From positions 124,001-188,000 of the forward strand of contig JAUSND010000002.1 of the NCBI GenBank assembly GCA_030646295.1: 64,000 nt of DNA. The letters run 5' to 3'. Below the pieces are notes generated by a model that saw only the letters and a list, made by a program, of their open reading frames with translations, was not told the origin of the DNA and did not search any database. Positions 1 to 64,000 of the stretch are shown in pieces. The DNA comes from Moraxellaceae bacterium (GTDB taxonomy: Bacteria > Pseudomonadota > Gammaproteobacteria > Pseudomonadales > Moraxellaceae). Both the position numbers and the translations under genes were made by a program. The first letter of the stretch is position 1, and every line of letters starts with the position of its first letter.

Positions 1-661
1 CGGCATCAGCCATGGCACCGACATACAGCTGCACGGCACGGATGGCGTCATCGTTACCCGGAATCACGTAGTCCACACCAGCAGGATTGGAGTTGGTGTC
101 GACAATGCCGATCACCGGGATACCCAGCTTATTGGCTTCGGTGATGGCAATCTTTTCGTGATCCACGTCCACCACGAAAATGGCATCAGGCAGGCCGCCC
201 ATGTCCTTGATACCACCAAGGGACTTTTCCAGCTTTTCCATTTCACGGGTGCGTTCCAGCGCTTCACGCTTGGTCAGCTTGGCGAAGGTGCCGTCCTGTA
301 CCTGGGCTTCCAGGTCCTTCAGACGCTTGATGGACTGGCGAATGGTCTTCCAGTTGGTGAGCATGCCGCCCAGCCAGCGGTGATCGACGAAAGGCATGCC
401 AGCGCGGGTGGCCTGTTCGCGAATGATCGGGGCTGCAGCACGCTTGGTGCCCACGAACAGCACCTTGTTCTTGTTCGACGCCAGCTTGTTGACGTAGGTC
501 AGCGCGTCATTCAGGGCCGGAACGGTGTGCTCGAGGTTGATGATGTGAATCTTGTTACGGGCACCGAAGATGTACTGAGCCATCTTGGGATTCCAGAAAC
601 GGGTCTGGTGACCGAAATGTGCGCCTGCTTGCAGCAGTTCGCGCATGGTGACTTGTGCCAT
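1..661 (-). CDS. rpsB: 30S ribosomal protein S2 (3' part outside window)
   Basis: This is the S2 protein of the small ribosomal subunit. The reading frame runs leftward from an ATG at 661-659 and is still open at base 1. About 220 codons are visible of a family length near 240-250, so only the C-terminal tail is missing. The N-terminus reads [18 protein letters not shown], followed by the conserved [16 protein letters not shown] and WLGGMLTN segments. It is divergent from map, as in pseudomonads, where tsf normally follows downstream, outside this window. A GC-rich discriminator after the promoter and a leader of about 150 nt fit growth-rate control of ribosomal protein genes. Identification is secure. 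Confidence 0.97.
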
Positions 662-817
662 GAGAAACTCCAGTATGGGTTAGGCCTCCACATGTCCCGA
701 TTGCCCACCCTCCTTTCTCGGAAGGCACCCAGGCAGCCGTGACGACATGTGTGCGGTTTCAGGGATGTCGCCTTTTGGCACCCCCGTTCAACACGGGTTT
801 GCTGAAAAGCGCGGCGC
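662..817 (-). promoter_or_regulatory. rpsB 5' leader
   Basis: About 150 nt lie between the predicted rpsB start of transcription and the ATG, long for a bacterial leader. A small hairpin with arms CCCGT/ACGGG is visible near 783-797. In gammaproteobacteria the rpsB leader is a known binding site for S2 autoregulation; here that role is inferred from position only. Confidence 0.4.
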
Positions 818-846
818 TTTATACCATAGGCCCCCTTTCGCCTCAA
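818..846 (-). promoter_or_regulatory. sigma-70 promoter of rpsB
   Basis: Read on the minus strand: TTGAGG (846-841), a 17-bp spacer, then TATAAA (823-818), followed at once by a GC-rich discriminator GCGCCGCGC. The GC-rich discriminator is typical of stringently controlled ribosomal promoters. Predicted start of transcription is near 811. Confidence 0.6.
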
Positions 847-886
847 CCGCTGGCCGCCCACCGGACAGCTCCATGCCGAGACCCCA

Positions 887-1672
887 ATGAGCCAGTTGAT
901 CAAGACCCCCGACGATATTGAAGGCATGCGCGTAGCCGGCCGCCTGGCCGCGGAAGTGCTCGACATGATCGGGCCTTACGTAAAGCCCGGGGTCAGCACA
1001 GGCGAACTTGACCGGATCTGCCATGACTATATCGTCAACGTACAGAAGGCCATCCCGGCACCCCTGAACTACAAGGGCTTCCCCAAGAGCATCTGCACCT
1101 CGGTCAACCATGTGGTCTGCCACGGCATTCCCAGCGAGACCAAGATCCTCAAGGAAGGCGACATCGTCAATATCGACATCACCGTGATCAAGAACGGCTA
1201 CTTTGGCGACACCAGCAAGATGTATGTGGCCGGCAAGGCATCCATCCTGGCCGAACGCCTGATCCGCGTCACCCAGGAGTGCCTGTACAAGTCACTGGCC
1301 GTGGTGAAGCCGGGCTGTCGCCTCGGCGACATTGGTCACGCCATCCAGAAGCACGCTGAAGCCAACCGTTTCTCCGTCGTTCGCGACTTTTGTGGCCATG
1401 GTATCGGCAAGGTTTTCCACGAAGACCCCCAGATCCTGCACTATGGCCAGCCTGGCACAGGCATGGAACTGCAAGCCGGCATGACGTTCACGATCGAACC
1501 CATGATCAACGCCGGCAGCTATCATACAAAGGTGCTTCCGGACGGCTGGACAGCTGTCACCAAGGATCACAAGCTCTCGGCACAATGGGAGCACACACTG
1601 CTGGTGACACCGACCGGCGTGGAAGTACTGACCGCCCGTAGCGAAGAAGACCTCAGCTTTCTTGGGGCCTGA
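887..1672 (+). CDS. map: Methionine aminopeptidase, type I
   Basis: This enzyme removes the initiator methionine from nascent proteins in the cytoplasm. The 261-residue product has the five metal ligands at the same positions as the E. coli enzyme: D97, D108, H171 (in GHGIG), E204 (in FTIEPM) and E235 (in QWEHT), plus H79 in VCHG. It is divergent from rpsB and lies directly upstream of glnD, the usual pseudomonad order. There is no recognisable terminator before glnD, so the two are probably cotranscribed. Confidence 0.97.
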   Translation: MSQLIKTPDDIEGMRVAGRLAAEVLDMIGPYVKPGVSTGELDRICHDYIVNVQKAIPAPLNYKGFPKSICTSVNHVVCHGIPSETKILKEGDIVNIDITVIKNGYFGDTSKMYVAGKASILAERLIRVTQECLYKSLAVVKPGCRLGDIGHAIQKHAEANRFSVVRDFCGHGIGKVFHEDPQILHYGQPGTGMELQAGMTFTIEPMINAGSYHTKVLPDGWTAVTKDHKLSAQWEHTLLVTPTGVEVLTARSEEDLSFLGA

Positions 1673-1703
1673 ACCCCATACACCACACGCGGACACCACG
1701 CAT

Positions 1704-4367
1704 ATGAATGCTGCCATTGATACCACGCTCTTCGACCCGGCGAGCCTGGACACCGGGGAAGCATTACCACGAGGCGCCTACCGCGAGGCACTGAAAAAGG
1801 CCCGGGAAGTGCTGTTTGAGCGCTTTCGGGCAGGGGAAGACATCCGCCAGCTGGTCGGCATGCGCGCATGGGTGATCGATCAGGTACTTGCGCATGCATG
1901 GTGCGCCCTCAAACTGGACGCCTACACTGACGTTACGCTGCTTGCCGTGGGCGGCTATGGCCGGGGCGAACTGCATCCCGGCTCTGACATTGACGTGCTG
2001 GTCCTGCATAACCAGACCCCGCTTGGCGAGGCCGAGGGGCAGGCGATCAGCAGCTTCATTACCCTGCTATGGGATCTGGGCCTGGAAGTCGGCTCCAGTG
2101 TCCGCTCGCAGGAAGAATGCGTAGAAGCAGCACGCGAGGACATTACGATTGCCACCAACCTGATGGAGTCCCGCACCATCATTGGCAACGAGTCATTACG
2201 GGAAACCATGCTGGTGCGTACCGGCCCCGAGCACCTCTGGCCAGGCAAGGCGTTCTTCAAGGCCAAGTGGGACGAACAGATCGCACGGCATGCCAAGCAC
2301 AACAACACCGAATACAACCTCGAGCCAGACATCAAGAATGCACCAGGCGGCCTGCGCGACATCCAGACGGTAGGCTGGGTGGCCAAACGCCACTTCGGCG
2401 CAGCAACCCTGCAGGACCTGGTCGGGCACGGCTTCATTACCGAAAACGAATTTCATCAGCTCGATGAAGGACTGTCCCTGCTCTGGCGTATCCGCTTTGC
2501 CCTGCACATGATTGCCGGGCGCAGTGAAAACCGGCTGCTGTTTGATTATCAGCGCCAGATTGCCCTGCTCTTCGGCTATACCGACACCAATGCCAATCGT
2601 GCCGTCGAACAGCTCATGAAGTCCTATTACCGGGCCGCCATGACCATCTCGATGCTGAACGAAATGCTGCTGCAGTATTTCGACGAGGCCATTCTGCGTG
2701 CCGAGGACGATGCCGTTATCACGCAGGTCAATTCCCGTTTCCAGTTGCGTGACGGTTACATTGAGACCACCAGCAATCTGGTCTTCCAGAGGACGCCCGC
2801 CGCCCTGATGGAAATATTTGTCCTGCTTGGCAATGACGCCGACATCCTTGGCGTACGCGCCAGCACCATCCGGCTCATCATGGAAAGCGCCGAAAAAATT
2901 GACGACCGCTTTCGCAATGACATCCGCAACACATCGCTCTTCATGGAGCTGCTGCGTTGCAAGCATGCCCTGTTTTCATCGTTGCGGCGCATGAAGCGGT
3001 ATGGCGTACTGGGCCGCTATATCCCCGCCTTTGGCAATATCATCGGGCAGATGCAGTATGACCTTTTCCATATCTACACGGTTGATGCGCACACCCTGCT
3101 GGTATTGAAAAACATGCGGCGCTTCCGCTATCCGGAAGTCGAGGAGCGCTTTCCGGTTGTGGCAAAAATCGCCCAGTTACTGCCAAAAATCGAACTGCTT
3201 TATCTGGCTGGTCTTTTTCATGACATTGCCAAGGGACGCGGTGGCGATCACTCAGAGCTTGGCGCAGTCGATGCGCATGCATTTTGTCTGCACCACGGCC
3301 TTGGAAAGTGGGATGCCAACCTGGTTGCATGGCTTGCACAGAATCATCTTGTCATGTCGATGACTGCGCAAAAAAAGGATGTTTCCGACCCGGACGAGAT
3401 CAATGAATTTGCGCGCAAGGTCGGAGACATTGTGCACCTCGACTATCTGTATGCGCTGACAGTTGCGGACATTTGCGCCACCAACCCCACGCTCTGGAGT
3501 TCATGGCGCGCCAGCCTGTTGCGCCAGCTTTACACCCAGACCAAGCGGGCATTGCGTCGCGGCCTTGGCAACCCCATCGACAAGCAGGAATGGATCGACG
3601 AAACACGTGCGGCCGCACTGAGCTTGCTGCAATCCGCCCAGATTGACCCTGCTGCCGTCAACAGCATCTGGGACAACCTTGGCGATGATTACTTTCTTCG
3701 TGAAAATGCCACCGATATCGCCTGGCACACGCAGGCCATTCTGGAACACCTGAGTGACGCACGCCCTCTGGTGCTGATCCGGAAAAGCACCAGCGAACAG
3801 TTTGAGGGCGCCACCCAGATATTCATTCACACGCGCGACATGCCCAACCTGTTCGCCGCCACAGTGGCCGCCATGGACCAGCTGCACCTGACCGTACTGG
3901 ATGCGCGAATCATTACTGCCAAAACACACTTCTCCCTCGACACCTATATCGTGCTAGACGAGAACGGCGCACCAATTCATGACGAGCGACGGCTTGGCAT
4001 TATCCACGACACCCTGATGCAGACCCTGTCCAACCCTGACCGCTTTCCCGAAATCGTTCAGCGCCGCATGCCGCGGCAGCTCAAGCACTTCGATGTCAAA
4101 ACGACCGTTACCATCAGCAACGACATCGTCAACCAGCGCACCATTGTCGAGGTCATGGCACTGGACCGCCCCGGCCTGCTGGCGCGCATCGGACGCATTT
4201 TCATGGAGGCTGGCGTAGATCTGCAGAACGCCCGCATTGCTACACTGGGAGAGCGGGCCGAAGACGTTTTCTTCATTACCAACAAGCAACAACAACCGAT
4301 CTCGGATCCGGATGTGTGCAACCAACTGGCTGATCGTCTGCGTGAGCAACTGGATCAGCCAAACTGA
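1704..4367 (+). CDS. glnD: Bifunctional uridylyltransferase/uridylyl-removing enzyme GlnD
   Basis: This is the nitrogen sensor that uridylylates and de-uridylylates PII proteins. Domains in order: a nucleotidyltransferase domain with GGYGRGELHPGSDID at residues 83-97 (catalytic D95 and D97), an HD domain with LFHDIAKGRGGDHSE near residue 505, and two C-terminal ACT domains near 695-775 and 802-885 that sense glutamine. I place the start at the ATG at 1704 (MNAAIDTT, 887 residues). An earlier in-frame start at 1662 would overlap map and add 14 low-complexity residues. The amt gene at 55470, with its sigma-54 promoter, belongs to the same nitrogen control network. Confidence 0.96.
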   Translation: MNAAIDTTLFDPASLDTGEALPRGAYREALKKAREVLFERFRAGEDIRQLVGMRAWVIDQVLAHAWCALKLDAYTDVTLLAVGGYGRGELHPGSDIDVLVLHNQTPLGEAEGQAISSFITLLWDLGLEVGSSVRSQEECVEAAREDITIATNLMESRTIIGNESLRETMLVRTGPEHLWPGKAFFKAKWDEQIARHAKHNNTEYNLEPDIKNAPGGLRDIQTVGWVAKRHFGAATLQDLVGHGFITENEFHQLDEGLSLLWRIRFALHMIAGRSENRLLFDYQRQIALLFGYTDTNANRAVEQLMKSYYRAAMTISMLNEMLLQYFDEAILRAEDDAVITQVNSRFQLRDGYIETTSNLVFQRTPAALMEIFVLLGNDADILGVRASTIRLIMESAEKIDDRFRNDIRNTSLFMELLRCKHALFSSLRRMKRYGVLGRYIPAFGNIIGQMQYDLFHIYTVDAHTLLVLKNMRRFRYPEVEERFPVVAKIAQLLPKIELLYLAGLFHDIAKGRGGDHSELGAVDAHAFCLHHGLGKWDANLVAWLAQNHLVMSMTAQKKDVSDPDEINEFARKVGDIVHLDYLYALTVADICATNPTLWSSWRASLLRQLYTQTKRALRRGLGNPIDKQEWIDETRAAALSLLQSAQIDPAAVNSIWDNLGDDYFLRENATDIAWHTQAILEHLSDARPLVLIRKSTSEQFEGATQIFIHTRDMPNLFAATVAAMDQLHLTVLDARIITAKTHFSLDTYIVLDENGAPIHDERRLGIIHDTLMQTLSNPDRFPEIVQRRMPRQLKHFDVKTTVTISNDIVNQRTIVEVMALDRPGLLARIGRIFMEAGVDLQNARIATLGERAEDVFFITNKQQQPISDPDVCNQLADRLREQLDQPN

Positions 4368-4387
4368 CAAGGCAAGGAGTGCATGAC

Positions 4388-5578
4388 ATGAATCCCGAAC
4401 TTGCCCGGCTACAAGCCTACCCGTTCGAGCGACTCGCCCAGCTGTTCAAGGAGCTGACACCGCCAGCCCGGCTGTCCCCCATCGCCCTGTCAATCGGGGA
4501 GCCTCGACATGCCTCGCCCGATTTCGTAAAGCAGACACTGATCGACAACCTGTCAAAGCTGGCGGTCTACCCGACCACCAAGGGCTTGCCCGTCCTGCGA
4601 GAAACCATCGGTAACTGGCTGAAGAACCGCTTCAAACTGGACAGGATTGATGCGGAAAACGAAATCCTGCCCGTCATGGGCACCCGCGAGGCACTGTTTT
4701 CCTTCACCCAGGCTGCCGTGGACCGCTCGAAAAAATCCCTGATACTGATGCCGGCACCGTTCTACCAGATTTACGAAGGTGCGGCATATCTGGCGGGCGC
4801 CGAACCCCATTACCTGCCCTGCTCTGCAGAAAACGGCTTTATCCCGGATTACGATGCCGTGCCAGACTCGATCTGGGCACACACACAACTGTTGTTTGTC
4901 TGCTCGCCTGGCAACCCGACCGGTGCCGTCACCAACAGGGAAACCCTGAAAAAACTGATTGCACTTGCAGACAAGCACAACTTCATCATCGTGTCGGATG
5001 AGTGCTACTCGGAAATCTATTTCGACGAAGCCAATCCCCCGGTCGGCCTGCTGCAGGTATGCGCTGAAACCGGTCGTCATGATTACTCACGCTGCATCGT
5101 CTTCCACTCCCTGTCCAAGCGGTCCAACCTGCCCGGCTTACGCTCGGGCTTTGTCGCCGGTGATGCCAGACTGCTCAAGCCCTACCTGCTCTATCGCACC
5201 TACCATGGAGCCGCCATGCCGGTTCAGCACCAGCTGGCATCGGTTGCCGCCTGGCAGGATGAGGAACACGTTGCCGAGAACCGGGCACTGTACCGGCGCA
5301 AGTTTGCCGAGTTCAAATCCATCATGGAGCCGGTATACTCGCTCACCATGCCGGATGCCGGCTTCTATTTCTGGATGCGCACCCCCATTGACGATGACGT
5401 CTTTGCGCAGCGCCTTTATGAAGAAAAGAATGTCACCGTCCTGCCCGGCCGCTTTCTGGGTCGTGAAGTGAATGACCGCAACCCTGGTGCCAGCCATGTG
5501 CGACTGGCACTGGTGGCATCACCGGAAGAATGTGCCGAGGCCGCACATCGACTGCGCGACTTCATGAAATCCCTTTGA
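4388..5578 (+). CDS. dapC: Succinyldiaminopimelate transaminase (DapC)
   Basis: This fold-type I PLP aminotransferase of 396 residues makes N-succinyl-LL-diaminopimelate for lysine and peptidoglycan. Seen: [15 protein letters not shown], and [16 protein letters not shown] carrying the PLP-binding lysine (about residue 243). I chose the ATG at 4388 because AAGGAG at 4374-4379 lies at good spacing; the upstream GTG at 4379 overlaps that site. The function is assigned by context with dapD next door and glnD before it, as in Pseudomonas. Sequence alone would also fit a generic class I/II aminotransferase. Confidence 0.9.
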
Positions 5579-5585
5579 GTTTTCC

Positions 5586-5628
5586 GCAAGGGCGACAGCG
5601 CCAGCAACCATGGCGCTGTCGCCCTTGC
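5586..5628 (+). terminator. Strong hairpin between dapC and dapD
   Basis: Perfect 17-bp inverted repeat (5586-5602 with 5612-5628) and a 9-nt loop. Only a weak T-rich stretch follows, so it may be a partial terminator or processing/stability element rather than a full stop. Confidence 0.6.
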
Positions 5629-5654
5629 ATTTGTCTTGTCCTATGGAGTTCACC

Positions 5655-6476
5655 ATGAGCCTGCAACAACTGATTGAAGACGCCTTCGAGCGTCGTACCG
5701 AATTCTCGCCCTCCAACACGCCCTCCGACGTGCGTGCGGCCGTCAATGAGGCACTTGCCGCTCTTGATGCCGGCAAACTGCGCGTGGCAGAGAAAATCAA
5801 TGGCGAATGGGCTGTGCACCAGTGGCTGAAGAAGGCCGTGCTGCTGTCCTTCCGCCTGAATGACAACGCCCCCATCGCGGGTGGTGGTGGCGTCCAGTTT
5901 TATGACAAGGTCCCCACCAAGTTTGCCGACTGGACGGCAGAACAGTTTGCGGCCGCAGGTGTGCGCGTGGTGCCTCCGGCAGTAGCACGCAAGGGCGCCT
6001 ACATTGCCCGCAACGTGGTACTGATGCCATCCTATGTCAACATTGGCGCCTATGTGGATGAAGGCTCCATGGTGGACACCTGGGCCACTGTCGGCTCCTG
6101 CGCCCAGATCGGCAAGAATGTGCACCTCTCTGGCGGCGTTGGCATTGGTGGCGTGCTGGAGCCGCTGCAGGCCAATCCGACCATCATCGAAGACAACTGC
6201 TTCATCGGCGCACGTTCGGAAGTGGTGGAAGGCGTGATCATCGAGGAAGGTGCCGTGCTGTCCATGGGCGTGTACATCGGCCAGAGCACCCGCATCTATG
6301 ATCGCGAAACCGGTGAAATCCATTACGGTCGTGTGCCGGCCGGCTCAGTGGTTGTTCCCGGAAGCCTGCCCTCCAGGGATGGCAAATACTCGCTGTATGC
6401 TGCCATCATCGTAAAGAAGGTGGATGCGCAAACCCGCTCCAAGGTCGGCATCAACGAACTGCTGCGCGTGGACTGA
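5655..6476 (+). CDS. dapD: Tetrahydrodipicolinate N-succinyltransferase
   Basis: This enzyme adds succinyl from succinyl-CoA to tetrahydrodipicolinate, the step before DapC in lysine/DAP synthesis. The product has 273 residues (family about 274). The N-terminus [14 protein letters not shown] is typical. The middle carries hexapeptide repeats of a left-handed beta-helix ([22 protein letters not shown]), and ends in the conserved [16 protein letters not shown]. Start is at ATG 5655; the longer frame from 5610 runs into the hairpin upstream. Confidence 0.97.
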
Positions 6477-6496
6477 CGCCCGTCAGGCAGGTTACT

Positions 6497-6523
6497 AAAA
6501 AGGCAGCGCAAGCTGCCTTTTTT
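6497..6523 (+). terminator. Rho-independent terminator after dapD
   Basis: Stem AAAAAGGCAGC / GCTGCCTTTTT with a GCAA tetraloop and a terminal T run. It lies 20 bp after the dapD stop. Confidence 0.85.
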
Positions 6524-6535
6524 ACAGGAGTCAGA

Positions 6536-6883
6536 ATGATCACGATTTACGGCATCAAGAACTGTGACACCATGAAAAAGGCTTTCGCCTGGCTGGACAG
6601 CAAGGGTGTTGCCTACAGCTTTCACGACTACAAGAAGTCCGGCATTGATGCCGGGACGCTGGCGCGCTGGGAACAGGCACTGGGCTGGGAAACCCTGCTC
6701 AACCGTCGCGGCACCACCTGGCGCAAGCTGGATGCCGACACCCAGGCCAGCATCAATCGCGAGAACGCACTGTGCCTGATGCATGAGCAGTCCTCACTCA
6801 TCAAGCGGCCCGTCCTGGATACCGGCAGCGACCTGCTCTGCGGCTTTGACACTGAGGTCTGGCAGGAAAAGCTTGGCCGATGA
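6536..6883 (+). CDS. ArsC/Spx-family protein (YffB-like)
   Basis: This 115-residue thioredoxin-fold protein belongs to the ArsC/Spx family. It has a single N-terminal cysteine in the motif CDTM (C10), followed by the helix KKAFAWLDSKG, and lacks the other ArsC cysteines. The family member YffB sits beside dapD in Pseudomonas as well. A glutathione-linked reductase role has been proposed for the family, but the substrate is unknown. The stop overlaps the start of the patatin-like gene by 4 nt (ATGA), so the two are probably translated in coupling. The SD is close behind the dapD terminator. Confidence 0.85.
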   Translation: MITIYGIKNCDTMKKAFAWLDSKGVAYSFHDYKKSGIDAGTLARWEQALGWETLLNRRGTTWRKLDADTQASINRENALCLMHEQSSLIKRPVLDTGSDLLCGFDTEVWQEKLGR

Positions 6884-7935
6884 AATCTCCGCTCCATATC
6901 GCCGCTGGCCCGAAAGCACTCCGCCACCTGCAGGAAAACGGCCTGCAACTTGCCGACATCCGGGCCATGCTGGGCGCATCCGGAGGCCCGAAGTGGCTGG
7001 TACTGAACCAGCTGGACCGCTTTCTGGCGCCCCGTCTGGCCGCTGACACCCGTGTTGATGTGGACCTTCTGGGCACCTCCATCGGCAGTTGGCGCTTTGC
7101 CTGCTATGCCCAACCGGATCCGCTGGCTGCCTTTGACCGCTTTGAATCCGCCTATTTCGAACAGGCCTACACGGCCAAACCGGATGCACGCGAAATCAGT
7201 CTTGAATGCAGCAGGATTCTTGAGGCCATTCTGGGCGAGCAGCAGGCCGCCATCGTGAACGCAGAAAAGCGTCGACTGCACACCATTGCCAACCGCTGCC
7301 GGCCGGCCATGCTGGACCGCCACAACGAGCCCGGCAAATGGCAGCTGGGCGCATCCGCACTAGCCAATGCCGCCGGCCGCAAACACCTGAAGCATTTTTT
7401 CGAACGCATCCTGTTTGCGCCAGCGGGTAGCAAACTGCCCTTTCAGGAATCAATGTTCCCGCAAGAAAACGTCTGCATGCACACAGGGAATCTGCAGCAG
7501 GCGCTAATGGCCACTGCCTCCATCCCCTTGCTCATGCAAGCTGTTCATGACATTCCCGGCACCAGCGGGGGCGCCTGTGTTGACGGCGGGATCATCGACT
7601 ACCACTTCGATACACCACTGCATTATGACAACGGCATCGTGCTCTATCTGCACTTCAGTCCACGCCTGGTCCCTGGCTGGTTCGACAAGATGCTGCCGTG
7701 GCGCAGACCGCATGCTGCCAGTCTGGACAATGTCCTGCTGATCACGCCCTCGCAGGAGTTCATTGCCAGCCTGCCCAATGCCCGCATTCCGGATCGGCAT
7801 GACTTTGTGCAAATGCATGATGTGCAGCGCAAGGCGGCCTGGCGCAGGGTGCTGGCTGAAACCGAGAGGCTGGCAGAGGAACTGGCGCAACACCTTGAGC
7901 GCCAGCAATGGCAGGAAGTAGTGCAACTGGCCTGA
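6880..7935 (+). CDS. Patatin-like phospholipase
   Basis: This is a 351-residue alpha/beta hydrolase of the patatin family. Visible features are the oxyanion-hole segment GASGGPKW (residues 32-39), the nucleophile elbow GTSIG with S67, and the catalytic aspartate in VDGG (about residue 235). No signal peptide is seen, so it is predicted cytosolic. Substrate is unknown; lysophospholipid or other acyl ester hydrolysis is likely for the fold. It overlaps the ArsC-like gene by 4 nt. Confidence 0.82.
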   Translation: MKSPLHIAAGPKALRHLQENGLQLADIRAMLGASGGPKWLVLNQLDRFLAPRLAADTRVDVDLLGTSIGSWRFACYAQPDPLAAFDRFESAYFEQAYTAKPDAREISLECSRILEAILGEQQAAIVNAEKRRLHTIANRCRPAMLDRHNEPGKWQLGASALANAAGRKHLKHFFERILFAPAGSKLPFQESMFPQENVCMHTGNLQQALMATASIPLLMQAVHDIPGTSGGACVDGGIIDYHFDTPLHYDNGIVLYLHFSPRLVPGWFDKMLPWRRPHAASLDNVLLITPSQEFIASLPNARIPDRHDFVQMHDVQRKAAWRRVLAETERLAEELAQHLERQQWQEVVQLA

Positions 7936-7970
7936 CAGGAGCCCCCCCCCGCCAGACCAGTCTGCCTGGG

Positions 7971-8513
7971 TCAGTGATCCGGCCGTGCAATCACAGGCGG
8001 ATGTGCCTGGGCCATTTTCTTGGTCAGCATCCAGTCGGTCAGCATCAGCACCAGCGCCGACAATACCAGCACCACATGAATGGTGATTTCCCAGCGCAGG
8101 GTGTGCTCGGAAAGGTTACTCGTATTGATAAAGCTGCGCAGCAGATGGATCGAGGAAATACTGATCAGCGCCACGCCCAGTTTCACCTTGAGCACACCGG
8201 CATCAATATGATCCAGCCAGTCCGGCTGATCCGGGTGATTATCCAGATGCAGGCGGCTGACAAAAGTCTCATAGCCACCAATGATGACCATGACCAGCAG
8301 GTTGGCAATCATGACCACATCTATAAGCCCCAGTACCTGAAGGAGGATGTCATTCTCGGTAAGGGTCGGGAGGCTCATGACCATGTTGGCCAGTGACTTG
8401 AGAAACTTGAATGCATACACACCCAGGGCCACGATCAACCCAAGATACATGGGCAACTGCAGCCAGCGGCTCCAGAAAATAAAGGATTCGATACGGTTTA
8501 CAACAGGCGCCAT
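7971..8513 (-). CDS. YqhA/UPF0114 family membrane protein
   Basis: A 180-residue inner-membrane protein with four hydrophobic segments, matching the UPF0114/YqhA family by its N-terminus (ESFIFWSRWLQLPMYLGL), the GGYETFVSRL segment and LRWEITIHVVLVLSAL. Function is not established for the family. Start is the ATG at 8513, preceded by AAGGAG at 7-nt spacing; the longer frame to 8621 has no such site. Convergent with the patatin-like gene. Confidence 0.85.
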   Translation of the reverse strand: MAPVVNRIESFIFWSRWLQLPMYLGLIVALGVYAFKFLKSLANMVMSLPTLTENDILLQVLGLIDVVMIANLLVMVIIGGYETFVSRLHLDNHPDQPDWLDHIDAGVLKVKLGVALISISSIHLLRSFINTSNLSEHTLRWEITIHVVLVLSALVLMLTDWMLTKKMAQAHPPVIARPDH

Positions 8514-8657
8514 GACGTGCTCCTTCTTTGGGAGCACGATTCTATAAGCTCCGCGTCCCGGGCACCATGAATCATGTGTCCCGACGGTGCTTCTGTCCCG
8601 CTCGTCAAGAATTAACACCACCCCGGCAGGCTGGCCGTACTAGTGAAGGGAACGGCA

Positions 8658-8685
8658 TTGTATTCACGCCCCCCCCGCTTATAAT
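8658..8685 (+). promoter_or_regulatory. sigma-70 promoter for the repeat protein at 8731
   Basis: TTGTAT (8658-8663), 16-bp spacer containing a run of eight C, then a perfect TATAAT (8680-8685), 46 bp before the ATG. Confidence 0.55.
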
Positions 8686-8730
8686 GACCAACATTTAGGG
8701 CTGAACGGCCTACGTTTCAGGGAGTTTCAC

Positions 8731-9594
8731 ATGCGTCGCACCCTAATTGGTCTTGCTGTAGGCCTGCTGCTTCCCGTAAGCATCGCCCAAGCCGATATCG
8801 CCAGTGACCTGAAGGCAGATCTGCCTGTCCAGACCGTGCTTCTCAATGCCGCGAAGGCGAAGGTTTCGATTGATGAGGCACTGCGCCAAATCCTTGATAC
8901 TGCCCCCGACCAAGCGTATGCCGCCATTACAGCAGCCCTCCAGGTGAGCCCCGATCAGGCGGCGAACATCGTCTCGGTGGCACTGGACAAGCACTTCAAC
9001 CTGAACCCCCCACAGGTCGTGTCTGCTGCCCTGCAGGGCGCGCCGGACAAGGCCGGTGTTATCGTCCCTACAGCTATCGTCAGGTCCCCGGGCTATTACA
9101 CCGTGCCAATCGTTCAGCGCGCGCTGGCTGATGGAGCGGATGGCTCCAAGTTCCTGCCACAGGCGATGCGCACCTCCCCTCGACAGGCCGACAGCATCCT
9201 CACACAAGCGCTGATCTCTGCCCCGGGGCAGACACAGTCAATCATGAAGGCCGTCATCGCCTCCCAGCCAGACAAGGCCACGCACTATGTACGTGTAGCG
9301 CTTGATGCCAAGGCCCCCGCCAAGGACGTACTGACGGCTGCATTCGCCGTGGCACCACGTCAGGCAGAGGATATTGCCAGCGTTGCGCGGGAAAAGGCCG
9401 TACCTGAAGAGTCAATTACGTCCGCCAGCAAGGCAGCTAACGTGACCCTTGCCAGCGCATCAAAAGTTGGCAAATCCGGCTCGAATGACAGCACGCTGGT
9501 CGGTGGCCCAACCAACACCTCAACCAACCCGATCAGTGCACCCAGTGCTGGCGGCGGCGGTGGCGGCGGCGAGAGCACTGCCAGCCCCAACTAA
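8731..9594 (+). CDS. Secreted alpha-helical repeat protein, unknown function
   Basis: I do not recognise this 287-residue protein. It has a signal peptide (MRRTLIGLAVGLLLPVSIAQA). Residues 25-240 are Ala-rich imperfect repeats of roughly 35 residues around the pattern A-P-x-Q-A-x-x-I-x-x-A-L (for example TAPDQAYAAITAAL, VSPDQAANIVSVAL, TSPRQADSILTQAL, VAPRQAEDIASVA), likely helical hairpins. The C-terminus is Ser/Thr/Gly-rich with eight consecutive glycines. Periplasmic or surface location is inferred. It has its own promoter and a terminator right after the stop, so it is monocistronic. Confidence 0.75.
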   Translation: MRRTLIGLAVGLLLPVSIAQADIASDLKADLPVQTVLLNAAKAKVSIDEALRQILDTAPDQAYAAITAALQVSPDQAANIVSVALDKHFNLNPPQVVSAALQGAPDKAGVIVPTAIVRSPGYYTVPIVQRALADGADGSKFLPQAMRTSPRQADSILTQALISAPGQTQSIMKAVIASQPDKATHYVRVALDAKAPAKDVLTAAFAVAPRQAEDIASVAREKAVPEESITSASKAANVTLASASKVGKSGSNDSTLVGGPTNTSTNPISAPSAGGGGGGGESTASPN

Positions 9595-9614
9595 GGCTTC
9601 GATTCACTGCGTAT

Positions 9615-9640
9615 AAAAGGGCCAGTCATCTGGCCCTTTT
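9615..9640 (+). terminator. Rho-independent terminator after the repeat protein
   Basis: Perfect 11-bp stem AAAAGGGCCAG / CTGGCCCTTTT with a TCAT loop, 20 bp past the stop codon. Confidence 0.85.
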
Positions 9641-9660
9641 CATTAAGGGAGAGGCAACGA

Positions 9661-11004
9661 ATGGACTCTGCTTTGCCTGCCGATCGCCGTCTGTTTATTG
9701 CCTTCTGCACCTTGCTGGTCTGGGCCCCGATTCCACTGGGCAGCAACAGGGTGTGGGCAATGCAGTTCCTGCAGCTGTGGCTGGCGCTGATCGCGGCAGG
9801 CCTTTGCTGGCAAATCGCCAATGGCCGCATTGGTTTGAGCACCGGCCTGCGCAAGTCGGTGTACCCCCTTGGCCTTCTCGCCGGCATTGCACTCTGGACA
9901 CTGGTTCAACTGCTGTCTGCCGGCATACAGGGCCTTGCCATCAACACGACCTCATCCGTTCTGGCACTGCAGAAAAGCCTGGCATATGTCCTTACCTTCT
10001 TCTGCGCCGCCCAACTGGTTTACTCCCGCGACCGGCTGGAAAAGACAGCACAGATCATTGTGCTGAGTGGCGTCATGCAAGCCGTTTACGCAGTGCTGGT
10101 CACTCTGGGGGGGCCGGGTTTTGATGTCCTGGGACTCAAGATCATCAGTCCGCTCAAGGACTCGACGACCGGGACCTTTGTAAACCGGAATCATCTGGCC
10201 GGCTATCTGGAAATGTGTCTTGCGGTTGGCATAGGGCTTCTGATCGCCGGCCTGAAACCATCCCGGAGTAACGCTGGTTGGCGCGAGCACAGCCGGCGCT
10301 TTCTGCGGGCGCTGCTGGAGGGAAAGGCACGGGTCAGGCTTTTTGTGGTCATCATGGTCATTGCGCTTGTCATGACTTATTCGCGCATGGGTAATGCTGC
10401 GTTCTTTGCCAGCATGGGAATCAGTGCACTGGCAGGCATTGTTATCTACCGGAAAGCATCACGCTCATTGATTGTGCTGTTTGCCAGCATGATAGTTATC
10501 GACCTTTTTATCGTGAGCACGTGGTTCGGGCTGGAAAAACTGGCAACCCGAATCGGGCAGACTCACCTTGGTGAAGAGGTTCGCCTTGATGTAAACACAA
10601 ACGCTTTGCAGTGGATCAGGGAGCATTGGCTGACCGGCAGTGGTGCTGGCAGCTTTGGCAGCCAATTTCCGGCATATCGCACAGCGGATGTCGGGCCGTT
10701 TTTCGATTTCGCCCACAATGACTACCTGCAGATACTCGGGGAATACGGCGTAATCGGTGCTGCCCTTTTTGCCCTGATGGCGCTGGTTTGCCTGTGGGCA
10801 GCTGTCCGCGCACAACTGACACGCCATGACCAGCTGCTCCGCGGAATGGCATTTGCAGCGATGATGGGGATAATCAGCCTGCTGATCCATGCCAGTGTCG
10901 ACTTTAATCACTATATTCCTGCAAATGCCATGCTGTTCACGTTGCTCTGCGCATTTGCCTGGATAGCACTGCACATGGACTCGGCGCAGAAGCAGCGTCA
11001 CTGA
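9661..11004 (+). CDS. O-antigen ligase-family membrane protein
   Basis: This 447-residue polytopic inner-membrane protein has about ten hydrophobic segments. The C-terminal half carries the hallmark of the Wzy/O-antigen ligase (RfaL/WaaL) superfamily: HNDYLQILGEYGVIGAALF, plus STTGTFVNRNHLAGYLEM in the middle. Members ligate or polymerise glycans at the periplasmic face, or O-glycosylate pilins (PglL/TfpO). No glycosyltransferase or LPS genes are adjacent, so ligase, polymerase and protein O-glycosyltransferase cannot be separated here. Confidence 0.8.
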   Translation: MDSALPADRRLFIAFCTLLVWAPIPLGSNRVWAMQFLQLWLALIAAGLCWQIANGRIGLSTGLRKSVYPLGLLAGIALWTLVQLLSAGIQGLAINTTSSVLALQKSLAYVLTFFCAAQLVYSRDRLEKTAQIIVLSGVMQAVYAVLVTLGGPGFDVLGLKIISPLKDSTTGTFVNRNHLAGYLEMCLAVGIGLLIAGLKPSRSNAGWREHSRRFLRALLEGKARVRLFVVIMVIALVMTYSRMGNAAFFASMGISALAGIVIYRKASRSLIVLFASMIVIDLFIVSTWFGLEKLATRIGQTHLGEEVRLDVNTNALQWIREHWLTGSGAGSFGSQFPAYRTADVGPFFDFAHNDYLQILGEYGVIGAALFALMALVCLWAAVRAQLTRHDQLLRGMAFAAMMGIISLLIHASVDFNHYIPANAMLFTLLCAFAWIALHMDSAQKQRH

Positions 11005-11187
11005 CATCGACAGAAAACATCCGGGCGTTACCGCCATATCCACGCCGCAGCTGTAACTGCCCTGTGCAAAAATATACTTGCATCCGACACTGTTTGACGA
11101 GACCGTCATCCCAGTTCCCGGGCCCGGATGGGAACTTACGGAACAACCTGCGGCAGCTTGCAGCCTGATCATCCACTGGAGAAAATC

Positions 11188-11898
11188 ATGTCCACCCTCT
11201 CATTACGCCTGGCCACCGGCCTTCTGCTCGCCAGTACAGCACTCACCGCCATGGCTGAAACACCGGTCTATCAGCGTGTTGATTTTTCAACCGAAGTGGC
11301 CCGTGAAATTGCCAATGACCAGCTCAATGCCACGCTGAGCATTGAGTTGAGTGACAAGAACCCGGGGCGACTGGCGCAACAACTGACGCTCGCCATCAAC
11401 GATGCGCTGAAAAAATCTGCGGCCTACCCGACAGTCAAAGCCAGCAGTGGCAATCAGCAGTCATGGCCCATTTATGGCAGCACCATCACATCAAGCAACA
11501 AACTGGAGAGCTGGCGAGGTCGCTCCGAAATCCGCCTTGAGTCCAGGGACTTCAAGGCTGCTGGCGAGCTGATCGGCGTGCTTCAGGAAAAACTGCAACT
11601 GAATGGCATCAGTTTTTCAGTGGCCCCTGACACCCGCCAGAGGCTTGAAGACACCCTGACAACTGAAGCCATCGACAACTTCCGTACCCGTGCCGACACC
11701 ATTCGCAAGGCCTGGAACGCCAAGAGTTTCAAGCTTGTCCAGATGGGAATAGGTACAGCAGGAGGCAACATGCCGCAGCCTGTCATGATGCGAGCCTCCA
11801 AGGTCATGGATGCCGAATCCGCGCCTTCCCCCACATTTGCCGGAGGAGAAACACGCCTTACCATCAATGTATCAGGCAGTATCGAACTGCAACCCTGA
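11188..11898 (+). CDS. SIMPL (DUF541) domain periplasmic protein
   Basis: The 236-residue product starts MSTLSLRLATGLLLASTALTAMA, a clean signal peptide. The mature part reads like a SIMPL/DUF541 protein (related to YggE): FSTEVAREIANDQLNATLSIE, DTIRKAWNAKSFKLVQMGIG and the C-terminal LTINVSGSIEL. The role of the family is uncertain; oxidative-stress and outer-membrane links have been described for relatives. I start it at ATG 11188 because the upstream extension to 11128 would hide the signal peptide. Confidence 0.78.
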   Translation: MSTLSLRLATGLLLASTALTAMAETPVYQRVDFSTEVAREIANDQLNATLSIELSDKNPGRLAQQLTLAINDALKKSAAYPTVKASSGNQQSWPIYGSTITSSNKLESWRGRSEIRLESRDFKAAGELIGVLQEKLQLNGISFSVAPDTRQRLEDTLTTEAIDNFRTRADTIRKAWNAKSFKLVQMGIGTAGGNMPQPVMMRASKVMDAESAPSPTFAGGETRLTINVSGSIELQP

Positions 11899-11926
11899 TG
11901 CTCCCTGTCTGTTTGAGGAACCTCCC

Positions 11927-12772
11927 ATGAGCAAGCATAAGCGACAGGCATTTTTTGGTGGCAAGAAAGTCCTTATTACAGGGGCAGGCAGCGGGATTGG
12001 CAGAGCCACCACTCTGCAACTGGCCGAGCTGGGCGCCACGCTGATCATCAGCGACCTTAATCCCGAGGGGCTGGAGCAAACAGCCAGCGAAGCTCGCCGT
12101 CTCGGAGCCAGTGGCGTCGACACGCATATCGTGGATGTCGCCGACTGGGATGACATGCAGGCAATGGCCACCAAGGTCCTAAAGAAGCACGGTGCCCTCG
12201 ACATTCTGGTGAACAATGCCGGCGTCGGTATGGCTGGCGACTTCCTCAGCACCACCGTTGATGACTGGCAGTGGGTGCTGGGCATCAACGTGATGGGGGT
12301 CGTGCATGGCTGCAAACTGTTTGCACCCGCCATGGTTGCCAACGGACACGGACACATCATTAACCTGGCATCGGCCGCAGGTTACTACGCTGCACCGGAC
12401 ATGACCGCCTACTCGGCAAGCAAACACGCCGTCATGGGCCTTTCCGAGGCATTGCGGGCCGAAATGGCCGACAAGGGTGTCGGCGTCAGTGCGATTTGTC
12501 CTGGCGTGATCAACACCGGCATTGTGGCCAGCAGCCGCATGCGTGGGTCAACCGGGCAAGCACAGGAAAAGATTGTAGAGTTCTATCGCAAGCGCAATTA
12601 CGGCCCTGACCTGGTGGCAGATGCCATTCTGGGAGCGATTGAACATAATCGTGCTGTCGTCCCCGTCAGTCCGGAGGCATGGGTGCTTTATGGCGCCAAG
12701 CGCTTTACCCCAGGCGCACTGGACTTCGTCAGCCGCAGTCCGATGTTTCGCCGGTTCCGCCCGGGCAATTGA
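11927..12772 (+). CDS. Short-chain dehydrogenase/reductase
   Basis: A 281-residue classical SDR. Seen: cofactor motif TGAGSGIG (18-25), an acidic residue after beta-2 (SDLNPEG), suggesting NAD preference, NNAGVG near residue 96, catalytic Tyr/Lys in YSASK, and the PG motif ICPGVINT. Substrate is unknown. Start is ATG 11927 behind GAGGAA; it lies 28 bp after the SIMPL gene and is probably cotranscribed. A long in-frame extension to 11810 overlaps the preceding gene and is not credible. Confidence 0.9.
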   Translation: MSKHKRQAFFGGKKVLITGAGSGIGRATTLQLAELGATLIISDLNPEGLEQTASEARRLGASGVDTHIVDVADWDDMQAMATKVLKKHGALDILVNNAGVGMAGDFLSTTVDDWQWVLGINVMGVVHGCKLFAPAMVANGHGHIINLASAAGYYAAPDMTAYSASKHAVMGLSEALRAEMADKGVGVSAICPGVINTGIVASSRMRGSTGQAQEKIVEFYRKRNYGPDLVADAILGAIEHNRAVVPVSPEAWVLYGAKRFTPGALDFVSRSPMFRRFRPGN

Positions 12773-12783
12773 GCTCTTTGCAC

Positions 12784-12809
12784 AAAAAGCCGGCATCAGC
12801 CGGCTTTTT
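12784..12809. terminator. Bidirectional terminator between the SDR gene and pdxJ
   Basis: Perfect stem AAAAAGCCGGC / GCCGGCTTTTT with an ATCA loop. It is symmetric and lies between convergent genes, so it can serve both. Confidence 0.85.
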
Positions 12810-12826
12810 GTTAACTGACGACAAAA

Positions 12827-13591
12827 CTACGCCGGCTTTTGCAAGGCCAGTAACACCGCCTCCTGACGTGCCTGCTGCATAAGAGCCTTCATGTCACGCA
12901 CAGCCCCGGCCAGTCCGCTGAAAATGGCGCGTGCCACAATGGCGTGACCAATATTGAGCTCGTTAATGCCTGTCAGCGCCGCAACCGGCTGGGTGTTGTG
13001 ATAGTGCAGGCCATGCCCGGCATTGACCACCAGACGACCACTGGCATAGGTCACTGCATCACGAATGCGCGCAAACTCCAGCGCCTCCTGCTCCGGGCTT
13101 TCTGCCTCGGCATAAGCACCCGTATGAATCTCGATCGTTGGAGCGCCCGCACAGACGGCCGCATCAATCTGGGCCGCATCCGCATCGATGAACAGCGAGA
13201 CATCAATCCCTAGCCGGCCCAGGCGCTGGCAGGCAGACTGCACCTTTTCAAACTGCCCCACGACATCAAGCCCACCTTCCGTGGTGAGCTCCTCGCGCTT
13301 TTCCGGCACCAGACAGACATGGGCCGGCCGAAGTTCCTCGGCAAAGCGCAACATTTCCTCGGTCACCGCACACTCGAAGTTCATGCGCGTCTGCAGCACC
13401 TGAGCCATCAGCCGCAGGTCCCGGTCCTGGATATGTCGACGGTCCTCACGCAGATGCAGCGTAATACCATCCGCTCCCGCCTCCTCCGCCACCAGTGCGG
13501 CCTGTATCGGGTCGGGGTAGCGTGTACCACGGGCCTGCCGCAAGGTCGCCACATGATCGATATTGACGCCCAGCAAGATCGGACGGGACAT
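12827..13591 (-). CDS. pdxJ: Pyridoxine 5'-phosphate synthase
   Basis: This enzyme closes the ring of vitamin B6, condensing 1-deoxyxylulose 5-phosphate with 3-amino-2-oxopropyl phosphate. The 254-residue TIM-barrel protein begins with the family signature [17 protein letters not shown] and carries [32 protein letters not shown] and [12 protein letters not shown]. It is the last gene of the leftward lepA-lepB-rnc-era-recO-pdxJ block. Confidence 0.97.
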
Positions 13592-13608
13592 GAAGCTCTC
13601 CTAAAAAA

Positions 13609-14292
13609 TCAGCGCAAGGCCAGAAAAAGTTCCCGGCTCTTCAAAGGCTTGTTTCCGAGCAGCCGGGCCAGTGCCCGCCGGTGGACCAGCTTGAGCACCT
13701 GCAAACCCTCGGGAGACAGGGTCTCACTCGTGGCCAGCCCTAACAGCACCGCCCCGGGAAAGGCGGAGCCCCCCGGAGAGGCGCGCACAAAGCCACGCTC
13801 CGGATGAAAATCATAATGCGATCCTTCAACGATCATGCCGTCAGACCCGGCGTCATGCGTGAAATCAATGCCATAGCCGAGAACATCAAGCAGTTGCCTT
13901 TCAAAGTAGCGCAGTCGTGACTCAACGGCGGCCCCCTCAGCCAGTTCCCCCAGGATCTGGGCATAACCGGCAAACAACCCGTACTGGACTTCATCGCGCG
14001 GCAACAGGCGGTTCAGCAGCTCGTTAAGATAAAAACCACTGAAAAGCGCCGGGCCGGCAAGCATGAGTGCCGGCCCGGCCGGCTCGACCTGACGCAGGGT
14101 CTTCAGCTCGCCGCTGCCCTGCAGATCAACCAGCAAGGGCTGGAACAGCTGGGGAATGCTGCGTTTTGCTCGACGTCCCCCACGCCATATACCACCGACA
14201 CGCCCAGCCTCGGCAGTAAAAAGATCCACCAGCACACTGGTTTCGCGATAAGGGCGCGTGTGCAGGAAATATGCATGCAGCAATGCTGTCAT
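13609..14292 (-). CDS. recO: DNA repair protein RecO
   Basis: RecO is a RecFOR-pathway mediator that helps load RecA on SSB-coated DNA. The product has 227 residues (family about 230-240). The N-terminal OB-fold reads AYFLHTRPYRETSVLVDLFTAEAGRV and GGRRAKR; the helical C-terminus carries FYLNELLNRLL and the conserved RYFERQLLDVLGYG. The zinc-binding cysteines found in some homologues are not seen, as is usual for gammaproteobacteria. It lies between era and pdxJ. Confidence 0.94.
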   Translation of the reverse strand: MTALLHAYFLHTRPYRETSVLVDLFTAEAGRVGGIWRGGRRAKRSIPQLFQPLLVDLQGSGELKTLRQVEPAGPALMLAGPALFSGFYLNELLNRLLPRDEVQYGLFAGYAQILGELAEGAAVESRLRYFERQLLDVLGYGIDFTHDAGSDGMIVEGSHYDFHPERGFVRASPGGSAFPGAVLLGLATSETLSPEGLQVLKLVHRRALARLLGNKPLKSRELFLALR

Positions 14293-14305
14293 GCCGGCCT
14301 GCCCC

Positions 14306-15250
14306 TCAATCGTCGTAACCCAGACTTTTCAGGGCACGTTCGTCATCCGACCAGCCGCCCTTCACCTTGACCCAGAGCGTCAGCATGACCTTGCCCCCAA
14401 ACAGCTTCTCCATGTCCAGACGCGCATCGGTACCGATGCGCTTGAGACGCTGGCCGCCATCACCAATCACAATCGCCTTCTGCCCGTCACGCTCAACCAG
14501 TATCAGTGCACTGATCCGCTTGAGCTTGCCTTCCTGCTTGAACTCCTCGATTTCCACCGTGATTTCATAAGGGACTTCATCCCCCAACTGGCGCATGACC
14601 TTTTCGCGAATGGTCTCGGCCGCCAGAAACCGCGGGGAACGATCAGTAATCTGGTCTTCCCTGAAAAAAGGCGGTGAAAATGGCAGACGAGCCTCCACCA
14701 GCTCTTGCAGGCGATCCACGTTATGCCCCTTCAGGGCAGACAGCGGCACAACCTCGACAAAGCCATATTGTGCCACCAGTTCGTTAATGCGGGGCAGCAA
14801 CACGTCCTTGTCCTCAATGGTGTCGACCTTGTTGATGAGCAGCATCACCGGCACCGATACCGCCTTGATCTTTGCCATGACTAGCTCGTCATCAGGCGTC
14901 CACTTGAGCCCGTCAACCACAAACAGCACCAGATCAACATCACGCAACGCCGACGTCGCCGCACGGTTCATATAGCGGTTGATGGCCTTGCGCTCCTCAC
15001 CATGGATGCCAGGCGTATCAACATAAACCGTTTGGGACTTTTCCTTCGTCACGATACCCAGAATACGATGCCGCGTCGTCTGCGGCTTGCGCGAGGTAAT
15101 GCTGAGCTTCTGCCCGAGAATATGGTTCAGCAGTGTGGACTTGCCGACATTGGGACGCCCGACAATCGCCACATAGCCACAACGAAAATCGGCCGCTGTC
15201 TCGGCCGATTTTCCAAAGAAACTGCTGATGACGTTATCGTCATTACTCAT
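14306..15250 (-). CDS. era: GTPase Era
   Basis: Era is a 30S-assembly GTPase that binds the 3' end of 16S rRNA. The product has 314 residues. GTPase motifs are GRPNVGKST (G1), TTRH (G2), DTPG (G3) and NKVD (G4); the C-terminal KH domain follows ([24 protein letters not shown]). The start is ATG 15250 or 15253, inside the end of rnc, so translation is probably coupled. An extension to 15346 would lie wholly within rnc and is rejected. The N-terminus is about 13 residues longer than in E. coli Era. Confidence 0.96.
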
Positions 15251-15950
15251 CATTGATACCCAGTAATTGAAGTGCCTTAGCGGCGGCATCCTGCTCGGCA
15301 TGACGCCGGGTGAGACCGCTACCCTCGGTGGGAGATTCCAGACCATGCACTTCGCAACAGACCTGAAAACTCTGGTTATGTGCCTCTCCCTCGACAGCCG
15401 TTACCGTATAGGCCGGGAGCGGCAAGCGTCTGGACTGCAGATACTCCTGCAGGCGACTTTTTGAATCCTTGATGATGGCTTCCTGGCCCGCGTCATCCAG
15501 CCGGCTGCCAAACCACGCCTCTATACGGCTGGCACACACAGTCATGTCGCCACAATCCTGATAAATTGCTCCCAGCAGGGCCTCGACCGTGTCAGCGAGA
15601 ATGGAGTCGCGCCGGTAGCCGCCACTCTTGAGTTCGCCCGGCCCCAGACGAAGATAATCACCCAGCTTGAGATCCCGGGCGACCGAGGCAAGCGTATCCT
15701 GCTTGACCAGTGAGGCACGCAAGCGGGAAAGGCGCCCCTCCTTTTCCTGGGGAAAGCGCTGAAAAAGAATGTCCGCAACAACAAAATTGAGAATGGCATC
15801 CCCCAGAAACTCGAGGCGCTCATTATTGCGGGAGCCGCTGACACTACGATGCGTCAGCGCCAGCTCCAGCCACGCAGAATCGTTGAACACATAACCAAGC
15901 GTCCTGAGCAGGCGCCTGCTCTCCTCACTCTTCTGCGTCGTCACTACCAT
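15243..15950 (-). CDS. rnc: Ribonuclease III
   Basis: This is the double-strand-specific endoribonuclease for rRNA and mRNA processing. The 235-residue product has the signature [13 protein letters not shown], the second acidic cluster [13 protein letters not shown], and a C-terminal dsRNA-binding domain ([11 protein letters not shown] ... [17 protein letters not shown]). I chose ATG 15950; the frame also opens at a TTG at 15971, deeper in the upstream gene. It overlaps the DUF4845 gene by 26 nt and era by about 8 nt. Confidence 0.96.
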
Positions 15951-16299
15951 ACGTCTTCTGGAAGTGCGCAATCAGGTCAAGGTTACCGACCAGATTGCTG
16001 CGGGATTCGTAGTCAAGCTCTACCACAAGCGAGCCCCCATCCATGCTGTAATTGAAATCATCAACTGATTTGTCACGGATGTTGTTTATCTGGAAACGGT
16101 CAGAAAGGCCTCGCTTGAAGTCATCAATACTCCCTGTACGTCCCTCCCTGTAAAGGGCGCTGATAATCTTGTCGATCGTGTAATAGTCATAATAAGCAGG
16201 ACCGATAGCTGCTATCAGCTTGATGGCGCCACCAATGATCATGATGATGAACATCACGCCCACATAGGACATGCCAGACTGCCTGCGACGAGTTTGCAT
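15925..16299 (-). CDS. DUF4845 membrane protein
   Basis: A 124-residue protein with one N-terminal membrane segment (MSYVGVMFIIMIIGGAIKLIAAIG) preceded by a basic stretch, resembling a pseudopilin-type N-terminus. It matches DUF4845, a family found between lepB and rnc in Pseudomonas and relatives. Function is unknown. The start is ATG 16299 with GAGGAG upstream. Its 3' end overlaps rnc. Confidence 0.85.
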   Translation of the reverse strand: MQTRRRQSGMSYVGVMFIIMIIGGAIKLIAAIGPAYYDYYTIDKIISALYREGRTGSIDDFKRGLSDRFQINNIRDKSVDDFNYSMDGGSLVVELDYESRSNLVGNLDLIAHFQKTYGSDDAEE

Positions 16300-16338
16300 G
16301 AAGCAGCTCCTCAAGTATGAGTTATTATTATCAATGAC

Positions 16339-17094
16339 TCAGATGACCTTACCATTGCGACCAAACTCCGGCAAATTCCAGCCCGGCTTCTTGTGCATCC
16401 AGATGAAAAAAGCCTTGCCGACGATATAACGGTCCGGCACAAAGCCCCAAAACCGGCTGTCGCGGCTATTATCCCGGTTGTCACCCAGCATGAAATAGCT
16501 CCCCGCCGGGACGTCCCACTCACGCTCAGGACTCAGGGACTCACGACCGGCCTCGTGACGGATCATGTGCGAAACCGCCCCGTCCATCTCCCGGAAGTAG
16601 AGTTCCCATGATTCGGCATCCGGCAGCGCAACCTCTTCCCGGGACAGTTCCTTCCCGTTGACCCAGACGCGGCCAGCCTTGACCACGACACGGTCGCCAG
16701 GCACGCCGACCACCCGCTTGATGAAATTTATCCGCGGCTGTTCGGGATACTTGAATACCATGATGTCGCCACGCTCAGGCTTGGCAATCGGCACGATCTC
16801 GGTGCCGATCACAGGCAGGCGCAAACCATAGCTGAACTTGTTAACCAGAATATAGTCGCCAATCTGCAGCGTGGGTAACATTGATCCGGACGGGATGGTG
16901 AATGGCTCAACCAGGAAGGAACGCAATGCCCACACCACAAAGAGCACAGGGAAGAACGACTTGGCATACTCGACCGCCACTGGCTCTTTTGCTGCTGCTG
17001 CCCGATGACGCTTCAGCACCAGCGCATCCAGTGCCCAGACAAGACCCGCCACCAGAACAGCAACCGTCAGAATGAGTGCAAAATCCAGATCCAT
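16339..17094 (-). CDS. lepB: Signal peptidase I
   Basis: This membrane-bound protease removes signal peptides of exported proteins. The product has 251 residues with two N-terminal membrane segments. The catalytic serine lies in IPSGSMLPTLQIGD and the catalytic lysine in INFIKRVVGVPGD; box E is LGDNRDNSRDSRFWG. Start at ATG 17094 has GAGGGT upstream. It directly follows lepA, as in most gammaproteobacteria. Confidence 0.96.
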   Translation of the reverse strand: MDLDFALILTVAVLVAGLVWALDALVLKRHRAAAAKEPVAVEYAKSFFPVLFVVWALRSFLVEPFTIPSGSMLPTLQIGDYILVNKFSYGLRLPVIGTEIVPIAKPERGDIMVFKYPEQPRINFIKRVVGVPGDRVVVKAGRVWVNGKELSREEVALPDAESWELYFREMDGAVSHMIRHEAGRESLSPEREWDVPAGSYFMLGDNRDNSRDSRFWGFVPDRYIVGKAFFIWMHKKPGWNLPEFGRNGKVI

Positions 17095-17134
17095 ATAACC
17101 CTCGTAAAATGCTTGTTCGGCCGGAGCGATTTTT

Positions 17135-18937
17135 TTATTTATCGACCTTGAGCACAGCAAGGAAAGCTTCCTGTGGAATCTCCACACTGCCCACCTGCTT
17201 CATGCGCTTCTTGCCTTCCTTCTGCTTTTCCAGAAGCTTTCTTTTTCGACTGACATCGCCACCATAACACTTGGCAAGAACATCCTTGCGCATGGCCTTC
17301 ACTGTCTGGCGCGCGACCACCTGATTACCAATGGCTGCCTGAATGGCAACATCGAACATCTGGCGCGGAATCAGCTCTTTCATTTTCTCGGTAATGGCAT
17401 TACCACGATACCGCGCATTATCGACATGACAGATCATTGCCAGTGCATCAACACGCTCACCATTGATGAGGATATCGACACGCACCAGTTTTGCCGGCTC
17501 AAAACGACTGAACGCATAGTCCAGCGAGGCATAACCACGCGATGCCGATTTCAGGCGATCAAAGAAATCCAGCACCACTTCGCCCAGCGGAATATCATAG
17601 GTAACCGCCACCTGCTTGCCATGAAACAGCATGTTTTTCTGCACGCCACGGCGATCCTGGGCCAACTTGATCACATCGCCCAGATACTCTGGTGGTACCA
17701 GAATATGGCATTCGGCAATCGGTTCGCGGAACTCTTCCACAGAACCGATATCAGGCAACTTGGACGGGTTATCCACATGCACAACATCGCCGTTTTTCTT
17801 GACGATTTCATAAATCACTGTGGGTGCCGTCGTGAGGAGATCCAGATTGTATTCGCGCTCCAGACGCTCCTGCACAATCTCCATGTGCAGCATGCCCAGA
17901 AAGCCGCAACGAAAGCCGAACCCAAGTGCATCCGATGACTCCGGCTCATAAAACAGTGCCGAGTCATTCAGCTTCAGCTTGGCCAGCGCATCACGGAACG
18001 GCTCGTAATCGTCCGAGGTGATGGGAAACAGTCCGGCATACACCTGCGGCTTGACCTTCTTGAAACCGGGCAGCATGTCGACATTGGGCGTCGTGGATAG
18101 CGTGAGGGTGTCGCCGACCGGTGCGCCAAAAATATCCTTGATGCCGGCGATCACAAAACCGACCTCGCCAGCCTCAAGCGAACCGGTTTCGCTGTGCTTG
18201 GGCGTAAACACACCGACACTGGTCACCAGATGGGTCTGACCCGTGCTTTTCACCAGAATCTTGTCGCCTTTTTTCACGCGACCATTCTTGATTCGCACCA
18301 GCGACACCACACCCAGATAATTATCAAACCAGGAGTCGATGATCAGCGCCTGCAGTGGGGCATCCCGATCCCCCACCGGGCCAGGAATCCGCTCGACCAG
18401 GGCATCCAGCAACTCGGGCACACCCAGACCGGTTTTGGCTGACACCTGACAGGCATCGGTCGCATCCACGCCGATCACTTCCTCGATCTCGGCACACACC
18501 GCATCGGGATTGGCCTGCGGCAGGTCAATCTTGTTCAGCACGGGCATCACTTCCAGCCCCTGATCGAGTGCGGTGTAGCAATTGGCAACCGACTGCGCCT
18601 CCACGCCCTGCGCCGCATCCACTACCAGCAAGGCCCCTTCACAGGCCGCCAGCGAACGTGACACTTCATAGGAGAAGTCCACATGACCGGGGGTATCAAT
18701 GAAATTGAGCTGATAACGCTGCCCGTCTTTTCTGGACGTGTGGTACAGGGTGACCGAGTGCGCCTTGATGGTGATGCCCCGCTCACGCTCCAGATCCATG
18801 GAGTCCAGCACCTGGGCCTGCATCTCACGCAACTCCAGTCCGCCGCAAAGCTGAATGAAGCGGTCGGCCAGCGTGGACTTGCCATGGTCGATATGGGCAA
18901 TGATGGAGAAATTACGAATGAGCTTGATATCGGTCAC
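17135..18937 (-). CDS. lepA: Elongation factor 4 (LepA)
   Basis: LepA is a ribosome-associated translational GTPase. The product has 600 residues, the usual length. Motifs: AHIDHGKST (G1), RERGITIKA (G2), DTPGHVDF (G3) and NKIDL (G4). The LepA-specific C-terminal domain is present ([45 protein letters not shown]). It is the first gene of the lepA-to-pdxJ run and is preceded by mucD on the same strand. Confidence 0.97.
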
Positions 18938-18999
18938 GAGGGGCTACCACAGAGAGTGTCGCAAAGGCGCGGATTCTACCTGAGTCGGGGGCCCGCCCC

Positions 19000-19031
19000 A
19001 AAGAAAACGGGGCCAAAGCCCCGTTTTCTTT
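19000..19031 (-). terminator. Terminator between mucD and lepA
   Basis: Perfect 14-bp stem AAAGAAAACGGGGC / GCCCCGTTTTCTTT with a 4-nt loop. On the minus strand it lies just past the mucD stop and ends in TTTTCTTT. It should separate mucD from lepA. Confidence 0.75.
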
Positions 19032-19038
19032 TGTTCAC

Positions 19039-20451
19039 TTACTTTTTCCCGCCCTTGGGCGCCGGTTGGGCGGCCTCCAGGCGCAAGGGCAGAATCATCG
19101 GCTGACCGCGCCGGCTCACCGACATGGGGACAGCCTTGCCGGCCGGCAGGGCTTTTGCCGTCTCGACGAACTGCTGCACGGTGGCCACCGGCTTGCGGTT
19201 GAGTGCCACGATGACATCACCAGGGCGCAGGCCTGCATCGGCACCAGCCCCTTCCACCACCTGCAGGACCACCACGCCCCCTTCAAGCTTGAGCTGGGCC
19301 TTTTCCTGCGGGTTAAGGTCGCGGATGGAGATGCCCATGCGATTGATGTCCGGCTTGTCCGACCGGGCCTTGGCTGCCGCCACATCCTCGTCTTCCGGTA
19401 GGGAGGCCACTTCAAAGCTCAGGGTTTGCGCCTTGCCTTCACGGATCACGTCAAGCGGCAGCTTGTCGCCCACCTTGGCACGACCAATCATCTGGGGCAG
19501 CTCGGAGGAAAGACCAATCTCGCGACCATTGAAGCGGGTAATGACATCCCCCTCCTTCAAGCCTGCCTTCTCGGCCGGCGTCCCCGGCAAGACCTTGGCC
19601 ACAAGGGCACCGGCCGGCTTGGGCAGACCATAGGCCTCGGCCAGATCACGGGTAATATCCTGTGTCACCACGCCCAGATAACCACGGGCCACGTGTCCGT
19701 CACTCTTCAACTGCGCCACCACGTCCATGGCCACATCAATCGGAATGGCAAACGACAGCCCCATGAAACCACCGGAGCGGCTGTAGATCTGGGAGTTGAT
19801 ACCGACAACCTCGCCATCCATGTTCAGCAGCGGACCTCCGGAATTGCCGGGGTTGATGGCGACATCGGTCTGGATGAAGGGCACGTAGGACTCATTCGGC
19901 AGGGACCGCGACTTGGCACTGACAATGCCGGCCGTCACGGAGTAGTCAAAACCGAACGGGGAACCGATGGCCATTACCCACTCGCCCACCTTCAGTTTTT
20001 CCGGGTCACCGATCTTCATGGCAGGCAGGTCCGTTGCCTCGATCTTGAGCAGGGCCACGTCAGAACGCTCATCCGTACCAATCACCTCGGCATCCAGCTC
20101 GCGACGGTCCGACAGGCGCACCGTCACCTTGTCGGCACCCTGCACCACATGGTTGTTGGTCAGTACATAACCGTCCCCGGAAATGATGAATCCCGAGCCG
20201 AACGACTGACGGTCCTTCGGGGCCGGGGCATAACCATATTCCTCGCCAAAGAAGCGCTTGAAGACCTCAGGCACCTCCTGCGGCACCTGGGTTCGCCCCT
20301 TGCTCTTTGACGAGGCACTGATATTGACCACGGCCTTGCTCTGGCCCTCGGCCAGCGGCGTGAAATCCGGCAGTGCCGCCTGCACGGACGGTGCCAACAG
20401 CACCGCGCCAACCATTGCAACCGACATTACCAACTGACGGCCCAGACGCAT
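19039..20451 (-). CDS. mucD: Do-like periplasmic serine protease (MucD/DegP)
   Basis: This is a periplasmic HtrA-type quality-control protease. The product has 470 residues with a signal peptide (MRLGRQLVMSVAMVGAVLLAPSVQA cut in two by a short n-region). The catalytic triad is H in LTNNHVV, D in ERSDVALLK and S in NPGNSGGPL. Two PDZ domains follow. Start is ATG 20451 behind AAGGAGG. Position beside lepA and divergent from nadB identifies it as MucD; unlike in Pseudomonas, no algU-mucA-mucB lies upstream. Confidence 0.93.
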   Translation of the reverse strand: MRLGRQLVMSVAMVGAVLLAPSVQAALPDFTPLAEGQSKAVVNISASSKSKGRTQVPQEVPEVFKRFFGEEYGYAPAPKDRQSFGSGFIISGDGYVLTNNHVVQGADKVTVRLSDRRELDAEVIGTDERSDVALLKIEATDLPAMKIGDPEKLKVGEWVMAIGSPFGFDYSVTAGIVSAKSRSLPNESYVPFIQTDVAINPGNSGGPLLNMDGEVVGINSQIYSRSGGFMGLSFAIPIDVAMDVVAQLKSDGHVARGYLGVVTQDITRDLAEAYGLPKPAGALVAKVLPGTPAEKAGLKEGDVITRFNGREIGLSSELPQMIGRAKVGDKLPLDVIREGKAQTLSFEVASLPEDEDVAAAKARSDKPDINRMGISIRDLNPQEKAQLKLEGGVVVLQVVEGAGADAGLRPGDVIVALNRKPVATVQQFVETAKALPAGKAVPMSVSRRGQPMILPLRLEAAQPAPKGGKK

Positions 20452-20666
20452 GAGAACCTCCTTGAAAGGCAGACCTTGCATGTACAAAAGCAGCGAATGC
20501 CGCAGATGGCCGAAAAATTAGCGATGCGCCAGCCGGCTGAACAGTGGGGAATTGTAAGTAACCATCAGGGACCACTGCGCCATTGCTGCATTTTCGTGAC
20601 CGGCCAGCCGTCGTATACTCGGGGTTCCCGCGACAAGCACGTCGTACGCTTTGGCATCCTCCCCCC

Positions 20667-22268
20667 ATGTCTGATCACCTTTACGACGTCCTCATCATCG
20701 GCAGCGGTGCCGCCGGCCTGACCCTTGCCCTCAGGCTCGATCCCTCCCTGCGCATCGCCGTGCTGTCAAAAGCCGAGCTGACGGATGCCAGTACCTACTG
20801 GGCCCAGGGCGGCGTTGCTGCCGTCCTGGACGAAACCGACTCCACGGACTCGCATGTGGCTGACACCCTGGTGGCCGGCGCCGGCCTTTGCCATGAAGAT
20901 GCCGTCAAGTTCACTGTCGAGAATGGCCCGGATGCCATTCGCTGGCTGATTGATCAGGGGGTGAGCTTTACGCTTGATGCAGACGCGCAGCCTCACCTCA
21001 CCCGGGAAGGCGGCCACTCGCATCGCCGCATCATCCATGCCGCCGATGCAACCGGTCGCGCCATTTCCACAACCCTGGTCAGCCGCGTACGCGAATGCCC
21101 CAACGTGGATCTGCTGGAAAACCAGGTTGCCGTCGACCTCATCACTTCACAGAAGAACGGGCTGCCTGGCCCAAACCGGGTTCTCGGTGCCTATGTGCTG
21201 AATACAGAAACCGGCAAGGTTGATGTCTTTCGCGCCAAGTTCGTGGCACTGGCAACCGGCGGCGCGAGCAAGGCCTATCTGTACACCAGCAACCCGGACA
21301 TCGCGACCGGAGACGGTATTGCGATGGCCTGGCGTGCCGGCTGTCGCGTCGCCAACCTGGAGTTCAACCAGTTTCACCCGACCTGCCTTTATCACCCGCA
21401 AGCCAAATCATTCCTGATTACCGAGGCGATGCGTGGCGAGGGCGCCTATCTGCGCCTGCCAAACGGTGAGCGCTTCATGCCCGACTTTGATGAGCGTGCC
21501 GAACTTGCTCCCCGTGACATTGTCGCACGCGCCATCGACTATGAAATGAAGCGGCTCGGCATTCGTTGTGTGTATCTGGACATCACGCACAAACCGGCAG
21601 AGTTCATCACCAGCCACTTCCCGAACATTTACCAGAAGTGCCTGGAGTTTGGTCTCGACATTACAAAAGAACAGATTCCTGTGGTGCCGGCGGCACACTT
21701 TACCTGTGGTGGCGTCATGGTCGATCTTGCCAGCCATACGGATGTGGACAACCTCTACGCCATTGGTGAAACCTCCTTTACCGGCCTGCATGGCGCCAAT
21801 CGCATGGCCAGCAACTCATTACTGGAGTGCTTTGTCTTCGCCATGGCGGCAGCCCGGGATATCCAGGAGAAAGTAGCCCGAACAGAATCGCCCCCCCCAT
21901 GCCGTGACTGGGATGAATCCCAGGTACGTAACCCTGATGAGGACGTCGTCATCCTGCATAACTGGGAAGAATTGCGCCGTTTCATGTGGGACTACGTCGG
22001 CATCGTCCGTACCGACAAGCGACTGGCGCGAGCCTTGCACAGGGTTGAACTGTTGCAGAGTGAAATCCACGAGTACTACAGCAATTACAGGATTTCCACC
22101 AACCTGATTGAGCTGCGCAATCTGGTCATGGTCGCCGAACTCATCATCCGCTCGGCACTGGCACGCAAGGAGTCGCGCGGCTTGCACTACACACTCGACT
22201 ACCCTGAACTGTCAGCAGAAATTCACGACACCGTTCTTGCACCGGCACCGGCATCTTCAGCACACTGA
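20667..22268 (+). CDS. nadB: L-aspartate oxidase
   Basis: This FAD enzyme oxidises L-aspartate to iminoaspartate, the first step of de novo NAD synthesis. The product has 533 residues. The FAD motif is [13 protein letters not shown] near the N-terminus; further landmarks are [48 protein letters not shown] and [20 protein letters not shown]. The start is ATG 20667; the upstream extension covers the promoter region. It is divergent from mucD. Confidence 0.96.
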
Positions 22269-22310
22269 CCTGACCCGGATTTACGCATCAGCCTTTGACA
22301 GCATCAGGCG

Positions 22311-22345
22311 CCCGGGGTAAACCAGTCCTTTAATTTTACCCCGGG
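22311..22345 (+). promoter_or_regulatory. Hairpin before the HerA-like gene
   Basis: Perfect 11-bp stem CCCGGGGTAAA / TTTACCCCGGG with a 13-nt loop. It ends 9 bp before the ATG at 22355 and covers part of the purine-rich ribosome-binding region. It could be a nadB terminator lacking a T run, or could reduce translation of the next gene. Confidence 0.4.
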
Positions 22346-22354
22346 GAAACAGGG

Positions 22355-23845
22355 ATGAGCAGCAAACAGATTCTGATTGGCAAAGGTGAGGCTCCCTGCT
22401 TTCTCGAGGGACGTTATGCCAATCGGCACGGGCTCATCGCCGGCGCGACCGGTACCGGCAAAACCATCACGCTGCAAATACTGGCCGAGGGATTTTCTGA
22501 TCTCGGGGTCCCTGTATTTCTGGCTGACATCAAGGGCGATGTCGCCGGCATTTCACAGGCCGGGACAGAAAACCCAAAGCTGGCCGAGCGCGCCGCCAAA
22601 ATCGGTGTCGACGACTACCGCATGCAGGCCTACCCCGTGGTGTTCTGGGATGTGTTTGGCGAGCAGGGGCACCCGGTCCGTGCCACCATTTCCGATATGG
22701 GGCCACTGCTGCTGGCACGCCTGATGGACCTGAACGATGTGCAGGAAGGCGTACTCACCCTGCTGTTCAAGTATGCCGACGACAATGGCCTGTTGCTGCT
22801 CGACCTCAAGGACCTGCGGGCGCTGGTTTCCTATGCAGTCGACAATACCGCAGAGCTGGGCAAGGACTATGGCAACGTCACCAAGCAGACCCTAGGCATC
22901 CTGCAGCGCGAATTGCTGACACTGGAAACACAGGGCGCAGACAGGTTCTTTGGCGAGCCCGCCCTGAAGCTGGAAGACTTCATGCAGACCACGATCGAGG
23001 GACGTGGCCACATCAACATCCTTGCTGCCGACAAGCTGTACCAGCAGCCACGACTGTACGCCACCTTCCTGCTCTGGCTGCTGTCCGAGTTGTTCGAGAA
23101 CCTGCCCGAACGTGGCGATGCCGAGCTGCCACGCCTGGTGTTCTTCTTTGACGAGGCACATCTGCTGTTCAATGATGCGCCAAAGGGACTGCTCGAAAAG
23201 GTCGAACAGGTTGTACGCCTGATCCGCTCCAAGGGCGTTGGCATCTATTTCGTTACGCAGAATCCACTGGACCTGCCGGATACCGTACTGGGCCAGCTGG
23301 GCAATCGCGTTCAGCATGCCTTGCGTGCGTTTACCCCGCGCGACCAGAAAGCCGTCAAGGCTGCGGCCGAAACGTTCCGGGCCAAACCGGGACTGGATGT
23401 CGCCACCACCATTACTGAAATGGGCGTAGGTGAGGCGCTGATATCCACGCTGGTCGAAGGCGGCATCCCCTCGCCCGTCGAGCGCGCCAAGATCCGCCCG
23501 CCCCGGTCGCGCATGGGAGCCATTACACCGGAGGAGCGTGCAGCCATCATGCAGCGCTCACCGTTTCGCAGCGCCTATCAGGAAACGCTTGATCGCGAAT
23601 CCGCTCATGAAATGTTGAGCCAGCGGACACAACAGCAGGCAACTGCAGCACAGGAAAAGGTCGAGGCCGTTGCTCTGGAAAAAGCGGCAAAAACAGCATC
23701 GCGCACTACAGCAAAAGAGCCTGATACTGTATGGGAAACGGCAGCAAAAAGTGCGGTGCGGGCGGCCAGTTCGGAAATGGGGCGCAGTATCGGACGCCAG
23801 CTGTTACGGGGCCTGTTGGGCTCTCTCAGCAAATCAATGCGCTGA
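22355..23845 (+). CDS. HerA-like ATPase (YjgR/DUF853 family)
   Basis: A 496-residue FtsK/HerA-superfamily ATPase. Walker A is GATGTGKT (30-37) and Walker B is [13 protein letters not shown]; an arginine-rich region and [30 protein letters not shown] follow, typical of the YjgR/DUF853 family. The C-terminal 90 residues are Ala/Gln-rich and probably flexible. No nuclease partner (NurA, SIR2 or similar) is adjacent, so this is the housekeeping type rather than a phage-defence pair. Biological role is unknown. Confidence 0.88.
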
Positions 23846-23864
23846 GAGCAAAGCAGACCATATC

Positions 23865-24320
23865 TTACTCACGCAGTTGCTTGCCGGGAGGCGGACCCTG
23901 CAACAACCGTACGCGCAGGCGCCGGAAATCATCAGCTGCAATGCTGTCCGCAAAGAGCACCACCCGGCAGCGACGTGGCCCGGCCCTTTCCAGCGCGCGA
24001 AAATCCAGCACCACCAGATAACGCCAGACCATGGCCCTCATGAGGCTCATACGTGCAGTGCTGCCAGCGCAATCAGCCAGCCACCAGTCTCCCGTTCGCT
24101 CATGAAGAAGAACGATACGGGGATCATGGCGCCAGCTGGAAAACTCCAGCCCCAGCAGCACAAGCCATGCCGCAAAAGCCGCCAGCAGCCAATGCAGTGG
24201 CAATACCGCCTGCAACAATGACACCAGTGCCAGAAAATAGAAAAGAATCAGAAGACTGCGCTTGATACGGGAAGGGCGCGGCTCAAGGATTGGGCGCCAC
24301 ACGGAGGCGGATGAGTTCAA
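23865..24320 (-). CDS. ygfX: YgfX/CptA-family inner-membrane protein
   Basis: A 151-residue protein with two adjacent membrane segments (SLLILFYFLALVSLLQAVLPLHWLLAAFAAWLVLLGL) and a soluble C-terminal part, as in YgfX (CptA), described in E. coli as a toxin-like inhibitor of the cytoskeleton, though this is debated. The start appears to be a TTG at 24320: GGAG lies 7 nt upstream on the minus strand, while a GTG at 24302 has no such site. Either start lies inside sdhE, so translation is coupled. Confidence 0.8.
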   Translation of the reverse strand: MNSSASVWRPILEPRPSRIKRSLLILFYFLALVSLLQAVLPLHWLLAAFAAWLVLLGLEFSSWRHDPRIVLLHERTGDWWLADCAGSTARMSLMRAMVWRYLVVLDFRALERAGPRRCRVVLFADSIAADDFRRLRVRLLQGPPPGKQLRE

Positions 24321-24546
24321 TCATTCGCTCCAGTTCGGCATCGGGGACGGGCTCATCCCCCATGAACCAGTGAAACATGTCAATGTCTTCACAGGCGAGC
24401 AGACGCTCAAAGGTTGCCTTGTCGTGATCATTGAGACCCCGGTAGTGTTCTTCCATGAACGGACCCAGAAACACATCCAGCTCTTTCAGTCCCCGACGGC
24501 AGTTCCACACTACGCGGCGTTCATGATCAGTGAGCTCGTGTGTCAT
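24283..24546 (-). CDS. sdhE: Succinate dehydrogenase assembly factor SdhE
   Basis: SdhE (YgfY/CptB) promotes covalent flavinylation of SdhA and FrdA. The product has 87 residues and the conserved features: MRRGxxE-like region seen as WNCRRGLKELDVFLGPF and the acidic ACEDIDMFHWFMGDEPVPD. The common RGxxE motif is intact (RGLKE). It overlaps ygfX and is divergent from ygfZ, the standard arrangement. Confidence 0.95.
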   Translation of the reverse strand: MTHELTDHERRVVWNCRRGLKELDVFLGPFMEEHYRGLNDHDKATFERLLACEDIDMFHWFMGDEPVPDAELERMIELIRLRVAPNP

Positions 24547-24586
24547 GGCATCCTCCAGTAATCCCCCGGGATGCGGAGGCGGGCAA

Positions 24587-24623
24587 ATTATACGCTTGTT
24601 TTTTTGGCGAATGCCCCTATAAC
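24587..24623. promoter_or_regulatory. Overlapping divergent promoters of sdhE-ygfX and ygfZ
   Basis: Plus strand: TTGTTT (24596-24601), 16-bp spacer, TATAAC (24618-24623), directed to ygfZ. Minus strand: a perfect TATAAT -10 (24592-24587) directed to sdhE, with a poor -35. The two overlap, so they may compete. Confidence 0.5.
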
Positions 24624-24681
24624 GTCGCCATGACACTATTGCGTTGACCGCCTCGCCATAACCGCACCCTGGATTCCTGCC

Positions 24682-25677
24682 ATGTCTGTCGCCTGGTCTG
24701 CCCTGCTTGCCTCCCATTCCCCTGCTGCCCACGCTTCCGCCAACGCCAGTCTGGTCCTGGTGCCGCTGCCTGGCATGGCCAGCCTGCAAATCACGGGCCC
24801 GGATACCTGCAAGTTCCTGCAGGGCCAGTGCACCACGGATTTCCGGGAAGTGGAAAACGGCCAGATTCTGCCCGGCGCCATCTGCTCACTGAAAGGTCGC
24901 GCACTTTTCACCTATCGCGCAATCCCGACGACTGACACCGTGCATCTGGTCCTGCCGCAGGATCAGCTCACGGACGCCCACGCCCACCTGAAAAAATTCA
25001 GTATTTTTTCGAAAGTAACGCTGACAGCAGATGCCGGAACACCGCTGCTGCTCGGCCTGCGCGGGCCTGATGCCACGAGCGCACTGGCAAGACTGTCGAC
25101 GGAGCTGCCCGCCCAGGGACGCACGGTCACCAACCCGGCCGACATCATCATTGCGGCATTACCTGACACTGATCGCTACCTCCTGATCATGCCGCAGGAG
25201 CAAGCGCAAAAGGCTCTGGATGCACTGCTGGCAGCCCCGGCGGTCATTGCTACCGAGGCTGACTGGCTCCTTGCCGACATCCGCGCCGGCCTTGCCAGTG
25301 TATCAGCAACAACCCGCGACCAGTTCCAGCCACAGGAGCTGAACTATCCCGCCGTATCGGGCGTCAGCTACAACAAGGGCTGCTATACCGGGCAGGAAGT
25401 CGTTGCCCGCCTGTATTTCCGTGGCAAACTCAAGCAACGCTTGTACAGACTGTCAGCAGCCACCGGAAAAATTGAGGCAGGCAGCGGTATTTATGCGGGG
25501 GAACAGCTCGTTGGCAGTGTGGTCAACGCCGCCAGTAGCGGCGACAACCAGAGTGAGCTGCTCGCAATTGTGAAAAACGCAGCCATTCCAGCCGGTCAAC
25601 TGGCCCTCGGGCAAAACGGTCCGGCACTCACGGTGCTGGACCTGCCCTATACACTGGACACAGCAAAGGAAGAGTAG
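24682..25677 (+). CDS. ygfZ: Folate-binding protein YgfZ
   Basis: YgfZ is a folate-dependent protein that helps make or repair Fe-S clusters of certain enzymes. The 331-residue product has the fold of GcvT and the diagnostic motif KGCYTGQE with its conserved cysteine, in SYNKGCYTGQEVVARLYFRGK. Pairing with sdhE, also a respiratory enzyme maturation factor, is conserved across gammaproteobacteria. Confidence 0.94.
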   Translation: MSVAWSALLASHSPAAHASANASLVLVPLPGMASLQITGPDTCKFLQGQCTTDFREVENGQILPGAICSLKGRALFTYRAIPTTDTVHLVLPQDQLTDAHAHLKKFSIFSKVTLTADAGTPLLLGLRGPDATSALARLSTELPAQGRTVTNPADIIIAALPDTDRYLLIMPQEQAQKALDALLAAPAVIATEADWLLADIRAGLASVSATTRDQFQPQELNYPAVSGVSYNKGCYTGQEVVARLYFRGKLKQRLYRLSAATGKIEAGSGIYAGEQLVGSVVNAASSGDNQSELLAIVKNAAIPAGQLALGQNGPALTVLDLPYTLDTAKEE

Positions 25678-25679
25678 GT

Positions 25680-26792
25680 TTAACGCAAATCTGCCAGAGG
25701 ATGCTCGCCCGTCCATGGTGAGACATAATGGCCGTCAATCCAGCTTTCCGTGATCTCGGCCAGCGTCGCAGGCTGCCAGCGGGGTGCATTGTCCTTGTCC
25801 ACGAGCAGGGCACGAACCCCCTCAATAAAGTCCGGATGACGTGCGCACTGGGTAGAAATGATCAGCTCTTCCCGGAACACTTCGGCCAGCGTCATGGTTC
25901 GGCCACGCTGCCATTGCCGGAAAATCAGTGCCGCTGACGTTGGCGACCCCTTGGCCAGCGTACGGGCAGCACGATCAAGCCAGGGATCATCAGGTGACGC
26001 CGCTGTCAGCGCAGCATAAAGAACCGGCAACTCATCCGAGGCCGCCCTCTCATTTATCTGCGCGACACGATGCTGCAACTCGGATACCGGCATGCCGGGG
26101 CATTCTTCCGCATCCAGCACAGCGGATACCTGGGCCCGACGCCCTGCATTATCCAGGGCCCAGTCCAGTTCGGCCAGCGAGTCGATTACTGCCTGCCGAC
26201 GCTCCGCCGCAACCGCATGATCGGCAAAGCCCGCATACAAGGCATCCGCTGCATTGATATTCACACCGGTCATGCCAAGGAAAAGCCCAAGCCGGCCAGG
26301 CAGACGCGAGAGAAAATACGACCCGCCCACATCGGGATAGAGACCAATCGTGATCTCCGGCATGGCCAGACGTGAACTTTCAGTGACCACACGATGCGAG
26401 GCGCCGCACATAAGCCCGATACCACCTCCCATGACAATACCGTTCCCCCAGACAATAAATGGCTTCGGGAAAGTGTGGATCAGATAGTCCAGCTTGTACT
26501 CTTGCGTGAAGAACTTCTGTGCATACGGGTCTTCAATTCCGTTTTCACGCACACCAAGGCAGATGCGACGTACATCTCCACCGGCACAAAATGCTTTCTC
26601 ACCTGCCCCCTGCAGGAAAACTGCCACCACACGCGGGTCTGTTGCCCAACGTTGCAAGGCTGGCAACAACAGCTCAATCATGTCGAGACTGAGGGAGTTC
26701 AGCGAACGCTCGCTGTTAAGTGTCGCTAGGGCAAGCAATCGACCATCACCAAGTACGCGCTCTTCAAGCAACACAACGGGAACGTCAGACAT
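25680..26792 (-). CDS. Enoyl-CoA hydratase/isomerase family protein, 3-hydroxyisobutyryl-CoA hydrolase-like
   Basis: A 370-residue crotonase-fold protein with the length and motifs of the HIBYL-CoA hydrolase subgroup: AFCAGGDVRRI, KPFIVWGNGIVMGGGIGLM (oxyanion hole), RLAMPEITIGLYPDVGGSYFLSRLPG and the C-terminal extension with FIEGVRALLVDKD. The enzyme acts in valine breakdown. No other branched-chain genes are nearby, so the exact substrate is inferred from subgroup features. It is convergent with ygfZ (2-bp gap) and follows ung. Confidence 0.87.
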   Translation of the reverse strand: MSDVPVVLLEERVLGDGRLLALATLNSERSLNSLSLDMIELLLPALQRWATDPRVVAVFLQGAGEKAFCAGGDVRRICLGVRENGIEDPYAQKFFTQEYKLDYLIHTFPKPFIVWGNGIVMGGGIGLMCGASHRVVTESSRLAMPEITIGLYPDVGGSYFLSRLPGRLGLFLGMTGVNINAADALYAGFADHAVAAERRQAVIDSLAELDWALDNAGRRAQVSAVLDAEECPGMPVSELQHRVAQINERAASDELPVLYAALTAASPDDPWLDRAARTLAKGSPTSAALIFRQWQRGRTMTLAEVFREELIISTQCARHPDFIEGVRALLVDKDNAPRWQPATLAEITESWIDGHYVSPWTGEHPLADLR

Positions 26793-26800
26793 GAAATACC

Positions 26801-27496
26801 TCAGGCAGGCAAAGACCAGTCAATCGGCGCCAGACCATGCGCCTCAAGATAGTGATTGGTTTGCGAAAAATGCCGGCAACCAAACCAGCCACCACGATTG
26901 GCAGCAAGCGGCGACGGGTGTGCTGCTTTCAGCACCAGATGTTTTTTTGTATCAATGAAGCGCCCCTTGCGTTGGGCATAATTACCCCACAGCAGGAACA
27001 CGAGATGCTCACGCTCATCATTGAGCACGCGAATAACCGCATCAGTGAAGGTTTCCCAGCCCCGTCCCTGATGCGAGGCCGCCAAACCGGCCTGTACTGA
27101 CAGCACACTGTTCAGCAGCAGAACACCCTGCTCGGCCCAGTGCGTAAGCTCACCATGGCGCGAGGCAGCAATACCAAGGTCCGCCTGGATTTCCTTGTAG
27201 ATATTGATCAGGGAAGGCGGTGGCTGAACACCACGACGCACCGAAAAACACAGGCCATGGGCCTGGTGCGGTCCGTGATACGGGTCCTGACCCAGAATCA
27301 CCACCTTCACCTTTGACAGCGGCGTGGTGTTGAAGGCACCAAACATTTCCGAACCCGGAGGATAAACCTCCTTGCCCGCTTTTTTTTCAGCATCCAGAAA
27401 CCCGCGCAACTCATGCATGTACGGGGCCAGGAATTCATTGGCCAGAGCATGCTTCCACCCCGACTCCAGCCTCACTCGCTGCAAACTTTCACTCAT
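26801..27496 (-). CDS. ung: Uracil-DNA glycosylase
   Basis: This family 1 enzyme excises uracil from DNA in base-excision repair. The product has 231 residues. The water-activating aspartate D71 lies in GQDPYHG, the uracil pocket asparagine in LLLNSVLSV, and the minor-groove loop is [21 protein letters not shown] with the catalytic histidine. Its start overlaps the end of the TetR gene by 4 nt, so the two are probably one transcript. Confidence 0.97.
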
Positions 27497-28170
27497 ATCA
27501 ACAACATCGCTCTTAGCTGATGGTGCATGGCATGCCTGACCCTTTCGTGAGTGAACTCCCCGACAGCGCTGAGCATGCCCTCATACTCCAGCCGCCTTAC
27601 CGCGCCAATCAATGAGCGTGCAGCCAGCTCTACCTCATTGGCACCCAGATACTGGAGCAGCCGGATAAAATTTCCCAGCAATCGCTGGTCATGCTGAATG
27701 GCCAACGCATGCATGCGCGCATCTGTCATGGCCGCATAACGGAACGCATGATCCATGATGATGTTGTCACGCAATGTACTGACACGCATGGCAACATAAT
27801 CCGCCCCCATCGCCGCCAGGTGCTCTAGCACCTCCCCCAGCTGATCCGGGTGCTGACGCACCTTCTCCGGATAAGCACTGAGCCAGAGGTTTGCACGGCT
27901 CCAGAACGGGTCGATAAACCCCTCCATCGACTCTTTGGCGTACAAGGTAAATGCATCCGCAAGAAGATCGTGGATGTCCTTGAAATAGTAGGTCGTCGCA
28001 GAAAGGGGCACACCGGCCTCGGTCGCCACGGCCCGGTGCCTCACGCCACGCACCCCCTCCCGTGCAACGATGCGCAATGCCGCATGCAGAATGGCAAGGC
28101 GCCGCTGTTCGCTACCCTCCCGGGCTGCCTTACGGCCCTGGAAGGCAATCGTGGATTTGGACGTCGGCAT
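27493..28170 (-). CDS. TetR-family transcriptional regulator
   Basis: A 225-residue regulator. The N-terminal HTH is [52 protein letters not shown], a canonical TetR domain at about residues 22-73. The C-terminal ligand domain (about 75-225) is not assigned. It overlaps ung by ATGA, an unusual partner. The ligand and regulon cannot be read from the sequence; autoregulation from the AT-rich region upstream is likely. Confidence 0.88.
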
Positions 28171-28419
28171 GGCTCAGACCAGTCACATTGAAGCGCGCAA
28201 GGATACCGGTGTCATCCGCGACTGCCCATAGCCTCCACTGCAAATGCTCAGCGTCGGGCAAATGGCCATAACTCCCTGACAAGCGCCCATTTCTTCATGA
28301 CAAACGGTTTACATCTCAAAAAAGTGGATTTTAAGCAAAAAAATCAATACGTTAGCGACACAAGCTGTCGTCAGCATGTGATTTAAGGACGACTTATAAA
28401 CATTATTATTTTTTGAAGT
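28171..28419. other. AT-rich divergent intergenic region
   Basis: About 250 bp between the divergent TetR and WYL regulator genes. The right half is conspicuously AT-rich (runs of A at 28318-28345, TTATAAAC and a T run just before 28420). It must hold promoters for both regulators, but I cannot fix a convincing -35/-10 pair or operator. Confidence 0.4.
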
Positions 28420-29157
28420 ATGGACAGACAAGAAAGACTCAATCACATCATTCGGTTACTGCAGGATCTGTCTCTCAACTCCATGGACCTCAAGGCCCGG
28501 TTTCCCGGTGTCTCCCCACGCACAATCGAGCGTGATCTCGAGCAACTCGCGCAGGAGGGCCGCATACACCAGGTTCGCCGCGACCGCAGCCGAAACCCCA
28601 CCTGGGAAACCAGTGAACGAGCACCAACCATTGAGGTGCGCTGGATGAATGGCAGAACTGCCGCAGCGATCAAACTGATGGAAAACTGCCTCGACTGCAT
28701 ATTGCCAAGCGCACTGCTCGACGATCTGCAACCTTTATTCAGTCGTGCAGATAATGCACTGAAACAGGCTCACAACCGGGAATACGCCTCCTGGCTAGGA
28801 AAAATCCGTATCAAGCCAAGCATCAAGGAAGGTAAGAATGCAGAGGCCGCCAGCAAGCATCTCGGTCTGCTGCAGGAGGCGCTACTGAATAACAGTACCA
28901 TCTCCATCACTCGGCACAGCGACAGCCAATCCCCTCTTCCTGTCGTGCACCCGCAGGGGCTTCTGTTTTCCCGCGAAGGGGTTCATCTTGTCGCAATAGA
29001 GGAAAAGGGAAAGCTACCCTTTCAATTGAATATTCATGACATTGCCGACGTTCGCATACTGGATCAACCGGCAACCTCCCCGGCCAATTTTGACCTCGAC
29101 AGCTGTCTGGCTGTCATCACTGGCGTCAAATCCGTCCTGGAAACGTCCAGCGTGTAG
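28420..29157 (+). CDS. WYL-domain HTH transcriptional regulator
   Basis: A 245-residue regulator with an N-terminal winged HTH (RLNHIIRLLQDLSLNSMDLKARFPGVSPRTIERDLEQLAQEGRIHQVR, DeoR-like) and a degenerate WYL-type domain in residues 150-225 (PVVHPQGLLFSREGVHLVAIEEKGKLPFQLNIHDIADVRILD). WYL regulators often sense nucleic acids or nucleotides and control defence or DNA-damage genes. No defence operon is adjacent here. The W-Y-L triad itself is not intact (HLVAIE replaces it), so the assignment rests on overall pattern. Confidence 0.72.
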   Translation: MDRQERLNHIIRLLQDLSLNSMDLKARFPGVSPRTIERDLEQLAQEGRIHQVRRDRSRNPTWETSERAPTIEVRWMNGRTAAAIKLMENCLDCILPSALLDDLQPLFSRADNALKQAHNREYASWLGKIRIKPSIKEGKNAEAASKHLGLLQEALLNNSTISITRHSDSQSPLPVVHPQGLLFSREGVHLVAIEEKGKLPFQLNIHDIADVRILDQPATSPANFDLDSCLAVITGVKSVLETSSV

Positions 29158-29161
29158 AACA

Positions 29162-29192
29162 TTGTGTTGGACTGCGAAGCAGTCCAACACAA
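29162..29192 (+). terminator. 14-bp hairpin after the WYL regulator
   Basis: Perfect inverted repeat TTGTGTTGGACTGC / GCAGTCCAACACAA with a 3-nt loop GAA, right after the stop codon. It lacks a T tract in either direction, so it may be a stability hairpin or palindromic repeat rather than a classical terminator. Confidence 0.55.
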
Positions 29193-29204
29193 CACATCCG
29201 CGCC

Positions 29205-29426
29205 TCAGTTGATTATGCGCTCAACCTGAAGCCGCTGCTCATCAAAGTCCATTACCCGGACCCTGTCCCCCGGCTGGTAAGCGCCCGAGGGGATTTTCCA
29301 GACCATGCCTGCAAAGCCGATGCAGTAATTCCCTTGCCTGTCTGGCAAACCCAGTACAAAAGACTTACCAACTGGATTGGCCACCGCCATATTCATGGTA
29401 CTCAGGCTGTAAGTAATGGCTGACAT
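29205..29426 (-). CDS. Small NfeD C-terminal (OB-fold)-like protein
   Basis: A 73-residue soluble protein. The pattern VGKSFVLGLPDRQGNYCIGFAGMVWKIPSGAYQPGDRVRVMDFDEQRLQVERI, described here in parts, follows the NfeD C-terminal OB-fold: VGK start, a central glycine turn, and the ending PGDRVRV-x6-LQVE. No membrane or protease part is attached and no stomatin gene is adjacent. AGGGAGA upstream of ATG 29426 supports the start. Function is unknown. Confidence 0.62.
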   Translation of the reverse strand: MSAITYSLSTMNMAVANPVGKSFVLGLPDRQGNYCIGFAGMVWKIPSGAYQPGDRVRVMDFDEQRLQVERIIN

Positions 29427-29763
29427 ATCAGCATCTCCCTGTAATTCTACCCTGAATCAGATACCGCCATGGATTGGCGAAAAAACAAGCACTTCAAATT
29501 GACAATTTCAATATTCATGCTCACACAAGCAACGCCAATCGCATCACGCTTTGCCTAGCTTTTCACTTTGTTAGGTATCGCACAAGATTGACATTCTTCA
29601 AGTTTCAAAATTGTCAGTCATCGCAAATGCACCGACTGTTTCCAGAATCACTCCTGCAATAACCATTCGCGATATGCTCATGGAGCATGAACACATACTT
29701 TTACTCCACAGTGATTCCTTTTGGGAAAATCCAGGCCGGGCCCGCCGCCCCGGCGCCCTCGCT
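29427..29763. other. Intergenic region, AT-rich, no gene identified
   Basis: Between the small NfeD-like gene and terC. The part 29470-29640 is AT-rich relative to its surroundings. Short frames exist on both strands (for example a 27-codon minus-strand frame starting MSISRMVIAG) but none has adequate support. A GC-rich imperfect hairpin near 29732-29752 could end terC transcription. Confidence 0.35.
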
Positions 29764-30744
29764 TCATGCCGCCTTGCCGCCACCCTTGCGTACGCCAAGA
29801 AGGCTGGCAACAACACTGGCGAAAATGGTAGTCAGAACAATTGCCAGGGAGACCTCTACAGGCATGTGATACCAAGGGGCAATCAGCATCTTGGTACCGA
29901 TAAAAGTCAGCACCATGGCCAGGCCATACTTCAGCAAGTGAAACCTGCTCGCCATGTCCGCCAGCAGGAAATACAGGGCACGCAGACCCATGATGGCGAA
30001 GATATTGGAGGTAAATACAATGAAGGGATCCGTGGTGATGGCGAATATTGCCGGAATGGAGTCCACCGCAAACACCAGATCCGAGGCCTCGATCATCAGC
30101 AGTACAAGGAAAAGCGGAGTGAAGACGCGAACGCCGTTTTCCACCACCCAGAACCTCTCACCCCGATAGCCAGAGGTCAGCCTGAGGTGACGACGGGCAA
30201 AGCGCAACAAGGGGTTCTGCTCAAGATCCGGCGTTTCATCAGCCGCCTGCAGCATGCGAATACCGGTAATGACCAGAAAGGCGCCGAAGATGTACAGCAC
30301 CCATGCAAACTCACGGACCACCCAGGCGCCAGCAAGAATCATGACGGCACGCATCACGATGGCACCCAGCACCCCGTACAAGAGCACGCGACGCTGGTGC
30401 TCGGCCGGCACACTGAAGGCACTGAAAATCAGCAAAAAGACAAAGACGTTGTCAATTGAAAGCGACTTCTCGATCACATAGCCGGTCAGAAACTCCAGTG
30501 CCTTCTGCTCCGCAACCACATGACCGAAGGCATCCCTCAGGTACCAGTAGAGCAGGCCGTTGAATACCAGTGCCATCGTCACCCAGAGCAACGACCACAG
30601 GGCCGCCTCCTTCACGCTAACCTTGTGCGACTTGCCGCCACCAAAAACAAACAGGTCCAGCAACAGCATCACGATTACAAAAGTGATGAATCCTCCCCAC
30701 ATCCAGGGCTCACCCACCATCACTTGTTGTGTCATTTCATTCAT
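29764..30744 (-). CDS. TerC-family integral membrane protein
   Basis: A 326-residue protein with about nine hydrophobic segments and the TerC/Alx family signatures: EKSLSIDNVFVFLLIFSAF, FLVITGIRML and IEASDLVFAVDSIPAIFAIT, with acidic residues inside membrane segments. Members export Mn2+ or other metals, often in support of secreted metalloenzymes, and include tellurite-resistance TerC. No ter operon is nearby, so the Alx/MntX-like role is more likely. It is divergent from the NhaR-like regulator. Confidence 0.88.
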   Translation of the reverse strand: MNEMTQQVMVGEPWMWGGFITFVIVMLLLDLFVFGGGKSHKVSVKEAALWSLLWVTMALVFNGLLYWYLRDAFGHVVAEQKALEFLTGYVIEKSLSIDNVFVFLLIFSAFSVPAEHQRRVLLYGVLGAIVMRAVMILAGAWVVREFAWVLYIFGAFLVITGIRMLQAADETPDLEQNPLLRFARRHLRLTSGYRGERFWVVENGVRVFTPLFLVLLMIEASDLVFAVDSIPAIFAITTDPFIVFTSNIFAIMGLRALYFLLADMASRFHLLKYGLAMVLTFIGTKMLIAPWYHMPVEVSLAIVLTTIFASVVASLLGVRKGGGKAA

Positions 30745-30873
30745 TTCCAGACTCCCCCCTCAATTTCCTGTATCCGGTCATCGCAGTTTCAGCCTCGTCT
30801 CACTGGCCCGCCTTGATGGCAGCGATGCTTGTTCTTCCGGATTGCACAGGGGCTATGCTGGGGGCATTCCATT

Positions 30874-30920
30874 ATTCGATAAATTCGATTTTAATACTCA
30901 TTAACTTCGTAATTATCGAA
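30874..30920. promoter_or_regulatory. Operator-like repeats between terC and the NhaR-like gene
   Basis: ATTCGAT occurs twice in direct repeat at 30874-30880 and 30883-30889. TTCGATAA at 30875-30882 has its exact inverse TTATCGAA at 30913-30920, 38 bp apart. The cluster ends 9 bp before the regulator's ATG. AT-rich dyads of this type are typical LysR binding sites; use for autoregulation and control of terC is inferred. Confidence 0.5.
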
Positions 30921-30929
30921 TATATAGCC

Positions 30930-31853
30930 ATGCTCAACCTCAATCAGCTCCGATGCTTCTGGGCTGTGGCCCGTGCTGGCGGCCTTCACCGCGCCAGTGA
31001 ACAAGTGCATCTCACGCCGCAGACCCTGTCCGGGCAGATCAGCAAGCTAGAGGACACGCTAGGCGTACCGTTGTTCGAGCGCCAAGGCCGGCGCCTGGTG
31101 CTGACCGAGACCGGTCGCCTCGCCCTCAGCTATGCCGAGGACATCTTCCGCACCACCGGCGAACTCGAGAATGTCTTACGCCACCGTCCAGGGACCGGGT
31201 CGGGGGAGCGACGCGCACTGTTCCGCGTCGGCATCGCTGATGTCGTTCCCAAATCAGTGATCTACCAGTTGCTTGCCCCCGTGCTGACCCTAGCTGAACC
31301 GGTGCGTCTGGTCTGCCGCGAGGACAAGTTGCCTCGCCTGCTGGCCGAACTCGCAATTCACGAACTGGATCTGGTGATTGCGGATGCACCGCACCCGCCG
31401 GGACTCGAGGTAAAGTGCTACTCGCATGAACTGGGCTCCAGCGGCGTAGCCTTTCTGGCCAGCCCTTCCTTGCTCCAGTCGCTACCGTGCAAGAAGGAAG
31501 GCTTCCCACAGATATTGAAGGGAGCGGCACTATTGCTCCCCGGCATGGACAGCGCCTTGCGTGGACCGCTGTTGCGCTGGCTAACCGATGCGGGCGTACA
31601 CCCGCAAGTTGCGGGAGAGTTTGAGGACGGAGCACTGATGAAAGCATTCGGTCAGGCCGGGGCAGGCGTCTTCCCGGTGCCCGCCGCAATTTCTGGCGAG
31701 CTCTGCCAACAACTGGACGTGCGGGAGTTAGGTCGTACCGATGAGTTGCGTGAGCAGTTCTGGGCCATCACGGCTGAGCGGCGACTCACCCATCCCGTCA
31801 CGGCAGCCGTCATCGAAGCGGCACGCGACAGTCTCTTCGCAGAGACCGCATGA
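30930..31853 (+). CDS. nhaR: LysR-family regulator, NhaR-like
   Basis: The 307-residue product begins MLNLNQLRCFWAVARAGGLHRASEQVHLTPQTLSGQISKLED, an N-terminal LysR winged HTH, and follows NhaR throughout (RHRPGTGSGERRALFRVGIADVVPKSV, LPGMDSALRGPLLRWL, EFEDGALMKAFGQAGAGVFPVP). NhaR activates the Na+/H+ antiporter gene nhaA and osmC in E. coli. No nhaA lies in this window; the divergent neighbour is terC. Start is ATG 30930. Confidence 0.85.
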   Translation: MLNLNQLRCFWAVARAGGLHRASEQVHLTPQTLSGQISKLEDTLGVPLFERQGRRLVLTETGRLALSYAEDIFRTTGELENVLRHRPGTGSGERRALFRVGIADVVPKSVIYQLLAPVLTLAEPVRLVCREDKLPRLLAELAIHELDLVIADAPHPPGLEVKCYSHELGSSGVAFLASPSLLQSLPCKKEGFPQILKGAALLLPGMDSALRGPLLRWLTDAGVHPQVAGEFEDGALMKAFGQAGAGVFPVPAAISGELCQQLDVRELGRTDELREQFWAITAERRLTHPVTAAVIEAARDSLFAETA

Positions 31854-31919
31854 AGGGGAGGACAAGCTCAAATCGAACCACCTCAGGAAACACGCCAAAA
31901 TGCCAAGCCGGCGCAGCCC

Positions 31920-33002
31920 CTAGCCAATGACCAGCTTGATAGATGCCGGATAAGCTGTACACGGATAAACGGCGATACCTAGCTGATTGCCGCTCACCTC
32001 ACCGTGCACCAGATGACATTTGCATGAACCACACATCCCGGTACGGCAACCATGCTCCAGTTCAATGCCATGTGTCTCGGCAATTTCCAGCAGGGTTTTA
32101 CCGCGATCAGCCTCGGTCATGTGCACAGTTGCGTTATGCGCCTGAAAGTAGATTTCGGAGAGGGCCTGCTCACCCGTCAGGGCATAATTGTCAAAGCTGA
32201 AGCGTTCAACCTGTAATCGTGCCAGGTTATAGCTTTTACTCGTCAGATACGCGACAACCTTATCCATAAAGCCTGCCGGACCACACAAATAGATATCCCG
32301 CTCCAGCAGTTCAGGGGACCACTCCAGACAAGCAATAACATCATTTTTTACAGCGCCTGCTGACTGACTTAATGCAATCTGTACACGGCACAATTGTGCC
32401 AGTCGCTGCAACCCTGAAGAAAAAATCACATCCCTGTCAGTCTTGAACTGGACAATCATCGCAACATCCGCGGATGGCTTCTCGGCTAAAACCTCGTTTG
32501 CCAGCGCATAACACGGCGTAATGCCGGAACCGGCACTGATCATCAACAATTTCTGCTGGCCTTGATAAACAAAACTCCCCTGCGGCCGGGAAACAGAAAG
32601 AGCCATGCCACGCCTTGCATGATCAAACAGCCAGGAAGAAACCAGGCCTCCCTGCTTGCGCTTGACCGTAATAGCAACGCTTTGCTGACCCAGGTGTGAC
32701 AGCGAGTAGCAACGGCTATGCACCTGGCCATTGATGACCACCTCAAGCTCTATATATTGCCCTGCGCTGGCTTGAGAGAAATGCTGATTTGGCAATAACT
32801 CTATGGTAATCGCATCATGCGTTTCATGACGCACGCCAATAACCTTTGCCTGGCACTCATAGGTCCAGAAAAAGGGGGCCAGTCGCGTAGTCACGACATT
32901 CATGGTGTTGCTGGTGATGTAGTGCAACCACTCCCGACCAAACACCTTTAATGCCCATACCTCTGCCAACAACGCCAATTGGCCCAATACTCGTCCCATC
33001 AT
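31920..33002 (-). CDS. Ferredoxin reductase with C-terminal 2Fe-2S domain
   Basis: A 360-residue electron-transfer protein of the hybrid reductase type: FAD domain (SRCYSLSH), NAD(P)H domain (MISAGSGITP, YLCGPAGFMD) and a C-terminal plant-type [2Fe-2S] ferredoxin with the motif CRTGMCGSC and a fourth cysteine in YPCTAYP. It starts at ATG 33002, overlapping the desaturase stop by 4 nt (ATGA). By context it feeds electrons to the desaturase, as in the DesC/DesB pair of Pseudomonas. Confidence 0.9.
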   Translation of the reverse strand: MMGRVLGQLALLAEVWALKVFGREWLHYITSNTMNVVTTRLAPFFWTYECQAKVIGVRHETHDAITIELLPNQHFSQASAGQYIELEVVINGQVHSRCYSLSHLGQQSVAITVKRKQGGLVSSWLFDHARRGMALSVSRPQGSFVYQGQQKLLMISAGSGITPCYALANEVLAEKPSADVAMIVQFKTDRDVIFSSGLQRLAQLCRVQIALSQSAGAVKNDVIACLEWSPELLERDIYLCGPAGFMDKVVAYLTSKSYNLARLQVERFSFDNYALTGEQALSEIYFQAHNATVHMTEADRGKTLLEIAETHGIELEHGCRTGMCGSCKCHLVHGEVSGNQLGIAVYPCTAYPASIKLVIG

Positions 33003-34180
33003 TCGCGCTCCAGATAGGCCTGCGTCGGAAACGGATGCCTGGCATCCTTGAACGAGAAGCGCCAGAACAGCGTCAGGTATTTGCGGATTGCCTGCCCCCA
33101 ACTGGCATTGACCTTGTACGGCAGGTTGTACTGGCGACAAACCGCCTGCACCTCCCTTGCAATATCCGGGTAGCGATGCGATGGAATGTCCGGATACAAG
33201 TGATGCTCAATCTGATAGTTCAAATGCCCCCAGAAGACAGACTGCAAACGGGTGCCCTTGAAGTTCACACTGGAGTCCAGCTGCGAGATGTACCAGTTCG
33301 ACCTGTTATTGATCGCATCATCCGGCTGCAGTGGCTCGGTAAAATGCGTTGCCTGTATCGTCAGGGCTATCCAGTAGTTATTCAAAAGGTCCGCCAGGGC
33401 ATTACAGAGAAACACCTTCCAGAAGCCCAGTCCGCTGAGCAACGCCAACAGCGGAAACACGCCATACTCCTTTACCAGCACACGAAGCACCGACAGCCTG
33501 ATCCGCTTGTCAATTTGCGCATCAGAAAGGTGTTCCGGATTCTTGAAGGTGGCATAGCCTTTATTGCCGAGAGGGAACTTTTCTGCCCTGAACGTATCAC
33601 TACGACCCAGATTCTGATTATTGAAAAAATACAAAATGGTCGGATATGCCAGCAACAAATAGAATGGCACCTGGAAATAATGCCATTTTGTATGGGGCAC
33701 CTGCGCATTGGTACGCAAAAAGCCGTGACTCAGGTCAGGGTCTTTCTCGAAGACGTTTGTATAAACATGATGAGTGGCATTATGTTCTTGTCGCCAACCC
33801 GCCTCATCAATAGGAGCCTTCCATTTGAAGTTGTGCGAATGAAACTCGGGCACTTCTGGCAAGCTGTCATACTGCCCATGCAGGACATTATGGCCAATCT
33901 CGATGGCCTCCAGATTACGATGCAGGAACACCAGCGGCACGCCCAGCAAGGCCAACGGCCCCGGCAACAGCATGACCGCCGAACGCCCCAGAACCTCAAA
34001 AATGCGCGAGTAACGGCGAATCTTGCGGATATAGTCGACGTCCTTTTGCCCCATATCGGCTTGATGCCTGTGCTTGATCGCCTCAAAGGCCTGATAAATC
34101 TCATCGTCGCGCTGCCGAAAGCTCTGCCGCGCCACTGACGCCGCCGACTCAGCACTTTCAATCAATTCCTGGGCCGACAT
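32999..34180 (-). CDS. Membrane fatty acid (acyl-CoA) desaturase
   Basis: A 393-residue integral membrane di-iron desaturase. The three histidine clusters are HNVLH, HNATHH and QIEHH (in YQIEHHLYPDIPSHRY). The QIEHH form is typical of desaturases that resemble front-end and delta-9 acyl-CoA types. It introduces a double bond into acyl chains at the inner membrane, adjusting membrane fluidity. The reductase gene that follows overlaps it by 4 nt. Confidence 0.9.
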   Translation of the reverse strand: MSAQELIESAESAASVARQSFRQRDDEIYQAFEAIKHRHQADMGQKDVDYIRKIRRYSRIFEVLGRSAVMLLPGPLALLGVPLVFLHRNLEAIEIGHNVLHGQYDSLPEVPEFHSHNFKWKAPIDEAGWRQEHNATHHVYTNVFEKDPDLSHGFLRTNAQVPHTKWHYFQVPFYLLLAYPTILYFFNNQNLGRSDTFRAEKFPLGNKGYATFKNPEHLSDAQIDKRIRLSVLRVLVKEYGVFPLLALLSGLGFWKVFLCNALADLLNNYWIALTIQATHFTEPLQPDDAINNRSNWYISQLDSSVNFKGTRLQSVFWGHLNYQIEHHLYPDIPSHRYPDIAREVQAVCRQYNLPYKVNASWGQAIRKYLTLFWRFSFKDARHPFPTQAYLERE

Positions 34181-34344
34181 GTTAGTTCCTCACCAAGCAG
34201 CAATACTGACCAGATCTAGCAGGCCAAATCAGAATGAACGCCATGACATCTGCGACCGGAGCAGCAGTCCACAGGCACCCGGACAGAGAAAAGGAAATAC
34301 TTTCGTTTTAAAGCCGTGTCCGAAAAATATTTTCTGCAGATAAC

Positions 34345-34382
34345 AAAAAGCCGATCAGCAACTAGGTCACCGATCGGCTTTT
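34345..34382 (-). terminator. Terminator of the tRNA transcript
   Basis: An 11-bp stem AAAAGCCGATC / GATCGGCTTTT with a 15-nt loop. On the minus strand it comes 10 nt after the tRNA-Arg 3' end and ends in a T run. Confidence 0.7.
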
Positions 34383-34391
34383 CATTTTATA

Positions 34392-34468
34392 TGGTGCGCT
34401 GGGAGGGATTCGAACCCCCGACCACCTGGTTCGTAGCCAGGTACTCTATCCAACTGAGCTACCAGCGC
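34392..34468 (-). tRNA. tRNA-Arg (anticodon ACG)
   Basis: 77 nt with encoded CCA. Acceptor stem GCGCTGG / CCAGCGC; anticodon loop CTACGAA between CCTGG and CCAGG gives anticodon ACG, read as ICG for CGU/CGC/CGA. T-loop GGTTCGAATCC is standard. Confidence 0.97.
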
Positions 34469-34599
34469 GAATAGGCGGCGAATTATGGTGATGCGGTCTT
34501 TCGCTGTCAACACATCGCCGGACGTTTTCAGGCTTTTTTAGTGCCTGTCCACATCCACTTGCTCATTAAAAAAACCGGAGCAACAGGCTTTTCAAATAA

Positions 34600-34690
34600 T
34601 GGCGGAGAAGGGGGGATTCGAACCCCCGACACCCTTTTGAGGTGTACTCCCTTAGCAGGGGAGCGCCTTCGGCCACTCGGCCACCTCTCC
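34600..34690 (-). tRNA. tRNA-Ser (anticodon GCT)
   Basis: 91 nt with a long variable arm and encoded CCA. Acceptor stem GGAGAGG / CTTCTCC contains one G-U pair; anticodon stem-loop CTCCC-CTGCTAA-GGGAG gives GCT, reading AGC/AGU. Discriminator is G, as in serine tRNAs. Confidence 0.97.
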
Positions 34691-34702
34691 GCAGAGCGCG
34701 CA

Positions 34703-34730
34703 ATCATACCGATGCCGGAAGCGCTTGAAA
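34703..34730 (-). promoter_or_regulatory. Promoter of the tRNA-Ser/tRNA-Arg transcript
   Basis: Minus strand: TTTCAA (34730-34725), 16-bp spacer, TATGAT (34708-34703), followed by a GC-rich discriminator TGCGCGC as expected for stable RNA promoters. It lies 13 bp before the tRNA-Ser 5' end. Confidence 0.55.
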
Positions 34731-34804
34731 AGGGAAAATCACCGGATCATGCAAGAGAGCGGCGCTTTACTCACAGAACAAGCCCCCAGGGAGGCAACCA
34801 CGAC

Positions 34805-34849
34805 CGTGTAGGAAATTGACTATATCGGCCATGGTCAATTTCCTACACG
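34805..34849 (+). repeat. 16-bp perfect inverted repeat between tRNA-Ser and the sRNA candidate
   Basis: Arms CGTGTAGGAAATTGAC and its exact complement, separated by a 13-nt loop. There is no T tract, so it is not an ordinary terminator. It is a candidate operator or palindromic extragenic element upstream of the RNA at 34898-35016. Confidence 0.7.
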
Positions 34850-34867
34850 CGAAAGCGCGAATGGCGG

Positions 34868-34897
34868 CAGACATCAAACCTGCAAAACCCGGATACT
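34868..34897 (+). promoter_or_regulatory. Possible promoter of the csrA-proximal sRNA candidate
   Basis: CAGACA (34868-34873), 18-bp spacer, GATACT (34892-34897). Both boxes match consensus at four of six positions. This weak, perhaps activator-dependent promoter would start transcription near 34904. Confidence 0.3.
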
Positions 34898-35016
34898 TCT
34901 CTCACGGCGCAGGGATGTGATCACGGATGGATCAGTAGCCGTCAGGATGGGTCAGATGGATCTGGCAATGCAAAACCGAGACGCTTTCAGGGAGAAACGT
35001 CTCGGTTTTCTTTTTT
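34898..35016 (+). ncRNA. Candidate CsrA-sequestering small RNA (RsmX/Y-like) beside csrA
   Basis: No protein frame is credible here. Within 34911-34993 there are six GGA triplets, most in hairpin loops: TGATC-ACGGATG-GATCA (34918-34934), CAGA-TGGA-TCTG (34953-34964), and TTTC-AGGGA-GAAA (34985-34997) at the tip of the terminator. An outer stem ACGGC/GCCGT (34904-34908 with 34938-34942) encloses the first. The terminator has a 12-bp stem AAAACCGAGACG / CGTCTCGGTTTT and a T-rich tail. Looped GGA on short stems is the hallmark of CsrB/RsmX/Y/Z decoys. It converges on csrA. The exact 5' end is uncertain. Confidence 0.6.
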
Positions 35017-35122
35017 AGGGCCGATAAGCGCCCTGGAAAGACTGGGCCTTGCCCACCCCTCCCTTTTATACCCTGCCATGCCTTCTCGACACCCAAGACC
35101 ATAATCCCGGGCCTGTCTGGCC

Positions 35123-35320
35123 TCAGTCGTCCATGTCGCCATGTTCGCCAGGGGTCTTCTCGCGCTGGATACGCTGATAGATCTCCTCACGGTGCACTGC
35201 CACTTCCTTGGGGGCATTTACCCCGATGCGCACCTGGTTACCCTTCACACCGAGCACGGTGACGGTTACGTCATCCCCGACCATGAGGGTTTCACCCACT
35301 CTGCGCGTCAGAATCAGCAT
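35123..35320 (-). CDS. csrA: Carbon storage regulator CsrA (RsmA)
   Basis: CsrA is a dimeric RNA-binding post-transcriptional regulator that binds ANGGA motifs in mRNA leaders and is titrated by decoy RNAs. The 65-residue product has [43 protein letters not shown] with the RNA-contacting VAVHREEI segment and R44-equivalent intact. The start at ATG 35320 has CAAGGAG upstream, itself a possible CsrA site for autoregulation. Order alaS-lysC-csrA-tRNA-Ser-tRNA-Arg is as in Pseudomonas. Confidence 0.97.
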
Positions 35321-35403
35321 TGTTTTCTCCTTGTTTCCTTGGGGGTGCCGGAAAACCGGCAATCTGAGACTTGGAAAGTATTGACCACACATCGCAGGAA
35401 AGC

Positions 35404-35429
35404 AAAGGCCGGGCATATGCCCGGCCTTT
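35404..35429 (-). terminator. Palindrome after lysC
   Basis: Perfect 26-bp palindrome AAAGGCCGGGCAT and its complement, 28 bp past the lysC stop. The T run is short, so it may only partly separate lysC from csrA. Confidence 0.6.
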
Positions 35430-35457
35430 GAAATAACCCGAAACCGACAAATCTACC

Positions 35458-36684
35458 TCAGGCAGCCGGTTGATCCAGTCCGAATGCCGTATGCAGGGCA
35501 CGGACCGCCAGTTCCAGGTACTTCTCTTCCACCACCACCGAAATCTTGATCTCGGAGGTAGAGATCATCAGGATATTGATGTTTTCCTGGGCCAGCGTGC
35601 CAAACATCTTGCTGGCCACGCCGGCATGCGAACGCATGCCCACACCCACGATCGACACCTTGCAGATCTTGTCGTCACTGATGACCTCTCGGGCACCAAT
35701 TTCCTTGGCGACCTTTTCCAGCACTGTCAGTGTCTTCTTTAGCTCGCCACGTGCAACCGTAAACGTGAAGTCCGTGGTGTTATCGGCCGCCACATTCTGC
35801 ACGATCATGTCGATCTCGATATTGGCTTCACCCACCGGCCCCAGAATACGGAACGCAATCCCGGGGATATCAGGCACCCCACGGACAGTGATCTTGGCTT
35901 CGTCGCGATTGAAGGCAATACCGGAAATTACAGGCTGTTCCATGGTTTCCTCGTCAACAGTAATCAGGGTGCCGTCACCTTCATCAGTGAAGCTGGACAG
36001 CACACGCAGCGGCACATTGTATTTGCCTGCAAACTCGACAGAACGGATCTGCAGGACCTTGGAGCCCAGAGAGGCCATCTCCAGCATCTCCTCGAAGGTG
36101 ATGCGGTCCAGACGGCGCGCCTGCGGCACAACACGTGGATCGGTCGTATAGACACCATCCACATCCGTATAAATCTGGCACTCGTCAGCCTTGAGGGCAG
36201 CAGCCAGTGCCACACCGGTAGTATCAGAGCCGCCACGACCCAGCGTGGTGATGTTGCCGTGCGGGTCCACGCCCTGAAAACCAGCCACAATCACGACGCG
36301 ACGCTGATCAAGGTCCGCGCGCATCTTTACATCATCAATGGCTTCGATGCGGGCCTTGGTAAAAGCACTGTCTGTCCGGATGGCTACCTGCGGGCCCGTG
36401 TAGGACCGGGCATCCACCCCGATTTTCTTCAGCGCCATGGCCAGCAGCGCAATCGTCACCTGCTCGCCCGTGGACACCATCATGTCCAGCTCGCGCGGAT
36501 CCGGCTCTGGCGTAATGGCTTTTGCCAGTCCGATCAGGCGATTGGTTTCGCCACTCATGGCCGACAGCACCACAACGAGATCATGCCCCTTGTCGTGCCA
36601 ACGTTTGACGCGCTGCGCCACCGCCTCGATACGTTCTGTCGTACCGACCGACGTGCCACCGTATTTCTGAACTATCAATGCCAT
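35458..36684 (-). CDS. lysC: Aspartokinase
   Basis: This enzyme phosphorylates aspartate, the entry step to lysine, threonine, methionine and DAP. The product has 408 residues, the monofunctional type. N-terminal kinase signature is VQKYGGTSVG; further landmarks are GRGGSDTTGVALAAAL and FTDEGDGTLI. Two C-terminal ACT domains (ITVRGVPDIPGIAFRILG and VSIVGVGMRSHAGVASKMF) suggest feedback by lysine and threonine. It lies between alaS and csrA. Confidence 0.96.
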   Translation of the reverse strand: MALIVQKYGGTSVGTTERIEAVAQRVKRWHDKGHDLVVVLSAMSGETNRLIGLAKAITPEPDPRELDMMVSTGEQVTIALLAMALKKIGVDARSYTGPQVAIRTDSAFTKARIEAIDDVKMRADLDQRRVVIVAGFQGVDPHGNITTLGRGGSDTTGVALAAALKADECQIYTDVDGVYTTDPRVVPQARRLDRITFEEMLEMASLGSKVLQIRSVEFAGKYNVPLRVLSSFTDEGDGTLITVDEETMEQPVISGIAFNRDEAKITVRGVPDIPGIAFRILGPVGEANIEIDMIVQNVAADNTTDFTFTVARGELKKTLTVLEKVAKEIGAREVISDDKICKVSIVGVGMRSHAGVASKMFGTLAQENINILMISTSEIKISVVVEEKYLELAVRALHTAFGLDQPAA

Positions 36685-36720
36685 TTGGAAACCTCTGCGC
36701 GTTTCAGTGCGCTCTCACTT

Positions 36721-39348
36721 TCAGACTCGTTCACTGACAAAGCCCTGCACCGAGGCCAGCGCCTCCGGCAGTTTTGCGGCATCCGTACCGCCAGCCTGGG
36801 CCATATCCGGGCGGCCACCACCCTTGCCACCAACCTGCTGGGCCACAAAGCTCACCAGATCACCCGCCTTGACCTTTGTGGTGAGATCCGCACTCACCCC
36901 GACAACCAGACTGACCTTGCCGTCCGCAACCGTAGACAACACCACGACACTGGAACCCAGCTTGTTGCGCAACTGGTCCATGGTGTCACGCAGTGTCTTG
37001 GGATCGACCCCATCCAGCCGTGCAGCAAGCACCTTTGCACCATTAATACTGATGGCGCTATTGAGCAAATCATCACCGGCAGAAGCGGCAAGCTTCATCT
37101 TCAGACGCTCTAGCTCCTTTTCAAGCTCGCGATTCCGGTCAGCCAGGGCACGGACCTTTTCGGCCACCTGCACGGCAGGTGCGCGCACAAGAGCCGCCAC
37201 TTCACCCAGTGCAGCTTCACCAGCCTTCACATAGGCCAGCGCACCAGCGCCGGTTTTGGCCTCAAGGCGACGTACACCGGCAGCCACACCACCTTCACCG
37301 GTAATCTTGATGAGACCGATATCTCCGGTGCGCGACACGTGAGTGCCCCCACAAAGCTCGATAGAGAAGCCCGGCGTACCCATGGACAGCACACGAACCA
37401 TGTCCCCGTATTTTTCCCCGAACAGTGCCATTGCACCTTTGGCGCGTGCCGTTTCAATATCAGTCACTTCGGTGTTCACTGCGTTGTTGCCCAGCACCTC
37501 GGCATTCACCATTGCCTCAATTGCATCAAGCTGCTCTGCCTTGATCGCTTCAGGATGGGAAAAATCAAAACGCAGGTAGTCCGCACACACCAGTGAGCCC
37601 TTCTGCTGGACATGCGTGCCCAGAATCTTGCGCAGAGCTGCATGCAGCAAATGCGTTGCGGAGTGATTGCGTGCCGTGGCCTGGCGAAGATCGGCCCGCG
37701 CTTCTGCACCGACCTGCTCGCCCACACTGATCGTGCCTCGCGTTACTACACCATGATGCAGATGTGCGCCGCCCACTTTGGTCGTGTCGCGCACCTCAAA
37801 ACGATTACTGCCATGATCAATAAAACCGCTGTCGCCCGCCTGACCGCCCGACTCGGCATAGAACGGCGTTGCATCCAGCACCACCACTCCCTGCTCGCCT
37901 TCACTCAGGCTGTTGACCTTGTCAGCGCCCTTGAAAATGGCAATGACACGCCCCTGCCCGACCGTCCCCTCATAACCGAGAAACCGGGTGTCGGCATCAA
38001 CCTTGATCAACGAGTTGTAGTCCAGATCAAAGCTGGAGGCAGAACGTGAGCGCTCGCGCTGAGCCGTCATGGCTTTTTCAAAACCGGCCTCGTCAACGGT
38101 GAGATTTCGCTCACGCGCAATATCCGCCGTAAGGTCCACCGGAAAGCCATAGGTGTCGTACAGCAGGAAAACCGTTTCACCCGGAATCTCGGTACCCGTG
38201 AAGCCCGCCAGATCCTGCTCGAGGATTTTAAGACCCTGTTCCAGCGTCTTGGCAAACTGTTCTTCCTCGGTTTTCAGTGTGCGCTCGATATGAGACTGCT
38301 GCGCTTTCAGCTCGGGGTAGGCTTCACCCATCTCCATCGCCAATGCAGCGACAATCCTGTGGAAAAACGGTCCGGTAGCACCCAGCTTGTTGCCATGACG
38401 GCAGGCACGACGAATGATGCGGCGCAGCACATAACCACGGCCTTCATTCGAGGGAACCACGCCATCTGCAATCAGGAAGGAACAGGAGCGAATGTGATCG
38501 GCCACTACCTTGAGGGATGACTGGCTGTCATTCTGACAGCCAATCGCTGCAGCAGCTGCGTTGAGCAGGCTCTGGAACAGATCGATCTCGTAATTGGCAT
38601 GCACATGCTGCATGACGGCAGAAATACGCTCAAGACCCATGCCGGTATCCACCGAAGGAGCAGGCAGCGGATGCAGCACACCGTCAGCCGTGCGGTTGAA
38701 CTGCATGAACACGTTGTTCCAGATCTCGATGTAACGATCACCGTCTTCATCTGGCGAGCCCGGAGGGCCACCCGCAACATCCGCACCGTGATCGTAGAAA
38801 ATTTCCGTGCATGGTCCACAAGGGCCCGTATCACCCATCGCCCAGAAGTTGTCAGATGCGTACTGTGCGCCCTTGTTGTCACCGATGCGGATAATGCGCT
38901 CGGCAGGCACACCAATTTCATCATTCCAGAGTGCATACGCTTCATCGTCGGTGGCATACACCGTTACCCAAAGCTTTTCCTGGGGAATGGCCAGCCACTT
39001 GGGCGAGGTCAGAAATTCCCAGGCAAAGGCAATCGCATCGCGCTTGAAGTAATCACCAAAGCTGAAGTTGCCCAGCATTTCGAAAAAGGTGTGATGACGT
39101 GCGGTATAGCCGACATTTTCGAGGTCATTATGCTTGCCGCCGGCACGCACACATTTCTGCGAAGAAACAGCTCGCGTATAGGCGCGCTTGTCGAGCCCAA
39201 GGAAACAATCCTTGAACTGGTTCATGCCGGCATTGGTGAACAGCAGGGTCGGGTCGTTCGCGGGAATAAGCGAACTGGAGGCAACGCGGGCATGCCCCTT
39301 TTCTTCAAAGAAGCGGAGAAAGGCTTCGCGGATGGCGGCGCTTTGCAT
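36721..39348 (-). CDS. alaS: Alanyl-tRNA synthetase
   Basis: A class II synthetase of 875 residues. The N-terminal catalytic part begins with [22 protein letters not shown]; the editing domain carries the zinc ligands in [13 protein letters not shown] and [13 protein letters not shown]; the C-terminal domain ends with the DHHA1-type segment [15 protein letters not shown]. All expected domains are present and full length. Confidence 0.97.
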
Positions 39349-39465
39349 TCAGAACTCCGGACTGTGCCCAATGGCGGATGGCAATCAAAGACCGGCGATT
39401 ATATAGACTCAAGGGACTGATTCGTAGGGGAAAAAGCAGGGAAAACCGACCGACCTGAACGATGG

Positions 39466-39987
39466 CTAATCGTCCTCTGGCAACCGTCCTTTCAGGGCAG
39501 CACTGATCTCGCCCCCTGCAAAGCCCCGATACTGCAGAAAGCGCAGCTGCCTGGCCCGCTCTTTGGGGGTGCTTGCCGGGGACTGGCCAAAGCGACGCTG
39601 ACACACCTCCACGGCCCGCTCACGCCAGTCATAGCCACTGGCCTCCAGTGCAACATGGGCGGCCTCCTTGTCGACACCCCGTTCACGCAGAGCCATCTCG
39701 ATAACACGCGGCCCGTAGCCACGCTCAGCACGACTGCGTACAAACAGTTCGGAAAACCGCTCATCCGATTGCAGGTTGCGCACCTGAAGCTCGGCAATAA
39801 CTGCATCAATCAGGCTTGCATCTCCGCCCATTTCACGCAGTTTATCGCGTATCTCGCCAGCTGAGTGCTCACGCCGTGCCAGCATGGCAAGGGCACGTCC
39901 ATGCAGGGCATCACGGGAGAGGGGCGCCTGAGTTCGCCCCTCTCCCGCACTCGCGCCTCGATCAGATGTCGGCTTCGTCGTAGACAT
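39466..39987 (-). CDS. recX: Regulatory protein RecX
   Basis: RecX binds RecA filaments and restrains their activity. The product has 173 residues made of three-helix repeats: [50 protein letters not shown], and a C-terminal [25 protein letters not shown] place the start at ATG 39987, which overlaps the 3' end of recA by 26 nt; the N-terminal 28 residues are poorly conserved, so a later start cannot be excluded. Confidence 0.92.
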
Positions 39988-41011
39988 CGGCGCCGAGATC
40001 TTCTTCCACTGGCGGCTTGATGTCGCCAATCAGCTGGTCACGAATCTGCTTTTCGATGTCCTGCGCAATGGCCGGATTCTCTTCCAGGAACTTGCAAGCA
40101 TTACCCTTGCCCTGACCGATCTTGCTGCCCTGATAGGCATACCAGGCGCCGGACTTGTCCACGAGCCCCAGCTTCACCCCCAGATCAACGACCTCGCCCA
40201 GCCGGTTGATGCCATGACCATAGAGAATCTGGAACTCGGCCTCCTTGAAGGGAGGGGCCACCTTGTTCTTGACCACCTTGACGCGGGTTTCTGAACCGAC
40301 AACCTCTTCGCCTTCCTTGACTGCTCCGGTACGACGGATATCCATACGTACGGAGGCATAGAACTTGAGGGCGTTACCACCGGTGGTGGTTTCGGGATTA
40401 CCAAACATCACGCCGATCTTCATGCGGATCTGGTTGATAAAGATGACCAGTGTATTCGAGCGCTTGACGTTACCGGTGATCTTGCGCAGCGCTTGCGACA
40501 TCAGTCGCGCCTGCAGACCCATGTGGGAATCACCCATTTCACCTTCGATTTCGGCACGTGGCGTCAGGGCGGCTACGGAGTCGACCACAATCACATCCAC
40601 GGCACCGGAGCGCACCAGCATGTCCGTGATTTCCAAGGCCTGCTCGCCTGTATCCGGCTGCGATACCAGCAGATCCTCAACGTTCACACCCAGTTTGCCG
40701 GCATAGTTGGGGTCAAGGGCATGCTCGGCATCCACAAAGGCAGCCGTGCCACCAGCGCGCTGGCAGGCAGCAATGACCTGAAGGGTCAGCGTCGTCTTGC
40801 CGGAAGACTCCGGGCCATAGATTTCAACGATACGGCCACGCGGCAGACCACCAATGCCAAGCGCGATATCAAGACCAAGAGAACCAGTGGAAATGGACGG
40901 AATGGCACCCGATGCCGGTTGATCGCCAAGGCGCATGACGGAGCCTTTGCCAAACTGTTTTTCAATCTGGGAAAGGGCGGCGGAAAGGGCTTTTTGCTTG
41001 TTTGCGTCCAT
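39962..41011 (-). CDS. recA: Recombinase A
   Basis: RecA is the strand-exchange recombinase and SOS co-protease. The product has 349 residues. Walker A is GPESSGKTT; loop and core signatures [39 protein letters not shown] are intact, and the C-terminus is acidic ([14 protein letters not shown]). A LexA box lies 58 bp upstream of the start. Confidence 0.99.
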
Positions 41012-41068
41012 TATTGGATCCTCAATATTGTCTTAACGTTACGTGTCGGTTTCTTCATGAAAGTCATG

Positions 41069-41084
41069 CTGTCCATGCGTACAG
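41069..41084 (-). promoter_or_regulatory. LexA (SOS) box of recA
   Basis: CTGTCCATGCGTACAG, matching the gammaproteobacterial consensus CTG-N10-CAG with CTGT/ACAG on both sides. It lies between the pncC stop and the recA start, as expected for a SOS-controlled recA promoter. Confidence 0.85.
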
Positions 41085-41091
41085 TATCGTG

Positions 41092-41595
41092 TCACAGCTT
41101 TTTGTTGCTGGCAACACCCATTTGCCTGATCAATCCGGAAAGCGCCTTTTCAACCGTCTGCTGACGTACGGCCGTGCGATCGCCGGGAAAAAGACAACAC
41201 TCGGCAATCACCCCCTGCGGACCCGCCCAAGCCAGCCAAACCGTCCCCACAGGCTTGTCCGGACTGCCGCCATCCGGGCCCGCCACTCCACTTACCGCCA
41301 CCGCCCAGGTCACCCCGGCACGGGCGCGTGCGCCATCCGCCATGGCACGTACCACTGCCTCGCTGACAGCTCCCCCAGCCCTGAGAAGCTCCGGCGCAAC
41401 CCCTAACTCAACGGCCTTGGCCTTGTTGGAGTAGGTCACCCAGCCGCGCTCGAACCAGCCCGAACTGCCGGCAATGCGCGTGACCGCTTCGGCAATGCCA
41501 CCTCCCGTACAGGATTCTGCGGTCGCCAGAGTTGCTGATGATGCCCTTGATAGCTGGCCAAGCTGATCGGCCAGCTCCGTGATCCTGTCTGTCAT
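41092..41595 (-). CDS. pncC: Nicotinamide-nucleotide amidohydrolase (PncC, CinA C-terminal domain)
   Basis: This enzyme deamidates NMN to nicotinic acid mononucleotide in pyridine nucleotide recycling. The product has 167 residues, only the C-terminal domain of CinA. Motifs: [51 protein letters not shown]. It precedes recA as cinA does in many bacteria and is divergent from mutS. Confidence 0.93.
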
Positions 41596-41747
41596 GCCTA
41601 CTCCCCGAAAGCCGCCACCTTACCCACTCCGCCTCGCCGCAACCAGTGTGCAAACACGTATCAATCTGTGCGACATCCACCCGACACTGGTTCCGGGCGG
41701 CCTCACTCCGTATCATCCCGCTTTCTCATGCCCGCCTGCGAAAACTG

Positions 41748-44318
41748 ATGACGATGAGCACGGACAGCCTGAACGACCACACCCCAATGATGCAGCAGTA
41801 CCTGCGCATCAAGGCCGAACACCCGAACGAGCTCATTTTTTATCGCATGGGCGATTTCTACGAGCTGTTTTTCGACGACGCCGTCAAGGCGGCACGTCTG
41901 CTCGACATCACCCTGACGGCTCGCGGAAAGTCAGGTGGCAAACCGATTGCCATGGCCGGCGTCCCCTACCATGCAGCAGAGTCCTACCTCGGCAAGCTGA
42001 CACGACTGGGCGAATCCGTTGTCATCTGCGAACAGATTGGCGATCCGGCCACCAGCAAGGGCCCTGTCGAGCGTGCCGTGGCACGTATCGTCACCCCCGG
42101 CACGGTCAGTGATGAAGCCTTCCTGGATGAACGTCGCGATACGCTGCTCTGCGCCATTCACATCCTGGAAGACCGTATCGGCATTGCCATGATGGACCTG
42201 GCCGGCGGTCGCTTCAGCGTTCAGGAGGTCTCCGGCATTGATGCATTGGCAGCCGAACTGGCCCGCATCGACCCCGCCGAGTTGCTGGTTGCCGAAGACA
42301 GCCTCTTGCTCGATGCATTCGGCGAGCGTCGTGGCCTGCGCAAACGCCTGCCCTGGGAGTTTGAGACGGATGCCGCCATTCGTCTGCTGTGCCAGCAATT
42401 CCAGGTACAGGATCTGCAGGGTTTCGGCTGTGCCGGCCTGACCGCAGGGCTGGGGGCAGCGGGCGCCCTGCTCGGCTATGCGAAGGAAACCCAGCGCACC
42501 GCCCTGCCACACCTGCGCGGTCTGCGCGTGGACTCGACCAAAGACAGCCTGCAACTTGACCCTGCCACACGCCGCAACCTGGAGCTCACCCAGAACCTGA
42601 GTGGCGAATTTGAGCACAGTCTCGCCTGGGTACTTGATCGCTGCGCTTCGGCCATGGGCAGCCGCCTGCTGCGGCGCTGGCTGCACCAGCCCCTGCGCGA
42701 CCGTGTCACCCTTCTGCGTCGTCAGGAAGCCGTCGCCGAGCTGCAACAGAATTACCGCTTCGAACCGCTGCGGGAAATCCTGCGCGATGTCGGCGATGTC
42801 GAACGCATTCTGGCACGCGTCGCCCTGAAATCCGCGCGCCCGCGTGATCTCTCGCGCCTGCGCGACACACTGGCACTGCTGCCGCAACTGCAGGCTGACT
42901 TGCGTGCACTGCAAACACCGCACATGCAGGACATTGCGCGGCAGATTTCCGAGCACCCGGCACTGGTCGACCTGCTGACACGCGCTATTATCGAATCCCC
43001 TCCCGTTGTCATGCGCGATGGCGGCGTGATTGCCGAAGGCTTTGATGCCGAGCTGGACGAGCTGCGCGCGCTCAGTGCAAATGCAGGCGACTACCTGCTG
43101 CAACTGGAACAGCGCGAGCGCGATATGACCGGCATCAGCACACTGAAAGTCGGTTACAACCGTGTCAGCGGCTATTACATCGAGCTCTCCCGTGCGCAAG
43201 CCGAAAATGCACCAGCACATTTCATCAGACGCCAGACACTGAAAAATGCCGAACGGTTCATTACTCCGGAATTAAAGGCATTTGAAGACAAGGCGCTGTC
43301 GGCATCATCTCGTGCACTGGCACGTGAAAAGGCACTTTACGACGAGCTTCTGGAACGCCTGATCACAGACTTGCCGGTACTGCAGGTCACCGGTGAAAAC
43401 CTGTCGGAGCTTGATGTACTTGCCACATTTTCCGAGCGCGCCTGCACGCTGAACATGTGCTGCCCGGAGCTGGTCGACGAGCCCGGGATTTTTATCGAAG
43501 CCGGCCGCCATCTGGTGGTTGAGCAGGTGCTCGACGCACCCTTTACGCCGAACTCGGTGACCCTTGCCCCCGAGCGTCGCATGCTGGTCATTACCGGCCC
43601 GAACATGGGCGGTAAATCCACGTTCATGCGCCAGACTGCACTGATTGTGCTGCTCACCCATGTCGGTTGTTTTGTGCCCGCCAGCAGTGCCCGCATTGGC
43701 CCGGTTGATCGCATTTTCACGCGTATCGGCTCATCCGATGATCTTGCCGGCGGCCGCTCCACGTTCATGGTGGAAATGACAGAGACGGCGAACATCCTCA
43801 ACAATGCCACAACAGAAAGCCTGGTGCTGATGGATGAGGTCGGGCGTGGCACCAGCACCTTTGATGGCCTGTCGCTGGCGTGGGCGGCAGCAGATTATCT
43901 GGCGCGGGAACTGAAAGCACTGACACTGTTTGCGACGCATTATTTCGAGCTGACAGCCCTGCCGAACGAGTGCGATGGTGTCGTAAATGTGCATTTGTCC
44001 GCCGCCGAGCATGGCGACCGCATCCTGTTCCTGCATAGCGTCAAGGAAGGCCCTGCCAGCCAGAGTTACGGCCTGCAGGTTGCCCAGTTGGCCGGCATCC
44101 CGGGTCGCGTGATTACCGCAGCCCGCCACAAGCTGGCTCAACTGGAGAATCAGGAAGTACGTACCCAGCTGGTCAGTCAGGCGGCCGGACCGCAGCAGAA
44201 CGACCTGTTTGCCAGCGGCCCCAGTGCCGCCGAGCGCCAGCTGGCCGCACTGGACCCGGATGAACTCAGCCCGAAAGCCGCGCTGGAAGCACTGTATTCA
44301 CTGAAAAAGCTGCTGTAA
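41748..44318 (+). CDS. mutS: DNA mismatch repair protein MutS
   Basis: MutS recognises mispairs and starts mismatch repair. The product has 856 residues. The N-terminal mismatch-binding motif is [11 protein letters not shown]; the ATPase has [13 protein letters not shown] (Walker A), [16 protein letters not shown] (Walker B/D-loop) and FATHYFELT. The start is ATG 41748, with a second in-frame ATG at 41754; the extension to 41646 runs back over the pncC promoter side. Confidence 0.97.
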
Positions 44319-44433
44319 CGTCAAGGCAGCCCTGATGGCATCAGGATGCCTTATCTGTTGATCGTGAATTGCCAGTCTCCGGGACAGGCAGTAGACTAGC
44401 CGCCGCTTTCAGCACCACCCGAGGTAGATAAGC

Positions 44434-44757
44434 ATGACCTTTGTCGTCACCGAAAACTGTATCAAGTGCAAGTACCAGGATTGCGTTGAAGTCTGCCCGG
44501 TGGACTGCTTCTACGAAGGCCCGAACTTCCTCGTCATTCACCCGGACGAGTGCATTGACTGCGCACTCTGCGAGCCCGAGTGCCCGGCGAACGCCATCTT
44601 CTCCGAGGATGAAGTACCGGCAAACCAGAAGGAATTCACCAAGCTCAACGCCGAACTGGCCGAGGTATGGCCAAACATCACCGAAAAGGGTGATGCCCCG
44701 GCTGATGCCAAGGAGTGGGATGGCAAGCCGAACAAGCTTCCCCTGCTCGAGCGCTAG
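44434..44757 (+). CDS. fdxA: Seven-iron ferredoxin
   Basis: A 107-residue [3Fe-4S][4Fe-4S] ferredoxin. Cysteines are arranged as in Azotobacter FdI: C9, C17 and C50 for the 3Fe cluster; C21, C40, C43 and C46 for the 4Fe cluster; the extra C12 and C25 are also present. The long C-terminal tail ends in KLPLLER. It follows mutS, and its 3' side carries the RsmZ-like RNA, as in Pseudomonas. Confidence 0.96.
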
Positions 44758-44797
44758 GACAGGAACGCTCAACACTGCGCTCCTGACAGGCAGAAAC

Positions 44798-44828
44798 AAA
44801 AAAGGCAGCCCGAAAGGCTGCCTTTTTT
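44798..44828 (+). terminator. Rho-independent terminator of fdxA
   Basis: Perfect 13-bp stem AAAAAAGGCAGCC / GGCTGCCTTTTTT with loop CGAAA, 40 bp past the stop codon. Confidence 0.9.
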
Positions 44829-44865
44829 GTTGGCCGGCTGCATGTTGCTGCAACAGGCCCTGAAT

Positions 44866-44999
44866 TAAAAAGGGGCGGAAACCGCCCCTCGTCTCAGATC
44901 TCTGGCTCCCTGCCTGACGACCCGCTACCTCCATGTGCCCCTGTTCCCTGGGCTGACCATCCTGGTCACTATCCTTTTCCCTGTCGCTGCCTTGCGACA
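44866..44999 (-). ncRNA. rsmZ: RsmZ-like CsrA-sequestering small RNA
   Basis: About 134 nt with no credible protein frame. Read on the minus strand, the RNA opens with TGTCGC-AAGGCA-GCGACA, a 6-bp 5' stem. Six GGA motifs follow at RNA positions 20, 26, 38, 53, 68 and 91. Two are presented in 5-nt loops on short stems: TGACC-AGGAT-GGTCA and GGC-AGGGA-GCC. It ends in the terminator GGGGCGG-TTT-CCGCCCC-TTTTT. This is the architecture of CsrB/RsmZ RNAs, which bind several CsrA dimers and relieve its repression. The place beside fdxA is where rsmZ lies in Pseudomonas. Confidence 0.8.
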
Positions 45000-45005
45000 A
45001 CTTGG

Positions 45006-45033
45006 ATACTAGGCTTTTGCCCTTTCATCTCAA
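45006..45033 (-). promoter_or_regulatory. Promoter of the RsmZ-like RNA
   Basis: Minus strand: TTGAGA (45033-45028), 16-bp spacer, TAGTAT (45011-45006). This predicts a start at about 44999, exactly the first base of the 5' stem of the RNA. Confidence 0.6.
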
Positions 45034-45170
45034 GAGGGAGGAAACCAGCAAGCGCTCATTCCGCAAATCCGAAAAATAAAATATAGCAATAAAATCATAT
45101 TGTTATATTTTAACCAAGGCATTTAACCTGCCTTCTTGCACAACACATTGCTCAAAAATCGCACAGACCT

Positions 45171-45188
45171 GCTGAGATATCTCGCACA
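45171..45188 (-). promoter_or_regulatory. Candidate GacA upstream activating sequence
   Basis: TGTGCGAGATATCTCAGC, containing the perfect palindrome GAGATATCTC. It matches 9 of the 14 defined positions of the GacA site TGTAAG-N2-AT-N2-CTTACA. The centre is about 180 bp upstream of the predicted start, the usual distance for rsmZ UAS elements. The deviation from consensus keeps this tentative. Confidence 0.42.
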
Positions 45189-45234
45189 GGCCTGATGGTC
45201 AAAATCTCACAAAACAGCCCTGATCAGGACGGTC

Positions 45235-45699
45235 CTACATCATGGACTGCTGGTAGTTTTGCAGCCCGATACGTCCTATCAGCTCCAGTTGCGTTTCCAG
45301 CCAGTCAATATGCTCCTCTTCACTGGCCAGAATGGTCTCGAACAGCTCACGCGACCCGTAATCCCCTACCTGTTCGCAATGGGCAATCGCCACCTTGAGG
45401 TCCGGATGGGCCTGCAGCTCAAGCTTGAGGTCGCACTTCAGCATTTCCTCGACATTTTCACCAATGTAGATCTTGCCCAGATCCTGCAGGTTAGGCAGCC
45501 CCTCCAGAAAGAGGATTCGCTCAATCAGCATGTCCGCATGCTTCATCTCGTCAATAGACTCATGATATTCATGCTCGTTCAGCTTGTTGAGTCCCCAGCT
45601 CTTGAACATGCGCGCATGCAGGAAGTACTGGTTGATGGCGGTCAGCTCATTGACCAGCACCCGGTTCAGATAGGAAATAACCTGCGCATCTCCCTTCAT
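45235..45699 (-). CDS. bfr: Bacterioferritin
   Basis: A 154-residue iron-storage protein that forms a 24-mer with haem between subunits. The ferroxidase ligands E18, E51 and H54 and the haem ligand M52 are at the standard positions ([31 protein letters not shown]); E94 and the [11 protein letters not shown] cluster with E127/H130 complete the site. It is the haem-binding type. Preceded by bfd on the same strand. Confidence 0.96.
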
Positions 45700-45785
45700 G
45701 GTCCTGCTCTCCTTTTAACTAACGTTGACTCGCTGCCCCTTCATCCTAGGCCATAAACCCGGAGCCCGTACATATACCGGAGCAA

Positions 45786-45983
45786 TCAGGCAGCCCCGGG
45801 AATGTCGCGTGCCACCTTTGCAAGGGAGTCGTTGAGAACCTCTTTTGCGGTCAGGGCACAACGCCCGCACTGGGTGGCCACCCCAAGCGCATTGCGCAAG
45901 TCCCGCATGCTGCAACACCCGTGCTGCTGCACAGCCTTGTCGATATCTTTATCCGTCACGGCACGACAAACGCACACAAACAT
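45786..45983 (-). CDS. bfd: Bacterioferritin-associated ferredoxin
   Basis: A 65-residue [2Fe-2S] protein that reduces and mobilises iron from bacterioferritin. Cysteines lie in MFVCVCRAVTD and TQCGRC, the Bfd-type ligand set. Start is ATG 45983. A Fur box overlaps its promoter region, as expected since Bfd is induced by iron starvation. bfr follows after 86 bp. Confidence 0.94.
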   Translation of the reverse strand: MFVCVCRAVTDKDIDKAVQQHGCCSMRDLRNALGVATQCGRCALTAKEVLNDSLAKVARDIPGAA

Positions 45984-46003
45984 GATGACCAGACCCATTA
46001 AAT

Positions 46004-46022
46004 GAGAATGCTTATCATTATA
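46004..46022 (-). promoter_or_regulatory. Fur box upstream of bfd
   Basis: Minus strand reads TATAATGATAAGCATTCTC, matching the 19-bp Fur consensus GATAATGATAATCATTATC at 16 positions. It lies 21 bp upstream of the bfd ATG. Confidence 0.85.
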
Positions 46023-46094
46023 TAAGCGGTTTTATCAGGGATCAATCAGCCGCTGCTGCCAAGCGATGGAAGGAAACAACAAGGGAGGCGGGCC

Positions 46095-46121
46095 AAAAAA
46101 AAGCCCGCGTCATGCGGGCTT
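46095..46121 (-). terminator. Rho-independent terminator of the RstAB-like operon
   Basis: Stem AAGCCCGC / GCGGGCTT with a 5-nt loop, followed on the minus strand by eight T. It lies 128 bp past the sensor kinase stop. The 3' untranslated stretch also contains a small palindrome TGAAGC-GCT-GCTTCA at 46164-46178. Confidence 0.8.
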
Positions 46122-46248
46122 AAAAGGGGTACAACCAAAAAATACCAAGTGAGGAGTCCGACACTGAAGCGCTGCTTCATTAAAAGCATGATGCTCTCAG
46201 GCCGGAAAGGCGTCTGTTGGGACGATGTGAGGGTCCTGTTACAGCGTG

Positions 46249-47892
46249 TTATCTGGCCGCCCTGGCTGCCTTGCTGTCTGGCCGGGCATTGCGCAACGCC
46301 TGCCGCACCGGCCAGCGAAATATGAAGCGGGCTCCCTTGAGGTCGGAGCTTTGCCCTACTTCCACGGTTCCGCCGTGCCAGAAGGCTATGCGTTGCACAA
46401 TCGACAAGCCCAGTCCGTAGCCGCCGGACGATCGGGTACGGCTGTCATCCAGACGGGCAAACGGCTCAAAGATGCGTGCCCTGTCCTTCTCCGGAATACC
46501 GGGACCATCATCCTCGACACACACCCAGGCCCAGTTGCCCTTGATGCCACCACTCAGCCGTACACGTGAGCGGGCATACCGTACCGCATTGCCAGCCAGA
46601 TTCTGTATTACCCGGTGCAGGTAGCGCAGCTCCGCCTCGATACGTACCTCGGTGCCGCTGCCCTCAACCTCGATGATATGCCCCGTGCTGAGCACCTGTG
46701 TTTCATTGCGCACACGCTCCAGCAGGCCGGCAAGTTCAAAGGTTTCAAACTTGAGTGACGGCGTGCCCTGTTCAAGCTTTGCATAGGTCAGGATTTCATC
46801 AATCAGCTGGTTGAGCTGCTCGACATCCTGATCCAGCAGCTGAAGCTGGTCATGGCGCTGATCAATGTCATCCGTATCGGCCAGCATTTCCATGCCAAAG
46901 CGCAGTCGGGCCACCGGGGTACGCAACTCGTGTGATACCGCACGGGTCATCTCGCGCTGAGAGTCGATGAGACGCTGGATATGCTCGGCCATGCCATTGA
47001 ACGCATGGGCAAGCTGACTGACTTCATCCGACCCCTGCACCTGTGCACGTGCACTGAGATCGCCACCCCGGATGCGGCGAACGGCCAGCTCCATCTTGTT
47101 GAGCTTGCGCTCCAGGGGATGAATGATGAAGTAGGCAGCGATGGTAATCATGCCCAGTGCCGCCAGCGCCACCATGATGACCAACTGCACCGGCATCCAG
47201 TCAAACAGGTACATGGGACCCATGACCAGAACACGCTCACCATCCGGCAAGGGGGCAACAATGCGAACGGAGGAGTTGCGGGTCCCGGCACCCTCCTTCA
47301 GCACCAGCACCACTTCATTGCGCCGGATACGGGCCTGCTGATCACGATCCAGGCCCACCTTGTCCAGCGCCAGAATATTGAGCGGGTAACTGAAGTAACG
47401 CTGCAAATCCTTGATCCGGCGCTCTTCGCGTCCTGGATACTGCTCCAGCTCTTCCAGACAGAAAACGGCCATGGCCTTGGCCTGCTGCTCGGAGACCTTG
47501 ACCATGCGGGTTTTTATATAAAGCTCTTTGGCGCCCGGTATACGGGAATAGATATCGGCGAAATTCTGCTCTTCATAAAGACGCACAATCGCCCGCCCCT
47601 GCGTAAGGCGCTCCAGTTCATCATCATTGAACTGCTCTCGATCCGGCGGAACGACTGCCAGTGGCGAATCCATCAGCTTGCCGGCTTCGGCCAACCAGGT
47701 CAGACGAACGTCGCCTTCCTTGCGCGAGGCCCCCAGTGCAATCAGGCGAAAGACACCTGTAGCCATCCCCTCGCGGTAGGCAATCGCGCGCTGGGCATTC
47801 ACCGCCTGTACAAAAAAATAGGCGCACAGCGCCACCGCCGTGATGACCAGCAGAAGACCGCCATAGATTCGGATGAATATGCTGCTGGGCAT
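46249..47892 (-). CDS. Sensor histidine kinase, RstB-like
   Basis: A 547-residue inner-membrane kinase. Two membrane segments (about 10-30 and 234-256) flank a periplasmic domain of about 200 residues. A HAMP domain follows, then the H-box SHELRTPVARLRFG with H321, an N-box (NLAGNAVRYA), and G-boxes (DDGPGIPEKDRARIFEPFARLD, GGYGLGLSIV). The H-box and layout resemble RstB. The signal is unknown. It follows its response regulator by 34 bp. Confidence 0.9.
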   Translation of the reverse strand: MPSSIFIRIYGGLLLVITAVALCAYFFVQAVNAQRAIAYREGMATGVFRLIALGASRKEGDVRLTWLAEAGKLMDSPLAVVPPDREQFNDDELERLTQGRAIVRLYEEQNFADIYSRIPGAKELYIKTRMVKVSEQQAKAMAVFCLEELEQYPGREERRIKDLQRYFSYPLNILALDKVGLDRDQQARIRRNEVVLVLKEGAGTRNSSVRIVAPLPDGERVLVMGPMYLFDWMPVQLVIMVALAALGMITIAAYFIIHPLERKLNKMELAVRRIRGGDLSARAQVQGSDEVSQLAHAFNGMAEHIQRLIDSQREMTRAVSHELRTPVARLRFGMEMLADTDDIDQRHDQLQLLDQDVEQLNQLIDEILTYAKLEQGTPSLKFETFELAGLLERVRNETQVLSTGHIIEVEGSGTEVRIEAELRYLHRVIQNLAGNAVRYARSRVRLSGGIKGNWAWVCVEDDGPGIPEKDRARIFEPFARLDDSRTRSSGGYGLGLSIVQRIAFWHGGTVEVGQSSDLKGARFIFRWPVRQALRNARPDSKAARAAR

Positions 47893-47926
47893 CAGGCTTG
47901 TCCCGGAATCAACCGAGGTCAGTGGA

Positions 47927-48640
47927 TCAGGAGGATTCCTTCACAAACAGATAACCCTTGCTGCGGACCGTCTTGATGCGACGGGGGTTTTCCGGGTCAT
48001 CGCCAATCTTGGGACGGATACGGGAAATACGCACATCAATCGAGCGATCCTGGCCGTCGTACTCGATCCCGCGCAGACGCTCAAAAATATCTTCACGCGA
48101 CAGAATGCGGCCGGCATTGGAAGCGAGCAGCCAGAGCAGATCGTACTCGGCACTGGTGAACTCGATGGTTTCACCATTCAGGATCACGGCACGGGCACCG
48201 TTATCAATAATGAGCTCGCCAAAATCCAGTCGCTGCGGCAAGTCGTCCATGGCCTTGTCCGAACGACGCATGAGCGCTCGAATACGGGCCAGCAGTACGC
48301 GCGGCTGTACCGGCTTGGCAACGTAGTCATCCGCCCCCATTTCCAGACCCAGAACCTGATCCATGTCTTCGGTACGGGCCGTAAGCATGAGGATGGGCTG
48401 CTGGAAACCCTGGGCACGGACTTCACGGCAAACACTGAGGCCGTCAGCACCTGGCAGCATGAGATCAAGCACCACCATGTCTGGCTGGTCCTCAATAATG
48501 CGGCGAATGGCGCGATTGCCATCAGACTCGACGCCGACCTCCAGGCCGTTCCTGATCAGGTACTCCTGGGTCAGCGAGGCAAGACGCTCATCGTCCTCAA
48601 CAATGAGTACGCGCGGCAACTTTTCCGTAGGCTGGTTCAT
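47927..48640 (-). CDS. OmpR-family response regulator, RstA-like
   Basis: A 237-residue regulator: receiver domain with the phosphoacceptor D59 in MVVLDLMLPG, acidic pocket ED near residue 15, conserved T and K (MLTARTED, DYVAKP), and a C-terminal winged HTH (FTSAEYDLLWLLASNAGRILSREDIFERLRG, DRSIDVRISRIRPKIG). Start at ATG 48640 is preceded by AAGGAA. Partner of the kinase downstream. Confidence 0.93.
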   Translation of the reverse strand: MNQPTEKLPRVLIVEDDERLASLTQEYLIRNGLEVGVESDGNRAIRRIIEDQPDMVVLDLMLPGADGLSVCREVRAQGFQQPILMLTARTEDMDQVLGLEMGADDYVAKPVQPRVLLARIRALMRRSDKAMDDLPQRLDFGELIIDNGARAVILNGETIEFTSAEYDLLWLLASNAGRILSREDIFERLRGIEYDGQDRSIDVRISRIRPKIGDDPENPRRIKTVRSKGYLFVKESS

Positions 48641-48795
48641 GCGTGGAGATTCCTTCTTACTTATCAAGTAGATAGAAACGGATCATACGGGGGTGTACGG
48701 CCAACCCCAAGGGGTATAACCAAACCTCTACAATCGTCGGGTACGGCAACAACAGAACACCGTCAGGACACGACACTCGTACTATGTGAGCCAGA

Positions 48796-48811
48796 CCACA
48801 ATATATTGTGT
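48796..48811 (+). promoter_or_regulatory. NrdR box 1
   Basis: CCACAATATATTGTGT, nearly identical to the NrdR consensus ACACWATATATWGTGT, about 400 bp before nrdA. Confidence 0.65.
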
Positions 48812-49107
48812 CTGGCACCTGAACGCCAGCAGGCTTGTACAACGGCCGCCCGCAAGTGACTCCGTCTCCGGACCAACCAGAATTTTATTCAGCCCACCAT
48901 CTCTTGCACGGCTACGACAAACGGCTTATCTTGTAGTCCACAAGAAGAATCGACACCATATGTTGCGTTGCAGCCTGACCATAGACGTTCACCCGACTGT
49001 CCTGACATCAAGAAAAAACAGGGTGGAGTCCCCAGGAACACACACAACACAGCACGGTTTACAGGGAGTTCGGGAGCATATCTGCTCCATTTGCCGGGAT
49101 GCAGCAC

Positions 49108-49123
49108 ACACAATATGTAGTGT
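49108..49123 (+). promoter_or_regulatory. NrdR box 2
   Basis: ACACAATATGTAGTGT, one mismatch to the NrdR consensus, about 100 bp before nrdA. A weaker match lies near 48953-48968 (ACACCATATGTTGCGT). NrdR is a nucleotide-sensing repressor of ribonucleotide reductase genes. Confidence 0.7.
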
Positions 49124-49217
49124 CTGACTTACCCCGCATGCACGACCCCCTCAGCCTGGCTGCAATGCCGGTGCCGATCTTTTTGACACACACATTCTCA
49201 TGCCAACGGGATGCATC

Positions 49218-52085
49218 ATGCTCACGGAAACGACTCACTCAGCCACCACCAGCCCTGCCTTGCCAACCGCCCCGGCCATCACCACCGATATTCTGGCCAC
49301 TGCACCCGGCACCCTTCGCCTGATCAAGCGCAACGGCATGGTGGTGCCTTATGACGACGGCAAGATTGCCGTCGCCATCACCAAGGCATTTCTGGCCGTG
49401 GAGGGTGGCAATGCCGCTGCCAGCTCTCGCATCCACGAAACGGTGGAGCAACTTACCGCTATGGTCTCCAGCACCTTCAAGCGTCGCATGCCCACGGGTG
49501 GCACGGTGCATATCGAGGAAATCCAGGACCAGGTGGAACTGGCACTGATGCGCTCCGGCGAACAGAAAATTGCCCGTGCCTATGTGCTCTACCGTGAAGA
49601 ACGGGCGCGCGCCCGTGACACCGAACAGAAAACCACACCACGGATCCAGACATCCCTGACCGTGACTGCCGATGACGGCTCGCGGCGTCCGCTCGATACC
49701 GGCCGCCTGGAAGGCCTTGTCATCAATGCCTGCGAAGGACTGGCAAGTGTGGATGCCACCCTTATCGTCGAGGAAACCCTGAAGAACCTCTATGACGGCG
49801 TGAAAGAGTCCGACATCAACACGACGATGGTGATGTGCTCACGCGTACTGATCGAGCAGGAGCCGAACTACACTTACGTTACTGCCCGCCTGCTGATGGA
49901 TCACCTGCGCACCGAAGCCCTGTCTTTCCTCGGGATTGCCGCCAAGGCAACCCAGGGCGAAATGACTCGCCACTACCCGGAGGCCCTGAAGCGCTATATC
50001 GCCAAGGGGATTGAGCTGGAGCTGCTGACGCCAGAACTGGGGCAGTTTGATCTGGCCCGCCTGGGTGCTGCACTAAAACCGGAGCGCGACTTCCAGTTTA
50101 CCTATCTCGGCCTGCAGACGCTGTACGACCGCTATTTCATTCACTCCAATGACATCCGCTTCGAACTGCCACAGGTATTTTTCATGCGTGTGGCCATGGG
50201 CCTGGCCATCCAGGAGAAGGATCGCGAGGCACGCGCCATCGAGTTCTACAACCTGATGTCGACATTCGACTACATGGCCTCGACACCAACACTGTTCAAT
50301 GCCGGCACCTTGCGCCCGCAGCTCTCCAGCTGCTACCTGACGACAGTGCCGGATGATCTGGAGGGCATTTTTGGCGCCATCCGCGACAACGCCATGCTGT
50401 CGAAGTGGGCCGGCGGCCTCGGCAATGACTGGACACCCGTCCGTGCCCTGGGCACCTACATCAAGGGCACCAACGGCAAGTCCCAGGGCGTGGTGCCGTT
50501 CCTGAAGGTAGCCAATGACACGGCCGTTGCCGTGAATCAGGGCGGCAAGCGCAAGGGGGCGGTCTGTGCCTATCTGGAAACCTGGCACCTTGATGTCGAG
50601 GAGTTTCTGGAGCTGCGCAAGAACACCGGCGATGACCGTCGTCGTACTCATGACATGAACACCGCCAACTGGGTGCCCGACCTGTTCATGAAGCGTGTGT
50701 TTGATGATGCCGAGTGGACATTGCTGTCTCCGGCTGATGCGCCGGACCTGCACGACCTCTACGGAGCCGCCTTCGAGAAGCGCTACAACGAATATGAACA
50801 GATGACCCGTGACGGTACGCTTAAACTGTTCAAGCGTGTGCGGGCGCAAGACCTGTGGCGCAAGATGCTGTCGATGGTGTTCGAGACCGGTCATCCATGG
50901 ATCACCTTCAAGGATGTGTGCAACCTGCGCTCTCCGCAGCAGCATGTCGGCGTTGTGCACTCCTCCAACCTGTGCACCGAAATCACGCTGAACACCAGTG
51001 CCGATGAAATTGCCGTCTGCAATCTTGGCTCGATCAATCTGGTGAATCACGTCGGCCCGGATGGCCTTGATGTCGCCAAAATCCGTGCCACGGTGAAGAC
51101 GGCCGTGCGTATGCTGGATAATGTCATCGACATCAACTATTACGCAGTCCCGCAGGCCCGCAAGTCAAACCTGAAACACCGCCCGGTGGGACTGGGTATC
51201 ATGGGCTTTCAGGATGCGCTCTATATCCAGAAACTTCCCTATGCTTCGGATGCCGCTGTCAGGTTTGCCGATACCTCCATGGAGGTCATCAGCTATCACG
51301 CCATTGAAGCCTCCTGTGCCCTTGCCCAGGAGCGTGGCAACTACTCCTCCTATGAAGGCTCGCTGTGGAGCAAGGGGATCCTGCCGATTGACTCCATAAA
51401 ACTGATCGGTGAGCACCGCGGTGAAGGCTATGTGGATGTGAATACATCCCAGACACTGGACTGGAGCAGCCTGCGCACTCGCGTGCAAACCACCGGCATG
51501 CGCAACTCGAATGTGATGGCGATTGCACCAACGGCAACGATTTCCAATATCTGTGGCGTCGCGCAGTCGATCGAACCGACCTACCAGAACCTGTATGTGA
51601 AATCGAACCTGTCCGGCGAATTCACGGTAGTGAATCCCTATCTGGTCAACGAGCTGAAGGCACGCGGGCTGTGGGACAATGTGATGGTCAATGACCTCAA
51701 GTACTACGATGGCTCATTGCAGAAGATTGACCGTCTGCCGGATGACCTCAAGGCGCTGTTTGCCACTGCCTTTGAAGTCGAGCCCAAATGGCTGGTGGAA
51801 GCTGCCTCGCGTCGCCAGAAGTGGATTGACCAGGCGCAGTCGCTCAACCTTTACATCAATCAGGCCTCCGGCAAGAAACTGGATGTGACCTATCGCATGG
51901 CCTGGTATCGCGGTCTCAAGACCACCTACTACCTCCGTGCAATCGGGGCCACTTCCGCCGAAAAGTCCACGATTTCCGATGGTGCGCTGAATGCCGTCAA
52001 GGCCACGGTGTCGGAGATAGTGGAAGCGGCTCCGGTGCCCAAGGCATGCAGCATCGACAATCCGGATTGCGAAGCCTGCCAGTAA
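49218..52085 (+). CDS. nrdA: Ribonucleoside-diphosphate reductase class Ia, alpha subunit
   Basis: The catalytic subunit of aerobic ribonucleotide reductase, about 955 residues. There are two N-terminal ATP-cone regions ([17 protein letters not shown] and a second near residues 140-230, [15 protein letters not shown]), as in Pseudomonas NrdA. Active-site cysteines lie in SSNLCTEI and CNLGSINL, the radical-path tyrosine pair in TTYYLRA, and the C-terminal redox pair in DNPDCEACQ. The start is ATG 49218 or, less likely, ATG 49200; neither has a strong SD. Confidence 0.96.
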
Positions 52086-52135
52086 ACTGGTCCGGTACGC
52101 AGTACTACCATTATGTTTTTGAAGGATGTACCTCG

Positions 52136-53494
52136 ATGATTTCCTGGGATGATTTCGATGCGGACGAGAAACCTGTTGAAAAAACACCGGTTGCGCCGGC
52201 AGGAGCTGCGCAAGCACCTGCACGCACAACAGCTCCGTCGGCACCAGCAATGGTATCTGCTGCGCCAGCCGCAGCTATCACTGTCCCTGCTGGGGCCGAT
52301 CTGGCCAATAACTACGCCGGAGGACAGCCCAACCCCGCCGTCATCGCCGCAACACTGAAGCAGGTTCGTGAAGAAGAGGCCCTCTATGACGCTGGCGCAA
52401 CGCCACAGGAGCGTGCGGCCGCTTCACTGGCCCGACTGGATGTCGCTCCCGGTCTTGAGGAACTGGAAATGGGCGCCGCCCGTGTGCAGGTCGATGACAA
52501 GCGCATGATCAACTGCCGGGCCGACCTCAATCAGCTGGTGCCATTCAAGTACGAGTGGGCCTGGCAGAAATACCTGGATGGCTGCGCCAACCACTGGATG
52601 CCGCAGGAAGTGAACATGTCCAAGGACGTGTCCATGTGGAAATCCAATGATGGCCAGCTGACCGACGACGAACGCCTGATCGTGATGCGCTCGCTGGGCT
52701 TTTTCTCCACCGCTGATTCGCTGGTGGCGAACAATCTGGTGCTCGCCGTATACCGGCAGATTACCAACCCGGAGTGTCGGCAGTACCTGCTGCGCCAGGC
52801 CTTTGAAGAGGCCATCCACACGCATGCCTACCAGTACTGCATCCAGTCACTGGGGATTGATGAGGGCGAAGTCTTCAACATGTACCGTGAAGTCCCGTGC
52901 GTTGCCCGCAAGGCGGCCTGGGGCCTGAAGTACACCCAGAACCTGGGCGACCCAACCTTCACCACAGGTACAGTGGAGGCAGACCAGGACCTGTTGCGCA
53001 ACCTGATCGGCTTCTACTGCGTGCTGGAAGGCATCTTCTTCTATTGCGGTTTTACCCAGATCCTCTCCATGGGGCGTCGCAACAAGATGACCGGCGTTGC
53101 CGAGCAGTTCCAGTACATCCTGCGTGACGAATCCATGCATGTGAATTTCGGCATTGATGTCATCAACCAGATCAAGATTGAAAACCCTCACCTGTGGAGT
53201 ACTGCCTTCCAGCAGGAAGTCATCCAGATGATTCTGGAAGGCACCCAGCTGGAAATCGAATATGCACGGGACACCATGCCGCGCGGCGTGCTAGGCATGA
53301 ACGCCGCCATGATGGAGGAGTACCTGGAGTTCATCGCCAACCGTCGTCTGGCACAGCTGGGCCTGCCGGAACAATTCCCCGGTGTGAAGAACCCCTTCCC
53401 CTGGATGTCCGAAATCATGGACCTGCGCAAGGAGAAGAACTTCTTTGAAACGCGCGTGACGGAGTATCAGACGGGTGGTGCACTAAGCTGGTAA
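52136..53494 (+). CDS. nrdB: Ribonucleoside-diphosphate reductase class Ia, beta subunit
   Basis: The di-iron tyrosyl-radical subunit, 452 residues. The core has [45 protein letters not shown] and [17 protein letters not shown] with the iron ligands. The family is usually about 375-415 residues; this one has an N-terminal extension of about 65 Ala/Pro-rich residues after a short ISWDDFD segment. GAAGGA precedes ATG 52136. It follows nrdA by 50 bp and forms one operon. Confidence 0.95.
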
Positions 53495-53502
53495 CTGTCA
53501 GC

Positions 53503-53542
53503 AAAAAGGCCTGCCTGAACACCGTCAGGCAGGCCTTTTTTT
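53503..53542 (+). terminator. Rho-independent terminator of nrdAB
   Basis: A 16-bp stem (AAAAAGGCCTGCCTGA with its complement), a 6-nt loop and a run of seven T, 8 bp past the nrdB stop. Confidence 0.92.
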
Positions 53543-53584
53543 CATCAGCCATCTTTACCATACCCCCGCAATCAGGTCGCAGCC

Positions 53585-53950
53585 TCAGCGCTCTACCGGA
53601 TAGCCCTTTGCCTCCCATCCGGGCAGGTCACCTTCCAGCTTCTGTACCTTGCTGAAGCCCGCCTGCTCAAGCTTGTCTGCGGCCAACCCACTGCGCCGCC
53701 CGCTGCGGCAATAGACCAGCACCGGCTTGTCTTTCCAGTCCTTGAGGCGGGAGTCATCTCCCGTGACCTTGTCATGCGGAATATTGATGGCACCCGGCAA
53801 ATGACCAGCGGCAAACTCATCTGCATTCCGCACATCCAGAATCAGGCGGGAGGATTTGTCCTTCGAGACCTCTTCGGCAGACACCAGCGTGGCCGCATGT
53901 GACAGGGAAACCAGAGCACCCAGCAAAAACACCAGAAAAATACGCATCAT
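53585..53950 (-). CDS. Periplasmic rhodanese-like protein
   Basis: A 121-residue single-domain rhodanese with signal peptide MMRIFLVFLLGALVSLSHAA. The active-site loop is CRSGRRSG with C81; LDVRNADEFAAGHLPGAINIPH is the typical first half. It is predicted to be a periplasmic sulfurtransferase or sulfur carrier (PspE-like). Its ATG overlaps the stop of the upstream membrane protein gene by up to 4 nt, so the two are cotranscribed. Confidence 0.9.
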   Translation of the reverse strand: MMRIFLVFLLGALVSLSHAATLVSAEEVSKDKSSRLILDVRNADEFAAGHLPGAINIPHDKVTGDDSRLKDWKDKPVLVYCRSGRRSGLAADKLEQAGFSKVQKLEGDLPGWEAKGYPVER

Positions 53951-54648
53951 TTGACCCCCTCTTTGGCAGCATTACGCTCCAGATCGTAAAATCGTACCAG
54001 CAAGATACTAACCGTCTGTGCACACAATAACCCGATCACGTCCAGTACCGCGCCCGTCAACCATCGCAAGGTGACCTCCTGCCCCTCCAGCCCCTGCTCA
54101 ATGAGCGCCAGGCTACCCATAACCGTCAACAAGCCTAGCAGCAATGCCAACAAAGTAGCCGCCATTTGCCAGGCAGTGGGCCGGAACCTGGCCCAGGCCG
54201 ATTTAAGGGCATCAATGCCTGACAGATGCTCTGCCACTACCAGGACATAAGCGGGCATCAGTACGCCTGACAACCAGATTCCGGGCAGCACAAAGAGCAT
54301 CAGGCCGAGAATGACCATCAGCCCGGCAAGTACCTGCGCAACAAACAGGGCGGGCACCCTGCCCCATGCCTCCTGCCAGAGCCTGCCATACCCAGGTACA
54401 GGACTATCACCGAGGTTGCTGAGTGTGTAGCGGATCACCAGGACATTGGCATACAAGCCGGCCACCACCTGCAGGCCAATGGCCATGCCATCTGCCATGG
54501 CTTTTTCCGGATCGCCACCCTGAGTGACATAAAAACGGTGATTCAGAAACAGGCTGACCGGCACGAGTACAGGCAAAAGCAGCCAGAGCAGCGCCAGCAG
54601 ATGCTGCCGAAAGAAGTAGAGGGTTTCAGACAGGCGAGACCAGACCAT
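53947..54648 (-). CDS. Polytopic membrane protein, YciC-like
   Basis: A 233-residue inner-membrane protein with five or six hydrophobic segments. The central LMLFVLPGIWLSGVLMPAYVLVVAEHLSGIDALKSAWARFRP resembles the YciC/UPF0259 and related DUF families (LPG-x-W/Y-x-x-x-R ... A-I-x-x-S). Function is unknown. I start it at ATG 54648; the open frame continues to 55029 but that part is antisense to the divergent gene and has no membrane-protein character. Confidence 0.7.
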   Translation of the reverse strand: MVWSRLSETLYFFRQHLLALLWLLLPVLVPVSLFLNHRFYVTQGGDPEKAMADGMAIGLQVVAGLYANVLVIRYTLSNLGDSPVPGYGRLWQEAWGRVPALFVAQVLAGLMVILGLMLFVLPGIWLSGVLMPAYVLVVAEHLSGIDALKSAWARFRPTAWQMAATLLALLLGLLTVMGSLALIEQGLEGQEVTLRWLTGAVLDVIGLLCAQTVSILLVRFYDLERNAAKEGVK

Positions 54649-54787
54649 GAAGAACACCAGATCCAAAATTGACAGGGGAGTACAGACTCCGCACCATTGC
54701 AGCGTTAATCGATCAGTACGGCAAGTGTCGGCTGGCAAAACAACGGGCACAAGCCCGTCAGAAAGAATCAAGTCATAGGAGCAGTTG

Positions 54788-55177
54788 ATGGATAAGCGAC
54801 AGGGAGCCCTTGCAGCCCTTCTCGGCCTGGTGGTTGTGGCTGGCCTCGCCTTCTGGTGGATGACCCGTGAGCCCGAGGCACCTGCAGATATCACCCCCGT
54901 AAAGGCGGCGACACTGCCTATGACAACAACCGTCTCTGCCCCCCTGGCAAGCACGCCGGCACCCGTCCCGGCTGCCCCGCCATCGGATGAAGTTGCCCTG
55001 AGCGAAGAAGTGATTGACCAGATCCGCAAGGAAGGTGAAGAGCTGAACTCACGCGCAGCTGATCTGGAGGCTCAGGTTCATGATGGTGAAGCACTGATTG
55101 CCATGAAGGAAAAGCAGATCCGCGAACTCGAAGCACAACTCAAGGCACAGGAAAACACAAAGCCGGCAAAACCCTGA
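54788..55177 (+). CDS. Membrane-anchored coiled-coil protein, unknown
   Basis: I do not recognise this 129-residue protein. It has one N-terminal membrane segment (GALAALLGLVVVAGLAFWWM), an Ala/Pro/Thr-rich linker (about 30-70), and a charged coiled coil (SEEVIDQIRKEGEELNSRAADLEAQVHDGEALIAMKEKQIRELEAQL). It should face the periplasm. TAGGAG lies 7 nt before ATG 54788. It is divergent from the YciC-like gene and followed by its own terminator. Confidence 0.8.
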   Translation: MDKRQGALAALLGLVVVAGLAFWWMTREPEAPADITPVKAATLPMTTTVSAPLASTPAPVPAAPPSDEVALSEEVIDQIRKEGEELNSRAADLEAQVHDGEALIAMKEKQIRELEAQLKAQENTKPAKP

Positions 55178-55199
55178 TACTCATGTCGTTGATGTAGCA

Positions 55200-55234
55200 G
55201 ACATGGCCCGGGCAATCCGGGCCATGTCATTTTT
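55200..55234 (+). terminator. Rho-independent terminator after the coiled-coil gene
   Basis: A 12-bp stem GACATGGCCCGG / CCGGGCCATGTC with loop GCAAT, followed by ATTTTT. Confidence 0.8.
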
Positions 55235-55401
55235 CAGTGCAATGCCAACCATCTTGCACAATAAACACTCGCAATTGATTCCGGAGTACAGCTGTCGCAG
55301 TAAAAATACCGCCTCCCGGACCACATGAATTCACGTCGCCGCTCCAGCATTTATCCTCCCGCAAAAGCACAAGCAATATAAAAATCCGTTTCAAACAAAA
55401 G

Positions 55402-55417
55402 TGGCACAGCACTTGCT
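55402..55417 (+). promoter_or_regulatory. sigma-54 promoter of amt
   Basis: TGGCAC-AGCAC-TTGCT, an exact match to the RpoN -24/-12 consensus with GG and GC 10 bp apart, 53 bp before the amt ATG. Control by NtrC under nitrogen limitation is expected; I could not find a clear NtrC pair in the 165 bp upstream. Confidence 0.9.
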
Positions 55418-55469
55418 GAAAGCTCCGTTGTCATTCCTGCTACTTGATCAAGTAACCCCAGGAGCTTCC

Positions 55470-56798
55470 ATGTCTGCCCATGCCCAATGTCGCATCACCG
55501 CCTTACTCATGATGCTGCCAGGAGGCGCCATCGCCGCGGAGTCGGCCCCGTCAATTACAGAAGTTGTCGTTAACCTGAATACGGTGTGGCTGATGGTCTC
55601 AGCCGCACTTGTTTTTCTGATGCAGGCCGGCTTTGCATTGCTTGAGGGCGGCATGGCCCGAAGCAAGAATGCCGTCAATGTCATCATGAAAAACTACATG
55701 GATGCCTGTGCTGGCGGCCTGATTTTCTGGCTGGTCGGATTTGGTCTCATGTTCGGCTCAAACCCTAGCGGCTGGATTGGTACAGACTGGTTCATGCCAC
55801 AGAGTGCATCCGACTGGGACTGGAGCTTCATTCTCTTTCAGATGATGTTTGCCGCCACCGCCTGCACCATTGCGTCCGGCGCAATGGCGGAACGCATTCG
55901 TTACAGTGCCTACCTTCTGGGCGCATGCCTGATCACCGGAGTGATTTACCCGGTATTCGGATCATGGGCATGGGGCAGCTATCTGGATGGCAGCGGCTGG
56001 CTCAAGGAAATGGGCTTTATCGACTTCGCCGGCTCGACTGTCGTGCACTCTGTTGGCGGCTGGTGTGCTCTTGCAGGAATCATCGTGCTAGGGCCAAGAC
56101 TCGGCAGATTCAGCAAGTCCGGAGAATCCCGCGCTATCCCCGGCCACAACCTCGGACTCGTCGCATTGGGTGGCTTTATTCTCTGGTTTGGCTGGTTTGG
56201 CTTTAACGGTGGCTCCACGCTCGCCGGAAACACAAGCGTCGGCAAGATCATCCTGAACACTCACCTCTCCGCATGTGCAGGTGCCGTGGGTGCAGCCTTG
56301 TTCAGCTGGTTCATCGGCAAACCAATGTTGCTGACCAGCACCGTCAACGGGTCGATTGGTGGACTGGTAGGAATAACCGCCGGCTGCGCCTCCATGGACC
56401 CGCAGTTTGCAATTGTGACAGGCATGATCGCAGGCATCATTACCATCACCGGCCCCATGCTGCTCAACGCGGCCCGACTGGACGATGTCGTTGATGCCGT
56501 ATCAGTTCATGGTTTCTGTGGTGCCTGGGGAACAATGGCAGCTGGTTTCTTCTTTGCAGGCGACCTTTTCAACGAAACACGTATCTATGTGCAAGCCATC
56601 GGGGTGGCAGTTGGCTTTGTCTGGGCATTTGGGGCAGCGCTGATCATGTATATCGGCATCAACATGATCATCGGAATGCGCGCAAGCCCCCTGCATGAAC
56701 AGCACGGACTGGATTTCACTGAGCATGCAGAAATCGGATATCCGGAGTTTCAGCAGACCAGAACCTTTAATCCGGAAGCACTGGAATCACGTAACTGA
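55470..56798 (+). CDS. amt: Ammonium transporter (Amt family)
   Basis: A 442-residue channel with about eleven membrane segments and a short N-terminal signal-like segment (ITALLMMLPGGAIAAES). Landmarks: MQAGFALLEGGMARSKNAVN, ADGI-type region FIDFAGSTVVHSVGG with the first pore histidine, FNGGSTL, and VSVHGFCGAWG with the second. CCAGGAG before ATG 55470 supports the start. No glnK is adjacent, unlike the usual glnK-amtB operon. It lies under a sigma-54 promoter. Confidence 0.95.
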   Translation: MSAHAQCRITALLMMLPGGAIAAESAPSITEVVVNLNTVWLMVSAALVFLMQAGFALLEGGMARSKNAVNVIMKNYMDACAGGLIFWLVGFGLMFGSNPSGWIGTDWFMPQSASDWDWSFILFQMMFAATACTIASGAMAERIRYSAYLLGACLITGVIYPVFGSWAWGSYLDGSGWLKEMGFIDFAGSTVVHSVGGWCALAGIIVLGPRLGRFSKSGESRAIPGHNLGLVALGGFILWFGWFGFNGGSTLAGNTSVGKIILNTHLSACAGAVGAALFSWFIGKPMLLTSTVNGSIGGLVGITAGCASMDPQFAIVTGMIAGIITITGPMLLNAARLDDVVDAVSVHGFCGAWGTMAAGFFFAGDLFNETRIYVQAIGVAVGFVWAFGAALIMYIGINMIIGMRASPLHEQHGLDFTEHAEIGYPEFQQTRTFNPEALESRN

Positions 56799-56815
56799 AC
56801 AGCGAGATAGCCACC

Positions 56816-57526
56816 ATGTCGACAGAGTCGCTGAAGCAGCCGTCATCAACAGCAGCTAACCCTCGGGTACAACCAGATAAAGAAGCAAGCCCCATGAGCA
56901 TTTCACAGAAGAAGATAGCCATTGAGGGGGCACTGACTCCCTATCTCAGTGATGACCACCTCATGCGCGCGATCTGCATATGGGAGGAAAAATACTCACA
57001 GCAGCCAACATTCGCCTTGCAGAGATTCATTAACGAGTTTTGTGACAACGCCACCCTTATCGCACAGCGTTCACAAATACTGCAGAGCCTTATTCGTGCG
57101 CTCTCTGGCGCCGATGGGCGACCGAGAGAAACTGCTCCCATACGATACAAGGAAGCGGCAAAAATCCCCAGTAGCACACAAGCCGTGGCCGATGAAAGCA
57201 TCATGTGCTTTTCAGCCTTGATCGAGTCTATTTTTGCAAACACCCCCGGTGACATGCACATCAAGATGCGTCTTTTCCTGATTGAAAACCTGCCAGGCAT
57301 GAAGCTTCCAGCCATGGCACAAAGGGCGCTCCATGCCTGGCTCTCCCAGCAATATCGCATTCCCGATGACGTACGAATAGAAGAGAAGGCCCTGCGCCAC
57401 CTGATCAACCTGGCGTACATTTCACTCTGCGAATATCTTGGCCCGGTCAAGGCGGACCGGTTGTTGCACGACGCGATCACGGCTACAGAAGAACGGAGCA
57501 CATTCCCGGTTCGGCAGCTGCTTTAA
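56816..57526 (+). CDS. Unknown protein encoded directly behind amt
   Basis: I do not recognise this 236-residue protein. It is soluble, helical, without signal peptide. The first 26 residues are polar and low in complexity; ATG 56894 (MSISQKKIAIEG) is an alternative start. The C-terminal part reads RHLINLAYISLCEYLGPVKADRLLHDAITATE, amphipathic helices. It begins 17 bp after amt with no terminator between, so it should be transcribed from the same sigma-54 promoter. No function can be given. Confidence 0.75.
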   Translation: MSTESLKQPSSTAANPRVQPDKEASPMSISQKKIAIEGALTPYLSDDHLMRAICIWEEKYSQQPTFALQRFINEFCDNATLIAQRSQILQSLIRALSGADGRPRETAPIRYKEAAKIPSSTQAVADESIMCFSALIESIFANTPGDMHIKMRLFLIENLPGMKLPAMAQRALHAWLSQQYRIPDDVRIEEKALRHLINLAYISLCEYLGPVKADRLLHDAITATEERSTFPVRQLL

Positions 57527-57586
57527 TCACTGTTACAAAAATGTAGCAGCGTGATTTGTACCATTGCCTCGGCCAGAGGCGTGACC

Positions 57587-57623
57587 CTAGCATGATGGAA
57601 TCATGAGGATTCCATCATGCTAG
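57587..57623 (+). promoter_or_regulatory. Hairpin enclosing the start codon at 57617
   Basis: Perfect 16-bp inverted repeat (57587-57602 with 57608-57623) and a 5-nt loop ATGAG. The ATG of the next gene lies in the second arm and its likely SD (GAGGA) begins in the loop, so folding would block translation. As DNA, the same dyad could be an operator. Confidence 0.7.
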
Positions 57624-58651
57624 CACTTGCCCGTATATTATTTACTGTCACTATTTCATCCGCAGCCATAACCATTGATGCAGCAGCATCTGCGCCTGCA
57701 GGCAATCGCATTGATAGCGACACGTGCCGGCCAGTACAGACAGGTCCTGGCCCACACAGCCTGATACAGGTTAACGGCAGCACCGTCCGGCTCCTAGTCT
57801 CTAGCCATGACCGAAGGAACTTTGAGAAAACAGGCGATATTTACGACTATCAGCCATCAACCGGAACAATGCGCCCTTTGCCACGAACAGGTGAGCCTCG
57901 TGAACTTTCATTCAGACCCCACCACACCGACATTTATCAGGCAGGTTCTGAAACGTTGCTGTATGTGATAAATCATGATGACGGCAAGCCAAATTCACGA
58001 CACCACAGCATTCTTGTTTACGCCATACAACCTGACCGGCTTGTTTTCAAAAAACGGTTACGTGACCCCCTCCTGAGCTCACCCAATCATCTTTCAATCA
58101 GCCCCGGCGGCGACATCTATGTGAGCAATGACCGTCGTGATGGCAGCAGCGTGATGGAACTGGTATTGCGGCAGAAAAAAGCAACAATCGTGCACTATCG
58201 TGAAAACTCAGGCTGGCGCATCGTTGCCGCGGGCTTGAGCTTTCCCAATGGCATTGAGGCCGAAACCTCTCGTGTACTTGTCAGCAAGACATTCGGCAGT
58301 GCGCTGCTTGAGTTCCCCCGAAAGCCGGATGGGTCTCTTGGCATGCCACGGAGGGTAATATCACTGCCTTTGCTCGATGGCCTGACTCCCGCACAAGCAC
58401 CAGATCACTACCTGGTCATCTCGCATGCTTCACTGGTCGACTTTCTTCAGCACAAGAACAATGGTGCACACCGCTCCCCCGCCACCGTGCATGAGGTCAA
58501 CATGACAACGGGAAGGTCCCGGATTTTCTTTGAGGATGATGGCAGGAAAATAAGCGGCATCTCTGCCGCCGTCACCACATCAGATGCCGTATATTTTGGT
58601 CAGTCATTCGAGCCGTTCCTGTTGCGCTGCCCCCACAAGAATCCGGGTTAG
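57617..58651 (+). CDS. Paraoxonase/SMP-30-like beta-propeller protein
   Basis: A 344-residue exported protein (N-terminal hydrophobic segment ALARILFTVTISSAAITIDAAASA). The repeat pattern fits a six-bladed propeller of the arylesterase/paraoxonase/strictosidine synthase-like group: SSPNHLSISPGGDIYVSND (calcium-ligand Asn and ND), GLSFPNGIE, and TVHEVNMTTGRS. A lactonase or esterase activity is plausible but not proven. Its stop codon overlaps that of the convergent dctM gene by 4 nt. Confidence 0.72.
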   Translation: MLALARILFTVTISSAAITIDAAASAPAGNRIDSDTCRPVQTGPGPHSLIQVNGSTVRLLVSSHDRRNFEKTGDIYDYQPSTGTMRPLPRTGEPRELSFRPHHTDIYQAGSETLLYVINHDDGKPNSRHHSILVYAIQPDRLVFKKRLRDPLLSSPNHLSISPGGDIYVSNDRRDGSSVMELVLRQKKATIVHYRENSGWRIVAAGLSFPNGIEAETSRVLVSKTFGSALLEFPRKPDGSLGMPRRVISLPLLDGLTPAQAPDHYLVISHASLVDFLQHKNNGAHRSPATVHEVNMTTGRSRIFFEDDGRKISGISAAVTTSDAVYFGQSFEPFLLRCPHKNPG

Positions 58652-59931
58652 CGCGCCAGAAACGCCAGACTAAGCCATGGCACATAGGTAATAACCAGTA
58701 CGGCAGCAAACAACACCACAAGAAATGGCCAGGTCGCCAGATAAAGCTCTGTAATCGGCTTCTTGAAGCGATAGCTTGCCATGAACAGGTTCATTCCCAC
58801 CGGAGGGGTACAGTAGCCGATCTGCATGTTCGCCAGAAAAATGATCCCGAGATGCACAGGATCAACACCGAACCCGACTGCAACTGGCAGCAAGAGCGGA
58901 ATCATGATGACCAATGCCGAAAAAATATCGAGCAGACACCCCAGCACAAGCAAAAACACATTGAGCAACAACAGAAAGGTAAAGCGGCTATCAATATGCG
59001 CTTTCAGGAAATCAAAGAGTCTGGTGGGGACTTCGGCCTCAATGAGCCAGTTGGTCAGTGCCAGAGAAACCCCCAGAATCAGCAGCACCGCACCAACCAT
59101 TACCATGGACTCCCGCATGATATCCGGCAGCTTGCGTAACGGAATCTCCTTGTAAATCAGGCATTCCACAACAATCACATAAAGAGCCGTGACTGCAGCC
59201 GCCTCTGACACAGCAAAAAAACCACCATAAATTCCGCCAAGCACCACAATTGGCAACGGCAGCTCCCACTTGGCCTCCCACATTGCCGCCTTGACTTCCC
59301 CGGCATTGAACTGCTGCAGGGGAATGGGGAAACGACGGGTAATCCAAAGACCGTACAGACTGAGAAAGCCAATCATGACCAGCGCAGGCAACAAACCGGC
59401 CTTGAACACATCCTGAATGGTAATGCCACTGCCATCCGGCAATTGCTGGGCAATGACCGCATAGAGAATCAGGGGCAAGGAAGGTGGCAGCAACAGCCCC
59501 AGCGAACCAGAGGTCGTCACAAGCCCGAGAGAAAAACGCTCCTGATATCCTGCCTGCTTGAGTGCTGGATAAAGCAGCGCACCCAGCGCAACGATCGTTA
59601 CGCCACTGGCTCCGGTGAACGCCGTAAAAAACGCACAGGTCAGGAAGGCAACAATTGCCAGACCGCCCGGCATCCAGCCAATCAGGGACTGTGTTATTCG
59701 CACCAGTCGCACTGACGTTCTTGACTCTCCAAGCATGTAGCCGGCAAAGGTAAACAGCGGCAATGCCAGCAAGATGGGTGTATCTACAATACGGTAGAGC
59801 TCAATTCCCATCACGGTGAGGGGAGTCTCTACAGACTGAAAACCAAGCATGGCAACGCCGGCAATCACGGCAAACAGTGGCGCCCCAAGAGCAGCAGCGA
59901 GCAGGAGCAATATCGCCAGCAATAACATCAT
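58648..59931 (-). CDS. dctM: TRAP transporter large permease (DctM)
   Basis: The 427-residue polytopic subunit that forms the Na+-coupled transport path of TRAP transporters. About 12 membrane segments; family signatures include ALPLFTFAGYMLGES, TGASGVTIVALGALLYPALKQAGY and NMQIGYCTPPVGMNLFMASY. It overlaps dctQ by 4 nt and is the last gene of the operon. Confidence 0.95.
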   Translation of the reverse strand: MMLLLAILLLLAAALGAPLFAVIAGVAMLGFQSVETPLTVMGIELYRIVDTPILLALPLFTFAGYMLGESRTSVRLVRITQSLIGWMPGGLAIVAFLTCAFFTAFTGASGVTIVALGALLYPALKQAGYQERFSLGLVTTSGSLGLLLPPSLPLILYAVIAQQLPDGSGITIQDVFKAGLLPALVMIGFLSLYGLWITRRFPIPLQQFNAGEVKAAMWEAKWELPLPIVVLGGIYGGFFAVSEAAAVTALYVIVVECLIYKEIPLRKLPDIMRESMVMVGAVLLILGVSLALTNWLIEAEVPTRLFDFLKAHIDSRFTFLLLLNVFLLVLGCLLDIFSALVIMIPLLLPVAVGFGVDPVHLGIIFLANMQIGYCTPPVGMNLFMASYRFKKPITELYLATWPFLVVLFAAVLVITYVPWLSLAFLAR

Positions 59932-60434
59932 GTCAGCGACCCGGCCTGATTGGTAACGCTTCGCCAGGGGGCCAGAGCTGCCACGATGAGATAACGCAGG
60001 GCAATCAGGCCAAACGTAACAGGCATGACACTTTCACAAACCCAGGTGGGAACATTGGCAAATGCCGGCGAGGGGGACTCGTACTCAATTTTCACAAACT
60101 CAAATGAATACCAGGCAAGAAGACAGCAGACGACGGCCGTAAACAATGCATTGAATACAACCACTGACTTGGCAGCCCTCTCCGGCAAATACTTGGTGGC
60201 TATATCAATGCTGATATGTCGCTGATCACGACTGGCGACCAGTGCCCCGATCATGCCGATCCACAGCACCAGCACCCGCAGCAGGCTGTCTGCCCAGAGA
60301 AACCCTGAGTCAAAACCGTTGCGCAGCACAATCTGCATCACTGCCACACCAATCATGGTCGCCAGCAATGCAACCAGCAGACTGTTTTCCAGAAAGTGAA
60401 GGAGCCGCAATACCTTCTGCAGCATATCCCTCAC
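59928..60434 (-). CDS. dctQ: TRAP transporter small permease (DctQ)
   Basis: A 168-residue membrane protein with four segments: LVALLATMIGVAVMQIVLR, WADSLLRVLVLWIGMIGALVASRDQRHISID (the conserved E/D-x-x-x-R-x-x-x-x-W region), KSVVVFNALFTAVVCCLLAWYS and VMPVTFGLIALRYLIVA. It overlaps dctP and dctM by 4 nt on each side. Confidence 0.93.
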   Translation of the reverse strand: MRDMLQKVLRLLHFLENSLLVALLATMIGVAVMQIVLRNGFDSGFLWADSLLRVLVLWIGMIGALVASRDQRHISIDIATKYLPERAAKSVVVFNALFTAVVCCLLAWYSFEFVKIEYESPSPAFANVPTWVCESVMPVTFGLIALRYLIVAALAPWRSVTNQAGSLT

Positions 60435-61432
60435 GATTTCTTGCCAGCACGAAAGGCCGCCAGATACGCGTTAAACTGGCTGGCCGCCTGCGCACTCACA
60501 ATTCCCTTCTGCTCCATTTGCTCACTGGCCACACTGCTGAAGCGGGCCCACTCGGCCTGCTCCTGCGCTGATGGCCTGACCGGCTTGATGCCCTGCTTGA
60601 GCAACGCATTATAGGCAGCCAGATTATCCTTGCGGTTCTGCTGGTCTATGTCGCGAAAGACCCGCCCCATGACTTCACGCACAACCAGCTGGTCTGCCGG
60701 AGCGAGCTTTGCAAATGCCTTGTGCTCAATCGCCAGGGTCCCGACAAAATAGCTCATCGGCAGATCATTCAGGTATTTGATCTGGGTATGCCATTGCAGC
60801 GCTACCGCACCGATCGGCGACATTGCCACTGCATCAATAATGCCTGTTTGCAGACTGGGCAGAACATCGGCCAATGACAGCGGGACAGGCGCAACCTGAA
60901 ATGACTTCAATGCCTCTTCAGACTGCCGATCATTATCAGGAATCCATACGCGCTGCTTGCGCAATGCGCCGATAGAGGAAACCGGAGCATTCTTTGACAT
61001 TACATAGGCAAAACCGCCTTCTGCAAAACCAAAGTTCACAAAACCTGCCGTCTCGAGCGCTTTTGAGAATGGAGCATCCATTTTGCTCCTGACGTAATCC
61101 ACTTCCTCGAACGACTTGAACTTCAGCGGCAGCGAATACACCTGGATATCACGTACAGCGTCAGACAGGCTGCCGCCCGTAACAGCACCGCCGTGCAACT
61201 GACCAATCTTGATCTTGTTGAGCACGGCCTTGTCATTACCCATGGTGCCGCCCGTGTAGAACTTGAACTCAACGCGCCCCTCGGTCTTGGTCTTGATCTC
61301 GGCCGCACCGGCACGCATTTTAGTCATCCAGCCGGAACCATCCGGTGACAGCGTTGCAATCTTGAGCGTCACAGCATGGGCACTTGTGGCCAGCAGACTG
61401 AAGACCAGGGCGGCCAGCAGATTGCGCTTCAT
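60431..61432 (-). CDS. dctP: TRAP transporter solute-binding protein (DctP)
   Basis: A 333-residue periplasmic binding protein with signal peptide MKRNLLAALVFSLLATSAHA. Family landmarks: LKIATLSPDGSGWMTKMRAGAAEIKTKTEGRV, FYTGGTMGNDKAVLNKIKIGQLHGG, and SLQTGIIDAVAMSPIGAVALQWHTQIKYLNDLPMSY. The substrate cannot be told; pairing with TatT suggests it may be a hydrophobic or unusual ligand rather than a C4-dicarboxylate. Confidence 0.93.
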   Translation of the reverse strand: MKRNLLAALVFSLLATSAHAVTLKIATLSPDGSGWMTKMRAGAAEIKTKTEGRVEFKFYTGGTMGNDKAVLNKIKIGQLHGGAVTGGSLSDAVRDIQVYSLPLKFKSFEEVDYVRSKMDAPFSKALETAGFVNFGFAEGGFAYVMSKNAPVSSIGALRKQRVWIPDNDRQSEEALKSFQVAPVPLSLADVLPSLQTGIIDAVAMSPIGAVALQWHTQIKYLNDLPMSYFVGTLAIEHKAFAKLAPADQLVVREVMGRVFRDIDQQNRKDNLAAYNALLKQGIKPVRPSAQEQAEWARFSSVASEQMEQKGIVSAQAASQFNAYLAAFRAGKKS

Positions 61433-61515
61433 CTTATTCTCCGTGTTTACTGCTCATACAATGAGCTGTCTTGTGTCCGGAAAAACCGGAGCATTCAGTC
61501 AAAAAAGTCGTCAGC

Positions 61516-62388
61516 TCAAAAAAAGTCGTCAGCGCTCTTCAAAAGAGCATCCGCTTCCTGTCGTGCCAGCATATTGCTCAGCGTCCAGCCGGGATAGCGC
61601 GGATCAGCATCAAGAACATCTCTCAGCAGCTTGTCATGCAGTTCGCGGTCAAAAACCCCTCGGGCATAGTTTTTGGCATACAACACTTTCGCCATGAGAT
61701 TATGCCCATCCGACAGCGATATCGCTCTTTCGAAGTGCATCTTTCCGACCTCCGGACGCCCACCCAGAGCAGGAGGCAGGACGGTCGCCAGGCCGCCAAG
61801 ATACAGATGGGCTGCGCCATTCTGGTAGCTTTCATCAAGCACTACTACCCGCTGCATCAAAGCCTCGATACGCGGCATGTCGGCCACTGCATTCCAGTCT
61901 TCACTGTGCGCCTGCACCCAGCCCGCCCATGCCGAACCGGTAGTATAAAGCAGCGCAACATCATCGCGTTGCAGATCCTCCAGCCGTGCCCTGACATCAT
62001 CCACAGACAGTTTACGTACGTCGCACAGCGCCTTTTGACGGAGACAAAGTGCATCCACTGCGTAATTGAGCGCCTTGTCCGTCAGTGCCGCCGCGCGTAC
62101 CGGGTCTTTTACAAACGCCCCGGCATAGGCACTATTCAGGCTGGCTGCCGCCTGACGGAAGGCGGCGCTTTCTGGATCCTGACGCACCAGCGCATCCAGC
62201 AACAAAAGATAGGAAGCCGATCCCGCCTCCACAACCACCGGATCGTCATTGTCCAGCATGGCCGAGGTCAGATTCGTCGCAAAGCGGTTCCCTGCCTTCT
62301 CAACCATCCCGCTGCACCCCGCCAGCAAGAGCAGGCAAAGCAACGTGAAAAGAGCTCGGAACCGACCTGAAACCGGGGTATGGCGCAT
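61516..62388 (-). CDS. TRAP-associated TPR lipoprotein TatT
   Basis: A 290-residue lipoprotein (lipobox LLLAGC after a hydrophobic segment). The rest is helical, with TPR-like spacing, and matches the TatT family first described from Treponema (Tp0956), where it forms a complex with a DctP. It lies 83 bp upstream of dctP, consistent with that partnership. I chose ATG 62388 (MRHTPVSGR); ATG 62403 is equally possible. Confidence 0.85.
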   Translation of the reverse strand: MRHTPVSGRFRALFTLLCLLLLAGCSGMVEKAGNRFATNLTSAMLDNDDPVVVEAGSASYLLLLDALVRQDPESAAFRQAAASLNSAYAGAFVKDPVRAAALTDKALNYAVDALCLRQKALCDVRKLSVDDVRARLEDLQRDDVALLYTTGSAWAGWVQAHSEDWNAVADMPRIEALMQRVVVLDESYQNGAAHLYLGGLATVLPPALGGRPEVGKMHFERAISLSDGHNLMAKVLYAKNYARGVFDRELHDKLLRDVLDADPRYPGWTLSNMLARQEADALLKSADDFF

Positions 62389-62653
62389 GATGGCGGGGCA
62401 CATGAAGGAATATTGGCGCTTCTTATAACAACCCCGGGGGGTGCAACTCAACCACCCCCGCTCCCTGGCCTTGTAAAAACCGGCCACCTGGGGCTGATCG
62501 CCTGATATCAGCCCCAGGTGCAGCTCATCCTGACAACGGGGAAAAGGACTTTCCTTAACCCTCTTTTTCTGGGAAAAAGAAACCTAATCACCGCGAGTGG
62601 GCCATGATGGGGCCATCACCCCGCCTCCACCCAACAAGAACAATGGCATCCTG
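62389..62653. other. Divergent intergenic region, nothing further identified
   Basis: About 265 bp between tatT and the rhomboid-like gene. It contains GC-rich and G/C-run segments (for example 62430-62460 and 62495-62525) and a purine-rich tract near 62570-62580. I see no convincing promoter pair or RNA gene. Confidence 0.35.
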
Positions 62654-64000
62654 ATGATCATCACACCTGTCGACCACCCCTTCAGCTGGAAAAACCCTCC
62701 CCGCCTCGTACTCGGCCTGAGTCTTGTACTGACTCTTGTTTTTGTGTTCTGGCACATGGCCGACCGCAAGCGTGAGCAGGTCCTTGATGAGCTTTATCGT
62801 ACCCAGTTGCTGTCCATCGAATGGGAACTCTATGAAACCCATGCGGGGCGCAGCGGACAGGTCTCTGCAATGGCTGCACTCAAGCAGGCACATGCCAATG
62901 GCAACATTACGCCACTGCGTCGCTATATCGGCAGTGACGACCGCTTTGTCGAGGATGTGCGCAGCAACGGTCTCAGCTACCTTCCTCCTGCCACGTTTGA
63001 GTCATGGAAAAGCGCGCGCGCAACCCTTGATGCCGAGCGCAGCAAAATAAGCATCCAGGCACTGGGAATTGACCCTGAAGAGTTCCGTCCCATCACATTC
63101 CTTGCCTACAGCCTGATTCAACCTGATGCCCTTCATCTGATTTGTGTCCTGCTTCTGCTACTGAGCGCCGGAGCAGCACTTGAGCTGGCGCTTGGCACCG
63201 GCGCCGTGCTTGCAGGAGCCATCGGAGGCGGGTTCGTGGGCGCGGTTGTATACCTGATTGCCAATGGCAAGGGCGTCCTGCCCATGGCTGGTGGCATGGC
63301 GGCTGTGTCTGCCATTACCGGCATGTACCTGATGCACTTCCGGAACAACCCGGTCATCTGGTTTGGCTCCGCCAGATTCAATGCCGCCTTCCTGGCATTG
63401 CTATGGCTGGCAGCAGTCGTTGCAGGCTACTTCGTTAGTGGCCAACGCCCTGCCGAAACGGCAGCCCAGGTTGCAGCCCTTGTGTCCGGCCCCCTGTGGC
63501 TTCTGATCCACCAGCGCTGGTTTACCCATGAGGATGCCGAACTTGAAGCATTGCCCGTTGAGGAGCCGGAGGCAGACATTGATCTGGTGTATCGCGAGAC
63601 TCTGCAAAAAGCACTTGATGCTGTCGCCCGCCTCGACTTTGCAGAAGGCCAGAAGCGCCTGCGCGAGATGGTCAAGGCCTACCCCCAGGACATGCGAGTG
63701 CTGGTACAGCTATATCACCTGGAGAAACTGACCCCGACATCCAGCTCTTTTGACGCTGTGGCGCGCCGGCTCTTCAGCCTGACTGGCGGCGAGGACACGG
63801 AAGTCCTCAAGATTTACCGGGACTATCAGCGCACATCATCCGAACAACGCGCACTCGATATCGAAACCAGCATGAAAATGGTGGCTCGGCTCACCCGCAT
63901 GAATGAGGTGATGGAGGCAGACAAGCTCATGCGCAAGGTGCTGGAGAAAAACACCACGCACCCCCTCATCAGCAAAGCAGCCCAGGCATTGGGCGATGCC
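62654..64000 (+). CDS. Rhomboid-like membrane protein, probably catalytically inactive (3' end outside window)
   Basis: The frame is open from ATG 62654 to the window end (449 codons, no stop). After an N-terminal membrane segment (LVLGLSLVLTLVFVFW) comes a rhomboid-type core: DALHLICVLLLLLSAGAALELALG (the LHL-x-N-x-L and E-x-x-LG region), GGFVGAVVYLIANG, PMAGGMAAVSAITGMYLMHF, then two more segments. Where active rhomboids have GxSG the sequence reads MAGGM, and the second catalytic residue (His in AHLGG) appears as AQVAA. The C-terminal 150 residues are helical and TPR-like. Confidence 0.75.
   Translation, partial: MIITPVDHPFSWKNPPRLVLGLSLVLTLVFVFWHMADRKREQVLDELYRTQLLSIEWELYETHAGRSGQVSAMAALKQAHANGNITPLRRYIGSDDRFVEDVRSNGLSYLPPATFESWKSARATLDAERSKISIQALGIDPEEFRPITFLAYSLIQPDALHLICVLLLLLSAGAALELALGTGAVLAGAIGGGFVGAVVYLIANGKGVLPMAGGMAAVSAITGMYLMHFRNNPVIWFGSARFNAAFLALLWLAAVVAGYFVSGQRPAETAAQVAALVSGPLWLLIHQRWFTHEDAELEALPVEEPEADIDLVYRETLQKALDAVARLDFAEGQKRLREMVKAYPQDMRVLVQLYHLEKLTPTSSSFDAVARRLFSLTGGEDTEVLKIYRDYQRTSSEQRALDIETSMKMVARLTRMNEVMEADKLMRKVLEKNTTHPLISKAAQALGDA

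Follow-up and report, generated by a model that had tools for sequence, protein, structure and literature searches.

The 64,000-nucleotide stretch of DNA analysed here as a whole, referred to below as the window, holds a short GGA-rich sequence between csrA and a tRNA-Ser gene, which raises the question of whether it encodes a small RNA that sequesters CsrA, and of what its position beside csrA may mean. The gene csrA (35123..35320, minus strand), recognised as an open reading frame, codes for a protein with L4 and R44, residues highlighted in a CsrA structure legend in the available part of one paper (PMC7652899). Its stop (35123) lies 106 nt from the end of the element. The upstream neighbour, divergent from the element, is tRNA-Ser(gct) (34600..34690, minus strand, Rfam/tRNA match), and a tRNA-Arg is found at 34392-34468. 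The element thus stands between csrA and tRNA-Ser and is convergent with csrA, as the initial annotation had placed it, and no plus-strand open reading frame of at least 60 aa runs across it. The order alaS-lysC-csrA-tRNASer-tRNAArg of this locus is that of Pseudomonas, as described in the accessible portion of a review in which the second gene is printed lysA (PMC7366521). In the csrA leader (~35321-35345, minus strand) there are two GGA motifs around the ribosome site (AAGGAAACAAGGAG), and from these CsrA may control its own translation.

The predicted CsrA-decoy sRNA is ~113 nt long and occupies 34903..35016 on the plus strand. It had initially been given as 34898-35016, of which the end stands and the start is slightly early, given that the 5' motif common to relatives begins at 34903. 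The six GGA motifs that had been claimed are all present, starting at 34913, 34925, 34929, 34945, 34958 and 34991 and spanning 81 nt, and three of them, including that at the tip of the terminator, are indeed in the loops of hairpins with stems of at least five pairs, the number rising to four when stems of at least four pairs are counted. When the 118-nt element was shuffled 2000 times with its dinucleotides kept, six GGA motifs were reached 302 times (mean count 4.1), which makes the count unexceptional for the composition. The looped count was matched in 115 of the 2000 shuffles for stems of at least three pairs, in 30 for at least four and in 7 for at least five. The looped arrangement is therefore a stronger signal than the number of motifs, which is weak when taken alone. 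This copy has a modest fold energy (z -1.5 to -2.0), and copies from the same genus fold better (G006, z -4.0; G003, -3.7; G002, -2.8). The main evidence for a decoy is comparative.

Three parts can be distinguished in the element, all on the plus strand. The 5' domain (34903..34949), supported by covariation and by the covariance model R2 described below, has a closing stem CGGC/GCCG and the hairpins GCA-GGGA-UGU and GAUC-ACGGAUG-GAUC, after which GGAUG follows. A second GGA hairpin, GUCAGA-UGGA-UCUGGC (34951..34966), is predicted from the fold and is partly kept in the genus, where 76% of the cells of this helix (helix 4) are paired across the rows. The closing stem with a T-rich tail reported initially was recovered as an intrinsic terminator (34972..35016) that folds with 12 + 4 pairs around one bulge and carries an AGGGA loop at its tip (TTTC-AGGGA-GAAA); it went unreported by a simple terminator scan, and the script that looks for terminators with GGA in the loop found no other in the 64-kb window. 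Upstream, GATACT (34892..34897, plus strand), 5 nt before the 5' motif, is a probable -10 hexamer, and hexamers placed alike in relatives, compared by eye, read CATTAT and CATAAT; GATACT is absent from the output of a simple promoter scan. Further upstream, CCTACA (34842..34847, plus strand), 55 nt before the 5' motif, corresponds to the right half-site of a GacA-type box of which the left half is degenerate. This half-site is overlapped by an 18-bp inverted repeat (34806..34848; fold z -6.0), of which a DNA search of the same genome gave no other copy. A less perfect version of the repeat is seen in G008.

Within the genus (g1, nine genomes including the one studied), csrA was found in five genomes and the element adjoins it in all five, while neither csrA nor the element was found in the other four, which are 59-86% complete. 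The four other copies were matched at the DNA level with E values from 3e-69 to 6e-17, and no DNA match outside the genus fell below E 0.08. The five copies align over their full length. The stem of the first GGA hairpin varies with its pairs and loop kept (GAUC/GAUC, AACCA/UGGUU, GACCA/UGGUC), and the terminator of G006 has exchanged a G-C for a C-G pair. Comparison of the csrA/tRNA-Ser interval in relatives, which had been proposed as a check, thus gave looped GGA motifs kept with compensatory stem changes in every genus genome in which csrA was found. Measured on these five rows the covariation is modest: 84 of 500 shuffles have as many double-change pairs (three), and 23 of 500 reach the score.

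As far as Rfam is concerned the description of the element as unannotated holds, no family there matching it. At gathering scores the 64-kb window contains two tRNAs and a t44 RNA and nothing else, the last (RF00127) at 679-773 on the minus strand. At the element there was no match of CsrB/Rsm type even at E values up to 10, and it lies below the gathering cut-offs of PrrB_RsmZ (RF00166), RsmY (RF00195), CsrB (RF00018) and CsrC (RF00084). Nor did any sponge family reach cut-off when the whole window, the surrounding region or chosen relatives were searched. Sub-threshold scores were obtained for PrrB_RsmZ in L035 (24.1 bits) and L255 (21.9 bits) and for CsrC in L143 (18.5 bits), and were excluded as proof. 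The RF00166 and RF00195 matches elsewhere in the genome were rejected as sponges; all are below cut-off, control genomes give such matches too, and none of the 8 inspected among 33 such places had more than five GGA motifs in its central 220 nt.

Two covariance models of the element itself were used. The model R1, built from the genus alone and run on 58 genomes, gave matches at E<=1 in 11 of them, the genus included. It found copies unlinked to csrA in G015 and G019, three in each, with best E values of 2.4e-5 and 4.4e-5, and on reading these are GGA-rich RNAs with terminators. Several other R1 matches were discarded: at least one of the 11, that in G038, is probably coding sequence, one at 18998-19092 of the window resembles an ordinary terminator that follows a coding frame, and three elsewhere in the genome studied (C20, C27 and C8) were put down to chance, the first overlapping a 374-codon frame and the others being judged by eye. 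The model R2 covers the 47 positions of the 5' domain, was trained on ten rows from g1, g5, g8 and g12 and was used at E<=0.05. Genomes of the family with a match to the 5' domain numbered 36 of 119, from 7 of 16 genera (five genomes in g1, two in g5, one in g8, four in g12, four in g10, 19 in g15 and one in g4), and g10, g15 and g4 are matched without having contributed a training sequence. The g4 match is weak (E 0.009) and lies on a contig other than that of csrA. In the genome studied R2 matches only the csrA-side element, with a score of 55.0 bits that has to be read knowing that the window supplied one of the training rows.

An alignment of 26 distinct rows of the 5' domain, fitted to the model, gave a covariation score of 0.250; shuffling gave 0.112 and sliding no more than 0.048. 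None of 500 shuffles equalled the alignment in this score, in the number of paired cells or in that of double-change cells (27), and two further measures fell within the shuffles, namely the four double-change pairs (reached by 179 of 500) and the six further pair types (484 of 500).

The genus g15 is Acinetobacter, with one R2 match in each of 19 genomes. One of these, G130, shows ~90% identity across 3 kb with four records named Acinetobacter baumannii, which identifies the family as Moraxellaceae. In A. baumannii the coordinates of the homologue place it between the exodeoxyribonuclease III gene, itself next to pyrE, and the arsenate reductase gene; in G130 it shares a contig with csrA at a distance of 2.7 Mb. 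Plasmid searches with the window element and with a g12 copy gave no match. An Acinetobacter copy matches two records named Acinetobacter phage MD-2021a, both of which carry xthA. The chromosomal locus of this homologue is met in Acinetobacter records of the plasmid and phage collections (CP040042, NZ_CP077849, NZ_CP064203, NZ_CP104448, CAKLQF020000012 and CAKLQH020000008), and three of those from the plasmid collection are of chromosome size. In two genera the decoy family is duplicated, G019 having two copies ~580 bp apart and G015 four R2 matches; the loci of the duplicate copies, on the minus strand, are L183 (1501-1661 and 2081-2242), L182, L188 and L195. An unlinked candidate in g7 (L185, ~1430-1646, plus strand) has a TGTAAG-N6-CTTACA box, GGA hairpins and an R1 score of 23.7 bits.

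The half-site upstream of the element recurs at a fixed distance. Among 30 copies surveyed, consisting of 29 of the 40 R2 places and the g5 copy in L041, a half-site C[CTG][TG]ACA lies upstream, ending 54-55 nt from the 5' motif, in 28 (5/5 in g1, 3/3 in g5, 1/1 in g8, 5/5 in g12, 4/4 in g10 and 10/12 in g15). A full box of the form TGTARGN6CYTACA, the GacA box consensus, stands upstream of the csrA-side element in 2/2 copies of g4, 1/1 of g13 and 3/4 of g5. In the genus studied the right half of the box is good and the left is not, and no full GacA-type box was found in the genome. The genome encodes both CsrA, in the window, and GacA, the latter 61% identical to E. coli UvrY and followed by uvrC, and a relative of UvrY is found in all nine genomes of the genus, as a partial one in G008. 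A hybrid kinase with a match to PF09984 was considered as GacS and set aside, the match being below the family cut-off.

The initial annotation called the element a second sponge, which proved right because an rsmZ-like RNA adjoins fdxA in the same window. This GGA-rich candidate (~44867-45000, minus strand) is convergent to fdxA and lies behind mutS, mutS-fdxA being the rsmZ locus of Pseudomonas, and has the hairpin GACC-AGGAU-GGUC and a terminator. A reading with only one sponge in the genome was rejected because of it. The scan that revealed it allows no bulge and does not list the csrA-side element. It had no Rfam match at cut-off (CsrC scoring a sub-threshold 18.8 bits, E 0.0014), and the R1 and R2 searches of the genome gave no match there. 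GGA-rich sequence is also present beside fdxA in G003, G002 and G008, and the G006 stretch taken for this comparison yielded no fdxA. An alignment of the fdxA-side elements was poor and was left unused.

Taken together, the comparisons establish a conserved RNA element, structured by prediction, with GGA loops, a terminator and the half-site, in a genome that has both CsrA and GacA. The interpretation as a CsrA decoy is supported by the looped GGA motifs kept with compensatory changes, by the 5' domain in other genera, by the half-site at a fixed distance and by gacA, and we give a probability of about 0.88 to the element being a GacA-activated, CsrA-sequestering sRNA of the CsrB or RsmX/Y/Z kind. 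Phosphorylated GacA would bind the half-site box ~55 nt upstream and switch the sRNA on, two or three CsrA dimers would then be bound through the GGA loops, and the mRNAs under CsrA control would be freed, the sRNA presumably acting together with the rsmZ-like RNA beside fdxA. Against this interpretation stand the absence of an Rfam match and of a full GacA box in this genome, a GGA count within chance and the modest covariation in the genus. The same DNA could be read on the minus strand as the terminator or 3' region of the csrA transcript, with the GGA motifs incidental, given that the stem is symmetric, so that R1 scores the minus strand too (25.4 bits), and that TTTT follows the stem on that strand as well. 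However, conservation extends well past the terminator to the plus-strand 5' domain, the -10 hexamer and the half-site, homologues lie away from csrA in other genera, and the longer T run is that of the plus strand, which leaves this explanation highly improbable. An sRNA of the trans-acting, base-pairing (Hfq) type would fit the size and the terminator, and CsrA also binds some base-pairing sRNAs that have at least two GGA motifs, according to the accessible part of PMC7652899; yet conservation across genera concerns the GGA loops together with the stems presenting them, and no conserved unpaired seed was seen there, so that an RNA of this type with GGA motifs present by chance is scarcely credible.

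A survey of 51 loci of the family, made by script and by reading by eye, found GGA-rich elements beside csrA, in the same place and direction, in g1 (5/5), g4 (2/2), g5 (4/4), g6 (3/3, where the interval of the MAG LL7.bin26 is that of G059 and may come from the same genome) and g13 (1/1). None was recognised in g2, g3, g8-g12, g14, g15 and g16, each represented by one to six genomes, and g7 stands outside the count, with no csrA found by script in L157 and a frame that does not resemble CsrA in L158. For g4, g6 and g13 the assignments rest on GGA clusters, boxes and terminators rather than on R2; homology across the five linked genera is not established, since R2 misses the csrA-side elements in both g4 and g6 and gives low scores at those of g13 (13.0 bits), L145 (14.2 bits) and L041 (22.7 bits). 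The script test for a terminator with a GGA loop is unspecific: it gives weak matches in L156, L151, L160 and L174, from genera without the element, and a misplaced one in L144, matches 2 of 92 non-family loci, and misses L036, L143, L064, L038 and L145. A LysC tree was made from 31 rows (6 of 37 loci being dropped where LysC was not found), and in it the 13 element-bearing rows are scattered among deep branches of the family and need four changes. A single origin of the csrA-linked element with losses is possible, because the well-supported branches force only one change.

A functional role for the position, in which decoy output and csrA expression would be coupled by converging transcription or by a 3' overlap with the csrA mRNA, would draw on the recurrence of the convergent arrangement in five genera spread over this tree. 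It looks unlikely, as 106 nt and a strong terminator separate the end of the element from the csrA stop, homologues in g8, g10, g12 and g15 lie away from csrA, and no csrA-side element was recognised in either g2 or g3, although the tree places both with linked genera. The direct interference with csrA transcription raised in the initial annotation is not supported. The adjacency to csrA is most likely explained by the age of this location in the family and not by any special mechanism. In a broader, rather doubtful scenario, csrA and the decoy would have formed one cis-linked convergent module in the ancestor of the Moraxellaceae, with shared 3' ends or converging transcription balancing CsrA against the decoy; the module would have been broken up in the Acinetobacter branch, the decoy being moved and, in some genera, duplicated.

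In Pseudomonas, RsmX, RsmY and RsmZ are RNAs of ~110-150 nt with serial looped GGA motifs and an intrinsic terminator, and the element is like them in all three respects. An upstream palindrome that could be a GacA site precedes rsmX, rsmY and rsmZ (PMC2375449). The element is unlike these RNAs in that neither RF00166 nor RF00195 reaches cut-off anywhere in its genome, in its place beside csrA and in the half box found in its genus. CsrB and CsrC of enterobacteria carry CAGGAUG-like repeats in loops and antagonise CsrA (PMC7652899, in part), and share with the element the looped GGA repeats and the antagonism of CsrA, which for the element is predicted. They differ from it in having 22 and 14 GGA motifs, respectively (PMC11882849, in part), compared with six in the element, which has no Rfam match. 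The rsmZ-like RNA beside fdxA resembles the element in its GGA hairpin, its terminator and its convergence with the neighbouring gene, and differs in the lack of an R1 or R2 match. Searches of the open-access literature, for sponges beside csrA and for sponges of Acinetobacter, turned up no described instance of a sponge next to csrA, in line with the initial annotation.

In Acinetobacter, GacA and CsrA matter for virulence, growth on amino acids and carbon use (PMC12070743 and PMC12455638, in the parts available). A 2025 paper on A. baylyi invokes, in its available part, noncoding RNAs that link GacA and CsrA and names none, and its text is without 'srna', 'rsm' or 'csrb'. The 2020 review lists RsmX, RsmY and RsmZ for A. 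baumannii after a prediction by Kulkarni et al. 2006, with no csrA-adjacent copy mentioned in its accessible portion (PMC7366521). The Acinetobacter homologue is a concrete candidate for the missing link between GacA and CsrA, besides the csrA-linked form in related genera, and with the decoy family this link becomes open to direct test, while Rfam could gain a family that it lacks. As judged from sequence comparison, the element resembles known decoy RNAs, matches no Rfam family and has relatives in Acinetobacter; the A. baumannii RsmX, RsmY and RsmZ belong to the same functional class and are possibly the same genes as these homologues.
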